This document shows positions 1 to 64,000 of a stretch of 64,000 bases of DNA, piece by piece. This DNA is from Rhizophagus irregularis. Its lineage: Eukaryota > Glomeromycota > Glomeromycetes > Glomerales > Glomeraceae. The position numbers and the translations under genes are program-made. The stretch is taken from assembly GCF_026210795.1 (NCBI RefSeq), contig NC_089456.1:3102501-3166500 (forward strand), given 5' to 3'. Each line of letters opens with the position of its first letter. Position 1 is the stretch's first letter. The notes beneath the pieces are model-generated. The model was not told the DNA's origin, did not search any database, and saw nothing but the letters and a program-made list of their open reading frames with translations.

Positions 1-460
1 TTTAAACTTTATTAGGCAGCCATTCTTTTTTATTACCCTCGTGAAATTTTATTAAGAACACACTTATTACTCCATGCTAAAAAATCAATAAAAGAAATCT
101 TTTCATTTAATTAGTGAAATGATCCGGATCATCCGCGAATACAAACGGATATCTGTCAGCTGAAGAAAATGATAGATCGAATAAATAATTCGTGGATATT
201 TGGATATTTGTTGCGAATGATCTGCAAATCACGAGTAGCATGAAATTCGCGGACTAAAAAAATTTTTTATATGATTGTTTTTTTAATTTAACAATTCAAA
301 AAAAAAAACTCTGTAATTATTAAATTTTGATAGAAGTTAAAGAAAAAAAGATTTTTCAATGTCTTTTGTGTAAATGTTTATTTCAAAGATGTTAAATTAT
401 TCATGAATATCTGATACGGATTATCCGCATAAATCCGTGATGCTTAAAATACAGTATCTA
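1..460. repeat. Direct repeat, left copy (flank of secreted-protein gene family)
   Basis: This stretch is nearly the same as 4829-5440, starting from the shared motif TTTAAACTTTATTAGGCAGC. In the right copy the block lies about 210 bases upstream of the small secreted protein gene at 4145-4619 (minus). The left copy therefore probably flanks another family member just outside the window. A shorter diverged copy is at 11394-11515, upstream of the decayed paralogue there. Confidence 0.85.
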
Positions 461-465
461 CAGTA

Positions 466-516
466 ACACCCCCATAAGTGCACGCACTTCGGGATCGGTG
501 CACTTAGGGAGGGTGT
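466..516. repeat. Perfect-stem hairpin insertion
   Basis: ACACCC at the left pairs with GGGTGT at the right, and an inner TAAGTGCAC pairs with GTGCACTTA. The equivalent place in the duplicate at about 5430 lacks it, so it looks like a small insertion in the left copy only. Confidence 0.55.
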
Positions 517-803
517 GCATTTAAAGAACAGCCAATAGAAAAATAGACAATTAAAAATCTTACAGAACTTTTACTTTTAATTTAAAGTTTTCTTTTTATT
601 TATTTATTAGTTTCAAAGTACTTTTAATACATTTAAATCAATAGAAACCAACATATTTTATGAACTATCTAATGCCTAACATAAATTTATCTATTTTTAA
701 AAAAATTAATAGTGACTAAACAGCCGTCACTAATTGGTCAATAGTCACGTGAATGCATTTATGGACTCCAATATACCCGGGATCATTCAGAATCACTTGC
801 ACA

Positions 804-1035
804 TGCGGTCCTCATCAGTCCACAGTTCAAGACCGGACTGTGGACCAGACTGATCGGTCTCCTATAACGATCCTGTACCTATAAAATTTTATCACGTGAC
901 TCCAAATAAAAGATTTCACAAAAGCACTAAAACTTTGGCCTGAATTATTCTATCTAAGGATCATCAGTTCTATACTTATATTGGAAATCAGTCCTTAAGC
1001 GGTCATGGCGGTCTGGACCGGACCGTTAACATCCC
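804..1035. mobile_element. MITE-like element, copy 1
   Basis: It shares most of its sequence with 8884-9150, including CAGTCCACAGTTCAAGACCG and GTCATGGCGRTCTGGACCG. Its right end, CGTTAACATCCC, is the inverse of the left end of the other copy (GGGATGCTAACG). This suggests an element of about 250 bases with GGGATGYTAACG terminal repeats, each copy having lost one end. No coding capacity was seen. Confidence 0.6.
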
Positions 1036-2672
1036 TGATGACTTTATAGTTGCGTACAAAACTTTTATGAATAATGTGCGTATAAAAATAATCTGAATTC
1101 CTGACACTAACACTGGTAATGAACGAATAGTATAATCGGATTCTTGTATTTGTCTTTCAGGCTTACTTATGAAATGACAGGATTATAAAATTTCCGTATG
1201 ATGACCTTTTCGGATTATGGGATTCAAAGATTATGAACTTTCGGGATTGTACCATTTCGGAATTACAATTAAGGATTTGGATTTGGGTTGTCAGGATAAC
1301 TTCGCAGAAACCTGGTTTATTACTAATTAATCACGTGATCGTATCTGATTAGCCTAAAATTCACATCAACTACTACGTGAGATCTTCAATGAATTGTTAC
1401 AAATCGCAAAAATTTCGGTAAACAGCATAGGAAATTAGTAAAAAATCCTTAAAACATTTTTTTTATTTTTTTTAGGTTATTCTTTCGGCTCTTGGTTGTG
1501 AAATTTTGGTGAGTTGATTTCTTATTTAACAAACGATTAACAGTTCGTTTTCTTTCTTTTTTTTTAGGTGGTTTTGGGTCATGAGATTTTGATAAAGTAA
1601 TTTTAGTTTTTTTTTCTTTAACGATGTTAATAAATTCTACTAACAATTCATCTTTTTGGTTTTTCTTTAGATTTCACCGATTTTCTCCAGAAATGAAACT
1701 CGTCCGAAGGCCGAAGCTGCAGAAACTAGTAGTCTGAAATATCTAACGGCATGTCAGATCTTCAGTTTATTTTTTTCAAATTTTTTTTTAATTTTTTATT
1801 ATAACTTGCCGAAATACATTTTGAAAATTATACTTACTATCTGTAAATATGCCCTAAACTACTTTATCAATTCCTATTTCTATATCTATATATATATGAT
1901 TTATTTTTCTAACCTAGCACGCTTGTTTTACGCATTTTTGTCTTTCTTTTCCTTCTTTTATGGTAGTCTTGTCAAACAGCTTGCATTTACCAGATTTTAT
2001 TCTTTGCGGAAACTTGGTGTTTTGCAACCTAGCGGTCATTACGTGCTTGTCACCAATATTTTCAAATTCGTATCTATCTTGTGACGGATCTATTTCTTTA
2101 ACGAAACATCTTACTTTTTGACTCTTTTCTTTTTTTAGGCGTCATGCCAAATGATATTATATTAATATTATATTTATTAAGGAACAAACTCAAGCTAAAG
2201 AACATATTAAAAAAGAAATCACGCTCAACTCTACAAGCTGATTCTACCAAAGACCGTCATTATGAGTTTATGTCCAGATAATTGGACGTGTAGATTTTGG
2301 TGGGTAATAGAATTTTTTTTGAATTTGTTTCTTTTAATGAAACGTCATATTAATGTTTCAATATTTCTTTTTTTTCCTAGGTGACTGGATCTTTATATAT
2401 ATATATATATATATACAGGTAAGGACTTTTTTTATTATGTTTATTTATATTTGTAGGAATCCAGCTTTGACTTGGGAATAACAGACCGGATCTTTGAGCG
2501 TCGACTCTTTGATCTTACTTCTTTTTGTTAAGTGGAATAAATCGACCAGCAAACCCGCCTGACTTCATAATCTAATCACTTGATAAAATGCTAAACAAAT
2601 CTCCATGCAATTGATAAATAGACTGAAGTTAATCAATCTTTCTTACATAATATCTTCCATGATTTGGCCTTG
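1036..2672. other. Intergenic, possible gene relics, no confident gene
   Basis: 1150-1310 carries degenerate GGATT/CCGAAT-type short repeats of the kind found in the foldback elements at 7440 and 11530. On the minus strand 1449-1670 is an open, very basic Lys-rich stretch without an ATG. On the plus strand 2145-2294 is a 49-codon open frame after a good 3' splice site. 2396-2416 is a TA run. I recognise no protein here. Confidence 0.5.
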
Positions 2673-3699
2673 CCCTATAAAAAATTTTTATCCGAATATT
2701 TCCATCATTTCTCCGTGTCTTCCGTAAAAATTCCGTGAAAATGATACATTCACGGAAAAAACATGGAAAGATAAAACACGGATCAGATTTTTTACAGGGT
2801 TGGACGTTGAATGAAGTACTTCAGATACTTTATGAGGTTAAAATGGGCAAGTTGAAGCAATTCCACAATTAGCCCATTGTTGATTTTCCATTCCTTGACT
2901 TATTTAGTGATGGTATACTAAGATTTAATTTAGTGAAGTCTCATATTAGTGGAATAAAACTAAATTACCAGTAAGTATTGTAGGTTACTAATGACAAATG
3001 AATATTTATCTATTAGAAGTTAGTTACAGTGTATTTAGTTTAAGAATATGTATTTTTTTTCAAAGCTGTCTAATATAATTTACTAAAACTCTGCAATTTC
3101 AAAAAGAACAATAACTTAAATATTTAAAAATACTTTACTATTTATTTACAAATTAGAAAATACAATTTTACGATTTGTTTGATTTGTTTATAAATTTGAT
3201 ACGATTTCGATAGTAAATTTTTACGATTTGTTGCAATTTTGGTATCTAATTTTGCACGATTCGATCAAGTCAGGTGGAGAATCGCCTTAATATTCAGTAA
3301 CTTCTTACAGGCGACTTTCAAAATTAAATCGTGATTGTATGAAACTAAATCGTGACCAAATCTTTATAAGTTTTACGATAAATTTTCAATATGGTCACTA
3401 TTTAGTTTCGATTTTAAAAGTTCTGCACCACATTCGATCCGTAATTCCAGCCTAATTGGTACTGTACGTTGATCACCGCTGCGCCACCAATCTGACAAAA
3501 AGATATTGTTTTCTCCCAATATTATATTCGCCAATACCTATTGCTAAATATATGAATGTAGACTTCAGTTTTTTATGTGGTTTAACTTCTCAATCTCCGC
3601 ATCTTGTATTAAATTGTAACAAATATTGTATAATAGCGTGCGAGTGTCCGGATAATTGACCCATTCCGAATATTTATCGGACAAACATTTTTTATAGGG
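2673..3699. mobile_element. Non-autonomous TIR element, about 1 kb
   Basis: The left end reads CCCTATAAAAAATTTTTATC. The inverted right end reads CCCTATAAAAAATGTTTGTC, and both continue with related CCGAATATT-like bases. Flanking TTG on both sides (2670-2672 and 3700-3702) is a possible 3-base target duplication. The interior has no transposase-like frame. The ends match over about 30 bases with some mismatches. Confidence 0.5.
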
Positions 3700-4144
3700 T
3701 TGGGAGCTACTAAATATAGTTTGCGTTATTAAAATTGCGTAAAGAAAAAGTGAATTTTATTTTTGTCCCAAATAAATGTTCCTGTAAACTTTCACATGAA
3801 ATAATCCTTGAAAATTAGTTTCGGGACTAGGTCAGCAGGACTGTTAACTCAACTTTAAGATTTTTTTTTTTGTCAGTCGACAGTTTAACATTTTATATTA
3901 TATATTCAAAAAATAAAAAAAGTAAATATCGAAAAATGAATATAATAAATACAAAAAATTTTTTTATATTTCATAATTCATGATAAAAATATTATTAATT
4001 AATTATAGTATTGATTTCATATTAATTTGTAATTATTAATAAAAGCCTAATTATAATATGATTTAAGATGTCATTTATAACTGATAAGACGTTAACTTTT
4101 GTATGACCATTTAACGGTATACGCGAAAATTTCAAATTATTATT

Positions 4145-4619
4145 TTATTGACTACCACAAGGATATACTTTCCAATTATTTTGGTGACCATGATAGTGCC
4201 AACAGATATCCTGAGTATTATCGAATGGTCCGAACCATTTATCTTCTTTAATAGAACCGGCAACACCAAAAACAAGGTTAAAAGTTATCATATCATCAGG
4301 TATAGACAATTCGAAGCCGTGATGAGAAACTGACCAATTATAATCGATCAAACCATCGTCTTCGCCCCAATTATAACGACCACTACCCATATAAGTGAGA
4401 GCAGCAGCCATTGCCGCTGTATTTTTGTCCAATTTGTTTTCAATCGTTACTATTTTGCCTATATATACATACATACAATAAATTACATCTAATCAAGACA
4501 ATAAAATTGAGAAAATTATTTTTATGATTATTCAAAAATTTACCTTCAGTGAGCGAAATAAAAGCTATTAGACTAATTATGATTGAAATGGTTAACACGA
4601 AAACGTGGTTGGGCTTCAT
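4145..4619 (-). CDS. Small secreted protein, unknown function (two exons)
   Basis: Exon 1 is 4619-4544 and exon 2 is 4458-4145. They are joined by a GT-AG intron (donor GGTAAATT, acceptor TATATAG) and give 129 residues. Residues 1-25 form a clear secretion signal: MKPNH, then a run of V, L, I and F ending in SLTEG. The mature part is rich in Trp, Tyr, Asn and Gly, with motifs SIPDDMITFNLVFGV and DKWFGPFDNTQDICWHYHG and two cysteines near the end. No known domain is recognised. Two paralogues in the window (10771-11225, 13289-13500) share the GPFNN.QDICWH core and promoter-side sequence but are broken. An apoplastic or host-interface protein would fit, but that is inference only. Confidence 0.75.
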
Positions 4620-4828
4620 GATAATTATATAAAAATGATACAGTATATTTGATGAGTCTGATAAAAAGTTTTTGCTTCCTCCTAGTAAATGGTTATATTT
4701 CTAATTATTTTTGAATTTCGCTCAAGATTTATTCTTGAGGGGTATTTATTAAAAATTTGCAGCTTATCCTCAAACGTATCTACCGTATCTTAATGAAAGC
4801 TTTACTAATAGATTAAACAAAAAAATCC

Positions 4829-5440
4829 TTTAAACTTTATTAGGCAGCCATTCTTTTTTATTACCCTCGTGAAATTTAATTAAGAACACACTACTTATTA
4901 CTCCATGCTAAAAAATCAATAAAAGAAATCTTTCATTTAATTAGTGAAATGATCCGGATCATCCACGAATACAAACGGATATCTGTCAGCTGAAGAAAAT
5001 GATAGATCGAATAAATAATTCGTGGATTATTTGCAAATCACATGAAATTTGCGGATTAAAAAAATTTTTTATATGATTGTTTTTTTTAACAGTTCAAAAA
5101 AAAAAACTCTGTAATTATTAAATTTTGAAAGAAGTTAAAAGAATTTTGTAATGTATTTTGTGTGAATATTTATTTCGATAAATTTCGGTTGTAGTTTTTT
5201 GATTTCTTAAACATTTTAAAGTATGGCAAAATAAATCCTAAAAAATGCACAATAAATTATATATCCGTATCTCTATTTATGAAAAAGAAAGAAACCACCA
5301 TTAATTTATTTAATTTCGAATTATTATAGTTGAACTCCATGAATGCAAATTATCCGTGCGAATTGTTCCATGGATTACTTATTAATTCATTAATTATTCA
5401 TGAATAAATAAATCCGTGATGCTTAAAATATCTACGGATT
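4829..5440. repeat. Direct repeat, right copy
   Basis: Counterpart of bases 1-460, with small indels, for instance AATTAAGAACACACTACTTATTACT here and a shorter form at the left. It lies upstream of the secreted protein gene at 4145-4619. Confidence 0.85.
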
Positions 5441-7439
5441 ATCATCTACGGATCGTTTCACTATAGTCCATCATACTAACAATATTGTGGCTGGAAATCA
5501 TTTATTTTATATTTTGATATGGAAATTCTAATTAGTAGACATTTTTTAAAATCTTTGTATTTAAGGCGTTTAAAATTTTATTTACTACGAAACCCATAAA
5601 ATCATTAATTATATTTGACCATTAAGTAGTGATATGAACATCTTCGTCAGCAGTAAACTCTACTGATTTTCTTACTATCTCTTTCTTTCATATACCGCGT
5701 CGGGTTCGTATCGACATAAACATCTCAAATTCACTATAACAATCGGTTGTCATACGTCATTATTCAGATCCATTCTTTTTATTTACTTGTTTCGTAATTC
5801 ATTTTAAAATTCTCTACATGCCGAATATAGTGCTACTGAGATAAATCTCCAAGGGATCCATTTAAAATCCTCGCAAATCATAATCCCGATTCCCGAAATT
5901 TCAAAATCCAAAATTTCATTATTCCCGATATTTATTCATTATCCTCCTGATAATTACTATGATATTATAGTGACATAAATACAAAAATTTTAAATGAAAT
6001 GTAGATAAGTACAGTACAATTTTTATTCACATAAACTCGTAAATTCACATTTGATGTCATCAACGAAGTTTATTAGCTACTACTTCATTTATTATTATTG
6101 TGACAAGCGCTTCAAGAGTCACTTATCATCCATGAGAAGAACAAACTCGGTTTTATTTCTAAAACGCAAGTCTATTTTTTTTTTAAAATAAAACGTGAAT
6201 TTCGCTTACTAATAATATCTACACAAACATAAAGATGATTTGTAATTTAAGTTCATACGTACTGTAAAATAAATTTTTTGTATTTATAAGTGTTGCTTCG
6301 ATCTGTGTACAGATTGATCTTGGATTAAACTGAAAATCTGGATAAAAATCTGCAGTTTGAACCGGATTTTATCAGATTGTTCAGATTTCAGATAACTCGA
6401 AACCAAGAAGAGGCCTCAGGGAAAAGAGGAAGCAGAATTCATAGATAACGATAATTAATGGCTTGTGTGGCTTACTTAATACTAGTATTTGATGTTGCGA
6501 ATATAATGATAGGACTAAAATTTTCCATGCATCCAGATTTTTATTAACTAACTGAATTTTCATCCAAATTAAATAACTATTTAATCCTTACTATAATTAC
6601 TCAAATGTACAGTAAATGCAAAGTTAAGTTAATTATTATAAAAATTTGGTTTCGATACATTACTACATATATTATCTTTCAATTATTACGAAAAATCAAG
6701 TGTAGATTATCCCTACCGGATTCCGTTTGCGTGGTTTAGGTTTATAATAACCATGTCGACTTTTAAAAGGGAATATCAGTTGAGATAGGAAATACAACTT
6801 AAAAATTCTTGTTTTATTTTATTAAAATAAAACTTTTTTTAGAAAATATTTTCGATAAAGAGTAGTATGATGGAGATCATTATCCAAAAACGGCTGACGG
6901 AAGGAATTAATTCAGGGGATATACTAGTCCTACGATCTCAAAGTCCGATCTGCGGGAATAATTTCAGATTGACAGATCAATTTTATTTATTACTTGTTTT
7001 ATAATTCATTTTAACATTTTCTCTCAGTTTATAAAATCTCTCAATAGTATATTATTCGAATAATTTCATGTGAAATAACTTAGAGCACGGTCGACGGAAG
7101 GAATTAATTCAGTGGATATAGTCCTACGATCCCGATCTGCGGGAACAATAAAAATCGTTCAGATTGGCAGATCAATTTTATTATTACTTGTTTCGTAATT
7201 CATTTTAACATTTCTCTTTATTAGCATTATCAACATTAACTATTCAAGGTCTAGTGCAAAATCTCTCAACAGTATATTATTCACTAATTTTATTAACAAT
7301 TTCATGTAGGACCATTCCTTGAATTTTATCTGCACACAACATTTCCTTGTAATTCTCTTTTTCTTAATTGTATATTATTTGAAATTGACTTTTTAAAATT
7401 AAAATTATTATCCTTGTAGGATCATATATACCTTTTCCC
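5441..7439. other. Intergenic with an internal tandem duplication
   Basis: 6893-7060 and 7088-7290 are two copies of one segment (GACGGAAGGAATTAATTCAG, then CGATCTGCGGGAA, then TAATTCATTTTAACATT). Shorter relics are near 5755-5815 and 12220-12340. 5875-5950 holds short CCCGAAT repeats. No gene could be supported. Confidence 0.55.
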
Positions 7440-8750
7440 TGAAGTTAATGCCTGACAATTTTCCGAACTGGAATTTCCCGAATCACCCAATTTCCCGAAT
7501 CCCTGTTTCTCGAATTCCAGTTTCCTAAAATCCAATCTCCTGAATCTCGAATTCAATATCCTGAATCCGGGACCTCCACAGAAGGTTTAAATTACGTAAT
7601 CGATTTTGACGATCATTTGCGATAAAAAGGGATTTCTCAAAAATTGTCTTTATAACTTAGGACGAAATTTTGCAAGCATTTAGCATTTAATTGAAAACTT
7701 TTTTTTTTTGCAAGAAATTTGTACAGTAGATATTTTTAATGAAATTATTGTAACATCTTGTAAAAAAAAACTGTTCACCGAAAAACTTATTTAAATTACA
7801 CCCTTTTTTACTAGATAGAAAAAATTTTCCGACTTATAAGCACATGATCATTGCAAAATCTCAAAACCATGTGATTAGTCCAATTTTCCTGTGGAGGTCC
7901 CCATATCCTGAATTCCAATACCCTGAATTCCAATATCACGAATGGACAATTTCCTGACAATAATATGTATTTTTTAAAAATTTACTGTATTACTTAATAG
8001 TTTATAAATCATATAGAATAAAAAAGAAAAATATTATTGCAAAACCACCAACCAGGATTTGACTAATTTCGCTAAACAATACAAATATTTTATTCATTAT
8101 CAAAGGAAAAAAATCAAAATTATCGCGCTTTCAAATTGTGCTATCCCATGCAACTAAATCCGGACAATTTATCTCTATGATCTCATCAGGAATTTTTTTC
8201 TACTTAAAGTCACGTGGAAATCCACATCGAATATTGTGGAAATCTGAATATTTTCCAAATACCCTGTGACAATACACGTGGTATTTTCAGCGTAGTTCCA
8301 CAAATTCTGCGTAGGATTTTGGGAATGTATGGAATTCCACATATTTCCGAGCCAATCTATGTGGAATTACATGGACCGATCTACCTGAAAACAGCTTCAT
8401 GATACATTTTATCTATTGGAAATGAAAAATTTCATGATGCTGGTAATTTTATTTTTAATATTTCTTTGCATAGGATAGCACAATTCCGAAAAGCGCGATA
8501 AAAAATAAAGTATAAAAACAGCAATTTATGCAAATTCACTATTCGGGATCATATTGGAATTCAGGGTATTGAGATTCAGGATATTGAGATTCAAGATATT
8601 GGAATTCATGATATCATTAGCAGGAAATCGGACTTCAGGAAAGGATGTTTCAGGAAAATATCCATTTCGGAAAATTAGCATTCAGGTAATTGAGTCCAGG
8701 AAAAAGTATATTCGTCCAGAAAATCGTACTACTGTAACCGAAATTATACG
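7440..8750. mobile_element. Foldback element with TCCTGAAT-type repeats in the arms
   Basis: The left part (7440-7568 and 7902-7960) is full of CCTGAATTCCAATA-type repeats. The right part (8535-8700) carries the reverse complement. Deeper in, TTATCGCGCTTTCAAATTGT near 8122 is mirrored by ACAATTCCGAAAAGCGCGAT near 8485. The loop (8205-8395) has several GTGGAATTCCACAT-like palindromes. There is no coding capacity; outer ends are uncertain. Confidence 0.6.
7569..7901. mobile_element. Small TIR element nested in the foldback element
   Basis: The ends are exact inverted repeats, GGGACCTCCACAG and CTGTGGAGGTCCC, with partial matching further in. The element is 333 bases, has no ORF, and separates two blocks of the surrounding CCTGAAT repeats. 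No clear target duplication is seen. Confidence 0.65.
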
Positions 8751-8883
8751 TACAAAAGTAATGGAAATTGGGAGCGTACAGTACATCGCTTTAAATTTCT
8801 TCGCAATGTGACTGAATGTAGATAGGCGCGATATTGGCGCTTACTATTATTTTATTTATATATAAGAACGCATATGACTTCTA

Positions 8884-9150
8884 GGGATGCTAACGCTTCA
8901 GTCTGGTCTTCATCAGTCCACAGTTCAAGACCGGACTGAGGACCAGACTGATCGTTTCAGTCCTAGTAAAACGGTCCTATAACACAGCAGTAATAAAAAA
9001 GATTTTACAAAAGCAGGCCAAACGCTAAAATTTTGGCCAAGTTCCAAGGACCGAAAAAAGTTACAGGATCATCGGTTCTATTGTCCAGTTCTATGTTCGT
9101 TCTAAATCAGTCCTTAAGACCGGACTGCGGTCATGGCGATCTGGACCGTC
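8884..9150. mobile_element. MITE-like element, copy 2
   Basis: Homologous to 804-1035. It retains the left end GGGATGCTAACG but has lost the clean right end. The internal CAGTCCACAGTTCAAGACCG and the right-hand GTCATGGCGATCTGGACCG are shared with copy 1. Confidence 0.6.
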
Positions 9151-9489
9151 CTAATGACTTCATAGGTTGCGCAATTAAAATATCACAAATATCACCAAAA
9201 AATTCGTCAAGTATATTATAAATTTCAGTTAACAGTCGGTAGATGAATTTGTAATTTATTAATAGAACCTAATTATGATATAATTTAAAGGAAAAATCTA
9301 TTTGGAACGATATGGTGTAAACATCGCCTGGGATTTCGATCACGTGTCAGTATAGGTTCGTTTCTTCTGTCTCAAGGTATTTTTCTTTTTTTCTTTTATT
9401 TTTATTTTTTATTTCTAACTTACATTCTTACACTTTGTTTCTTACTAACTCCATTTCATTATTTTTAAGTCCTTTAGTCCTTCCGGTTT

Positions 9490-9900
9490 TGCAATTAAGG
9501 TTCAGTTGGTTTTCACTTTACGTTTCGTTTCTCATTTTTTTTTTACTTGGTTTCCTATCATTACCCAACCTCCTATCATGATCATTTTTTTTATTTTTGT
9601 CTCTCACCTCCTATTACTTCTCATTATTCCATCCTTTTCGTCTCCCATCACTCTTCTTCATCTTCCCATCACTTCTTTTCGTCTCCCATCACCCCTTTTG
9701 TCTCCCATCACTCCTTTCACTCCTTTTCATCTCTCATCACTCCTCTTCGTCTTCCACACTTCTTTTCGTCTCCCATCACTCCTCTTCATCCCCATCATGT
9801 CCTATTTCTCCTTTTTGTTTCCCATCAATTCTCATTACTCTTTTTTACTCCCTTTCATCTTCTATTACTTTTCATTACTCCATTGTTATTCATTTTTTTA
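9490..9900. repeat. Pyrimidine-rich minisatellite
   Basis: Imperfect tandem units of the type TTTCRTCTCCCATCACTCC dominate about 400 bases. Open frames in all three plus frames are by-products of the stop-poor composition and are not genes. Confidence 0.8.
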
Positions 9901-10350
9901 TTAGCATCTTTCTCCTTGATCATTGTAATTTACTTATCTTTTTTATTTACTGTTATTGTTTCTTTTATTTGTATCACTTCATTAAAAATAAATACGGTGA
10001 TTTTTTCCTTTAAAATCGTAAATGTGTGACTATTTGCAAATAAAATTTCATCAGATAAGATTATTTTGAATAAATATGTTTGCAAAAAAAATTTTTTTTT
10101 AAAAATATCTTTTGCGATAAAATTTTTAAGTTTAACCGATCAAAAATTAGCTAAGTTAAAAAATCAGCAGCCGTCAGCCGATTAATGATCGCCCAGGCGA
10201 CGTCACCATATTGTAATATTAAAAATTATATTTATCACGACATACAAGCTATTTTGTATTAATTTACATTATATACTCACGATCAGTAAATTTAATAAAT
10301 TTTATAATGACAAATATTTATTCATAAATAATTATTTATTACCTTGTGGT

Positions 10351-10609
10351 CAGTGTTGTACATGGGACATGTCCCGCCAAAATTTTAATGTCCCGGACAT
10401 TGTCCCGTCCATGTCCCGTCCACGTCCCGTCCAAAAATTGTCCAAGTTTACAATTTGTCTTATCAAGACAGCACCTAATGGGCTATAATTTATAATTAAG
10501 ATCACGTGATTTTAATGTCCCAATGTCCCGGACATTGCTAAAATCCTTGGACGTGTCCTGGACTGTCCCGTCCCGTCCATGGACATGTCCCGTCCCTATG
10601 ACAACACTG
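10351..10609. mobile_element. hAT-type MITE with exact 8-base target duplication
   Basis: The ends are CAGTGTTGTACATGGGACAT and, inverted, CAGTGTTGTCATAGGGACGG. CTTGTGGT flanks both sides (10343-10350 and 10610-10617), which is the 8-base duplication expected of hAT insertion. The interior consists of GTCCCGTCC-like repeats. There is no ORF, so movement would depend on a transposase supplied elsewhere. Confidence 0.9.
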
Positions 10610-10770
10610 CTTGTGGTGATGAATAGTAGAGCCGTAATTTAAAATAACATTTATATCTCTGATTGATCATGAATAAATTTTTTAGGATATGCGCGCGTGA
10701 TTTTTATTTTTTGACATTGATATTATTTTTATTAAACATAAAATGAAATTACTAAAACTATTTAATTATT

Positions 10771-11225
10771 TTAAAAATTAACAAGGGTATATAGGTGACC
10801 ATAAAAGTGCCAACAGATATCTTGATTATTATTGAATGGTCCGCACCATTTATCTTGTTCAGTGGAGAAATCAGCGCCAAAAACAAGGTAATAAGTTGAT
10901 ATATTCTTATCATCAGGTATAGACAAGTTGGAGAAATTGACCAATTCTGAACGATTGCATCGTTTTAATGCTGCCAATCAAAATTACCACTTCCTAATTA
11001 AATAAGTGGTGGTAGAAGCCATTTCGTTGTACCTCTGTTCAATTTGTTTTGAATCTATACTGTTTTACCTATATATAGTATATATATCCAATGTATTACA
11101 TACATAATAATATTAAGAGAATTACTGTTATAATTATTCAAAAATTTACCTTCAGTGAGAGATATAAAAGCTATTAGGTTAAAAATGATTGAAATGATCA
11201 AGATGAAAAGAGGATTAGACTTCAT
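10771..11225 (-). pseudogene. Decayed small secreted protein paralogue 2
   Basis: A signal-peptide exon (11225-11150) with the same length and donor as the gene at 4145-4619 is intact (MKSNPLF, then hydrophobic, ending SLTEG). After the equivalent acceptor near 11075 the frame meets a stop within a few codons. The later part, 10977-10771, still shows the family core (SIPDDKNIS, YYLVFGA, QDKWCGPFNNNQDICWH). Upstream DNA resembles that of copy 1, so this is a whole-gene duplicate that decayed. Confidence 0.7.
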
Positions 11226-11393
11226 TATAATACTATAAAAATGATATTAGTGTATTTGATGGGTCTGATAAAACTTTTTACTTCTTCTTATTAATTGGTT
11301 ATATTTCTAAATATTTTTTGATTTTACTCAAGATTTATTCTTAAGGGTATTTATAAAAAAATTTGCGACTTATTCTCAAACGTTATCGTTATC

Positions 11394-11515
11394 TCTTTAT
11401 GAAGGCTTTAAAATTCATTAGGCTTTTTTTTATTACTCTTGTGAAACTTAATTAAGAACATACTCTGGAAAGTATTACTATTTCACGCCAAAAGTCGATG
11501 AAATCTTTCATTAAA
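11394..11515. repeat. Diverged third copy of the 1-460 repeat
   Basis: It retains TTCATTAGGC, TTATTACTCTTGTGAAACTT and AATTAAGAACATACT in the same order as the copies at 1 and 4829, and lies upstream of the decayed paralogue. Confidence 0.6.
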
Positions 11516-11529
11516 CCGTTGAGTAGACT

Positions 11530-12040
11530 GATTTCCCTAATGTCATTTTCCCGAAATATTATTGCCTGAAGTCATTTTTTCGATTACCCATTCCCGAACT
11601 AGATCATATTCCCAAAACTCAATTTCCCTAATATTGATATCTTGAATGGTCATTTACTAGATTAATAAATGATGTAAAGGTTTCTTTTTAACCCAATCCA
11701 TTTTACGGTGCATGAAAATGATTGACTGCTAAGATAATTTGATTACAAAATTTAAATAAAATAAATATATAAATAATAAAAATAATAATGCAATATATGT
11801 ACGTAAACTTTTTTACGTGAGAATAAAGAAACTACTACGCAGTAATTATTGTTCTTGACGCAATAATTCATTAATCCTTGTTATTGTATTATTTTTAACT
11901 GTATTATTTTTACCATACTGTATAGATACATATATTATAAATACAGTCTATACAGTCTAGATATTGGAAATTGCATTCAAAAAATTGACTTTAGGAAATG
12001 GTACAATTGGGAAAATGACATTCGGAAAAGGTCTCATACT
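11530..12040. mobile_element. Foldback element, about 500 bases
   Basis: The left arm has TTCCCTAATGTCATTTTCCC and GCCTGAAGTCATTTTTT. The right arm (11965-12040) carries their near-complement (AAAAATTGACTTTAGGAAAT, GGGAAAATGACATTCGGAAA). The centre is AT-rich. It is the same repeat style as 7440-8750. No ORF. Confidence 0.6.
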
Positions 12041-13288
12041 AACAATATTGAACATTTATTTTATTTATTGATCTCATATTTACAACCAGGAAATTCTAAG
12101 CATCTTTTTAAAAATGTTTGTATTACAGTAAAGACTTTTTTATTTTTTATTAGGATTCATATCATATGTAAGTAAAATGGTTATTCTCAATTAACAGATC
12201 TGCAGAATGCTTGTCACCTCATTCTTTTTTGTTACTTATTTCGTAATTCATTTTAACATTCCGTGAAATTTATAAAAATAGATTCAAGGTCTAGTACAAA
12301 ATCTCAATAGTACTCAGCTCGCTATCTTTTTACATTTTAATGACAATGTCATGTAGTGGTATTATTTATTTCACGGGAAGTTTGGTTTCCCTTCCCAGGA
12401 AATAAATGTGTAATCCCCGTGGAGCGTGTCACTCATTAAATTTAGCACGTGATTAACTATTTCTAAACTAAAATCCCGGCTAATCTACATGAGACCGGGA
12501 AATAAGTATAAACTCAGCTAATCACTCGCAATTTCAAAAATTAGTATGAAGACAATTCATATAGTGCTTTCCTTATTTTTTTTAAAAAAAAAAAAAATTT
12601 TTTTGTAATCATTTATTTCTAGAAAATTTCAAAATTTCATCAAATATTATTTTTTCATAATAAAAACTAACATAATTTTTTAACATCGTGATGCGATCAT
12701 ATTATATACTAATACTATAATTAGAATTCATATACAGAATAGGGATTCGAGATATAAAATTGCGGGTAGCGATTTCAAAAGATTTTACAATTGATGCTCT
12801 ATTTTCTGAACTTTATTAATGAGTTCTTTTCTCCCAATATTATTACGATAAGAACAAACTCGTCTTTCTTTTAAAACGTAAGTTCTACTTTTTTTTTAAA
12901 AAAAAAATTCTCATACGTATGAACTTAAATTATGTCATTCATATAATAATATATCTTATTTTCAATTTCATTATCAACATGAACCAAAATATTTTTTCAA
13001 AATATGATCATAAGAAAAATCACGTCTAAAATCAATAGTTTTTTTAATTCGCAGTATTTATCATATAGTAATTAAACTTTTATGTTAATTACAAAATCAA
13101 TTATTACAAAAATAATTAGTTTCAAGACATCATTCTATGAGTATTTCTTTTCCAAGATTTAACAATTATTGGATCACCTATATCAATATAGAACTTCGAG
13201 ATCAATCCTCTGTCACGTGTTTAAGCATTTAAATAAATAACGATACACACGCGCACGTGATCTTTAATTTAATCAAATGATTTTCAAG
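12041..13288. other. Intergenic, AT-rich, nothing recognised
   Basis: It contains a relic of the 7088-7290 duplication (12220-12340), homopolymer runs near 12580 and 12890, and two CACGTG sites near 12448 and 13216. No coding pattern or RNA gene was found. Confidence 0.5.
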
Positions 13289-13500
13289 GGTATACTTCCC
13301 AACTAATAATGTGGATCCTGATCATTATTGAATGGTCCTCGCCATTTGTCTTGTTTAGTGGAGTCTGAAACGCCAAAAACAAGATAATAAGTTGTTATAT
13401 TCTTAGAAGCAGTTGTGAGCAATTGACCAATCCTGATCGATTGCATCATTATGCTGCCAATCAAAATTGCCATTTCTTAAATATGTTTGATCGAGACATA
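13289..13500 (-). pseudogene. Decayed small secreted protein paralogue 3
   Basis: Reading the minus strand, this keeps family pieces: NGNFDWQH, DQDWSIAHN, YYLVFGVSD and QDKWRGPFNND. A stop and a frameshift separate them, and a further stop replaces the C-terminus. No signal-peptide exon is found nearby. The upstream part of the open frame comes from a minisatellite instead. Confidence 0.65.
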
Positions 13501-13539
13501 AGAACACTTTATCATACAGTTTTAATGGGGTTCGGTTTA

Positions 13540-13605
13540 TTTCACCGACAATCATTTCACCGTCAGTCATTTCACCGACAGTCAACTTACCGACAGGGAC
13601 GAAAA
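13540..13605. repeat. Short minisatellite (CATTTCACCGACAGT units)
   Basis: About five imperfect copies of an 11-15 base unit. It gives a repetitive VGEMTDGEM-like reading on the minus strand, which I regard as non-coding. Confidence 0.6.
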
Positions 13606-13795
13606 TCATTTCATTTGAGTTTCCATAAACATTTATAAGGTAATAGTTCATTGTGATTGTATAATAAATACGACTTGGTTATAATATACCATAGAATTTA
13701 AATTTGTTATGCCCTCGCTTTATTTGATTTACTAGTTTTAATATAATAAATATTTAATTAATCTAATCCGTATCATGTCTAAATGACCATGAACT

Positions 13796-14687
13796 TCAAT
13801 TTATCCGGTCATGTGCCGAGTCGTCACGAGTATCCGGATTCGGTACGTTCGCATTAATTGTACCGTAAGATGGAGGTGTTTCACAATCATTACGAATGAG
13901 ACTTAAGAGAGCTTCTAATTTGCATATATAATAAAATCGATAAATTACGTAATATAAAAGTAACTACATGATTGAAAGAAAAAAAAAAATTTTTTTTTTA
14001 ATAAGATCGAATATTACATATTAACATAGTAAAATAATTTTTTTTTACAAACCTCAATAACAAAAATAATAATTAATATAAGTTCTGCTTCTGCTTTAAG
14101 TTCAATCAACTTGTAAGCACAAAGCATTATATCAATTTCCGATGCATTTCTACCGAGCATTTTTTTACAAATTTCTATATTTTCTTTTTTCATATCTTCA
14201 AAACTTGGTTCATAGTGTTGGATCAAACCAAATATATTCGACCAAATAATGATTACAAAGTATGCACAACCTATAGAATAGATTGTAAATATAATTAACT
14301 TAAATATATTAAATAAAGAATAATGAGATTACAAACCTAGAGATTCGGATAATTTATCAGCAGCTAAATTAAGGAGTGTGAGAAGCAAAATAATGCCAGA
14401 AAAGATACAAAAAAGAACATTATATATGCCAATATAAAAATAGAAAAAAGGAGCAATGAAATTGACAATCTATTATAACAAAGTATAAGTTTAATAACGT
14501 TATTGTAGTTTTTTTTCTTTTAAAAGAAGATTGAGAAAACTTACGATTCCAAGAACAAGAAGAGTGTAAATAATCGTCCTAAACAAAACATAAGTGATAC
14601 TTATATTAAATTTTAATTTATCAACATAGTGAATAAAAATTTCAATATATTTTCTTACCTAAAAATACTGAAAAAAAAATAATTCAT
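13796..14687 (-). CDS. Four-helix membrane protein, unknown function (five exons)
   Basis: Exons 14687-14659, 14578-14545, 14469-14337, 14270-14053 and 13963-13796 join through GT-AG introns in matching phase and give 193 residues ending in TGA. The protein has about four hydrophobic segments: near residues 10-35, 40-62, 68-84 and 126-150. A charged loop of about 40 residues (YEPSFEDMKKENIEICKKML) lies between the third and fourth. The C-terminal tail is hydrophilic (CETPPSYGTINANVPNP). No family is recognised; topology would suit a small tetraspan protein. All five exons fit one frame, which supports a real gene despite its small exons. No neighbour suggests a role. Confidence 0.65.
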
Positions 14688-15839
14688 AGTTTAAAAAAAA
14701 AAGAAACAAGTGAAAATAAAGTGGCAAATATATTATGACAGTTCGTTCTTATAAATAAATGTGAATTCAGTAAATCTTTCTGGTTTAAATTTAAATTTTT
14801 GTATTATCATATATCTAACATGTGCAATATGTATTCACATATGCTTCGAATAGGTACTAAAAATTGGTTTTTGACATTGATTCTATATGAATGATTGGGG
14901 ATCTATATTTAAATAACTGTGATAATAATAGATAATCTTGTATTTCATTTTATTTTATGGTTAATATGATTAATCTTCATATGAATAACAGAAATGATAA
15001 CTATTATGTTGATTCAAAATTATACCGATATTTTTCTAGGAAATATAAATAAATTATTATGATACTTGATTCATTGACAAATTGAGTAGATGAGGTAAAT
15101 ATGAACATGGTACATTGCATTATCATGCATGTCACATGCATATAAATACACAATCATATTCCTTTTCTAATACAATGCAAACTTTATTGTCCAGAAGACA
15201 ATTTTACCGTACTGAATTAGCAAAATTTGGTTAAGTCCCCTATCATAAACGTTTCCTTTTTTCGAATATTATTTAAGATGAACCCTAAAATAGTCCAAGA
15301 TCGAGTATCATTTTTAATCTAATTCTATGATTTGAATAAAAAATTGAATTCCACTTATAAAGAAGAAATCAATTTTATAAGTAATTATAAAACCATATAA
15401 TATTGCTAAAATTACAGTATTTTTAAAATTATTTAAGGAATTATACTGGAATTACTTTTTTTCTTTATATGTTTACATATATCAAAGTAGCTAATAGATT
15501 GTATAATTAATTCGAAGGTCTACGCAAAGATTTCACAAAAATGACAATGACCATCTCAAAAATTGAGTCGACGCGTGCTTGTGCAGTACTACAGTCTGCA
15601 GTTGTGCTCCGGACTTAACAACGGTTGTTTCTAGTAATTTATAATTATATAATATAAATATAAAAGTAAATAACTTCAAAAACCTTTTATATGCTATCAT
15701 ATTAATAGGTTTCAAAAGATAATTTATTGAAGTTACCTTTCAAACCATCTTTTCATAAAAATATAGCAATTAATTTCAAAATAATTGTGGGGAAGTAAGA
15801 ACTTAATTTTTTGTAAAAAAAATTATTATATGTTATGGT
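14688..15839. other. Intergenic, no gene supported
   Basis: AT-rich sequence. 15540-15615 is locally more GC-rich, with a short minus-strand open frame. I could not connect it to any protein. Confidence 0.45.
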
Positions 15840-16700
15840 GCAAGTCTACTCCGATCTCCAGTAGTTGCAGTATTAGGTTACGTAGTAAAATAACTTCATT
15901 GAACATTGCAAAATCTTCTACAGTAGTTGGAAAAGAAGGTGGAATTACTCATTGTTGGCCTATAAGATTAATGTATAATTATTTAAATTTTTTCTTCGAG
16001 AAGAACGATTACATTACATTTCTGATCCCTCTGCATTTTCTGCTGTGTGCAAATGATGTTACGTAACTGATATTAGTTTCAGCATTAGCATTTAGCAGCT
16101 AATGAGTGAAATCCTTAAAGCTATTAAACATACAAAGGATGCTGGAGGTAAATACGCGTAAGGTTACAAAATGTCGAAACCTGTTTGGACATGATATTCA
16201 TGATATACAGTTTGCATATTACCAGATAATCAATTTATTTATCTGATATTATCTAATTTAAAAACCTTTTTATTAGAAAAACTTTCTTAGGTTTAGGCGG
16301 GAAGAAGTATCAGTACGAAACTAATATTTTTTTGCTTTTTTTTTTAAAGGAACATTTTTTAACGTTCTTTTATTCTTTTTTTGTAAGTTCTGATATTCCA
16401 AGTTTCCAAAATGGTGAAAAAATAAGCGGTTCAAAACTTGAAATTCAGAATTGGTAAGTTTCACTATGTTTTGTTGCGAACCTTTAAATTATTTATTTTA
16501 TTTTCTTTTTTTTCTTTTAGAAATGTATACTAACATTTCATTTATTTTTTTTCTTGTAAGCTCTCCGGACTTATTGGACGAACCGGACTTGACTTATCTT
16601 AAATTTGAGTTCTTTTTTCTAAGTATGTTGCAACAATCTTGGTGAAACATGGAACTTTGAAGCAAGGAAATATTATAGTAATAGGAAGTTAAGTTTCAAG
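15840..16700 (+). pseudogene. Decayed translation initiation factor 2 (IF-2, bacterial/mitochondrial type)
   Basis: Short plus-strand pieces in shifting frames match IF-2 in the right order. RSPVVAVLGYV (15853-15885) corresponds to the G1 region, and GKEGGITH (about 15930) to the switch region. ITFL followed by FSAV (16013-16050) corresponds to the G3 neighbourhood, and LKAIKHTKDAG (about 16117) to the stretch before G4. VATILVKHGTLKQGNIIVIG (about 16630-16686) corresponds to the domain II beta-barrel. The G1 lysine loop is missing and several stops and shifts intervene, so it cannot encode a working GTPase. It is probably a decayed duplicate of the nuclear gene for the mitochondrial factor. 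Confidence 0.7.
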
Positions 16701-18640
16701 CCGTGCGAGTTCTTCTTCCGGGAGTTCTTCTGGTGAGTACATTAATAGCTCGATGTCTTTTTATTATTTTTACTAATATACTGTATATCTGATCGCAGGC
16801 TCGGGCATTAGCCTAACTATCTGGACTCAATTCAGGGAGATTTTCGATAGAATTAGGGCCGAAAAAAGATTAAACTTTAAGATGAGCCCCATGTAGCAAT
16901 AGAGATTCGTACACTTGGTGAGAAGGTTAAGAAAGCTATGGTTCAAGGGTTCTATGAAAGAAATATTAAGATGATGGGTACAATAAAATTAATAAAAATT
17001 TAGATAGTAATACAGAGTAGTGAGATGGAACTTTGCAATTTAATTCAAAGATTATCAACGATGGACTTTCTTTAAACAAGCGAAATTAATTCAGTGACTA
17101 GGTGCAACCTTTGGGATAGCAATGACACAAGCAAAGTTTACAATGTCTACAACATCTTTCATCATATTCATCACCATATGCCCATAAGGTATTAATTGAT
17201 TCTCCTTTGTTCCACGTTTGATATTTCGTGTTCTTTACAATACTAGAATTAGATTTAATATCTGTTATCTCCACAAATTCCCCTTTCAAAATGTTTGTGC
17301 GAATCTCGTGCAGTGATACAGGGTGCAAGTAAATTTTCAAGATGATATTCCCTGATCAATTCGCAAATTTTAATGAAAATACTTGGATTCTCGATAAGTT
17401 TTCGAGGGTATGTTTTACCTGAAAATCATTGGAATACTCGAATACTGACAGTTCGTTATTATCTTCAAGTAATCAGCTTGCAGGATAAGTTTCGTCTGTT
17501 GAAAAATCTGCAGAAGTGATTAAGGCTGGAACGGTTTTGGTGAAACTGAAATTTCTCAATCATCACTTGATGATGAATTGATCGAAGTCCGAGTTCAAAC
17601 GAATGTTCTTTGGATAAGGAATAAAACTTTTCTAAGAATTCATCAAGTGAGCACGCTGTTGCAAGATATTTGAGGAATCCGTAACCTAAGGAAGATTATT
17701 GTATCTGGTGGAACTAAATTTTATGAAGTTGATGTCATTTGTATGATATTCACGTAAAGAAATATAAGAGATGTATTTTTGTTGGGCTGATGATGATGAT
17801 GATCAAAAATTCTAGTTATTTTTCGGATTGTCAATGAAAGTCTGAATTAGGACTTCATTAACTTGGGGGTTGTCTTATCCGGACATTTTTTATCTATTTA
17901 TTACTCGATTCCGGTCCATCAATGATAGTCCCGAATTAAGACTTTATTAACAAGGGGAAATTTTTTATCTCTCTAATACTTAGGATCTTTGGAAAAAATT
18001 CATTCCGAAATAATTATCTGGGAATATTATTGTAACTAAATTTTGTGAAGTTGATATATAAGTGTCATTTGTATGATAGTCACGTAATTAAAGAGGTGTG
18101 TTCTTTATATTTTTGTTTAGCTTATGATGTTGATCAAAAAATTCTAGTTATTTTCCGGTTTATCAATGAGAGTCCGAATTAGGACTTCATTAACTTGGGC
18201 GTTGTCTTATTTTTTATCTCTCTATTACTAGGATCTTTGGAAAATTCATGCCGAAATGATTATCGTTCAACGAGGTTATGCAGGATTTATTTTTTAAAGA
18301 CATACTGTATTGTAGTTTGTAATTTGATAGAAATATTGGAAACGAATGTTCCGGACAGGAGGTGCAAATATTCTTGTTTATGGTCATGCATTTGGCCTTA
18401 CAAAAATATAATGCTAAAACGAAAAAAAAACGACGCGTATGAAATCCACTATACAAAAAGTCTGCTATTAAGAATCACACGTGCAACGATCATAGAGCAT
18501 TTAAAGTTTTAGGTTTGCTAAATAAGACCTAATTCTTGGAATAACTACATATGAATCTCCGTATCTTCGTAATACCAAACATACATTAGGTCAATCCAAT
18601 TCTTTTCGTATATCGTTTTTAGTGAATTATAGCAGTTTAT
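16701..18640. other. Gene debris and a duplicated segment; no intact gene
   Basis: 16900-17000 (plus) is open for EIRTLGEKVKKAMVQGFYER but is bounded by stops. 17098-17337 (minus) is an 80-codon open stretch without an ATG ending in a Cys-rich tail (CCRHCKLCLCHCYPKGC). 17540-17650 and 18240-18520 (plus) also look like former coding DNA. I cannot name any of these. They may be the downstream remains of the IF-2 pseudogene or of another duplicated gene. Confidence 0.4.
17710..18235. repeat. Imperfect tandem duplication, period about 325 bases
   Basis: 17715-17880 and 18035-18215 share GAAGTTGATRTxATTTGTATGATA, CTAGTTATTTTYCGG and GAATTAGGACTTCATTAACT in the same order. A partial third version lies at 17900-17990. 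Confidence 0.65.
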
Positions 18641-19093
18641 ATCAAGTAAAATATTGGATTCATTTTATGTGCTAGAGCGCATTGAGATAATATGTGAAAC
18701 TTTTCTGTAGCGCTTATAAAAAATTATATATAAAGTCAGATATAAAAGTATATATTTATTTAATAAATATAGTTTATATACATTGATAAATTTATAATAA
18801 ATATGTACGGTTAACCTGACGCATCTCTTCTCGAAGTGCCCATAAAATATCATATAGATTGTATGTATCCATTCTCGAATATTTATCAAATTTTTGTAAA
18901 TAAACCATGAAATCACAAAAATTTCTTTCGTGAAGGTGATTTCCAAATAAGAAATAAAATTTTGAGACCCACCCATTTCATGTCACCTGTCACAACTCGT
19001 CCTTCCTAGGGGGGGGGAACGAGTAACCTAACAACGCAACATTGAGTCAGCCAGTCTCAAGCAAAAGACGATTCCAAGTGCAGGGACAGCTAC
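18641..19093. other. Intergenic, with a C/G run next to the phosphatase gene
   Basis: 18660-18960 is AT-rich with no supported gene. 18965-19090 rises in GC content and includes a run of nine G at 19009-19017. A strong minus-strand splice donor (GGGTAAGTAG) directly overlaps the phosphatase stop, and an acceptor (TTGTTAG) lies near 19029, so a short 3' exon here is possible. Confidence 0.4.
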
Positions 19094-19579
19094 TTACCCT
19101 AACTCTTTGGCTAATTCATCTAGTACATCCTCCTGAACTTTCTCCTCCACATGGAAATTATGATAATCGTCACGGGTTAGTTGGTTACCACTAAGCAGCA
19201 TAAAAGCGGCGATAACTGTGCCCGTCCTGCCGTGCCCATATCCGCAGTACACAAGGGTCGTCCTCTGAGCTGGCAAGTATGAATCATATGCCTCGCGTAA
19301 CTGTCTAATCGTTGGAGCAGTGTAGTCTTCAACCGGTAGGTTGAGGTAGCTAATGCCACGTTCCTGCAATCTTTCGATAACGTCGTCAGTTAGGCTGATC
19401 TGGTTCATGCTGATGACATTATTGATGCCATTGTCAACGAGGAACTGAATAGCATCATTATCCATATTCTGACTCTCATCACGGCCGGTGTAGTGAGGCG
19501 CAGAGCTGCGCGCCAGCCGTTTGGATATCACCCATTCGAATCGACTGAATATTGCCATCTCGAGAAATTGTAGAGGCAA
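19094..19579 (-). CDS. Dual-specificity/tyrosine-type phosphatase-like protein
   Basis: A single 161-residue frame contains the Cys-X5-Arg signature in VYCGYGHGRTGTVIAAFML (about residues 109-127), typical of cysteine-based protein phosphatases. An aspartate (VEDYTAP, about residues 82-88) sits where the general acid loop is expected, and INNVISMNQ upstream fits the usual beta strand. The length suits a minimal phosphatase domain. The start could be Met 1 or Met 8 (MAIFSRFEW). Base composition is strikingly GC-rich against the surrounding DNA, which suggests transfer or a different origin; this is inference. The substrate is unknown. A splice donor overlaps the stop codon, so the true C-terminus may differ by a few residues. 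Confidence 0.75.
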   Translation of the reverse strand: MPLQFLEMAIFSRFEWVISKRLARSSAPHYTGRDESQNMDNDAIQFLVDNGINNVISMNQISLTDDVIERLQERGISYLNLPVEDYTAPTIRQLREAYDSYLPAQRTTLVYCGYGHGRTGTVIAAFMLLSGNQLTRDDYHNFHVEEKVQEDVLDELAKELG

Positions 19580-20261
19580 ATAGGGATGTTAAAAAGATCA
19601 ACTTGGTTGATTTTTGAGTTGATGTGAAAAGATATCAATTTTATAGTCGGAAAAAAAAAATAATAGGGGCTGTGCAACGTAAGATTGGATTTTACTTCGA
19701 ACAAAAAATTTTACTACCACTTTCCTTTTATGGAAAATGCCCATTTTTTTGGGGGGTTCAATTTGGTAGGCACGAAGAGCTGTCCTAAAGTTCAGGCAAT
19801 TCATTAAACATAGCTACAGTATCAAAACTTGGTTTAATACGTATTATATTTTACATAATAACGGAAAAAAGTCGAATATCAGAACCGGATCAATTATTAA
19901 GGGATCTGCCGAAATGGGACTCAGAATGAAAATAATGAAAATGGTATGCACTATGCAGCCATACAGATAATCTCTCATTTTGCGTTTGAGATGTGTCATA
20001 CGACAATCATCTAAGTTCTTATTTTTCCGATCATACCTTAAACGAATACTTTATTAAAATTCAAAAGCCTGATTGAAAACGAAACTTTAATAATAAATTC
20101 CAGAAATTATTACTGAAAACATGGCTATATTTTACAGATTCGCGATTTTAAATTTCTTCAAAAATGGCCCGACTCCCCAGTTTTGACTTCTAATGTTATG
20201 CCATAAAACACACAATTAAGTTGAAATTCTATTGATATTAAATAAATATGCGCGTTCAATA
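19580..20261. other. Intergenic, no gene supported
   Basis: AT-rich sequence with a T-run/G-run near 19745. Short open frames have no recognisable content. Confidence 0.45.
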
Positions 20262-20864
20262 TAGGGATTGGAATCGATTCAATCGAAAATCGAAACCCAA
20301 GAATCGATTTAAGAATCGATTAATCGTTTCTCAGTAATTTTACAAAAAAATCATTTTTTAAACATTTTCGTGATGCAACGCTTTCGATGATCCCGGCGGC
20401 ACAAAATTTTAGGTGGATTTTAACCAAAATACTAAAATAACCTTTATTGTAAAATTTGAAATTTTTGATTTAAAAGTAAAATGATTTTATTTTTGCACTG
20501 AATAAAAAACCTGAAAATTTATTAGCTAAAGTAATTATTATATAAAAAGTCAAATTTTGTTATCATTATAATAAAATATATATATATAAATATGCAACAT
20601 TTTTGGCCCGCATTATAGAATTATATTTAATTCTGGCCAAAAGATGATCCAGGCTCCTGAACTCGAAATTATCAATTAATTAATTAAACATTAGCCACAA
20701 TTAACTTTTTTTCATTGTGGCATGGTTATAGAAATAGCAAGATTATATTTGCTGCACCAAAATATAAAAGAATTTGATAATTTTTAGATTTGATTAATCG
20801 ATTCTATTAGATACAATTCAATTTTTGATTAAATCAATTTTAGTTGAATCAATTCCAATCCCTA
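20262..20864. mobile_element. hAT-type MITE, 603 bases
   Basis: The ends are TAGGGATTGGAATCGATTCA and, inverted, TAGGGATTGGAATTGATTCA. The flanks GTTCAATA (20254-20261) and ATTCAATA (20865-20872) match at 7 of 8 positions. ATCGATT-like repeats occur near both ends. No ORF. Confidence 0.85.
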
Positions 20865-21079
20865 ATTCAATACTGGAATTAACAATACAAATTAGTATGG
20901 TGAATTATTATAAAATCTATATAAAATCTTATTCATGCAATGTATATCTAAACATTTAGCATTCTTTTCGAATGTATAAAATTAGGGATATATATATATC
21001 TCTATAGATAGAAAAATGGATCTTACTAACCTCAATAAAATATGTTACATTGATAATACTATAAAATAATTTAATGCAT

Positions 21080-23170
21080 ATCTGAAAAGCATGGCTTCTG
21101 ACCATTTTGTAAAATAATCTATTGCTACTACAATATATTTATTTCTTTTTTAATGGTCCCACTATATCTATCCCTATCATTTCAAATGGTTCATTTATCT
21201 TTATTGATCTCAATTCATTTCTTTCCCTTAGTTTACCTCTTATTTGACAATTCCAACATGTTTTTACATATTCTTTTACATTCTGTCTCATATTTTTCTA
21301 TCAATAATCTTCCTTTATTCTATTGTAAGTTGCTTCAATTCCAAAATGTCCTAATAATTCATTATTATGCATCATATATATTAATCCTTCATATTCATAA
21401 TCCTTAATTACTCTAAATTTTCTTTGATTCAGTTCTTTATTCAATTATTTTGATATAATATTTCTTTTTGTTGTTTTCTTTTTCAATATTTCCAATTATT
21501 TTTTTGTATTTCACTTTATCCATTTTTGTTATTCTCCTCTCTATTTTTTATTTCTTTATATATTTTTTTCCAACTATACTTGTTATTCTTAATTTTCACT
21601 TTACTATATCTTTTCATATCTTTATACAAATTCTGATTTTCTTTAAACATCCTAACCATATCTATATATTCTTCTTCTTTTAACATATCATATAATACTT
21701 TGTGTCATATTCATTATTCTCTAAAAATATTACTATTGATTTATTATTTTTTCTTTTATATTTTAAATATTTCCTTTTTCCATCTTATGATTTTTATACG
21801 AATTTATTAATTCTCTATTAAAACTCTTTATTTTCTAATAAAAATATTTGCAATAAAGTGACTTATTTAGTATTATTATACAGGGGCCAGAACAATACTG
21901 ATACAATTCACATTTGATAGGTTAACAGTAATTTTTATTAATTATTTATAACTTCGTAAACACAAAATACAATGGTAAAAAGTAATATAAATAAAACTAA
22001 AATAAAAAAAAAATAGTCGCACAAATTTGTACATATAGAGAAGTAACCTAAACTATAAATCCCAAACTTGTATATCCCAACTTTAAACCTAAAAAGCAAA
22101 GTTTCAAATCAACTACCCAAACCCAGAAAATCTTACCTGATTTTACAATCCGTCAAGATGTGATTCCAGATGAGGACTGTTTGACTCTTCAAAAAACCCA
22201 ACAGGTGATAAGACCATGAGTATCGTTGGGTTAAAGAGGAATGGAGCCACTTGATATTAAGAGAGGATCATTCAGAAGCCTGAAGACAATTCACATTTGA
22301 ATTTGCGTAGAGTTTATATTAAAATTTTTCAAAAGTTGTGTATTACAGAGGTATTTTCAAAATTTTGTTATCCTACATATCCCTGTTTTTAACACAACCA
22401 GTAATTTGATTTTAATAAAATTTATATCATTAGATTCATCTTGATGAAAGGAATCTAATGATAGTAAAATCAAATTCTTAGCTTCAATATTGACAGAGTT
22501 ATATCATATAATGTATTTTTACTTCAGTACTTAAAGTTTACTTGTGAGTTATATTAGTATTATTCAGGGTCCTATTATACCTGTATTCTTATCATTATAT
22601 TTTTTTATTTTTTTATTTATTTATTTTACCACTTCTTTTCTAAATTTTCACTTTGTTTCCTTTTTTAGTTTTTCAAACTTTTTTTAGTCTCCTCTTTTTT
22701 TTTTAAATATATTAAATCTAATTTACAATTCTAGTTTTTTTTATTCTTTAATTAAATTATTTACTATATTTGTTTTTTCTACTCCACTAGCATTTACTTC
22801 TTTATAAAAAATTTTATTTATTATTTTTGTAAAAATTCTGTAAAAATGAACCTTTTACAAATCTATTTATGGAAAATATAAATAATTTAATAAATTCCAT
22901 GATATAAAGTTATTAATTCCAGAAATATGAGCCTTTTATAGAAAAAAATGGAATATAAAAAATAGATTAACTTTTTTTATAAGACTCTATTAATAATTAT
23001 AATTTCTGGTTGATTATTATATAACTAATAAACTCATGAATTGCACTACCTTGCAAAAAAAAATAATTTCTGGTTATTCTTCTTCTATTTTTAATAATCT
23101 ATTCAAAGCATTTGCATTTTTATTCTCTTTTTCTAATCTATATACTACAAAATTATACAATACATATAAC
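21080..23170 (-). pseudogene. Ty3/gypsy retrotransposon pol remnant (RNase H tail and integrase)
   Basis: On the minus strand, 23165-23070 reads FVVYRLEKENKNANALNRLL, the usual end of the RNase H domain. 21390-21090 reads ELLGHFGIEATYNRIKEDY, then KEYVKTCWNCQIRG (the integrase zinc-binding HHCC region), then EPFEMIGIDIVGPLKK (start of the catalytic core). Stops replace tryptophans and the frame shifts after GPLKK. No LTRs were identified. A hAT-type MITE (21882-22572) sits between the two parts, and the middle is low-complexity. Confidence 0.75.
21882..22572. mobile_element. hAT-type MITE inserted in the Ty3/gypsy remnant
   Basis: The ends AGGGGCCAGAACAATACTGA and, inverted, GGACCCTGAATAATACTAAT are imperfect inverted repeats. 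TATTATAC flanks both sides (21874-21881 and 22573-22580), an exact 8-base duplication. No ORF. Confidence 0.75.
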
Positions 23171-23463
23171 TTAGTCACAACAAAAAAATTTTTAAGCGGC
23201 CAAATTTAAAATAACTGTCATATATTACCTAATACTTTAATATAAGAGCTTACCCCCTAGGTAAGATATGTTATATATAATTCCTTATACCTTTATAGTC
23301 ACTCCCATTATAGTCGCATTACATATATGATCGCGCCAGTTGAATATTCAAAACACTTTATTATTAAAATCTATTCTATATAGTCACAATCTATCTATAG
23401 TCACTATCACACCTATCCTCAAAAATCTTATATTAAAAAGAACCGTTTATAATCACAGTTATA

Positions 23464-25668
23464 CAGTCGACTCTGGATATAACGAACCTTCCATTCCAGG
23501 AGATTTGGTTCGGTATAGGATGAGTTCGTTATATAATATACACATTTTTATACTGAACTGTTCGGTATATAAAATTAACCAATAAAAATATAAACATGTG
23601 ACAGTTCGCAATAATTTATTATTATACAATATTTATGATATTTTATTTATTATTATATTATATGTAAAGTATATTATATACAGGAATTATTGTTCAATAT
23701 TATTGTGAAAGTAATTATGAATATCAACTTGTTTTAAATTTTCCACAATTAGCAATTTAATTCGCTTATGCAGCCCTCTTAAAACTTTTAATTCGTTGTT
23801 TACTTTACCAAATTCTGGTCCTTGTTCATACAAAAATCTCATTATTTTATTTGCAGCATCATCTGCTTCTGCTAAACTAACTTTTTCCAATACAGGTAGA
23901 GATTCATCTTCATCAATTAAAAGCTCTTCTTCATTATCTGCATTTAATATAGTATTAATTATTTCACGATCAATAAGTCCTCCTTCTGGCATTTCATCTT
24001 CTATATGAAGATACTCATATGCATTAAGATTACTTTTTGGAAGTTGAGCAATTAGCATATCGAGTTCCTCAATTTTTCTATCTAGTATACTAAAAATTTA
24101 ACATGTGCATTAATAAAATTTCGTAATAATTTCTACATATACACTTTGTTATATCATACCTATCAGAAATTACTGAATCATAATCTTCAGGAATTTCTTC
24201 AATTTCATTATTTGGTGGAAGAATACCTGTTTTTTTCCAGCAATTTGAGATTGTTTGGGATGATACCATAGACCATGCTTCAGCTGCATTTTGCAAAGCA
24301 TCATAAATTGTATAATCATCAAGTTTTTTTACAATACCATCCTGCATATTATCATATGCATTAATCCGATTTTGAATAAAAAGTCGTTTATAATGACATT
24401 TAAATGAATGAATTATGCCTGCATCACATGGTTGAAGTTCAGTGGTGGTATTTGGTGGTAAAAATTTCACTTCTACACTATCTAATTTTTCCCGAGTTTC
24501 GTCTAAAATAAGATGCACTGATGCATTATCAATTAATAGAATGATCCTTCTATTTTTTTTTTTCATTATTTCATTAAGTTTAAGAAGAACCATATTAAAA
24601 ATACTAACTTGCATCCAAGCTTTATTGTTCCAAAAATAATAAACTGGGAGGTTCTTATAATTAATATTTTTCATAACGCGTGGAGCTTTGTATTTATGAA
24701 TAAATGAAAGAGCCATTTTTTCTGTCCCAGTTGCATTTGTCGCACAAAAAATTGTAACTCGAGATTTTTCTTTCTTATGTCCTGATAAAGGACCACGTGC
24801 TAATACCCTAGAAGGTTCCATTTTCCAGAAAAGGCCAGTTTCATCGCCATTCCAGATATCCTCAGGCTTGTAAGGTGCAAGAATCTGTTGTAAAGCAAGT
24901 CGGTCATGTTCTATTGATTCAGCAGAAGGTGCACTTGCGGCTTCACCTTGCTTCTTGTATTGGCGTAAACCATGGCATTTTTTAAAGCCAGTTAACCACC
25001 CGTCTGATTGATGAAAATCTTCTATTGAAAACTGGTTAGCAAAGTAACTCGCCTTTGTTTTTAAAATATTACCATCAATATCCTGTTTCGTATTAAGTGC
25101 GTTGTCAACCCAAAGACTGAGTGCATTTTCAAGTTGTGGCCACTTTGGACCACGAAATTTTTTAATACTTCCTTGACTTTCCGTAATTGAAAGCCATCGC
25201 TCTTTTTCTTTCAAAATATCAGTTATTGTTGACTTTCCAACACGGTATTGTTGTGCAAGACTAATGTTAGAAAGGTTAGGATTTTTTTCCTTTGTCTCGC
25301 AAAGTTCACGTTTTTGTGCAGCAGAAAGGATAACTCTCTTTCTTGACATATCGGAATTTTTAAACAAATTTTTTCCGTGCTCTGATAAGAAAAGATTATC
25401 CGCGTCTTGGTAAAATAGATTTTCCGTGTCTTATGCGATTTATAGCATGATTGGTGTAACTAATTTATCACGTGATATTTCGGTATATCAAATATATAGA
25501 TTAATATAACCGTTCGGTTAAAATAGGTTCGGATGCGGTATATAGCATTTTATTATATAGTTTCGTTATATCCAGAATAATTAATTATAAAAAATTCGGG
25601 TCTGTGATATTTGGTTCAGTATATCAAAATTTCGGTATATACAGGTTCGTTATATCCAGAGTCGACTG
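23464..25668. mobile_element. Tigger/pogo-type DNA transposon, apparently complete
   Basis: The terminal inverted repeats begin CAGTCGACTCTGGATATAAC at both ends and match for 26 bases. TA lies on each side (23462-23463 and 25669-25670), the target duplication of the Tc1/mariner superfamily. The 2,205-base element carries one minus-strand transposase with an intact spliced frame. Intact termini and ORF suggest recent activity; this is inference. Confidence 0.93.
23687..25367 (-). CDS. Tigger/pogo-type transposase (two exons)
   Basis: Exon 1 is 25367-24160 and exon 2 is 24089-23687, with a GT-AG intron of 70 bases, giving 536 residues. The N-terminus has CENP-B-type helix-turn-helix content (MSRKRVILSAAQKRELCE, then ISLAQQYRVGKSTITDIL), followed by a second DNA-binding region (WLTGFKKCHGL). 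The DDE_1 core has catalytic aspartates in IWNGDETGLFWK, ILLIDNASVH and ELQPCDAGIIHSFK. The C-terminus, from exon 2, is acidic and helical. The start may be Met 1 or Met 7 (MSRKRV). No stop or shift interrupts the frame. It should bind the TIRs of 23464-25668 and cut and paste at TA. Confidence 0.92.
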
Positions 25669-25724
25669 TATAAAGAATATATTAAATAACTTGGCATCTA
25701 ATAATCGTACAAAGATGTATTATA

Positions 25725-26160
25725 GCTTGTTAGAATCGTCTCACTGAGACGAATCGAATGGTAGTAGTTTTATCCTTTTACGATCACTGGCTGATGAGTT
25801 ATTCAACAAAATGGTAAGCATCGGCATTATTATATTTCTTAATTTACGTTTACTGCGCCATTTAACATTTTGCTAAATTTCTCAGTACCTATTGGTGGTA
25901 AAAAGACGATTAATAGCTCGTTGGAATCGCCTCATCAAGACGAATCGAATGGTGGTAAGCTTATCTCTCTAGGATCAATATTGGCAGAGTTATTACACAA
26001 AAACCATTAATATTTTTTTAATTTCGGAAATTAATCTAGTGATTGGATATCGATGTATTTTATACCATTAGAACCGTCTCATCAAGACGAATCGAATGGC
26101 GGTAAGATCATCTCTCTACGATTAATATTGGCGGAGTTACGATACAATAAAGTTTTGAGT
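25725..26160. repeat. Three imperfect tandem copies with a GTCTCATCAAGAC core
   Basis: Copies centred at about 25750, 25940 and 26085 share GAATCGTCTCATCAAGACGA, ATCGAATGGTRGTAAG and a following CTCTACGATYAATATTGGC block. The same 30-base motif turns up at 22430-22465, 27275-27300, 27465-27495, 35728-35760 and 35880-35915 in other contexts. Confidence 0.7.
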
Positions 26161-27069
26161 ATAATTTTGGCCAAAATTATGTTAATTTTTGGCCAGAATT
26201 ATGATATACTAATATAAGAAATTTTTTAGATAGTCACATCTCTTTATAATCACCAAATATGGACTGTCCCAAATGTGTGACTATAAAGAGAGTTGACTGT
26301 ATAGTATTGTATGTAATTTAAGATCTTTGGTTATCTTCCTTCCCCTAAAATATTAGGTAATATCTGACAGCACCCTTAATGGTGAATAATAATTAGTATA
26401 ATTTCTAATAAACTTCATTTATTTACATATCTTAAAATTTTAAAAGTATATACTTTATTACTTATACAAGTTAGACATTATGATCTGTTATATACTTGTA
26501 GCTAAAACCTTTTCACATGATTTTTGGCCACGTCTTTAAATCAAAATTAAGTTAAAAAATGATAAAAATTAATCTCTACATCTAGCCGAAACTATAATAT
26601 AAAGTCTTTGGAGTTTCGGATGGATTTCTGGATAGTTTTTAATAATTTATTATAATTAAATTACTGAAAGTCTGAAACCCCACCATATGAAACATAGAGG
26701 GTTTCGTTACATGTATAATCTGTTATTTTTATAAAACTGAAACAGGTAGTAATAAAAATTTTGGTTTTAGTAAAAATTTTACTGGTATCAGAAGTAACTT
26801 TTTAATTGCTTAAATATTCCATATACTGTATATGCTTCTATTAAAAATTAATTTATTATAATTGGTCTTTTACCAGAATTATAAAATTCTGCTTACTTAT
26901 AATAAAGGTCACTGTAGAAAATTGGCCCTTTACTAATAGTTTTTACCTTACTTTTTTCTTAAATTCTATTGGTTAATTAGCTAAAAAGGAAAAAAATCAT
27001 AACAATGTAACATAAAATTTCCTTTTATAGTAGGATCTGCAAAGAATTTTATATATGATTTTTACCTTA
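26161..27069. other. Transposon-like debris, no gene
   Basis: 26225-26305 ends in an inverted CAGTCAACTCTCTTTATAGT sequence resembling a Tigger-type terminus; TATAGTCAC-like relics occur at 23288-23420 on the far side of the Tigger element. 26880-27050 resembles the MITE at 37187-37468 (AATAAAGGTCACTGTA, TAGTAGGATC). Confidence 0.45.
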
Positions 27070-27725
27070 GGCCTGGGGGTGACCTATCTATACATAAAGT
27101 CGAAATTAAAGCCCAAAAGTAGAAATATTTCGACTTGGAAAGGTCAAAAGTCAAAATTAAAGTTGAAATGGTCGAAATTACATCATAGTCATGTGATTTT
27201 TATAATTATAATTTAATATAAAATTTTAAACGTGAATAACTCCGTCAATATTGATGCTACAGATATGAAATACATATCAATGGAATCCTCTCGATGAGCT
27301 GAATCCAACCGCGTAAAGATCATAAAAATTGAATCACTGGATGCGGAGTTCGTTAACTTTGAATTTTAAAATTATTGTTTACAATAAAAATTAAAAGACT
27401 ATTTAATACCAAATTTTAAACGTGAATAACTCCGTCAATATTAATGCTAAAAATATGAAATACATATCATTGGAATCCTCTCGATGAACTGAATCCAACT
27501 GTGTAAAGATCATAAAAATCGAATCACTGGATGCGGAGTTCGTTAACTTTGAATTTTAATATTATTGTTTACTATAAAATCATATGACTATGACGTAATT
27601 TTGACCATTTTGACTTTTGGAAGGGCTCAAGTCGAAATCATTTTGACCATTTTAACCATTTCAGAGATCAAAATTAACCAATTTCGGTTTCATGTATAGA
27701 CCTATCTTATAAGTAAGTGGGGTCC
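27070..27725. mobile_element. TIR/foldback element with two 190-base internal repeats
   Basis: The left end, from GGCCTGGGGGTGACCTATCT, is mirrored at the right (inverted: AGGACCCCACTTACTTATAA, then GATAGGTCTATACATG). Inside, 27221-27400 and 27411-27590 are near-identical direct copies (AAATTTTAAACGTGAATAAC) at a period of 190 bases. It interrupts the minus-strand MULE-like coding remnant at 27726. Confidence 0.65.
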
Positions 27726-28384
27726 TGCATCAATATAAGCATATTTGTTAGAGCTTGCTGAACATATTGATGTATTCTTAACATTAATTGAGTTACTACT
27801 ATAAGAATAAAAGCTTGATTGGTATTTGAATCATATGGAATAAGTTTAGCAATACCTTTTTTACTTTGATTATATTCATCAACAACATCTTTAAGTTTCT
27901 TTCACATATCTATTCCATTTTTTTGACCTAAAGTTGCATTTCTATATAATGTAAAAAGATACTGTACTGCTTACTGATCAGGATTTATTGAACAATCTGC
28001 TAAAGTCAACTGTAAATTATCTTTACTAGTTCAAGCTGAAATTTAAAATAGCGATATGCTGATGCAGCATTATACCCTTTTTCAAATAATGAATTATATA
28101 GTAATTTTGTTGAACTTGAAACTGATCTAAATGATAAAGAATGAAATGAATTAATTGGATGATTGTGGTTAAAACTAAGTTTAACTATACATGAATGTGA
28201 TAATGTTAAGTCTTTAGTTTAAACTTTATTAAGAAGTAAAATGGCCAAACATCCTATATTATGATTTCTTGAATTATTTTCACTTTGTTGCTTTACTTTG
28301 GTTTGTTTTCTAATACTTGCAATATCTGTGTATTGATAGTAAAAATCTTTTCTATACAATACTTTTTTTATTTTAACTGCTTTA
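27726..28384 (-). pseudogene. MULE-type transposase remnant, downstream half
   Basis: Minus-strand frames read KKVLYRKDFYYQYTDIAS, then FNHNHPINSFHSLSFRSVSS, then EKGYNAASAYRYFKFQLEL and KKGIAKLIPYDSNTNQAF, with several stops between. The His-Asn-His and spacing pattern is like the FAR1/FLYWCH-type zinc region in front of MULE transposases. The upstream half lies 8 kb away at 36455-36732. Joining the two across 28385-36454 restores one continuous frame at the junction (RLAKAVKIKK), which shows where the 8-kb element inserted. Confidence 0.65.
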
Positions 28385-28559
28385 CACAGGTCGAACAGAT
28401 GTCATTGTCGCAAAATTTGCCTGGAATTTTTCTGGCAAATTGAGAATTATCCCAGTAAATTGGGGTAAATTGTGTTACAATTTTGGGATAATGGAGGACT
28501 TACAATTTGGCAAATTTTGTCAAAATGGCGGCATTCCTACAGAATTCCTAATTCAAATG

Positions 28560-29330
28560 TTGAGAAATTTTTCAGTAAATTATCATTAAATTGTGGGAAA
28601 TTTTAGGCAAATCTTTAGTAATGATATGCAAACAAAGTGCAAATTGTGGTGAATTTAGTTAAATTTTTAGTAATTTTATGCAAACGTAATGTAAATTGTG
28701 GTGAATTTTAGGCAAATTTTTAGTAATTTTATGCAAATGTAATGCAAATTGTGGTGAATTTAGTTAAATTTTTAGTAATGATATGTAAACGAAGTGCAAA
28801 TTGTGGTGAATTTAGTTAAATTTTTAGTAATTTTATGTAAAAGTAATGCAAATTGTGGTGAATTTAGTCAAATTTTTAGTAATATTATGTAAACGTAATG
28901 CAAATTGTGGTGAATTTAGTCAAATTTTTAGTAATTTTATGTAAACATAATGCAAATTGTGGTAAATTGTAGTGTATTTTTAGTAATGTTATATAAATTG
29001 TTGAAAATTTAGGTGAATTTTTCAGCAATGTTGTGCAAACGTAATACAAATTGTGGAAAATTGTGGTGAATTTTGCATTTTTTCGGTAAATGTTGGCTAA
29101 ACTTTTGATAATTTAGTGAAATTTAGGATAATTTTGGACAATTGAATGAAAATGTTTTACTGATTTTGGACAATTGAGTGTAAACAGTATAAACACAACA
29201 TTTTCGGAGACAATTTAGTGAAATTTTGCAATAATTTTGGACAATTGAGTGAAATTTAGTAATAATTTTAAACAATTTAGTGTAAACGTTATAACAATTT
29301 AAAATATTGATTTAATAATTTTACATAATT
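28560..29330. repeat. Left subterminal minisatellite of the 8-kb element
   Basis: Imperfect 50-60 base units made of CAAATTGTGGTGAATTTAG and TTTTTAGTAATTTTATG with AAACGTAATG. Such subterminal repeats are common transposase-binding regions in large TIR elements; that role is inferred. Confidence 0.75.
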
Positions 29331-29374
29331 TATTACAATATTATTTATTAACAAATGCACAATTATTATTTAAC

Positions 29375-31310
29375 GGTGAGAATCTATATTAATCTATATT
29401 CATCAGATATCCAATGATCCATGGGTAATCCGCACCTCTAATTCATTCATGTATCTAATGTCCGATGCCAAAGTAGAAGCTGGTGAAAACCTACAAGAAG
29501 GAAGAAAAGAAACGTCAGTTAACGTTTCTTAAAAAAAATAATAATTAATTAAATTTCGCAACACAATGTTGCGAAACTCACTGGTTCATTTTGATTTCCA
29601 TTATCCAAACGTCCGGAACCTACAAAAAGTAAAAAAGAAATGTTAGGTAATGTTTCTTTTAAAAAAAAAAGAATAAAAATTAAGTTTCGCAACACAATGT
29701 TGCGAAACTTACCAGTTCGTTTCGATTTCCATTATCCAAATGTCCGGAACCTACAAAAAGTAAAAAAGAAACGTTAGCTAATGTTTCTTTTAATAAAAAA
29801 AAACAAAAATTAAGTTTCGCAATGTAACATTGCAAAACTTACCGGTCGTTTCATTCATTCCAATGTTCGAAACCTACAAAAAGTAAAAAAAAACGTTAAT
29901 ATAAACGTTTCTTTTAATAAAAAAAAACAAAAATTAAGTTTCGCAATGTAACATTGCGAAACTTACCAGTCGTTTCCATCATTCTAACGTCTGGAACCTA
30001 CAAAAAGTAAAAAAGAAACGTTAATATAAACGTTTCTTTTAATAAAAAAATAAAAATTAAGTTTCGCAATGTAACATTGCGAAACTTACTGGTCGTTTCA
30101 TTCATTCCAACGTCTGGAACCTACAAAAAGTAAAAAAGAAACATTAATATAAACGTTTCTTTTAATAAAAAAAATAAAAATTAAGTTTCGCAATGTAACA
30201 TTGCAAAACTTACCGGTCATTTCCATCATCCTGACGTCCAGAACCTACAAAAAGTAAAAGAAAGAAACGTTAGTTAACGTTTCTTAAAAAAAAATAAATA
30301 AAAATAAAGTTTCATAACACAATGTTGCGAAACTCACTGGTTTGTTTCGAACTCCATCATCCAAACGTCCGGTGTTCCTACAAAAAGAAAAAGGAAACTT
30401 AGAAATGTTTCCTTACAAAAAAAATTTAAAAAATATTTTTTTTAAAAAAGTTTCGAAGCGAAAAATGCTTTGAAACTTACCCTTTCAGTTCCTTACTTCC
30501 TGAAGTCGAATACTGAAAACCTACACAAAAGAAAATAAAGGATCGTTAAAAACGTTCCTTATAAAAGTAAAAAAAAAAAATTTAAAGTTTCAAAGCAAAA
30601 CGCTTCAAAACTTACCATCATTTCATTTCCTCGTTTCAGTAAAAGCATTGAAAATCCTACAAAAAAGAAGAAAGGAAACGTTAGAAACATTTTCTAAAAT
30701 AAATTAAAAAAAAAATCAATAAGTTTCGCTTCAAAACTTACCAATTCCACTTCCAAAATCGAATACCAAAAGACCTATACAAAAAAAAAATAGGAAACGT
30801 TAGAAACGTTTCCTTACAAAAAAGAATTAAAAAAAAGATTTTTTAAAAAGTTTCATAACGAAACGAAACTTACCCAACGTTCCGAACACTCCGATCCTAC
30901 AAAAAGGATAAAGGAAACATTTTCTAAACGTTTCCTAATAAAAAATTAAAAAAAAAATTGAGTTTTGAAGTGAAAGTGTTTCACTTCGAAACTTACCATA
31001 TCGAAGCAAATGCTTTGAAACTTCATAGTTTACCGAACTTGAAGACAAACCATACTCCTCTTCGAAGGTTTTCCTTCACCTCGCCTACTAAACATAAGAA
31101 TTCCACGCATCGACCCAAGAATGAATAGACCATATCTTGGGACCCTTCTCAACAATGCGAATTTTACGGCAAAACTCATTTTCCGAAATCAAATATTTTA
31201 AATATCTACAAAAAAACAAGTATAGGAGTCAGTTCCTAAAAGATATTAAAAACACAATTTTTAAGAAGTTTCGAAGCGTTTTGCTTTGAAACTTACCATT
31301 ATTTTTCTGA
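29375..31310 (-). other. Spliced-looking transcription unit with a tandem array of hairpin introns
   Basis: On the minus strand, twelve consecutive units of 85-106 bases each begin GTAAGT or GTGAGT and end TTTTTGTAG or similar. They are separated by eleven mini-exons of 23, 33, 41, 40, 40, 31, 31, 31, 31, 38 and 38 bases. Examples of units are 29491-29581, 29620-29712 and 29751-29842. Each holds two palindromes: AAGTTTCGCAA...TTGCGAAACTT by the donor and GAAACGTT...AACGTTTC near the middle. A thirteenth unit lies near 31205-31298. The outer exons look coding: about 31200-31090 reads CRKIRIVEKGPKIWSIHSW, and 29485-29400 reads LASDIRYMNELEVRITHGS then a stop. The spliced mini-exons have stops in all frames (checked across six of them), so the array looks like runaway intron duplication in a gene carried by the element, or a non-coding RNA gene. 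Confidence 0.6.
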
Positions 31311-31317
31311 AAGACGA

Positions 31318-31520
31318 TTCTGGGAAGGGGAAAGGGAAGGGAAGGGGAGAACGAAAGAGAAAGGGGGAAAACGAAATGGAAAGGGAGAACGAAGGAGAAA
31401 AGGGAGGGGAACGAAATGGGAAGGGAGAACGAAAGAGAAAAGGGGGAAAACGAAATGGGAAGGGGAGAACGAAAGAGAAAAAGGGAAGGGAACGAAATGG
31501 GAATGGGAAAGGGTGAAAGA
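31318..31520. repeat. G/A-rich minisatellite
   Basis: GGGAAGGGGAGAACGAAAGA-like units in tandem. The plus-strand Lys/Glu/Arg/Gly-rich open frame is a by-product. It lies upstream of the intron-like array as transcribed. Confidence 0.8.
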
Positions 31521-31798
31521 AATTGAAAAATCGTGAGAAAAAATTAAGCTTTTACTAAAAAAAGCTTAATTTTTTTTCGCTATACCTAGAGATGGGGGTT
31601 AATTAACCATGGTTAATTAACTGCGGTTAATTAACGGTTAATTTGGTTAATTATAATTAAGCAAATTTGGTTAATTAATGGTTAATTTGGTTAATTATAA
31701 ATTAGCCAATTAAAAGAAGTGATCACAGTCACGTGACCGATTTGCTGATTTTTATCGATCTTTTTTTCAATAATTTTTTTTTATTTTTCAATTTAACA

Positions 31799-34156
31799 AT
31801 GACTAAAAAAAGGTGCTGTTTGGAAACATTGGATTATTATTACACAAAACCAAACAGAAAGTAATAAAAATAACTCCCATTCTACTGTACAATGTAATTA
31901 TTGTTCTAAAGTTTTGAATAGAGCTGTTCCTGCACGAATGCAAAATTATCTTGATAAAGAATGTCTAGGAGCACCGGATAATGCAAAGTCTAAAAAAAAT
32001 ATTAATTTACAAGGTTCCACAACTAGCACTATTTACACTCCAACTATTACTCCAAATACTACTCATACAAATATACCTGTAAAACGAATTAAAATAACTA
32101 AAACATCTAAGATTGAGAATTTCATTGATCGTATAAGCGAAGAAGAACAAGACGACCTTGAATTTCAACTAGCACAAGCATTATTTTCAGCTGGAGTACC
32201 ATTTGCCTTTGTTGAAAATCCGCTTGTCATTCAATTTTTTAAATGTCTTCGGCCATCCTTCAAGTTGCCAAATAGGAGAAAACTTGCTGGAGATTTATTA
32301 AATGATGTTTACGATGAAGTAAAATTACAAACTGATGAACAAATTTCCAAAGCAAAGACTCTTTGTATGGTTTCTGATGGTTGGTCTAATATTAATCGAG
32401 AATCAGTACAAAATTTTATCATTTGTACTCCTAAACCAGTTTTTTTTAATGCTACATTTTCAGGTGAAGAATCCCATACAGGAGAATGGATTTCAAATGA
32501 AATTATTCAACAAATGGAAGCTATTGGTGTTCAAAAATTTTCAGCTGTTATTACGGATACAGCTAGTGTAATGAAATCAGCATGGAGACGAATTAAGGAA
32601 AAATATTCCAATGTTGTTTGTCTTGGGTGTAACTCTCATGTTATTAATCTTTTAATTGGGGATGTTTTAAAGATTGATGAAATTAAAACCATAGTTGAAA
32701 ATTCTAAAATGATATGGTGGCTGTCACCTATAAACCACACTAATATTAAGTGACTTCAAATTTTTATAAATTGTAAATTGAATAGTAAAAAGAAAAAACT
32801 AAACCGATAAAATGATATAGCAACATGTACTGAACATTTCTATCGGATTATTTTATAGAATTTAATAAGAATTTTAATTAATATTATGGGCTAAAGTTGG
32901 ATAATTTTAATAAGTAGCAATAATAAAAATATAAAATTTCGGACTAGTTTTCATGTAATTTTTATGGATTTTACAAAAATTCCATGGAAATCCATAAGAA
33001 TTCCATGTAATATGGCAAAAAAAAATTTTGCCGCTCACGCGGCAATTAATATTTTGACAAAGTACTTTAAAACATAAGTTACACAATATAAATAAATAAA
33101 TTTCAAAATTTCGGACTATTGTTGTTTATAGATGACAGCCACCATAGTAAATTATTTTAAATCTCATGTACAAGCAGCAGCAAAATTAAAACGTATTCAA
33201 GGTGAAAATTATAATAAAGAGATTGCGTTGGTTTTACCAGTACTTACACGATGGGGATCACATCTTAGCTGCTTTCAGTCACTTCAAAAATCAAAAACTG
33301 CTCTTGAACAAACATTAATGGATCCTGATATCCGTAAAAAAATAAATAATACAGTAAGAAATTTTGTATTATCGGAAAATTTTTGGGATATGTTGGATAC
33401 AATTATAAAATTTTTAGAGCCAATGGTTATAGCGTTAAAATTGTTTGAATCAGACACATCTACTCTTTCAACTGTTTATTTTCACTTCAAAAAATTAATG
33501 CATCGAGTTAGTGAAATCTCTTGTAATTTTTCTAACAATATTCAACAACTTGTTCAAAAACGGTGGGATTATACATACCATCCTGTTATGATGGCTGCTT
33601 ATATGTTAGATCCATGTTTTTAGAAGAAAGCAAAAATACTGATATAGAGGCAACGGGATATAGAGAATTCACAGAATTCACAAGTAAAAGGTTCGGTCAA
33701 GAGGAATCTGTGATTATGTTTACAGAATTAGTAAAATTTCATCAAAAAAATTCGCCATATGATAATAAAACGATTTGGTTATCATCTACTAATCTTAGTC
33801 CGTCTGTATGGTGGCAATCTTGGCCAAATAGTAGCCTTCAACAACTAGCTATTAAGATTCTTTCAATTCCAACATCATCCGCCGCCGCTGAAAGAAATTT
33901 TTCTACGTTTGGGTTTATTCATAATAAAATCCGTAATCGATTGCAAAATGAACGTGTTAAGAAGTTGGTTTATATTTACAGAAATCTTCAGTTGTACGAA
34001 AAGGGGTTAAAAAGAAAATTAATACATGATCAGCATAATGATAATAACAATAATGATATAAATAATAATAATAATACTGGTAACGATAACAATAATGATG
34101 ATGATGATAGGATATTCGGGTTAGAATTAAATATTACGGATTTAGCAACTGAATAA
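31799..34156 (+). pseudogene. hAT transposase, broken at three places
   Basis: Domains appear in order. A BED-type zinc finger (GAVWKHW, CNYCSKVLNRAV) starts near 31810. A hAT core follows (CMVSDGWSN, GCNSHVINLLIGDVL), and further on LPVLTRWGSHLSCFQSL. The C-terminal dimerisation region is near 33810-33980 (WWQSWPNSSLQQLAIKIL, SSAAAERNFSTFGFIHNKIR). Lesions: a one-base shift in the A-run after the start ATG at 31799, an MITE insertion at 32715-33144, and a one-base shift in the T-run near 33617. The last codons run into an Asn/Asp-rich tail from an AAT repeat. It is too damaged to make a working enzyme unless the two homopolymer shifts are sequencing errors. Confidence 0.88.
32715..33144. mobile_element. 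Tc1/mariner-type MITE inside the hAT transposase
   Basis: The ends TGGTGGCTGTCA and TGACAGCCACCA are exact inverted repeats that continue imperfectly. TA flanks both sides (32713-32714 and 33145-33146). Taking it out with one TA rejoins the transposase frame exactly (ENSKM|IVNYFK), so it is a recent insertion. No ORF. A short GCCGCTCACGCGGC hairpin lies near 33030. Confidence 0.92.
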
Positions 34157-34351
34157 TAAATAAATTTTGATAAATATAAAATAAAAATATAAGTTTAATT
34201 AAATAAATTATAAAAATTATAAAAATTTGTTATAATAGACCGGAAATTATAATTGGGTTAATTAACAGTTAATTAACGGTTAATTAACGGTTAATTAATC
34301 GGTTAATTAACCCAAATTATAATTAACCATTAATTTACCATCCTTAGCTAT

Positions 34352-34392
34352 ACCGCAGCAAGCGCAGCTGAAGCTGCGCCTGCTGCGGTAAT
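34352..34392. repeat. GC-rich hairpin
   Basis: ACCGCAGCA pairs with TGCTGCGGT and, inside, GCGCAGC pairs with GCTGCGC around a TGAA loop. It directly abuts the right target duplication of the hAT and belonged to the 8-kb element before that insertion. Confidence 0.75.
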
Positions 34393-34849
34393 TATTAGTA
34401 ATATCACATGATACACGTGATATATATTTTTATATAAATAGGGGCATTTTCCCCGAAAAAATTTTTTTTTTATTATAATTTTTTTTGATAGATGTATATA
34501 TATACTTATATATATACATATATATATATCTATCTAATAACTTTACGAAAAGTCCCTCCTCTGTAAACAGGTAAAGGCCATAAAGTACCTATAGAGGGGA
34601 GAGCCATTGCTGCTCCCTCCGCCTGTTTATAGTGACAAAAAGAGGGAGTCTTCAGTAGTAAGGTTTCGTATAAATTAAACAACACATCGTGTTGATACAT
34701 TGTTAATATTAACAATGTGAATTTAATGTTAAATAATGCGTTAGAATATAAATATTATAAATTTAATAATGTCTGTAATTTTACAAATAAATAAAAATTA
34801 TCCTAACAATTTTAATGTAATTAAGTGTAATGCTACATTATCCTGTGTA

Positions 34850-35260
34850 ATTGTAGTATTTTTTTTGTGTTTTTTAGTGCAATTCTGCGTTTTTTAGTGC
34901 AATTCTGCGTTTTTAGTGCAATTCTGCGTTTTTTAGTGCAATTCCACATTTTTTAGTGCAATTCCGCATTTTTTAGTGCAATTTCGCATTTTCTAGCATA
35001 ATGTTACATAACACGAAATTTTCTAAAAAATATGATAATTGTGATACTTTTTAGTGTAATACTACATTGTCTAGTGTAATTGTGGTATTTTTTAGTGCAA
35101 TGCCGCATAATTTAGTATAGTGCTACATTTTTTAGTATAATTTAATGTAATGTGGAATTTTCCAAAAAATGTGATAATTGTGATGCTTTTTAGTGTAATT
35201 TGGTGAAATGCTACATTTTCCAGTGTAATGCCATATTATTGAGCATTTTCAAAAAAAAAA
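34850..35260. repeat. Right subterminal minisatellite of the 8-kb element
   Basis: About 20-base units TTTTTTAGTGCAATTCYGC repeated imperfectly, grading into AT-rich TTTTAGTGTAAT versions. It mirrors the placement, not the exact sequence, of the left subterminal repeats. Confidence 0.75.
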
Positions 35261-35559
35261 TGTAACATTTTAACATTCTGACGAAAGTGAAACATTTGAC
35301 CAAAAAAACATAAAATTTGCTAAAAATATGCAACATTTGACAAAAAATATAGAATTTTCATAAAAAAATGCACCATTTGCTAGGAAATTGGAATATTTGA
35401 CAAAATTTGATTTTAATTGACAATGTTATAACAATTTTATGAAATGTTGTTACAATAATATCATATTGGAGATAAAATGTGGCATTTTCATAAAAATGCA
35501 CCATTTGCAAGAAAATTGGAACATTTGACAAAAAAAAAGCAAAATTTAATTTTAATTGA

Positions 35560-36096
35560 CACAGGTCAAAAAGTGAAAAATCAGGCATCAATCAGTCACC
35601 AATCGGTCACCAATCAGGTACCTGATTGGTGACCGATTAATGCGATTAACATTTCGCCAAATACCGTCACCAATCAGGCAGTTTGCTAACTTTTGATCCA
35701 GTGATCAGAAAAGGATGAAATATAACTCATTGGAATCGTCTCAACAAGACGAATCTAATGGTAGTAAAATCGCATTTCTAGGATTAATACTTGATGAAAA
35801 ATTAAGTAAAATATAAAAATAAAAATGTATCATTTATATTTTATTTAATTTTTTATTAACTATTAATCCTAGAAATGCGATTTTACTACCACTAGATTCG
35901 TCTTGTTGAGACGATTCCAATGAGCTATATTTCATCTTTTTCTGATCACTGGATCAAAAGTTAGCAAACTGCCTAATTGGTGACGGTATTTCATTTGCAA
36001 AATGCCAATCAGGCACCAATCAGTCACCAATCAGTCACCAATCAGCTACCTGATTGGTGACCGATTGGTGCCTGATTTTTCACTTTTCGACCTGTG
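35560..36096. mobile_element. 537-base foldback element with the same CACAGGTC terminus
   Basis: Nearly the whole element is one inverted repeat: CACAGGTCAAAAAGTGAAAA at the left, inverted CACAGGTCGAAAAGTGAAAA at the right, and long CACCAATCAG arms. TGA flanks both sides (35557-35559 and 36097-36099). The uninterrupted site TTTTAATTGACAATGTTATA exists as a neighbouring repeat at about 35411, which confirms the insertion. The shared terminus suggests it is mobilised by the same transposase as the outer 8-kb element. Confidence 0.9.
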
Positions 36097-36454
36097 TGAC
36101 AATGTTATAACAATTTTATGAAATGTTATTACATTTGAGATAAAATGTGGAATTTTCATAAAAATGCACCATTTGCAAGAAAATTGGAACATTTGACAAA
36201 AAAAAAGCAAAATTTGATTTTAATGACAATGTTATAACAATGTTACGAAATGTTACAAAATGTTACATTTGAGATATAATGTAGCATTTTCCCAAATTTT
36301 CATAAAATTTGCTAAATCGTACGACATCAGAATAACGCTATTCCAAAAAAATCGCTCAGTAACGCAAGATTTTCCACAATTTCCCACCATTTTTCAGAAA
36401 AATGTGGAATTTGCATTTTTTGAATTTTGGACAATGGTGCCCCTTCGACCTGTG

Positions 36455-36732
36455 TTAGCTAATCTAACTCAATAAGTTGTTTTAGATTTTTCTTCAAATA
36501 AACCTTTTCATTATTCAATTTCATCTTGTTGTTTAATATTAATCCAACATATAATTTCAAATAAAAACTCTAGAACACCAAGAAATTCATCTAATGGTAA
36601 TAGTTTGAATTCTGTAATTTTATAATAATATTGCTCAGAAAAAATATTTTGTCATAATAATTCTAGTAATTGAGAAAAAGTTAATGAAGTATTTAATTGT
36701 ACTTCTAATAGATTATTATCATCATAAAACAT
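36455..36732 (-). pseudogene. MULE-type transposase remnant, upstream half
   Basis: The minus strand starts at a possible ATG (36732) and reads LEVQLNTSLTFSQLLELL, then a stop in place of Trp, then YYYKITEFKLLPLDEFLGVL, then further stops. It continues at 28384 and below once the 8-kb element is ignored. Confidence 0.6.
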
Positions 36733-38013
36733 CTAAAAATACATGAATTGTTTAGTATCTTTTAAATTTTAAAAAAATAAGCAATTTAATATAGTATAAC
36801 ATACTGGTACTTCATTTTGAAAAATAGCATTATAGAATTATCTTGTTCTATAGTTTATTTGAATATAAAATAATGTTAAAATTACGTGTAAAAAGACTGA
36901 AATATTGTATAATTATATGTAAAAAAAAACTGAAATATTGTATAAAAACACTGTAAAGTATAAAAAATACCTATATTTCTTTCATAAAACATTGAAATTT
37001 AGGTTTCTTTTGAGTTTTATTATAGCAATTTTAAAGAATAAACGCGGTTTATTAACATTTTGATAGTATAATATTGATAAAAAAAATTTTTTTTAACTTC
37101 ATTTTAGGGTACATGTGGATACACCCTATACTCCTATTTTGTTACACAAGATCTGAAGTGTATGCAAATTGTTTAAATGCTAGGGGGTATTATGGCAAGA
37201 CTGGGAAAACTACTAATAAAGGTCACTGGTTTTTTTGGTTTGAACCCATAATTAATTTTCAAAAAGGTCACTGTAAAAATAATTAATAAAAGTCACGTGT
37301 TGGTTTACAAGAATAAGAAAATTTGAGTGAAGATCTTTCCTTTTTCTGTTTTTGGAGCGAAAACATGTAAATAAATAGCCAATTGACCAATCATAAGATG
37401 GTTCACATTTATATGATTTTCTGAATTTTTTCCAGTGACCTTTATATATAGTTTTCCCGATCCTACTATGGCTTGCAATATATGGTATATATTTCAGACT
37501 ATGTGGTTTATGTATTGCACTTCAAAAGCTTTGAAAAAAGAGTAAAACAAAAGATGTAAAGGAAAGAGATGGTGAAAAAGAGATGGAAATAAAATCATTA
37601 GTATTTATCAACGCGACACATCAAAATCTATACACAAAATCAATTATTTATGTCACGTGAATTGTTGGCGCGAGGCGTGACGCAGCTGCGCCACACATTT
37701 TTGCGCACACAAAAAAGGGATGCGTCAATCGTACAACAACTCGTACGACCTAAAAATTACGTAACATTAATTCACATAAATACCTGAGAATTCGTTGGAG
37801 AATCAAAAATCTAATGAGATAAAACCGTATTAATCATTTTTTCTCCGCGTACTGCGCGTACTGTAAATTTACTTTTTTTGCAATTTTTTCGTAGTACAAC
37901 TACTGAATCAGTATTTGTCACGATGTATTCAAAAAAGTATATATATATCCTCTAGTTTTTTCAAACCTCTTTTTCTAGATCTCTTTCTCTAAAATATTTT
38001 ATACATAATCGAA
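36733..38013. other. Intergenic and upstream region of the Crinkler-type gene
   Basis: Apart from the MITE at 37187-37468 I see no gene. The last 80 bases before the ATG at 38014 include a TATATATAT run (about 37938-37947) and pyrimidine stretches, a plausible promoter/leader. Confidence 0.5.
37187..37468. mobile_element. MITE with GTCACTGG inner repeats
   Basis: The left end is GGCAAGACTGGGAAAACTAC then TAATAAAGGTCACTGG. The inverted right end is GCCATAGTAGGATCGGGAAA then ACTATATATAAAGGTCACTGG. A related relic is at 26880-27050. No ORF. Confidence 0.7.
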
Positions 38014-40460
38014 ATGGTTGACTCTTACAATTGTTTACGTCTAAATAATAAACGCGTTTTCCAGGTTGAAGTTTATAAAGACAAGGACAGGCAGAAATTC
38101 TTCGAATTTGGTAATAAACAAATTCCATTTGTGAACTTTAAAGTTGGGCAACTCGCGAGGCTTATCTCTGTACAAGAAAAGTTTGAAGTTTCGAAGCTTT
38201 GGAAAGTTGACGTTGATAAGAGTAAGCTTAATCCTGGTTCTACTGACGATGACATTAAAGAACTTGGAGGCGTGTCTATGGAATTTGAACACAAATTTGA
38301 AAGATATTTTAAAGCTGATTGCGAACTTATGGATAACATCCACATCGTTGCTGTCGTCGAAACTACAACCACTGGTAAGTGTCTCCCAATGTTTTACCTC
38401 TCGAACAAGAAATTTTTAGTCGAAATATTTCGTCATTTATTAATAATATCGAATATGCTTTCTAACTGTTATTACAACCATTAGAGCTCGGGAGGAAAAG
38501 GAGAAACACGGAAGTAGAAAGTATAAAAATGTTCTTGTTTCTATACGTAGCTATATATTTCATTCTATCATTCTTACAAATGTTTCTCTACAGCAACAAG
38601 TAGAAAGAGAAGAGAATGGGCGGTTAATAGTACCATTAATAATGAAGTGCGTGGTTCAGTATACTTTGTTGATCCAACGGAAGCGAGTGGACCACTTTTT
38701 AACATGATTAAGAAAGGAGTATTTGTAGCTTTATATGGTGCACGGGCTTCTGGGAAGTCTACACGAGTGGATCAAGCTATGATTGAGTTGGAAAGCGAAG
38801 GCTATGTTTGCATTTAGTAAGTTCTATCTAGTAAATTGAATTCAGTATAACTTTTGCTTACATCTCTTTTTTTTCTTCGGAACAGTATATCCTTTGAAGG
38901 AGTAAATATGGATACCAAAGACATATTCTGGTCGTCAATAGGCACTAAACTTGCCATTAATGCTCCAAAATATTTTAAATTAAATGAAGTCAAATCTGCC
39001 GATGATTTCATGTTAAAGTTTCGGAAAAATGATTGGAAATCTGATGTTGTTCTCTTCATTGACGAGTGTGATACATTATTTGAAGCAAATGATGGCATTA
39101 GATCCTCATTCCTTGGAGCAATTCGTAACATTAAAAATTCAAAAAGAAACTATGCAATCTGGTCTTCTGTAGCCATCGGTCCTCTAAGTATTTTATTTCT
39201 GAGATCAGACAAAATAAATGTTTCTCCGTTCAACGTTAATGAGCCATTTAGGAACCCAAATTTCACTCTGGCACAAGTGGAGTCATTATATAAGGATTAT
39301 GAGGACGACGACAAATTAACCATTGTTCCGGAGGTCATTAAGGATATTTATGAACGGACGAACGGGTATGTGAAGCTGGCCGGAAGTAATATTAAATCAA
39401 TACTAAAATTTGTTTTTCTGTTATTTGACAGGCATGCTGGTCTTGTCTGCCTTTGTGGCAAGGCTATCAAAAATAACTTGGAAAAGAAACTTGACGAAAG
39501 AAGATGTCTTGATTTCACTCTCTGGTCAAGCTTTGTTGCCAGTTCACAACTGATGGATCGTATGATTATGTATAACACATTTAGAAATATGGTTTGCGAT
39601 CTCCTTAAGCCTGATGCTAAGGATGCTTTGGACCTTCTCCGGTCTGTATTTTTAGGATTGTTCGATTTTGTACAAATTTATGACGAAGAAGAAAGAAGAC
39701 TAGCAGATTACTTAACTGCCAAGGGGGTGCTCATGAGGGAAAATGAGAACAAGTTTAGTTACAGAATGTCGTCTATTTTTGTTGATGGATTGATTCGGCA
39801 ACGGGTTATTCCTGTATTGTACAAATCTCGCCCGACTGTTAAAGTTCCCAAAACTTCTGATGGCTTTCTGAAAATCCTTGACGTTTTAATAGAGGCCGTC
39901 CGTTGTTTTGATAAAACTATCATTCGTAATGCTTTTACCGATCATTTAAAACTGCACTTGTGAAAGTGGATGGTTGTCGTAATGTGAAGGTTCCTCGGGA
40001 GAGTGTTTATGATACAGAACTAATTAGAATCCTAGTGAACTGGATCGTCAAAGATAATAACTTCGAGGTCAATGGACAGTGCCATCTAATAGATCACGCT
40101 GGTAATGACGAAAAAGACAAACATTATTTTAGTGATATAATCATTGTGACTTCAAAACAAAAAGTTGTTCTTGAGCTTTTAGCATCAGCAACAAAAAATG
40201 AACTTAACGAACACTTTGAAAGGGTGCTTCATTATGCGGAAATGCTATCAGCAAGTGACATATGGATAGTAAATTTTTCATGTGAAGATGATGCAGCAAA
40301 GAAACCCCATTGGCCACCCAATGATGGAAACTTTGAGAGTGTGAATGTTGCTCATTTCTTTCACGACCAAAAGTTTGAAAATGTACGAATGAGCGCTCGA
40401 TATATATCTAGCCCTGGTACTTTTAGTTATATTACAGATCAAGTTATTCAATTACAGTAA
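38014..40460 (+). CDS. Crinkler-type (CRN) protein with P-loop NTPase and nuclease-like domains; one frameshift
   Basis: Exons 38014-38374, 38594-38816 and 38886 onward are joined by GT-AG introns in phase. The first exon resembles the ubiquitin-like header of Crinkler proteins (KLWKVDVDKSKLNP, DNIHIVAVV near its end). Exon 2 brings a Walker A motif (GARASGKST). Exon 3 brings Walker B (VVLFIDECDTLF) and a sensor region (YAIWSSVAIG). The C-terminal part has KVPRESVYD, then FSDIIIV and VVLELLA, like the restriction-nuclease-fold domain of this family. A stop at 39961-39963 comes from an apparent one-base loss in a short A-run, and the tail continues in another frame to 40460. The family is known as secreted or nuclear effectors; target and activity here are unknown. 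No signal peptide is evident. Confidence 0.8.
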
Positions 40461-43091
40461 TTAACTTGATTAGCTTAATTAGTATTGTAAAAATATAGAA
40501 AATGTAGAAAATATTTGTATTATATATATTACAATATGCTTATTTTCCATTTATTGTATTGCGATTCAAAAAGTGAATATAAAATAGAAGTCTTTGCATA
40601 TTTCAAAAATTTCGAAGCCCAAATCTATTATTAATAAATGATTTTCAGAAATATATGATTGCTTTCAAGGTAGGCCAATAATGCGGAGTCCCTGCTCTTA
40701 CACTTCCGGTACTATTTTTTTCTATTGTTAATAATTCACCTATTGAGCAAATTAATGTTTTCTCAATGAAATGGAAATGCTCATAATAAGGTTAGTCCTC
40801 CTTAAAAATTTTCTGGAAAAACTTAAATAAATGAAGTTTTTATCCCAACCATTCTAACCATTCCAATCTGACATGTGATCAATTTTTTAAAAAATTTTTT
40901 ATAGTGATAGATTACATATCGGCCATTTTCCTTTACATACACTAGAGTCAAAAGTAATTCAAACAAACTGTAAACCAAATCGCGATAATGGCAGTATCAC
41001 CTTGGTTGTAAGAAACAAAAATGGCAAGTACATCCTAAGGGTGCAACCACCCAAACAAATGTAAAAGAAAAAAGGGGGAAATGTACGTGTCAAGGCAGAA
41101 ATTCATTTAAAAGCTTTTATACCAAAGAAAAAATCCTTTTTTTTTGAAAAGTCACATGTTACATTGATCTAATAGTTTGATCAATTAAATTTTATATGAG
41201 CAAAAACCAAAATCAGGTAACTTTATTAAACAATTCCTTTAAGTTTTATTTATTTATTTACATTTTGTTAAATAAAATTAATATTTCATTTAGGATAGGA
41301 ACGGTTGTTAGAGGGCCAAGAACTCAGAGAATGTTGAAAATTTTTCATTTTGCTGAAGTTGTATCAGTGAATGCTACTCTTTGTATTTTCTAAATTATGG
41401 AAAATTATTAATACATCTAAGACAATTAGCACATCTATAAATTCTGAAATTTTACGAAGAATATGTATGTATGAAATTAATTAATTTCAGAATTATTTCC
41501 ACATCATGATTTTTTGACCGTACAAATTTGGCATAGATTCGAATTTAATATTAACTAATGGTAAGTATTCTTGAATAATGAAATAATTGAATTAGTCAAA
41601 AGAGCTAGCACGGTGAATAATAATGATAATAATGAAATGAATGGATCATTTGATTCCACAATGAACTCCGTATTGATGATAACTTCGTCATATTTTTAAG
41701 ATGTCAAAAAAGATGCCCTCAAAAAAAGTTCGAGAAATCAAACATTTCCTTCTTTATATATTTCAATAGGTATTTCTCTTTCTATTATTATAAATGGAAA
41801 TCATCTCTTTTTCTTTGTTAATATTTAATAATATTTATTATAAGATCTCGAAATCTCGAATCTGATATTGAGAGAAAAAAGTTATTTTAATATACTTAAT
41901 CATCAAATTCATCAAATTGATATTACATTAGATAATTACGTTATATTATAATAGATGTTATATTATAAAACATGAATAAAAACAGTAAAAGCTTTACTTG
42001 TAAACCATGTTATTTTGCTTTTCGAAGCGTAGACCCACATTCTTCCTTTAATATTCAATTGAGCCGACGTATGAATTATTTTTCAGCAAATTCAGCATAA
42101 GATGTTCGACGTAGCCTCAACTAGTGTTTTCGTTTTGTGAATCAGACATGCTTGCAAAGTTTATATAAGTATTTGTTGTAATTAGTAGAGAGAAGTTTTT
42201 ACGAAACTAATATAATTGACCCAAGAGTTTAATTTTCGTGTCGCGTTTTTCTTTATTAACCTGTGATCTATTCGTGTCGCGTCAAAATATTTGATCAACA
42301 TGACCAACATGACAAAACATATAATGCGCTATACCAAATATATTATATTATTATGTTATGTTTTGATTTTTGATTGTAGTAATACAAATTTACAATTTAA
42401 GCTAGTAATGCAAAAAATGTCAATCTTTGATAGAGTAGTTGCGGTTAGTTGGTCTTGATAGACATACTGTATTTATGTTATTTATGTTTACGATTGAATT
42501 ACCCCCCTGGCCTATCAAGATCGATACTTTTTGTGTTGGTAATAAACTTATATTCTAACCTTAATTTATGATTTATGTGGTTACACGTTTATTTGATAGG
42601 TACTGATGAACTTCAAAATAAGATATTACACGAAATAATATGGTAGATTCTGATTGACATCGGAGATTCCTTATAACAAAATGAAAAAGAATATAATCGA
42701 GAATTAAATTTTTATGAAGAATTTAAAAATACAGTAATCTTATCATTGTATCAGTATCAGAATAAATCATATATCAATTTGATGTCAAATTGATCAATAT
42801 AAGTATTATTATATGTTGGCAGCTTATTTATTTAAAAATATATTACTTTAAATTTCTTCAATTTGATAAGCATATTGTATTTTATATAGATAACGAAATA
42901 ATAATAATCATCTTAACTAGCAACCGCGGATTTTAAACCTATCCATCTAAATTGCATTTGAAAAAAAAAAGAAATTAAATTAACGAATATATAAAATATA
43001 TATATAAAATAAAATTAAATTAATTTATTTACCTTTCTTCTGAATCAATAAAATAAACAATAATTGTTACTTTCTTTTTCTAGGATCGGTA
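40461..43091. other. Intergenic, no gene supported
   Basis: AT-rich sequence. 41000-41390 has short plus-strand open pieces (RNKNGKYILRVQPPKQ, IGTVVRGPRTQRMLK) separated by stops, which may be gene relics but match nothing I know. A weak hairpin-like GGTCTTGATAGAC/CTATCAAGATC pair lies at 42450-42525. Confidence 0.45.
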
Positions 43092-44321
43092 TTAATCTTT
43101 ATAGTCATTAGGAGGAATATAAGGAAAATTTTTGATATAAGCACTAACGTTGCTTTGATTATGAATTTTCCTTAAATAATCGATAACATTATACAATTCA
43201 CGATCTTTTTCACTTTTACACCTTTCATTATCAAAATCAGGTAAATGAATAGCATTGAAAGGTTGTAATTTTGCCTTCACATAAGAATCATCAATTAAAA
43301 TAGTATTTGTTTGATCCCATACAATTTGAGGAAAAGTTGATGATTTATCTTTATTCAATTCTCGCCATACTTTTTCCAAATCCTTAATTGTTTCCACTTT
43401 TTGATAATAATCCTGATCGGATAAGTTCAAATTCTTCCTCGTCCATCTGGCAACTAATTTTTTTTCATATTGACCAAATGCAACTCTAATCATTTTATCA
43501 ACATTCTTAGGTTGAGCTGATGACCATACCATTACAGCAAAACTATTGGAAGAATCAAAAATATATTTCATGAATCTTTCCATATATGGACGTTTTATAA
43601 TATCTCTTTTTGCTTTATCTCTGTACACTAATGTTCCATTCAAATCCAATACCAAGAGTTTCGGTAGTGGATCTTTTGAACTAACGGTTACATCTGCTTT
43701 ACTCAAATATGATATTGAAGCAAATTGTGTATTAATCCGTATAATCGGTTCTTTAATAGAACCGGTAGGTCCCGGAGATCTAGTAGGTCCCGGAGATACA
43801 GATAATATTTGACGATGAATAGGAGGTGGAGATTTATTATACCGCCGGGAAGGATCATATAATCTAGTGTTTTGTCTATCATGATTACTATAAGAAGGTC
43901 GTGATCGTCGTTTGTCAGAATTTCGGCTTCGAAAATAACGATCCCTCCGTGAACCTGGCGTTCTTGAAGAATATGTATGGTTTTGTCGTCTTGTCGTATA
44001 ACCATCATTTCTTGTACGAGAATCATAATCATGTCTCGTAGTATTAGGTCTATTATCAATATGTCTACTATATTGATTTCTTTCAAATCTTTCAGGTGGT
44101 GGATGATGATACTCAGGACGTTGAAAATTTTGTGACCTGTGTATGTTATGTTGCCCTGATGTTGCATTTAATTTCGCTTGCCTTCTCCTCTCTCTTTTTG
44201 CAAATTTCTTTCTTATACGCCTATCATCTCGTTGATCTTTTTCATCATTGAATCGCTCCCTATTTACTGAATCATTTTGTCTCGATGCAGAAACATCTTT
44301 TCTTTGACCTAGATTATCCAT
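43092..44321 (-). CDS. FCP1/NIF-type phosphatase-domain protein with Arg-rich N-terminus
   Basis: A single-exon frame of 409 residues. Residues 1-180 are disordered and rich in Arg, Asn, Ser, Tyr and His, with an RSPGPTGSI-like end, reminiscent of RNA-associated low-complexity regions. Residues about 215-385 form an FCP1-like haloacid-dehalogenase domain: LLVLDLNGTLVYR (first motif), RPYMERFMKYI, VMVWSSAQPKNVDKM (second motif) and ILIDDSYVKAKLQPFNAI (DD motif). The usual DLDGT is DLNGT here, so the general acid/base aspartate is Asn and catalysis may be weak or absent. Such proteins act on RNA polymerase II tails or related nuclear substrates; the target here is unknown. The first ATG at 44321 follows an AT-rich leader. 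Confidence 0.85.
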   Translation of the reverse strand: MDNLGQRKDVSASRQNDSVNRERFNDEKDQRDDRRIRKKFAKRERRRQAKLNATSGQHNIHRSQNFQRPEYHHPPPERFERNQYSRHIDNRPNTTRHDYDSRTRNDGYTTRRQNHTYSSRTPGSRRDRYFRSRNSDKRRSRPSYSNHDRQNTRLYDPSRRYNKSPPPIHRQILSVSPGPTRSPGPTGSIKEPIIRINTQFASISYLSKADVTVSSKDPLPKLLVLDLNGTLVYRDKAKRDIIKRPYMERFMKYIFDSSNSFAVMVWSSAQPKNVDKMIRVAFGQYEKKLVARWTRKNLNLSDQDYYQKVETIKDLEKVWRELNKDKSSTFPQIVWDQTNTILIDDSYVKAKLQPFNAIHLPDFDNERCKSEKDRELYNVIDYLRKIHNQSNVSAYIKNFPYIPPNDYKD

Positions 44322-45439
44322 AATTATATCTCCTTTCTACATAATCATATAATATAGATGATAAGTTTATATCTCAAAAAAGATTAAATATTATAATGAG
44401 AGTAAAAAAAAAATAATAATACCAACAATGAATAAATATCAATAATCATGAATCATCGAACCCTATATTTTTCAAATAACTTTAACCAAAAAAAAGTGTT
44501 TTTTTCTTTTAATATTACAAAAAATAAAAAGTAATAAGCCTTCTTTTTTTTTTATCGGGTTATTAAATAAATTAATATAATATATACGTATTATTATTTA
44601 TCCTCTTTTCTTTTACTTTTTTTTTTCTTTCTCTTTTTGTCGTTTAAAATAAAATACATTTTTTTTTGAAAAAAAAAAGAAAAAAGAAATTTAAAATTCT
44701 TAATTTCTTTAAAAAAAGACCTACCGAACGAAAAAGGGTTCGACGTAAAAGTTTGTACAATAAAGTTGATAAAACGAAAATTCGCTTATTATATAAAATT
44801 TTATTTTAAGTAAGATCAGTTAAAACAATTTTGATAGTAATACAATTTCGGAATGTTTTTGGAATGTTTAGTAACTTGGTAAGACGTTAGCAAATTTCAT
44901 AACAAAATTTTAAACAATTAATTGACTTATTTGTCCTATTACTGCGCCCATTTAATTTACCTTTTTGATTAAATTTACCTTTTTGAATGAATAACTCGAT
45001 ACTTTAACGTCATTAAATCAATAATTTTTATTACACAAAAAATAAAAATATTCGTTGATTCTTTAACTCCTGAAATATAATCATAATTAAATACCATAGT
45101 TAGAAGATTGTGAAAATGAAATACCATTATACTAAACCCATTAGAGTAACAGAGTTCTGATATAAGGAAAGTGAAATTAATCATTTTGTACTCACCACAA
45201 ATTTACAAGTTAAACTAACACACTTTTTGCACTAACACCGATTAATATGGTTAGAACAAAAAATATAATTTTTAATCAAAATTCTTAACAGTTTTTAAGA
45301 AATGGAATTTAACCAAAATTGGGTATATTTGAATCGAATTTTAAGATTATCAAAAAAAGAAAATCTTACAAAATCAAATTTATTATCAATTTTGATTCAC
45401 TCATTCGCTCAATAAATTGATATTATCTTAAGCTCCAGA
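44322..45439. other. Intergenic between the phosphatase-like and P450 genes
   Basis: Low-complexity T/A-rich leader of the FCP1-like gene (44400-44720) followed by AT-rich sequence. No gene recognised. Confidence 0.5.
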
Positions 45440-47340
45440 TTACTTAGATCTAAGCTCTAGTTTAATTAAAACATCATTCTTTGCCATATTGGCAAATCTT
45501 TCTTCTATAACAAAGTCCTCCAGTTTCATAGCCAATTTCACGTTAAATTTTTGTAAAATCAAACAAATAACCATTTTAATATCCATCAAAGCATATCTTT
45601 CTGCCGGACATATTCTTGATCCAAAACCAAAAGGACAATAAGTATTTGGTTCGATATTTTTGATTTTATCAGGCGAGAATCGTGTTGGGTCAAATTTTTC
45701 TGGTTGTGTGAAAAATTTAGGATCTTCATGATATAAGGGAATTGGATAAAGAATCGTTGTATTAGCTTTTAGTCTAAGATCTTTAGATTCGTCCATTGCT
45801 GGAAGGATGGTTTCAGATTTTAATAATCTAGCGACAAAACTTGCTGGAGCATATACTCTTAAAGATTCCTTAACAACTTGAGTCAAATACTCCATATTGG
45901 AAAGATCTATTGATGAAAACTTTGATTTATTACTGGTAAACAGGTACACATGTTTAATATAACAAAATTATTCATACCATCAAAAGTAGGTAAACGACCT
46001 CCCAAAGTTTTGTCGATTTCTTCTTGAAGTTTTACTTGAACGTCATGATTTTGCGTTATAGCAAAGATAGTATAAGGAATCGCAGTACCAGTTGTATGAT
46101 ATCCGGCCATTGTATAACCGCACATGTAATGTGTAATCTATAATTATTATTTTTTGAAAAAAAAAAAATTAACATTTTGTGGAATTCCAAGATGGAACCG
46201 AAAGAAAAACACGAATATTATCACTTACAGCTGCATCAGTAAATGGTTTTCCAGTATGGGGATCGTTTTCTGATACCAAAATATCAAATAAATCTTTCAC
46301 TTTGTTTTCCCCTTCATTATTTGTTTTTAACTCATTTCTTCTTTGATCAATCAATTTACAAGTCACTGATTTCATATAATTGATAGACTCTTGGAATCTT
46401 TCCTCACGTAAAGTATCCAGCTTACCAAATTGCTTATCAAATAAACCACTTAATACATCATCATAAGATTTCTTATAGGTCTTTACATCAAGATTTTCTT
46501 CATTTGAGCTAAATTAATTTTTTTTTAAAAAAAAGGATGAATAAAAAATCTTGATTTGTCGAAATTTTTTACAATACATCGTTATACCTGACTATAACGT
46601 TAAGGGTAGTTCTTAAAGAGAATTCAAGACATTCTTCTTGCATTTTAATAATAGAATTTTTATCATTCATTATCACCTTTTCCCATCTTTCAATAAATTC
46701 GAGAGCAAGATTTCTAAGAGTTGGATACTTTACAACAATAACTAACATATTAAAGATGAATTAATTTAGTCTTTTATTTTAAAAAAAATTTACAATGATG
46801 AAAAATCAAAAAGGAATATAAATTACCATCATGTCCTAAACAAGAACCAACCACCTTTCTAAATTTAGCAGCCCTTTTACTATCATGAATTTGTAAATTA
46901 TCATTTCCAAGGAAAGGTTCCAAGAATTTGAACAATTCAATAGGACGATCACCAACTTGTAGAGTAGCTTTCACGATCATCGGATCGACAGCCGAAATAG
47001 TATTAGGATAAGGTAAATCTGATGTGACATTATTACCTTGATTTTTATGAAGTTTACGAAGATATGGAATAAATCCACCACATAAAGACATTTCAGAAAA
47101 AATCTCATTTTTCTCATTTTCATTAGGAGAAATTTCTTTATCAACAGTAATAACATTTTCTTTTGGAGTAACATTTAAAAGACGAGGAGAATTTCTATAT
47201 AAAAAATAAAGGGACGGAATGATTAAAAATAATGATATTACAATCATAAATTGATTGTAATAATCATCATTATAATCTGGTTTGTTATTGGGAATTTCAT
47301 TATAATTTTGGACACAACTAATCATTATTAATAAAAACAT
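45440..47340 (-). CDS. Cytochrome P450 monooxygenase, copy A (five exons)
   Basis: Exons 47340-46827, 46741-46588, 46508-46229, 46137-45978 and 45906-45440 join in frame through GT-AG introns to 524 residues. An N-terminal membrane anchor lies near residues 31-48 (MIVISLFLIIPSLYFLYR), so the enzyme should sit on the ER. P450 landmarks follow: the I-helix MAGYHTTGT (AGxxT-like), ExxR in KESLRVYAP, PERF-like FDPTRF, and the haem loop FGFGSRICPAERYA with the cysteine ligand. The residue two after Cys is Ala rather than the common Gly. The substrate is unknown. The gene is almost the same as copy B at 47963-49868, from a recent tandem duplication. Confidence 0.93.
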
Positions 47341-47962
47341 GATGGGTGAAGAGAGAATTTGAAATCGAAAAAATTGATTGAACGGGTTGCATATTTTATC
47401 TGTAGTAATACCGTAATTGACTTGACTTGGCTAATACAGTTCATTTTAATGAAACTATAATCAAATAATTGCGTAACTTTCCCAATCCCTTTCATAAATT
47501 TCCAAATTTACGACTTTAAATTCCTAATACAGTCAAAATAACGATGTATCGGTGGACCACCAAATGCGAATGCGATAGATCTTTAATGCAGTTATTATAC
47601 GGGGCATAGTATCCGGGTATCTTATACATGGGGCCATGGAGGGTTCTATGGCCAGTAATATACGAATATTTCAAGAATGCTATTTGTCCCATTTTTACAA
47701 AATGACAAAAAATAATAATTAAAGGAATCATGTGTATGTTTTGGAGAAAAATATTTTTACGAAATAATAACGGTATACCCAGAATTACTTTTTAATAAAT
47801 CAATAACGGTTTAATTCTGCTGTTTACTAAAAACAATCAAAAAAAATCTTTGTCATATGAATTGGGTATTGAATTAAATATTGAATTGACGAATTGAAAA
47901 TTGACAAATTGTGATAAATCTTGGCAATGCAAAATCGATCGAATCATATTCAAAGCTCCCAA

Positions 47963-49868
47963 TTAATTAGATCTAAGCTCTAGTTTAATTAAAACATCAT
48001 TCTTTGCCATATTGACAAATCTTTCTTCTATAACAAAGTCCTCCAGTTTCATAGCCAATTTCACGTTAAATTTTTGTAAAATCAAACAAATAACCATTTT
48101 AATATCTATCAAAGCATATCTTTCTGCCGGACATATTCTTGATCCAAAACCAAAAGGACAATAAGTATTTGGTTCGATATTTTTGATTTTATCAGGCGAG
48201 AATCGTGTTGGATCAAATTTTTCTGGTTGTGTGAAAAATTTAGGATCTTCATGATATAAGGGAATTGGATAAAGAATCGTTGTATTGGCTTTTAGTCTAA
48301 GATCTTCAGATTCATCCATTGCTGGAAGGATGGTTTCAGATTTTAATAATCTAGCGACAAAACTTGCTGGAGCATATACTCTTAAAGATTCCTTAACAAC
48401 TTGAGTCAAATACTCCATATTGGAAAGATCTATTGATGAAAACTTTGATTTACTACTGGTAAACAGGTACACATGTTTAATATAACAAAATTATTCATAC
48501 CATCAAAAGTAGGTAAACGACCTCCCAAAGTTTTGTCGATTTCTTCTTGGAGTTTTACTTGAACGTCATGATTTTGCGTTATAGCAAAGATAGTATAAGG
48601 AATCGCAGTACCAGTTGTATGATATCCGGCCATTGTATAACCGCACATGTAATGTGTAATCTATAATTATTATTTTTTGAAAAAAAAAAAATTTAACATT
48701 TTGTGGAATTCCAAGATGGAACCGAAAGAAAAACACGAATATTATCACTTACAGCTGCATCAGTAAATGGTTTTCCAGTATGGGGATCGTTTTCTGATAC
48801 CAAAATATCAAATAAATCTTTCACTTTGTTTTCCCCTTCATTATTTGTTTTTAACTCATTTCTTCTTTGATCAATCAATTTACAAGTCACTGATTTCATA
48901 TAATTGATAGACTCTTGGAATCTTTCCTCACGTAAAGTATCCAGCTTACCAAATTGCTTATCAAATAAACCACTTAATACAGCATCATAAGATTTCTTAT
49001 AGGTCTTTACATCAAGATTTTCTTCATTTGAGCTAAATTAATTTTTTTTTAAAAAAAAGGATGAATAAAAAATCTTGATTTGTCGAAATTTTTTACAATA
49101 CATCGTTATACCTGACTATAACGTTAAGGGTAGCTCTTAAAGAGAATTCAAGACATTCTTCTTGCATTTTAATAATAGAATTTTTATCATTCATTACCAC
49201 CTTTTCCCATCTTTCAATAAATTCGAGAGCAAGATTTCTAAGAGTTGGATACTTTGCAACAATAACTAACATATTAAAGATGAAATAATTTAGTCTTTTA
49301 TTTTAAAAAAAAAAAATTTACAATGATGAAAAATCAAAAAGGAATATAAATTACCATCATGTCCTAAACAAGAACCAACCACCTTTCTAAATTCAACAGC
49401 CCTTTTACTATCATGAATTTGTAAATTATCATTTCCAAGGAAAGGTTCCAAGAACTTGAACAATTCAATAGGACGATCACCAACTTGTAGAGTAGCTTTC
49501 ATGATCATCGGATCGACAACCGAAATAGTATTAGGATAAGGTAAACCTGATGTGACATTATTACCTTGATTTTTATGAAGTTTACGAAGATATGGAATAA
49601 ATCCACCACATGAAGACATTTCAGAAAAAATCTCATTTTTCTCATTTTCATCAGGAGAAATTTTCTCATCAACAATAATAACATTTGCTTTTGGAGTAAC
49701 ATTTAAAAGACGAGGAGAATTTCTATAGAAAAAATAAAGGGATGGAATGATTAAAAATAATGATACTACAATCATAAATTGATTGTAATAATCATCATTA
49801 TAATCCGGGTTGTTATCGGGAACTTCATTATAATTTTGGATACAATTAATCATTATTAATAAAAACAT
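47963..49868 (-). CDS. Cytochrome P450 monooxygenase, copy B (five exons)
   Basis: Exons 49868-49355, 49265-49112, 49032-48753, 48660-48501 and 48429-47963 have the same lengths and phases as copy A and give 524 residues. All family landmarks are kept (MAGYHTTGT, KESLRVYAP, FGFGSRICPAERYA), and the membrane anchor is MIVVSLFLIIPSLYFFYR. Differences from copy A are scattered substitutions, mostly in the first exon (for example NCIQNYNEVPDN against SCVQNYNEIPNN). Both copies look functional. Shared 5' sequence suggests similar control. Confidence 0.93.
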
Positions 49869-50705
49869 GATGGGGTAAAAGAGAGAGAATTTGAAATCGA
49901 AAAAAATTGATTAAAGGGTTGCATGAGAATTTTTATTATTGTATGTAGTAATGACGTAATTGACTTGACTTAGTTTGGCTAATACATTTTAACGAAACGG
50001 CTATAACCAAAATAATTGCGTAACTTTCCCAATCCAATTTTATACTTGCTATAAATTTCCAAATTTACGAAATTTACGATTTTAAATCTCCTAATACAGT
50101 CAAAATAACGATGTGTCGGTGGGATCACCAAATGCGACAGGTCGACAGGTCTTTAATGCAGTTATTATACGGGACATAGTTATCCGGGTATCTTGCAAAA
50201 CCCGGGAGAACATTACATTTGGTGACACATTACATAGTAAGGTACAAGAATTACAATAGTATTATTATACCCGGGTATTTTACAAATTTTAAAGAAAATT
50301 TCCGTATATCGATTATCGAATTTTAAATAAAAATTTTTTCGAGGGTTACTATACATGGGGGGTTCTATGGCCAGTAATATACGATAATTTCAAGAATGTT
50401 ATTTGTCCCATTTTTAAAAAATGACAAAAAATAATTAAAGGAATTATTTGTATGTTTTGGAGAAAAAAAATATATATATATACAGTATATCTTTACGAAA
50501 TAATAACGACATACCCAGAATTACTTTTTAATAAATCAATAACGGATTAATTCTGCTGTTTACTAAAAACAAACAAAAAAAACTTTTATCATATGAATTG
50601 GGTATTAAATTAAATATTGAATTGACGAATTGAAAATTGACGAATTGTAATAATTGAAATAAATCTTGGCAATGCAAAATTTGATCGAATCATATTCAAT
50701 ATATT

Positions 50706-51791
50706 CAATATATAATTTTTTTTTTATGCCAGGTCAATTTTTGTCATACTAATTTTTAAATTCATAGATATGATAAATAAGTAAATATCATAATAACTTA
50801 TTATAAACTAATTAAATAAGAAAAAAGTAAATTGTTATTCTTCTACGGGTTATTAAAGGATTAAAAAGATGCAAATGGGAGGACAATGTTTTCTTTTTTT
50901 ATATCCTTTGATATTAATTTGTAACATATTATGTACAATATTCTTAAAATTAAAATTTGATCTACAAAAAAATGTAGGGTTCATCGTGAAATTACTTTAT
51001 TTATTATGAATATTGTTCAAAAAATGGTATAAATATTATGCAGGACTGCAGGAGATATTTTTATCTAAAATCGGATAAATAATGAAAACCCGTACAAAGT
51101 TGAAACTTTTTTTTTTTATTTCCTTTTTAAAATAATTTTTAAAGATTTATAAAAAGGATCGTAATTATCGAAAGATGATTTTTTTTTATTTTTCCGGAAA
51201 TTAAAATGTTTATCGCACAATGAATTTATTTCCGATAATGTATGAATAATAGTAGTTATGTATAGTAACTACAAATCTAATGACAGCATGTATATATTGA
51301 TCTCGAGTAATCAATTAATTCTACTTAGTAATCATATATCCTATTCTAGCGTTACGTACTATCCTAATAATTCTATCTTAATAATCGTATTCTATTGTAT
51401 TCTATTCTAATAATCGTATTCTATCCTAATAATCAAATCGTATTTTATCCTCACATTTCATATTCTATCTTGGCATTCCACAATAATCATAATCGGATTC
51501 TATCCTCATAATAATCATATTCTATAATCACATTTTATCTTGGCATTCCACAATAATCATATTCTATCCTGGCATTCTACAATAATCATATTCTATCCTG
51601 GTATTCTACAATAATCATATTCTATCCTGATAATCATATTATCCTCATAATAATCATATTCCATCTATTCTATCCTAGCATTCCATCTCGGCGTCTCCTC
51701 AATCTACTTTTCCTACAATATATATTTCACAATAATTCTTAATAATATTCCAAAAAAATTCTTTCCATTCTTTTCCTAGAATAACCTAAAA
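50706..51791. other. Intergenic, upstream of the KAR5-type gene
   Basis: No gene recognised. 51355-51690 is a minisatellite, listed separately. The sequence between the minisatellite and the ATG at 51792 is AT-rich. Confidence 0.5.
51355..51690. repeat. Minisatellite (ATTCTATCCTNATAATCAT units)
   Basis: More than ten imperfect copies of an 18-30 base unit built of TATTCTATCCT and AATAATCATA, ending about 100 bases before the KAR5-type start codon. Confidence 0.8.
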
Positions 51792-54700
51792 ATGGTTGCT
51801 AAAAAATTGAAAATAATTTTAATGATAAATTATCTAATTTTCTTTCGTCTTGTTTTTGGAGTTTTTGGATTTAATGGATGGTACTTGCCAAGTTTTTTGA
51901 AATTTAATGAGGATTCAACATTTCTTTTACCAATGGATGATGTGAATAATGATGATTCATTAGGTTAGGTATCATGTTACAAAAATTTAGGTAAAAACAT
52001 TAATTTACATTATTTTAACTTATTATAGGAAATTTGAGTTTTTTGAAATTTTTTGAAATATCAAACGAAGAAAGAATGATTATTGAACATGGTCAAGGTA
52101 AAAAAATTTTTTTCTTAAAATGATACAAAATGATATAAATTGCAAAAAATTAATAGTTGTCTGTCGTTCTCTGTCGTTGTTTGTCGTTGTTTGTCGTTGT
52201 CGTAAAAACAAAAAAGCATCGTTAACGATATTAGAAAAAAAACATGATTGTTTCAAAGAAGCCACAACAACATTAAAAAATGGTTGTAAAAATGTAAATT
52301 TATCTAATAATGATAAGATACAATGTAAGTTTAATCAAGGACTCTTTTTTTTTTACTTAATATTGTAATTTCTTTTAATAAATTTATTAAATTTATTATA
52401 AAATTTCTTTGAAAAAAAGATGCGATTCGTTTAGCTAAATGCGAACTTGCTACTGCTAACCTTGCCTTTCCTATGGAATGTGATGATATTGATCATGATG
52501 TTGGAAAATGTATCGAGTATGTGAATAATTAGGATTGATCATACTGACGGGAGATATTAACGAAAAGTTGATCAAGTGACTAACAATACTAACAAATTTT
52601 TTTTTTATAGATCTATTTCGAGAATTCCTCAATTTTGGACCACATATTCTGGATATTTCCGTGAAGTTTGTACGTATAATTAATTAAATCAATAAAATAA
52701 ATAAATAAATACATAACAAATAAACAATTAACAAACATTTAAAACATTTCTTCTTTTTGTAAATGTAGCTCAAATGTGTTTTGCCATGAGATATTCTCTT
52801 GAACGAGGTAAGATATGTTTCCTAAATCCTAAACTCGACGTTTCATAAATTCCAAAGATGACATCTCTATAATTCTAATTTCTAATCATTCTAATAATTC
52901 TAATAATTCTAATCATTCTAATATATTTCCCATCACCACAAGATTTATTGGAAGAATATAATAGAAACGTCACATTTAAATATCATCATATATTAAAACA
53001 TTTACATGAAATTATGATGACTTTGCGTAAAGAGGAAGTGAACCGATTATCTCAAATTAAGAAATTTCTAACAAATATGGCAAAAGATGTAAATGAGCTT
53101 GAGGTAAGATACAAGAAAATATTCGGATTCAAAGATTTGATCCTATAAGTGAGCGCCAATACCATATCAGATATACTTATCATACGTGATACACCCATAT
53201 ACGTGTATCGCCCATGCCCCATGGGTACCCATACTATATGAATTTCGTCTAAAAAATGATCGTCATGAGGTCCCACAAGTGTTGTGTTGTGGTGTTGTGT
53301 GAGCGATGTCCTCCCATACGGCCATATCAACCTATGTACTACCATATGCGTGATATTCATATACTACCTATACAGGCTATACTTTGTCTTTAACATACCC
53401 TTGTCTTTAACGACTTTTCGACTAAAAAATGATCGTCATAGCAAAAATGTGAATTTTAACCTATATTATACTTTTTAACCATATATATACTTTTTTTTAA
53501 TTATAGGAAACGACTTCGTTTAATATGGGATCATTAAAAGGAATTTTATCGGATTTTCAAATAATTACTCAAAGTGCTTTAAGTCAAATAATTCATCTTA
53601 ACGAGGTAATAGTCTTTAACACGATTTAATGCAGTTATATATATACAGTATATATCACGTGAAATATTTCATTAATTTTTAGGAACTTGGTAAATTTGTA
53701 CCTAATGCAAGGATAATTCTTGATGAAATTAATAATGCAAATGAACAACAATTAAGTACTATTAAAGAATTAACGGTAGATCATTTTTTTTAATATTATG
53801 ATAAATACGTTTTATTTTTTTATTAAAATATTACTATATTCATATAAAAAAAGGTGACATCAAAAGATATAATTCAAGTAAACTTTGAAAAATTGGGACA
53901 GATTTATCAGGCAAGCAAAATTAAATAATTTTTACAAAATTTTTTTTAGCATAATTCAAAGAGAATGGTCAACAAGAGTAAGTAAAAAAATTAGCACCTA
54001 CAAAAGATTGACGCAGTGGCAAGAGATATACTATTATCACAAGAGCAAGTATATGATAATATGGAAGATGTTAAGGTATATACTATATACTATACATACG
54101 TACATATAAAACTAATTTCACAGAATTTTCTCGCATTTCTCTCATATTGTCACATTTTTTTATATTATCTCATTTCTCTCGTATTCTTTTATATTCTATC
54201 ATATTCTTTTTATATTCTTTCACATTCTCGCACCTTTCCCTTTAGAACAAACATGACGAATTATTAAACCAATTACAAGAAGCGAAAGAAAATTTACAAA
54301 ATTTATTAGATATTTCACAAAACGAAATTCAAGAATTAACGAAATCATTAAGCGATGCAAAAAAAATTCATCAAGATTTTATGAAATTTTTGAAACCATT
54401 AAAAGTTTCAATTGATTTCATTAATTGGATTTATGGTAAATACTAATTAATAAGTTATGATATAAAGAGGTTTTAATATTTAATAGCTTTTTTTTTTTTT
54501 GGTCCAACTTTTGGTTTAAACTTTTGGTTCGACTTTTTGGTCTTTTAGACGGAAAACCTTTTACAAATAATGTAATTTATGTGATTCCGTTATTTACTCT
54601 TATATTTTGGATATTATTTGGTAAAATGGTGGCAATTTCATGTATGTAATTAACTAGTATAACCTAAAAAATATGACTAATATATGACTAATACATGATT

Positions 54701-55043
54701 AATATATACCCAATTTTTTAACATCCACAGTAACGATGCAATTATTATATCGTTACATTAATCAATATGAAACATTCGATGAACAATTCATTCAGTCTTT
54801 CGTTTTGGTGGTAAATATTACAAATATGCTTTCTTACTTTCTTACTTCCTTACTTTCTTACTTCCTTTACTTCCTTGCTTTCTTGTATTTTTTTAAAAAA
54901 AAACAAAAAAAGTAAAAAATTAATTTTTTATGATCTTTGCACTTTTGAAGATGACGGGAGGAATATTATCAAGAGTATTTTCCAATGGATTTGAAAATCA
55001 AATGATAACCAAAATATTAAACATAATTCGTAGACGTTACTAA
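51792..55043 (+). CDS. KAR5: KAR5/GEX1-type nuclear fusion (karyogamy) protein
   Basis: About fifteen exons: 51792-51963, 52029-52097, 52217 (or 52157)-52324, 52420-52516, 52611-52669, 52769-52807, 52943-53103, 53507-53605, 53683-53775, 53854-53910, 53995-54075, 54246-54435, 54549-54641, 54731-54810 and 54951-55043. All agree in phase, giving 496 or 516 residues, near the usual size. After a signal-like N-terminus come the conserved cysteine-rich blocks: HDCFKEATTTLKNGC, AIRLAKCELATANLAFPMEC and SISRIPQFWTTYSGYFREVS. A long coiled-coil stretch (from EEYNRN to LKPLKVS) follows, and then C-terminal hydrophobic segments (VIYVIPLFTLIFWILF). The family fuses nuclear envelopes after cell fusion. 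The intron after 53910 would use a GC donor unless a GT donor at about 53881 is used, and exon 3's start is uncertain. Confidence 0.85.
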
Positions 55044-58000
55044 AAAAATTTAAGGTTACCTTTTTACCACAAATAAAATGACGCAAATCAATTGTTTACT
55101 AATTAGGATGGAAATATACATATCAGGTTATAATCGCATATGACAACAAGATGATATACGAGAAAAACATGCAAAACTTTTTTTTATTGAAAGAATTTAT
55201 TTTCCATGACTCGAATAATACGATTATTTATATCTTTTTTTTTATTTTTATTATATAAAAAAAAACGTGAGAATTAAATAAATTAGTATGAGTTCATAGA
55301 AAAATTACTTTATTAAGAAAATTTTAATGCAAGGGAAATTTTTAAGGAGATTTAAAATAACCGAAAAAAAACCTTTTTTTTCTATGAATTTAACCATAAA
55401 AAAAAAAAATATTTTTTGATTTAAGCCCCAATAATTTATACTATTTAGAGTAATCAATGGTTTTTTTATTTGTACTTTTTTGTGTGTAAGTTTCTTTTAC
55501 ATAACAATCATTAATTTTACCTTTTATTATTTATCTTATTATCTCGCGAAATCAAAGACCGAAACTTAATTATTTATAATATAATATTTAGTTTAGATCA
55601 AGTTGGATAATCAAATATTACAAATATTACAAATATTTAAATATTGCCGAATATAAACGATTTAACCCAAGATCTTGTAAAAAAAAAAAATCGATTAAAC
55701 AGATTTCCCGATTTTATCTATTTTATCGTAGACATGTGAACTATTATTTAATGTTCATTTTTCACGAGATAATTATTTTTTTTTCTATTGTTTTAAGATT
55801 TTTTTTTTAAAAGTAATAAATAAATAAATAAAATAAAAAAAATATAAATAAATAAATAAAAAAATACATAAATAAATAAATTAAGTTTTTAAATTATCTA
55901 ATCAAAAAAAAATTTTAAAAACAATACCTTTTTATAGAATCTCTTTCTTATCTCTTCCTTATCTCTTTTCTTGGATAAATTAAGAAAGTGATATTTTCGA
56001 ATTTTTTTTTTTATTATATTATATTAAAAAATCATTATATTAAACAAGTTTTTATTGTTATTCTTACTATGATTTATGCGAGTTATCAAAACTTGATTTC
56101 ATTATTTTTATTTCATGTTACCAATCTTGAAAATATTACCAATCTTGAAAAATATTACCTATCTTGAAAAATATTACCAATCTTGAAAAGTATTACCAAT
56201 CTTGAAAAGGGTATTACCAATCTTTGAAAAGTCAAATACAATATTGTATTTACTTTTTTTGTTTAATTAAAAAAGTTTATTTAAAGTTTTTTTTTTTTTT
56301 TTTGTAACCTTGCTTTATTTGTTATCTTGCTTTTTTGATTCTTTTTTTGATAAATTTTTTTTTTTTTTTTGCGGGGAAATGAACCGAATATGGTAGTATT
56401 ATAATAAAGTATTTTTCTTTGTTGAAAAAAAAAAAATTTTTTTTTAAAAAGAAAAATTTTCTAGGAAAAAGTTTATCGATGATTAAACTTCCAAAAATAG
56501 TAATCATGAATGTTTTTAAGATCTTTTATGTAAACAAACCTTAAAAAAAAAACGACAAAAAAAAATAAAAATGTAAAATATAATATAATAAACAAAATAA
56601 AAAAGAAAAAGTTTAAAAAAATAAAAAAGTTTAAAAAAATGAACTTACCCAAAAAATTAAAATTATTCATACCAAAAAGATTATTCATTATTTCGTTTCT
56701 TAAAATATTGCTTTACAATGTTATTTTCAGGTTTTACAGGTTTTTTGAGATCTTCTCATAAAAAAAAAATTAAAATCAGGTGTAAATAACACATGGAAAA
56801 TTTTTTAACTCGTGAAAAAGGAAAAAGTTAAAAATGATTCGATTATGACGTTTCACATTCTTCGAGATTTTTTTTTTTTTGAGAAGCAATTCATTATTAA
56901 TATACATACATATACATATTTATTTATTTCACTGAGTAAATGATATTTTTGATGCGATCGATCGATAGATAAAAAAAAAAAGAAGATTATTAGAGTTTTT
57001 TTTAGAGTTTTTTTAGAGTTTTTTAGAGTTTTTTTAGTCAAGTATTTAACGCATATAACGCATGGGCATTAAAATTTTTTAAGGTTTTTTTTTATAATGT
57101 GTATTTATAAAAAAAAAAAATTTTAAAAATTTCAAATTTTTTTATTTACATTTTCTCGAAAAACTTTTTCTCTTTTGTTTAACCTTTTTAAAGATTTCAT
57201 CTCACATCTGATCATTGATTGACAGATACAAGATAACCTTGTTCGTAAAATCCCCGTCAAATAAAACGAAATACTAAATCAATACTTGGCTTATGCGTGG
57301 CGGATAAAAGCTAATATAAATTAAAATGGAACAATGAAACTATATAAAGTATGATAATAATAATGGTTTATATATAAATATATATATATGGATTTTACAA
57401 CCGACCAAATATATCAATTAGCAAGTATATCTTTACCATAAAAAAAGAATCTTTTAAAAATCGTATTACCTATTTATAATATAAAAAAAAAACCATGTAT
57501 ATAATTAATCGGAAATTCCGCGTATTCATACTAATTTCTTTCAGCCAGGTCAGCTGAGTTCAATTATTATGAAAGTTTACGTTTTTGATTATATTTCATA
57601 CCATTTTTAAGATCACAATTAAAAAAAAATTTTTTGATGGCGGGGAACATTAGTTAAAATGTGGCTGATAATAAAGCGATTATATATATATATATTTCAG
57701 ATATATATAGTGGTTTGTGGTTTGTTGTGGATTGAAAGGGAAAAAATAAGGTAGGTAGATTAGGCGGTTACACGCCAAAATTTATCGGGCGATCATACGT
57801 TTTGTGCGACCAGAAAAAAACCGCAAATCAATTCATAGAAAAACAACGTAAAAAGAGGGTTGAGAGAAATCAAACCAATTGTAGTTGGTCAATCCAAAAA
57901 AAGATTTAGTATAGAAATTCCAAAAATTTAAAGAAAGAAAGGAGGAAAGGAGAAAAGAAAAGGAGAAAAATTAAAAATTACTGATAGGAGATAGGAGATA

Positions 58001-61000
58001 GGAGTATTATATATAAATAATCATATAAAGTTCATTTTTTATCATTTTTATCATATAAAACATATAAAGTTATAAAGAAAATTTTTTTATTATAAAGTAA
58101 TTTTTTTATTATAAAATAAATTTTTTTTTAGAGAAATTTGAAATATTTTCTTTCTTTTTTTTTTTTTTTTTTTTTTTTACTATGATATACCATTTTTATA
58201 TATATTTTTTTAAATCATGCATTTCTATGAATTTATATGAAATTATAGAAAAATAAAAAGAAAAAAAATAAAAAGAAAATAAAAAAAAAAAAACAAATTA
58301 TGCAAAAAAAAAAAAACATTTTCTTTCTATATTCCACTATGAAAATTTTACAGATATTTATAGACTCTTGTTTGGATTTTCAATTTCTGTTTCGATTTTT
58401 TTTGCGATTCAAGATTTTATAATTTTTTCTCTTTTTTTTTTTTTTACTATTCTTATCAATTATTATCTTTTTAAACTTTATGTTTTCTTTTCTTTTTTTT
58501 TTTAAAAAAAAAAAAAAATTACTTAGCGATCTTACTACGCCGAATAAAAATTTTTAAACGTTATTCACGTGAAATGCTAATACGATTTTAGCCAAACGAT
58601 GAGAAATTTACTTTTAACCCCAGATTTTTAATTTACCAGAAACTGCATAAAAGATTAAAACATTAAAACTACTGCGCCAAAAGATATATTCTCAGGAACA
58701 CTAAAATGATGATTTAAACAAAGAGTAACAAGAGTGAACATGATAATCACGTGATCTGTAATACACTATAAAGAAACCTTTTTTGTCAATTTCACATACT
58801 ATCCATATATATTTATTTTTATGCAGTGAGAAAGAAAACATCTCGCATACTCACACATAAAATAATAATTTCCCTATGAATAATACTTGTAAAGGAATTT
58901 GACTATGATTTATTTCATCTTCCTAAATAACCCAAATAACACCCTTTTTACAGGTATCATTGACCTATACCCATACTATAATTGTTTAATTTCATACTGA
59001 GGTACTCTGAGTATCTGACGTATTATTATTATGACATAAAAAGCATTTATAAATACGTAATATCAATCTTTTGTAATCAGTTTTTATTTAAAACTTTATC
59101 ATGAAGTAGTACATTTTGGGCGTCAAAAAAAACAAGGGAACTTTTTTTTTTAACTATCAAATTTACAAATAAATTAATTTTCATTGAAAAAATAAATAAT
59201 AAAACGGAAAATACTAATTAACATACCGTAAAAAATTTTTGTGGCTTGTTAAAGCCATTAGATTATCCTCCAACATTTTTATCTTTTTTATCAATGAAAT
59301 ATCAAAAATTATTCTAACCGATATCAGGAAAGTTTATTAAATAGGTATTCGAAAATAAACAAAAAATAAACCTTAAATCGGATAAGCATACTTTTTTTAG
59401 GTGATATTAGATTATGAGATATTTAAAATATAAGATGTGAGATAAAAAAATATGATAAATATTTATATTTATATATTTATAACAGATAATATATATATAT
59501 ATTTATATTTATTGATTAGATAAAATATGATGATTTACATTATTATGATATATATAAAGTATATTTAACGCAGTATATGATATATATAAACATAGTATTT
59601 AGAATAGTATTAATATAGTATTTAATATAGTATTTGATTTATATGCAGTACTTGCAACAGCACATTTGTTTATCACATCATATCGATGATCTGATGATAT
59701 ACTGCACAATACCCTGGCTGGTAATACAAGTTTGTTACGTACAAACGCCATAAAACCTAACATACAGATGTCACAACAGATTAATCAAATATATCAGTTA
59801 GGTTAAAAGATTATTTAAATGATAATGTAAAATAGGTACCAAAAGAACTTATTCGGTTTCGTTTAATAAAAAATTTTTATTTTTTTTTTTTCTCAATTGT
59901 GTAATTTAGACACAAATTACAAATAAGAACAAGATAATAAATAAACATTTAAATCAAGTTAAACCGATGAAAATGTTGATCCCTCATCTTATATTATACA
60001 ATGACTTTTTTATTTGTTGTCTTGTACTTTTTTATACAATTTTTTTACTTTTTAACTTGTGTTTATAAACTAATTATATATCAAATTTTGATATTTTTGG
60101 GAGAGATCCCAAAAAAAAAAAATTTTTCTTTTTTTTTCTTGATTGTTGAGTTCAGTACTCTGGATGATCTCTTATTTTTACGGTTTAGTTACTGGAACAT
60201 CCAAGAAGAATAGAAATTGTAATCTTTTTAAATATTTTTGAGATTTAAATGTTTTTACTATGAAATAAACATAAAAGATAATTTTAATGTGATTAATTTT
60301 TTTGACGCGCTCGTAAAAAAAAAAAAAAATTAAAAATAAATTTATTTTTGAATGTTTTTGGTAATTAAAATAAATTATACCGAATTACAATATATAACAG
60401 TTACATATTATTTAAGAATATGGTAGTTATATACCTTAAAATATATACCATATATACCATACATACCATACATACCGATAAAATATATACCGTAAATACA
60501 ATGTATGTGCCGTAACTTGAATTATATAATATATATATACCGGAATTATTATTATTATATTATATATATATATATATATATATTATCTAAAAATATATTA
60601 CTATAATTTCACACGAATTCATATTATAATGCATAATAATCACCTTACGATTTACTATTTATATTATCCCACCTCGTGCTGCTCCGATACTCCGAGAAAG
60701 AATATTCTTATTAATATCTATTATACGGTTATACGGAGTAAAAAATTTTTTTTTTAAATAGGAGTAAAAAAAAAATATTTGAATAAGTTGAATAATAGTT
60801 AAGAAAAGGTTTAGTAATATTAATTTTTTATTTATGTTATTAGCATTATTAGCTCGGAAAGAAAATCATATCAAAATTCAGAAAAAAAACACATGCCGCA
60901 TTATACATTTACATTTTTATATATAATAACAATATTGTAATTTTATGATTTACCAAATTTACAAATAACTCCATTTTTACATAAGAAATACATTATATAA

Positions 61001-61539
61001 ATTAGGTTTAGCCACTTTTCTGGTGATAAAATCATTTTGTTGCCTTTTTTTTCTATTTATATCTTTAGTTTAATTAGTGTGTAATTACAATAATTACACA
61101 ATCTATAAATAGAATTTTTAGGAAAATTGTTTGTAAAAATTTTTTTTTTTTTATTGTTGCTATTAATTGTTAGTTTAAAATTTTTAATATGTTGTTTTTT
61201 TTTATATATGTTAATACTATTTACCAATCAAAAAATGTTTACTCTGGAAAAAAAAATCTTATAAATTTGCAGTCAGAGGAAATTGTTTTTTTTTTTTCAT
61301 CTTTACATCCGAAAAATAAATAATTATTACCAAAAGGAATAATTTTTTTTTAAAAAAAATAAATAGTTACCTTGAACCGTTTTTTTTCGTGTTTAACAAA
61401 TTATATATTTTTTTTTTTACGAATAAAAAAGTAAAAAAAAAATAAAATAAAATAAAATTTAAATTTTTTTTTAAAAAAAAAAACTTTTTTTTCCAAACCT
61501 CTTTCCAAAACTTTTCCAAAAAACTTTTTTCTTTTAAAG
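55044..61539. other. Long AT-rich intergenic region
   Basis: 6.5 kb of A- and T-runs with TA microsatellites (57370-57390, 57680-57700, 59460-59600, 60440-60600). A minus-strand ATG at 56688 is followed by a good donor (TTGGGTAAGT), but no coherent protein follows. Two CACGTG sites lie near 58567 and 58750. It includes the promoter side of the MATA_HMG gene. Confidence 0.5.
56095..56232. repeat. 17-base minisatellite (ATTACCAATCTTGAAAA)
   Basis: Seven or so near-exact copies in tandem, from 56117 to 56230. Confidence 0.8.
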
Positions 61540-62667
61540 ATGACCAAGAAAACCTCAAAGAGATCCTCAGATACTAAAATTCGTAATATGAGACAAGGAC
61601 AAGTAAAGATCAAGCTTGACCTAAAAAAGCCTTCCCCATCTTCCCCACCTTTACCTCTTCCTTTCCCCCCTACTCAAAGGGTTGAACAAATTGTCGCAAA
61701 ACTTGTCGCAAAACCAAGATTGGCCAGATTTCCAAACGCTTTTATTATGTATCGTAATGAATATGTTCAATATTTGAAATCACAAGGTTATCATATTTCT
61801 ATGACCGAATTAAGTCCAATGATTTCAACATCTTGGAAAAAAGAGAGTGAATTTGTTAAAGAAGCTTACACTAAACTTTCAAGCGAAGCAGAGAAAATGT
61901 ATGTTCGTGATACTGGAAGTACGCAACAACAAATCAATTATAAATATTTACCAACTCGACCTACTTTATCATCAAAAAGTGAATCCAATGGAAATGGTCC
62001 TAAATTAGACGATCTTTCTGGTCAATCTAACCAATCTAACCAATCTCATCAATTCCAGAATCCTGATGATTTTTATAATATTAATAATATATATGACCGA
62101 TTATTTCAATATTCAATCCCATCAAATGGATTTCAAAGAAATTATTCTAATAAAGAACCTGAACAAATTCCTTCTTTCTCTATTGGTACCTCAGGTTTAG
62201 AAAAATATTCTCTTGATAATGTAACTCTTCCTCAACATGGTTCAATTCATTCAATTCCGCAGCAAGATTGTTTCCCGGATAACATTTTTCAATGTCAATG
62301 GTCTCCTAATATTTCCTCATCTATTCAACATAATAATCCTTCAGTATCTTTTGGTCCTTCATACTCTCCTACTAGTCCTACTTTTGATGATTTGATTAAT
62401 TCACCAATTATGGGATTTTCTTCATTAGAAGCTCAAATGTTAGAATCCATGTCCCCTTCTTCAAATTCTTCAATTGATGATATTTCTTCTTCAATTGATG
62501 ATATTTCTTTATTATTCTCACCAGAAATTGATGATGGTGGATTTTATGAAAAATCCGATTTTTCAACCCCTAATTTTACAGATTCTATAACCTGTCAATC
62601 CCCACTATCATCACCTTCTGGATTATATTTATATTCTGGACAATCATATCCTTCTTTCCAAAGTTAA
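61540..62667 (+). CDS. MATA_HMG-type HMG-box transcription factor
   Basis: A single exon, 375 residues. The HMG box spans about residues 45-125: ARFPNAFIMYRNEYVQYL, ISMTELSPMISTSWKKES, then VKEAYTKLSSEAEKMYV. This is the pattern of fungal mating-type HMG boxes (the MATA_HMG class), which bind bent DNA in the nucleus. A Lys/Ser-rich tail precedes the box (KKTSKRSS, then PSPSSPPLPLPFPPTQ). The rest is a Ser/Asn/Gln/Pro-rich disordered region with SSIDDIS twice near 62470-62510. The ATG at 61540 follows a T/A-rich leader. Such genes are numerous in Rhizophagus and not all act in mating. Confidence 0.9.
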   Translation: MTKKTSKRSSDTKIRNMRQGQVKIKLDLKKPSPSSPPLPLPFPPTQRVEQIVAKLVAKPRLARFPNAFIMYRNEYVQYLKSQGYHISMTELSPMISTSWKKESEFVKEAYTKLSSEAEKMYVRDTGSTQQQINYKYLPTRPTLSSKSESNGNGPKLDDLSGQSNQSNQSHQFQNPDDFYNINNIYDRLFQYSIPSNGFQRNYSNKEPEQIPSFSIGTSGLEKYSLDNVTLPQHGSIHSIPQQDCFPDNIFQCQWSPNISSSIQHNNPSVSFGPSYSPTSPTFDDLINSPIMGFSSLEAQMLESMSPSSNSSIDDISSSIDDISLLFSPEIDDGGFYEKSDFSTPNFTDSITCQSPLSSPSGLYLYSGQSYPSFQS

Positions 62668-63086
62668 ATTTTTTTAAGTTTTTTCGCAATTTTGAATTTT
62701 CGAATTTTCGTAGTAGTAGACTTTTTAATCTCTCAGGGGAAAAATTTATTACATTTTCGCAAAAAAAAAAACTATCTTTTTTTTGTTTTTTGAAAAGAAA
62801 CGATGATTTCTTTTTCAATGAACTATAAGGAAATATAAATCTCGTAAACTTTTATATATATTATTAATTTTTTTTTTTTTTACTCGCGATTTATATAGAA
62901 TATCCTAATTTCTTTGTCTTTAATATTTTGATAAATATCAAGTATGAATTGTCACAAACATTTTACACGATTTTACACGATTTAACACGATTTAACACGA
63001 AGTTTTACATTTACACGAGTTTTACAACATGAAAACCAAACTTTTATATATCGATTCCTTTTTTTTTTTATAAAAAAAAAAAAAAG

Positions 63087-63137
<51 letters not shown>

Positions 63138-64000
63138 CGATAAAAACTATAAAACAACCAAACAACTTTTTAAGGATTTACAAATTATGTTTTTTTTTTA
63201 TTTCTTTAGTTATTAGAAAAAAAAATAATTTTTTTTTTTTATATTTCTTTCTTTTCTTTTTTTATATATATGTAAAATAGTATCCAAAAAAAAAAAAAAT
63301 AAGGACAAGAGAGGTATAATATATATATATATAACTTTTTTCCGAATCTTTTTATCCTATTTTTTTTTCTTTTCTTTTCTTTTCTTTCTTTTCTTTCTTT
63401 GTATAAATTTATCATAATTCAATTTTTTCTTTTTCCTTCTACTTTTTTTTTTTTAGTATATATATATATTATTATTTTGTTTCATTGTTTGTTGCTTTTT
63501 TTTTCCCTGTATAACTTTTCTTCTTTTTTTTAATGTAAATAAAAAAATCAAAAAGAGTAACAAAATCTCTCGTAGATAAGATTTAAAAAAAAAAATTTTC
63601 ACGTTCACGTTTGAATTCTTGATTTAAACTTTTGCATATTTTCCACTTAAAAATTTTCTCCACTTAAAAATTTTCTCCATTTAAAAACCACTTTTCCTTA
63701 TTATATTCTATTAAAAACCATAAAAAAAGATTTCAAATGAACTTCCTAAGAAAAATTTTGTATGAGAAATATTAATTAATAGCCAAGATACCTAAAAAAG
63801 AATATCAATTAATAAGTGAAATGATAAAATTGACATCTGTTTCTTTTATTTTGCATATGACTAAAGAAAAGAATACATACGAAAACGCCCAAAATTTCGC
63901 CAATCTTGCCAATATTCCTTATTATATAATGTACGTTTTTAAAAGTCGATTATTCGAAGCAATTGAAAGAAATAAGAAATATATATAAAAAAAATAATGA
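62668..64000. other. 3' flank and AT-rich intergenic sequence
   Basis: It includes a TTTACACGA-like repeat (62960-63025), an almost pure A-run of about 65 bases (63070-63136), CTTTT repeats (63365-63400) and ACTTAAAAATTTTCTCC repeats (63645-63690). No gene found. Confidence 0.55.

Follow-up and report, generated by a model that had tools for sequence, protein, structure and literature searches.

On the minus strand of a window of fungal DNA, a dozen consecutive units with intron-like ends had been described, separated by exons of a few tens of nucleotides. The locus thus raises the question of whether these units are real introns, what kind of gene would carry them, and how so many came to stand in a row. 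The window is the whole stretch of DNA that was analyzed, 64 kb in length (C28:3102501-3166500), and all coordinates follow window numbering unless a contig is named; the genome searched comprised 146.7 Mb in 32 contigs. The host fungus is apparently a plant-root symbiont and a sequenced model symbiont.

Thirteen intron-like units were found on the minus strand at 29491-31296. The textbook splice ends attributed to consecutive units by the initial annotation were present in every unit, as a GTRAGT donor (GTAAGT in 11 of 13, GTGAGT in 2 of 13) and a TAG acceptor. Its twelve units correspond to introns 2-13, but the total is 13, the leader intron having been missed. Likewise, of its length range of 85-106 nt, the lower bound was retained and the upper bound was corrected, as introns 2-13 measured 85-103 nt; the measured mini-exon lengths agreed with the range of 23-41 nt given there. 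The features of the array are as follows, in the 5' to 3' direction of the minus strand.

31320..31540, minus strand: CT-rich tract directly 5' of exon 1, with 40-bp tandem repeats at 31339-31508
31297..31319, minus strand: end of exon 1, final three bases ATG; ATG followed by GTAAGT also starts many sister copies
31206..31296, minus strand: intron 1 (leader), 91 nt, donor at 31296 and TAG acceptor
30997..31205, minus strand: exon 2, 209 nt, between introns 1 and 2
30897..30996, minus strand: intron 2, 100 nt, donor at 30996 and TAG acceptor
30775..30873, minus strand: intron 3, 99 nt, donor at 30873 and TAG acceptor
30657..30741, minus strand: intron 4, 85 nt, donor at 30741 and TAG acceptor
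30521..30615, minus strand: intron 5, 95 nt, donor at 30615 and TAG acceptor
30378..30480, minus strand: intron 6, 103 nt, donor at 30480 and TAG acceptor
30245..30337, minus strand: intron 7, 93 nt, GTGAGT donor at 30337 and TAG acceptor
30121..30213, minus strand: intron 8, 93 nt, donor at 30213 and TAG acceptor
29998..30089, minus strand: intron 9, 92 nt, donor at 30089 and TAG acceptor
29874..29966, minus strand: intron 10, 93 nt, donor at 29966 and TAG acceptor
29751..29842, minus strand: intron 11, 92 nt, donor at 29842 and TAG acceptor
29620..29712, minus strand: intron 12, 93 nt, donor at 29712 and TAG acceptor
29491..29581, minus strand: intron 13, 91 nt, GTGAGT donor at 29581 and TAG acceptor
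29582..30896, minus strand: 11 mini-exons between introns 2-13, of 23, 33, 41, 40, 40, 31, 31, 31, 31, 38, and 38 nt
29330..29490, minus strand: terminal exon, with the end of a 68-codon open frame and a putative 3' end

The terminal exon contains AATAAA at 29349-29344 on the minus strand, and the CT-rich tract 5' of exon 1 is a putative promoter or leader. The order of leader, introns, terminal exon, and poly(A)-like signal gives the region the layout of a gene.

The structure of the units was analyzed using 244 introns drawn from 25 arrays of the genome, with 5 of 30 loci dropped as duplicates of the same arrays. The 25 arrays contained 285 donor candidates, of which 41 were dropped because they had no acceptor under the rule applied. 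The accepted introns, for which donor and acceptor were search rules, measured 73-111 nt (n = 244). The typical intron formed two hairpins, one from the donor and one with a branch-point-like TAAC. As the 5' hairpin begins at intron position 2 or 3, donor positions 3-6 fall within the stem; in minimum-energy folds, position 5 was paired in 244 of 244 introns and position 3 in 239. Such a hairpin would hide positions 3-6 of the donor and might hinder splicing. The 3' hairpin lies near the intron end; TAAC is located in either the loop or the 3' arm of this hairpin, and a T-rich stretch and TAG come next. A YTRAY branch-point-like motif near the 3' end was found in 230 of the 244 introns, a count made without a chance control.

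Compared with dinucleotide shuffles, the introns folded with a mean z of −4.9 (range −8.6 to −0.6; 61 introns, every fourth of the 244), while the mini-exons folded no better than their shuffles (mean z −0.03; 55 mini-exons, every third of 165). Moreover, covariation was determined across 55 dissimilar introns, in which 91.6% of the cells pair. The number of double-changed cells was 104, compared with 43.2 after shuffling and no more than 26 when the versions were slid; with 50 of the same 55 introns, five being omitted by eye, the corresponding numbers were 97 and 41.7. Compensation was clearest in the first stem, in its inner part (AU/CG and AU/GC types). When the 64-kb window was scanned for hairpin-starting GTRAGY, 10 sites were found, and all of them were minus-strand donors of the array; elsewhere in the window, the threshold was passed by 0 of 51 GTRAGY sites. 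Within the array, introns 1, 3, and 6 fell below this threshold and the other 10 of 13 passed, including intron 4, whose minimum-energy fold (−10.5 kcal/mol) is not two-hairpin.

Since the units are tandem and palindromic, and the subterminal regions of the transposons in which such units reside are likewise repetitive, the array could also be read as a palindrome satellite internal to a transposon, with a role at the DNA level (protein binding, cruciforms) and accidental GT/AG ends. Splice-like ends were counted throughout the genome. The strict 5' motif, GTAAGTTTCG N4-24 CGAAACTT, occurred 652 times, with 0 matches for the reversed control, and the 5'-type palindrome without the GT requirement occurred 947 times, with 9 for the control. 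From 652 against 947, up to 69% of the palindromes have GT before the arm, a few counting twice, whereas base composition would by our estimate give GT there in roughly a tenth. The strict 3' motif, GAAACGTT N2-8 AACGTTTC N6-24 TAGG, which places the T-rich stretch and TAG downstream of the 3' hairpin, was found 568 times (control, 0). Among the matches listed for C1, a strict 5' motif was located 82-103 nt upstream of 10 of the 34 3' motifs on the same strand and of 1 on the other, so that the two motifs co-occur at intron distance. In these motif tests, therefore, splice-like ends were commoner than chance, and not at the chance level that characterizes a satellite. In addition, the units are all oriented from the CT-rich leader toward AATAAA, and annotated proteins match the spliced product, as described below. 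Consequently, a satellite with accidental ends is considered improbable.

Two further counts were made with no donor rule applied. Among hairpins beginning with RAG, GT was kept before the arm in 238 of 246. The unit profile gave 261 matches, of which 190 were nearly full-length, and the donor in these 190 units showed G 98, T 99, A 67, A 99, G 100, and T 100 per cent. In the same family profile, several exon positions equaled the donor in constancy, and most changes occurred at CpG sites. Conservation within the family is thus weak evidence for splice-site selection, and an argument for selection from that conservation alone was rejected. Stronger evidence is that distant arrays with different exons exhibit the same intron plan and that GT was retained in the 238 of 246 hairpins.

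The genome search for other arrays that the initial annotation had in view used the 3' half of the window array as its query; 40 of 425 candidates were scored, by our count 40 array places, the window included. In a second search, the query came from L084, a distant array; 40 of 368 candidates were scored, and by our count 33 of the places were new, while the 7 places common to both searches showed best identities of 71-74%. Both searches combined gave 73 candidate places with array-like matches, some of them only a few kb apart. Moreover, the unit model gave 43 matches (E ≤ 0.01) in 15 of the 15 fetched loci L079-L093, with mixed strands in 6. The window array belongs to a large class that recurs across the genome and is not a single oddity. 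Exon 2 was also considered as a captured host gene, as its 33-aa peptide matches 5 genome places; by coordinates, all 5 lie near family arrays or right modules (described below), and the candidate was rejected.

The arrays differed in size. Within the fetched stretches, the 25 arrays examined had 8-17 donor candidates and 4-15 rule-passing introns each. By eye, one exon/intron type with the same neighbors was present in 2, 3, 4, and 6 copies in L020, L015, L005, and L027, respectively, and L030 had 5 copies of that type plus one further unit. This difference in copy number between sister loci supports the proposal of the initial annotation that an intron had been amplified in tandem with the adjoining exon edge.

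Hundreds of similar structured introns in one genome may also indicate true introner-like elements, in which each intron would be mobile by itself and the arrays would result from repeated insertions. Stable or symmetrical structure is a described fungal trait of such elements in the available part of the source (PMC8469720). However, the copies stand in tandem and include an exon edge, and among the matches listed for C1, 26 of 38 strict 5' motifs had a same-strand neighbor less than 1 kb away. Fourteen loci were sampled from the 652 matches because their matches looked isolated among those listed, although L090 had two strict matches. In 9 of these 14 seemingly isolated loci, at least two hairpin donors were found on one strand within 651-801 bp, and no clear dispersed single intron in a host gene was found among the 14. 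At L082, the hairpin-intron motif precedes a mitochondrial carrier family exon (3e-12), but by eye no open frame joins this exon to the preceding one. Independent insertion of each intron is thus considered very improbable. In this region (L082 with L093, C1:6266460-6267900), the hairpin-intron units just upstream of the exon are decayed, and the exon belongs to a mitochondrial carrier gene or to a fragment of one.

Whether the spliced array codes for protein was also considered. The spliced window array measured 946 nt, and its longest open stretch was 68 codons, which starts at the end of a mini-exon, reads across the last three, and finishes in the terminal exon; the array as a whole is not open. 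The statement of the initial annotation that stops occur in every frame thus applies to the spliced array as a whole and fails for the 3' mini-exons, which are open in one frame that matches annotated proteins. Three annotated R. irregularis proteins (103, 68, and 79 residues) match the spliced peptide with 83, 85, and 59% identity, in agreement with the Rhizophagus origin supposed in the initial annotation. As they match across the junctions, the deposited gene models presumably remove such introns; these proteins may be ab initio predictions, and the matches do not prove coding.

The open frame could point to a repeat-protein (micro-exon) gene, in which the mini-exons would code for short peptide repeats and the window copy would be decaying. 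The three annotated proteins run via late mini-exons to a common C-terminus, the 31- and 38-nt exon classes jointly restore the frame, and 68 codons are open in the window array. However, 16 of the 25 arrays had an unbroken run of four or more mini-exons at their 3' end, and when the exon order was shuffled in these 16, no array had a longer open frame than its shuffles (p < 0.05), the means being 47.6 codons for the real order and 50.7 for the shuffled order. Lengths of the 165 mini-exons were 1, 2, and 0 modulo 3 in 94, 42, and 29 cases, respectively. By eye, one subfamily had an out-of-frame shortening of the terminal exon and another had a different terminal exon, and no Pfam domain was found in P0001-P0003. 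In these tests, exon lengths and order did not keep a reading frame as in a coding micro-exon gene, and such a gene is considered unlikely; an essentially non-coding transcript is preferred.

The surroundings of the array were then characterized, and the features of the host transposon are as follows.

28382..28384 and 36455-36457, no strand: target-site duplication TTA, flanking the host transposon on the left and right
28385..36454, no strand: CACTA-like TIR element, CACAGGTCGAA / TTCGACCTGTG, with TIRs at 28385 and 36444
28588..29294, no strand: left subterminal tandem repeats (52-bp and related units), common to other left-end copies
31587..34346, plus strand: nested hAT transposon, with the 8-bp duplication GCTATACC at 31579-31586 and 34347-34354
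34430..34665, plus strand: right module, to the right of the hAT, with a TATA-like box and a folding block
34869-34996: right subterminal repeats of the host transposon
35560..36096, no strand: nested 537-bp foldback with TIRs of the same kind as the host transposon and the duplication TGA

The host transposon measures approximately 4.76 kb once the two nested insertions are subtracted, and the nested hAT exhibits the domains DUF659 (1.4e-23) and Dimer_Tnp_hAT (2.4e-12). The 26 bases of the left end had 80 genome matches with at most 2 mismatches (control, 0). The 3-bp duplication was perfect in 7 of the 8 other copies with both flanks read; the pair L034/L051 was without it. The TIRs, the TTA duplication, and the family-wide left ends confirm that the array is located inside a mobile element, as had been proposed. 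The host element is CACTA-like, and the 3-bp duplication, the CAC-start TIR, and the subterminal repeats fit CACTA/CMC. At L052 (C3:1064222), a left end was observed five bases from the apparent right end (CGACCTGTG) of another copy, in a head-to-tail arrangement.

In the right module, the block of approximately 110 nt downstream of the TATA-like box (34545-34665, plus strand) was nearly invariant across 15 aligned copies and folded with a z of −3.2. It is possibly a structured RNA encoded by the transposon. At the gathering score, no Rfam family was detected anywhere in the window, the right module included; the 13 weak Rfam matches of the module were each far below the cut-off.

No transposase of the host-transposon family was identified among the copies examined, and the host transposon is presumably non-autonomous. 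L077, in which the left end and the array lie approximately 6 kb apart, was considered as an autonomous partner and rejected, as no transposase-like ORF was present among the 15 listed; one L077 ORF was scanned against Pfam and gave no match. Another type of copy (L047, L049, L066, L069, L073, L076, and L078) shares the left end of the host transposon and has a different interior with coding-like minus-strand pieces, which gave no Pfam match above the cut-off. These copies are possible relatives of the autonomous element. One such piece scored in 150 places, many of them identical and by coordinates away from left ends, and thus resembles a different high-copy repeat.

Three other features of the window were recorded: a Tc5/pogo-like transposase ORF at 24093-25430 (minus strand; DDE_1, 4.8e-37), an apparent multi-exon gene to the right of the transposon at 38014-40458 (plus strand), whose ORF 38851-39960 has an AAA-like domain (3.1e-9), and a 403-aa ORF containing an HMG box (2.5e-8) at 61456-62664 (plus strand).

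The preferred explanation starts from what was observed directly, that is, the splice signals, the structure with its covariation, the variation in unit number, the transposon context, and the genome-wide recurrence. The array is probably the minus-strand gene of a CACTA-like transposon that is itself non-autonomous; this gene would be transcribed yet essentially non-coding, and would consist of U2-type structured introns amplified in tandem. Its transcription and the splicing of its 13 introns are what we infer from the sequence. Each unit would most likely be a functional U2 intron with a donor hairpin and a hairpin displaying the branch point. The module of intron and mini-exon (approximately 124 bp where the mini-exon is of the 31-nt class) would be won or lost via unequal exchange or slippage. 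Since every new module brings along a donor, a branch point, and an acceptor of its own, the host spliceosome could excise it. With the modules removable, the mature RNA would gain only 23-41 nt per unit, and the array would thus be tolerable. As splicing would take out approximately three quarters of each added unit, growth would be cheap for the transposon transcript and nearly invisible. The hairpins may persist by drawing donor and branch point together or by setting the splicing efficiency, and the array may help the transcript of the element to resemble processed host mRNA, for example in evading RNA silencing.

A broader reading is offered only tentatively and is itself doubtful: the arrays could represent a new class of mobile genes, in which tandem structured introns within transposons are selected for splicing, the transcript passes as host mRNA or the excised hairpins act, and neighboring genes possibly have a standing source of introns. 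Intron gain in eukaryotes is a long-standing question, and its known bursts have been described as dispersed insertions. Tandem growth within a transposon transcript, if true, would be a further route. Moreover, the motif copies, which number more than 500 and have diverged to graded extents, would permit tests of the effects of donor and branch-point hairpins on splicing.

Several known systems resemble parts of the array. In snoRNA host genes of the gas5/UHG type, poorly coding spliced exons surround structured introns. The array likewise exhibits poorly coding exons and structured introns; however, its hairpins themselves bear the splice signals, and no Rfam family was detected in the window at the gathering score. 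Schistosome MEGs consist of a long series of tiny exons; they encode secreted proteins, and their introns are long, reaching up to 5 kbp, as described in the part of the source consulted (PMC10526429). Serial tiny exons are common to both, whereas the introns of the array are short and structured and no sign of coding constraint was found. SP7 effector genes were also considered and rejected, since on the available part of their description they have only a conserved intron before repeats in common with the array (PMC11333574).

The host element resembles CACTA/CMC (En/Spm) transposons, for which TIRs, subterminal repeats of several hundred nt, and a 3-bp target duplication are described in the text available (PMC8978399); CMC and Plavaka elements are known from R. 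irregularis, according to a source likewise available in part (PMC11075540). Unlike CACTA/CMC, the TIR of the host element starts with CACAGG, not CACTA, and the cargo is an intron array. No title or abstract opening in the literature search, which was thin on subscription papers, dealt with tandem intron arrays in these fungi.

Fungal introner-like elements are near-identical spliceosomal introns whose secondary structure is stable or symmetrical (PMC4457414, PMC8469720, each in the part available). They are copies in unrelated genes, and within-gene tandem duplication accounts for less than 1% of single gains in Zymoseptoria tritici, as stated in the accessible portion of PMC4457414. On these partial accounts, the array resembles introner-like elements and the stwintrons of Hypoxylaceae in the many similar introns per genome and their stable structure; unlike introner-like elements, its introns are tandem, located in a transposon gene, and separated by mini-exons. 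The earlier view that the array is akin to yet distinct from dispersed introner elements thus holds, copy number and structure being common and the tandem, transposon-borne setting being different. Within the literature available, fungal introner-like elements are the closest known kind, here in a tandem and transposon-borne form.
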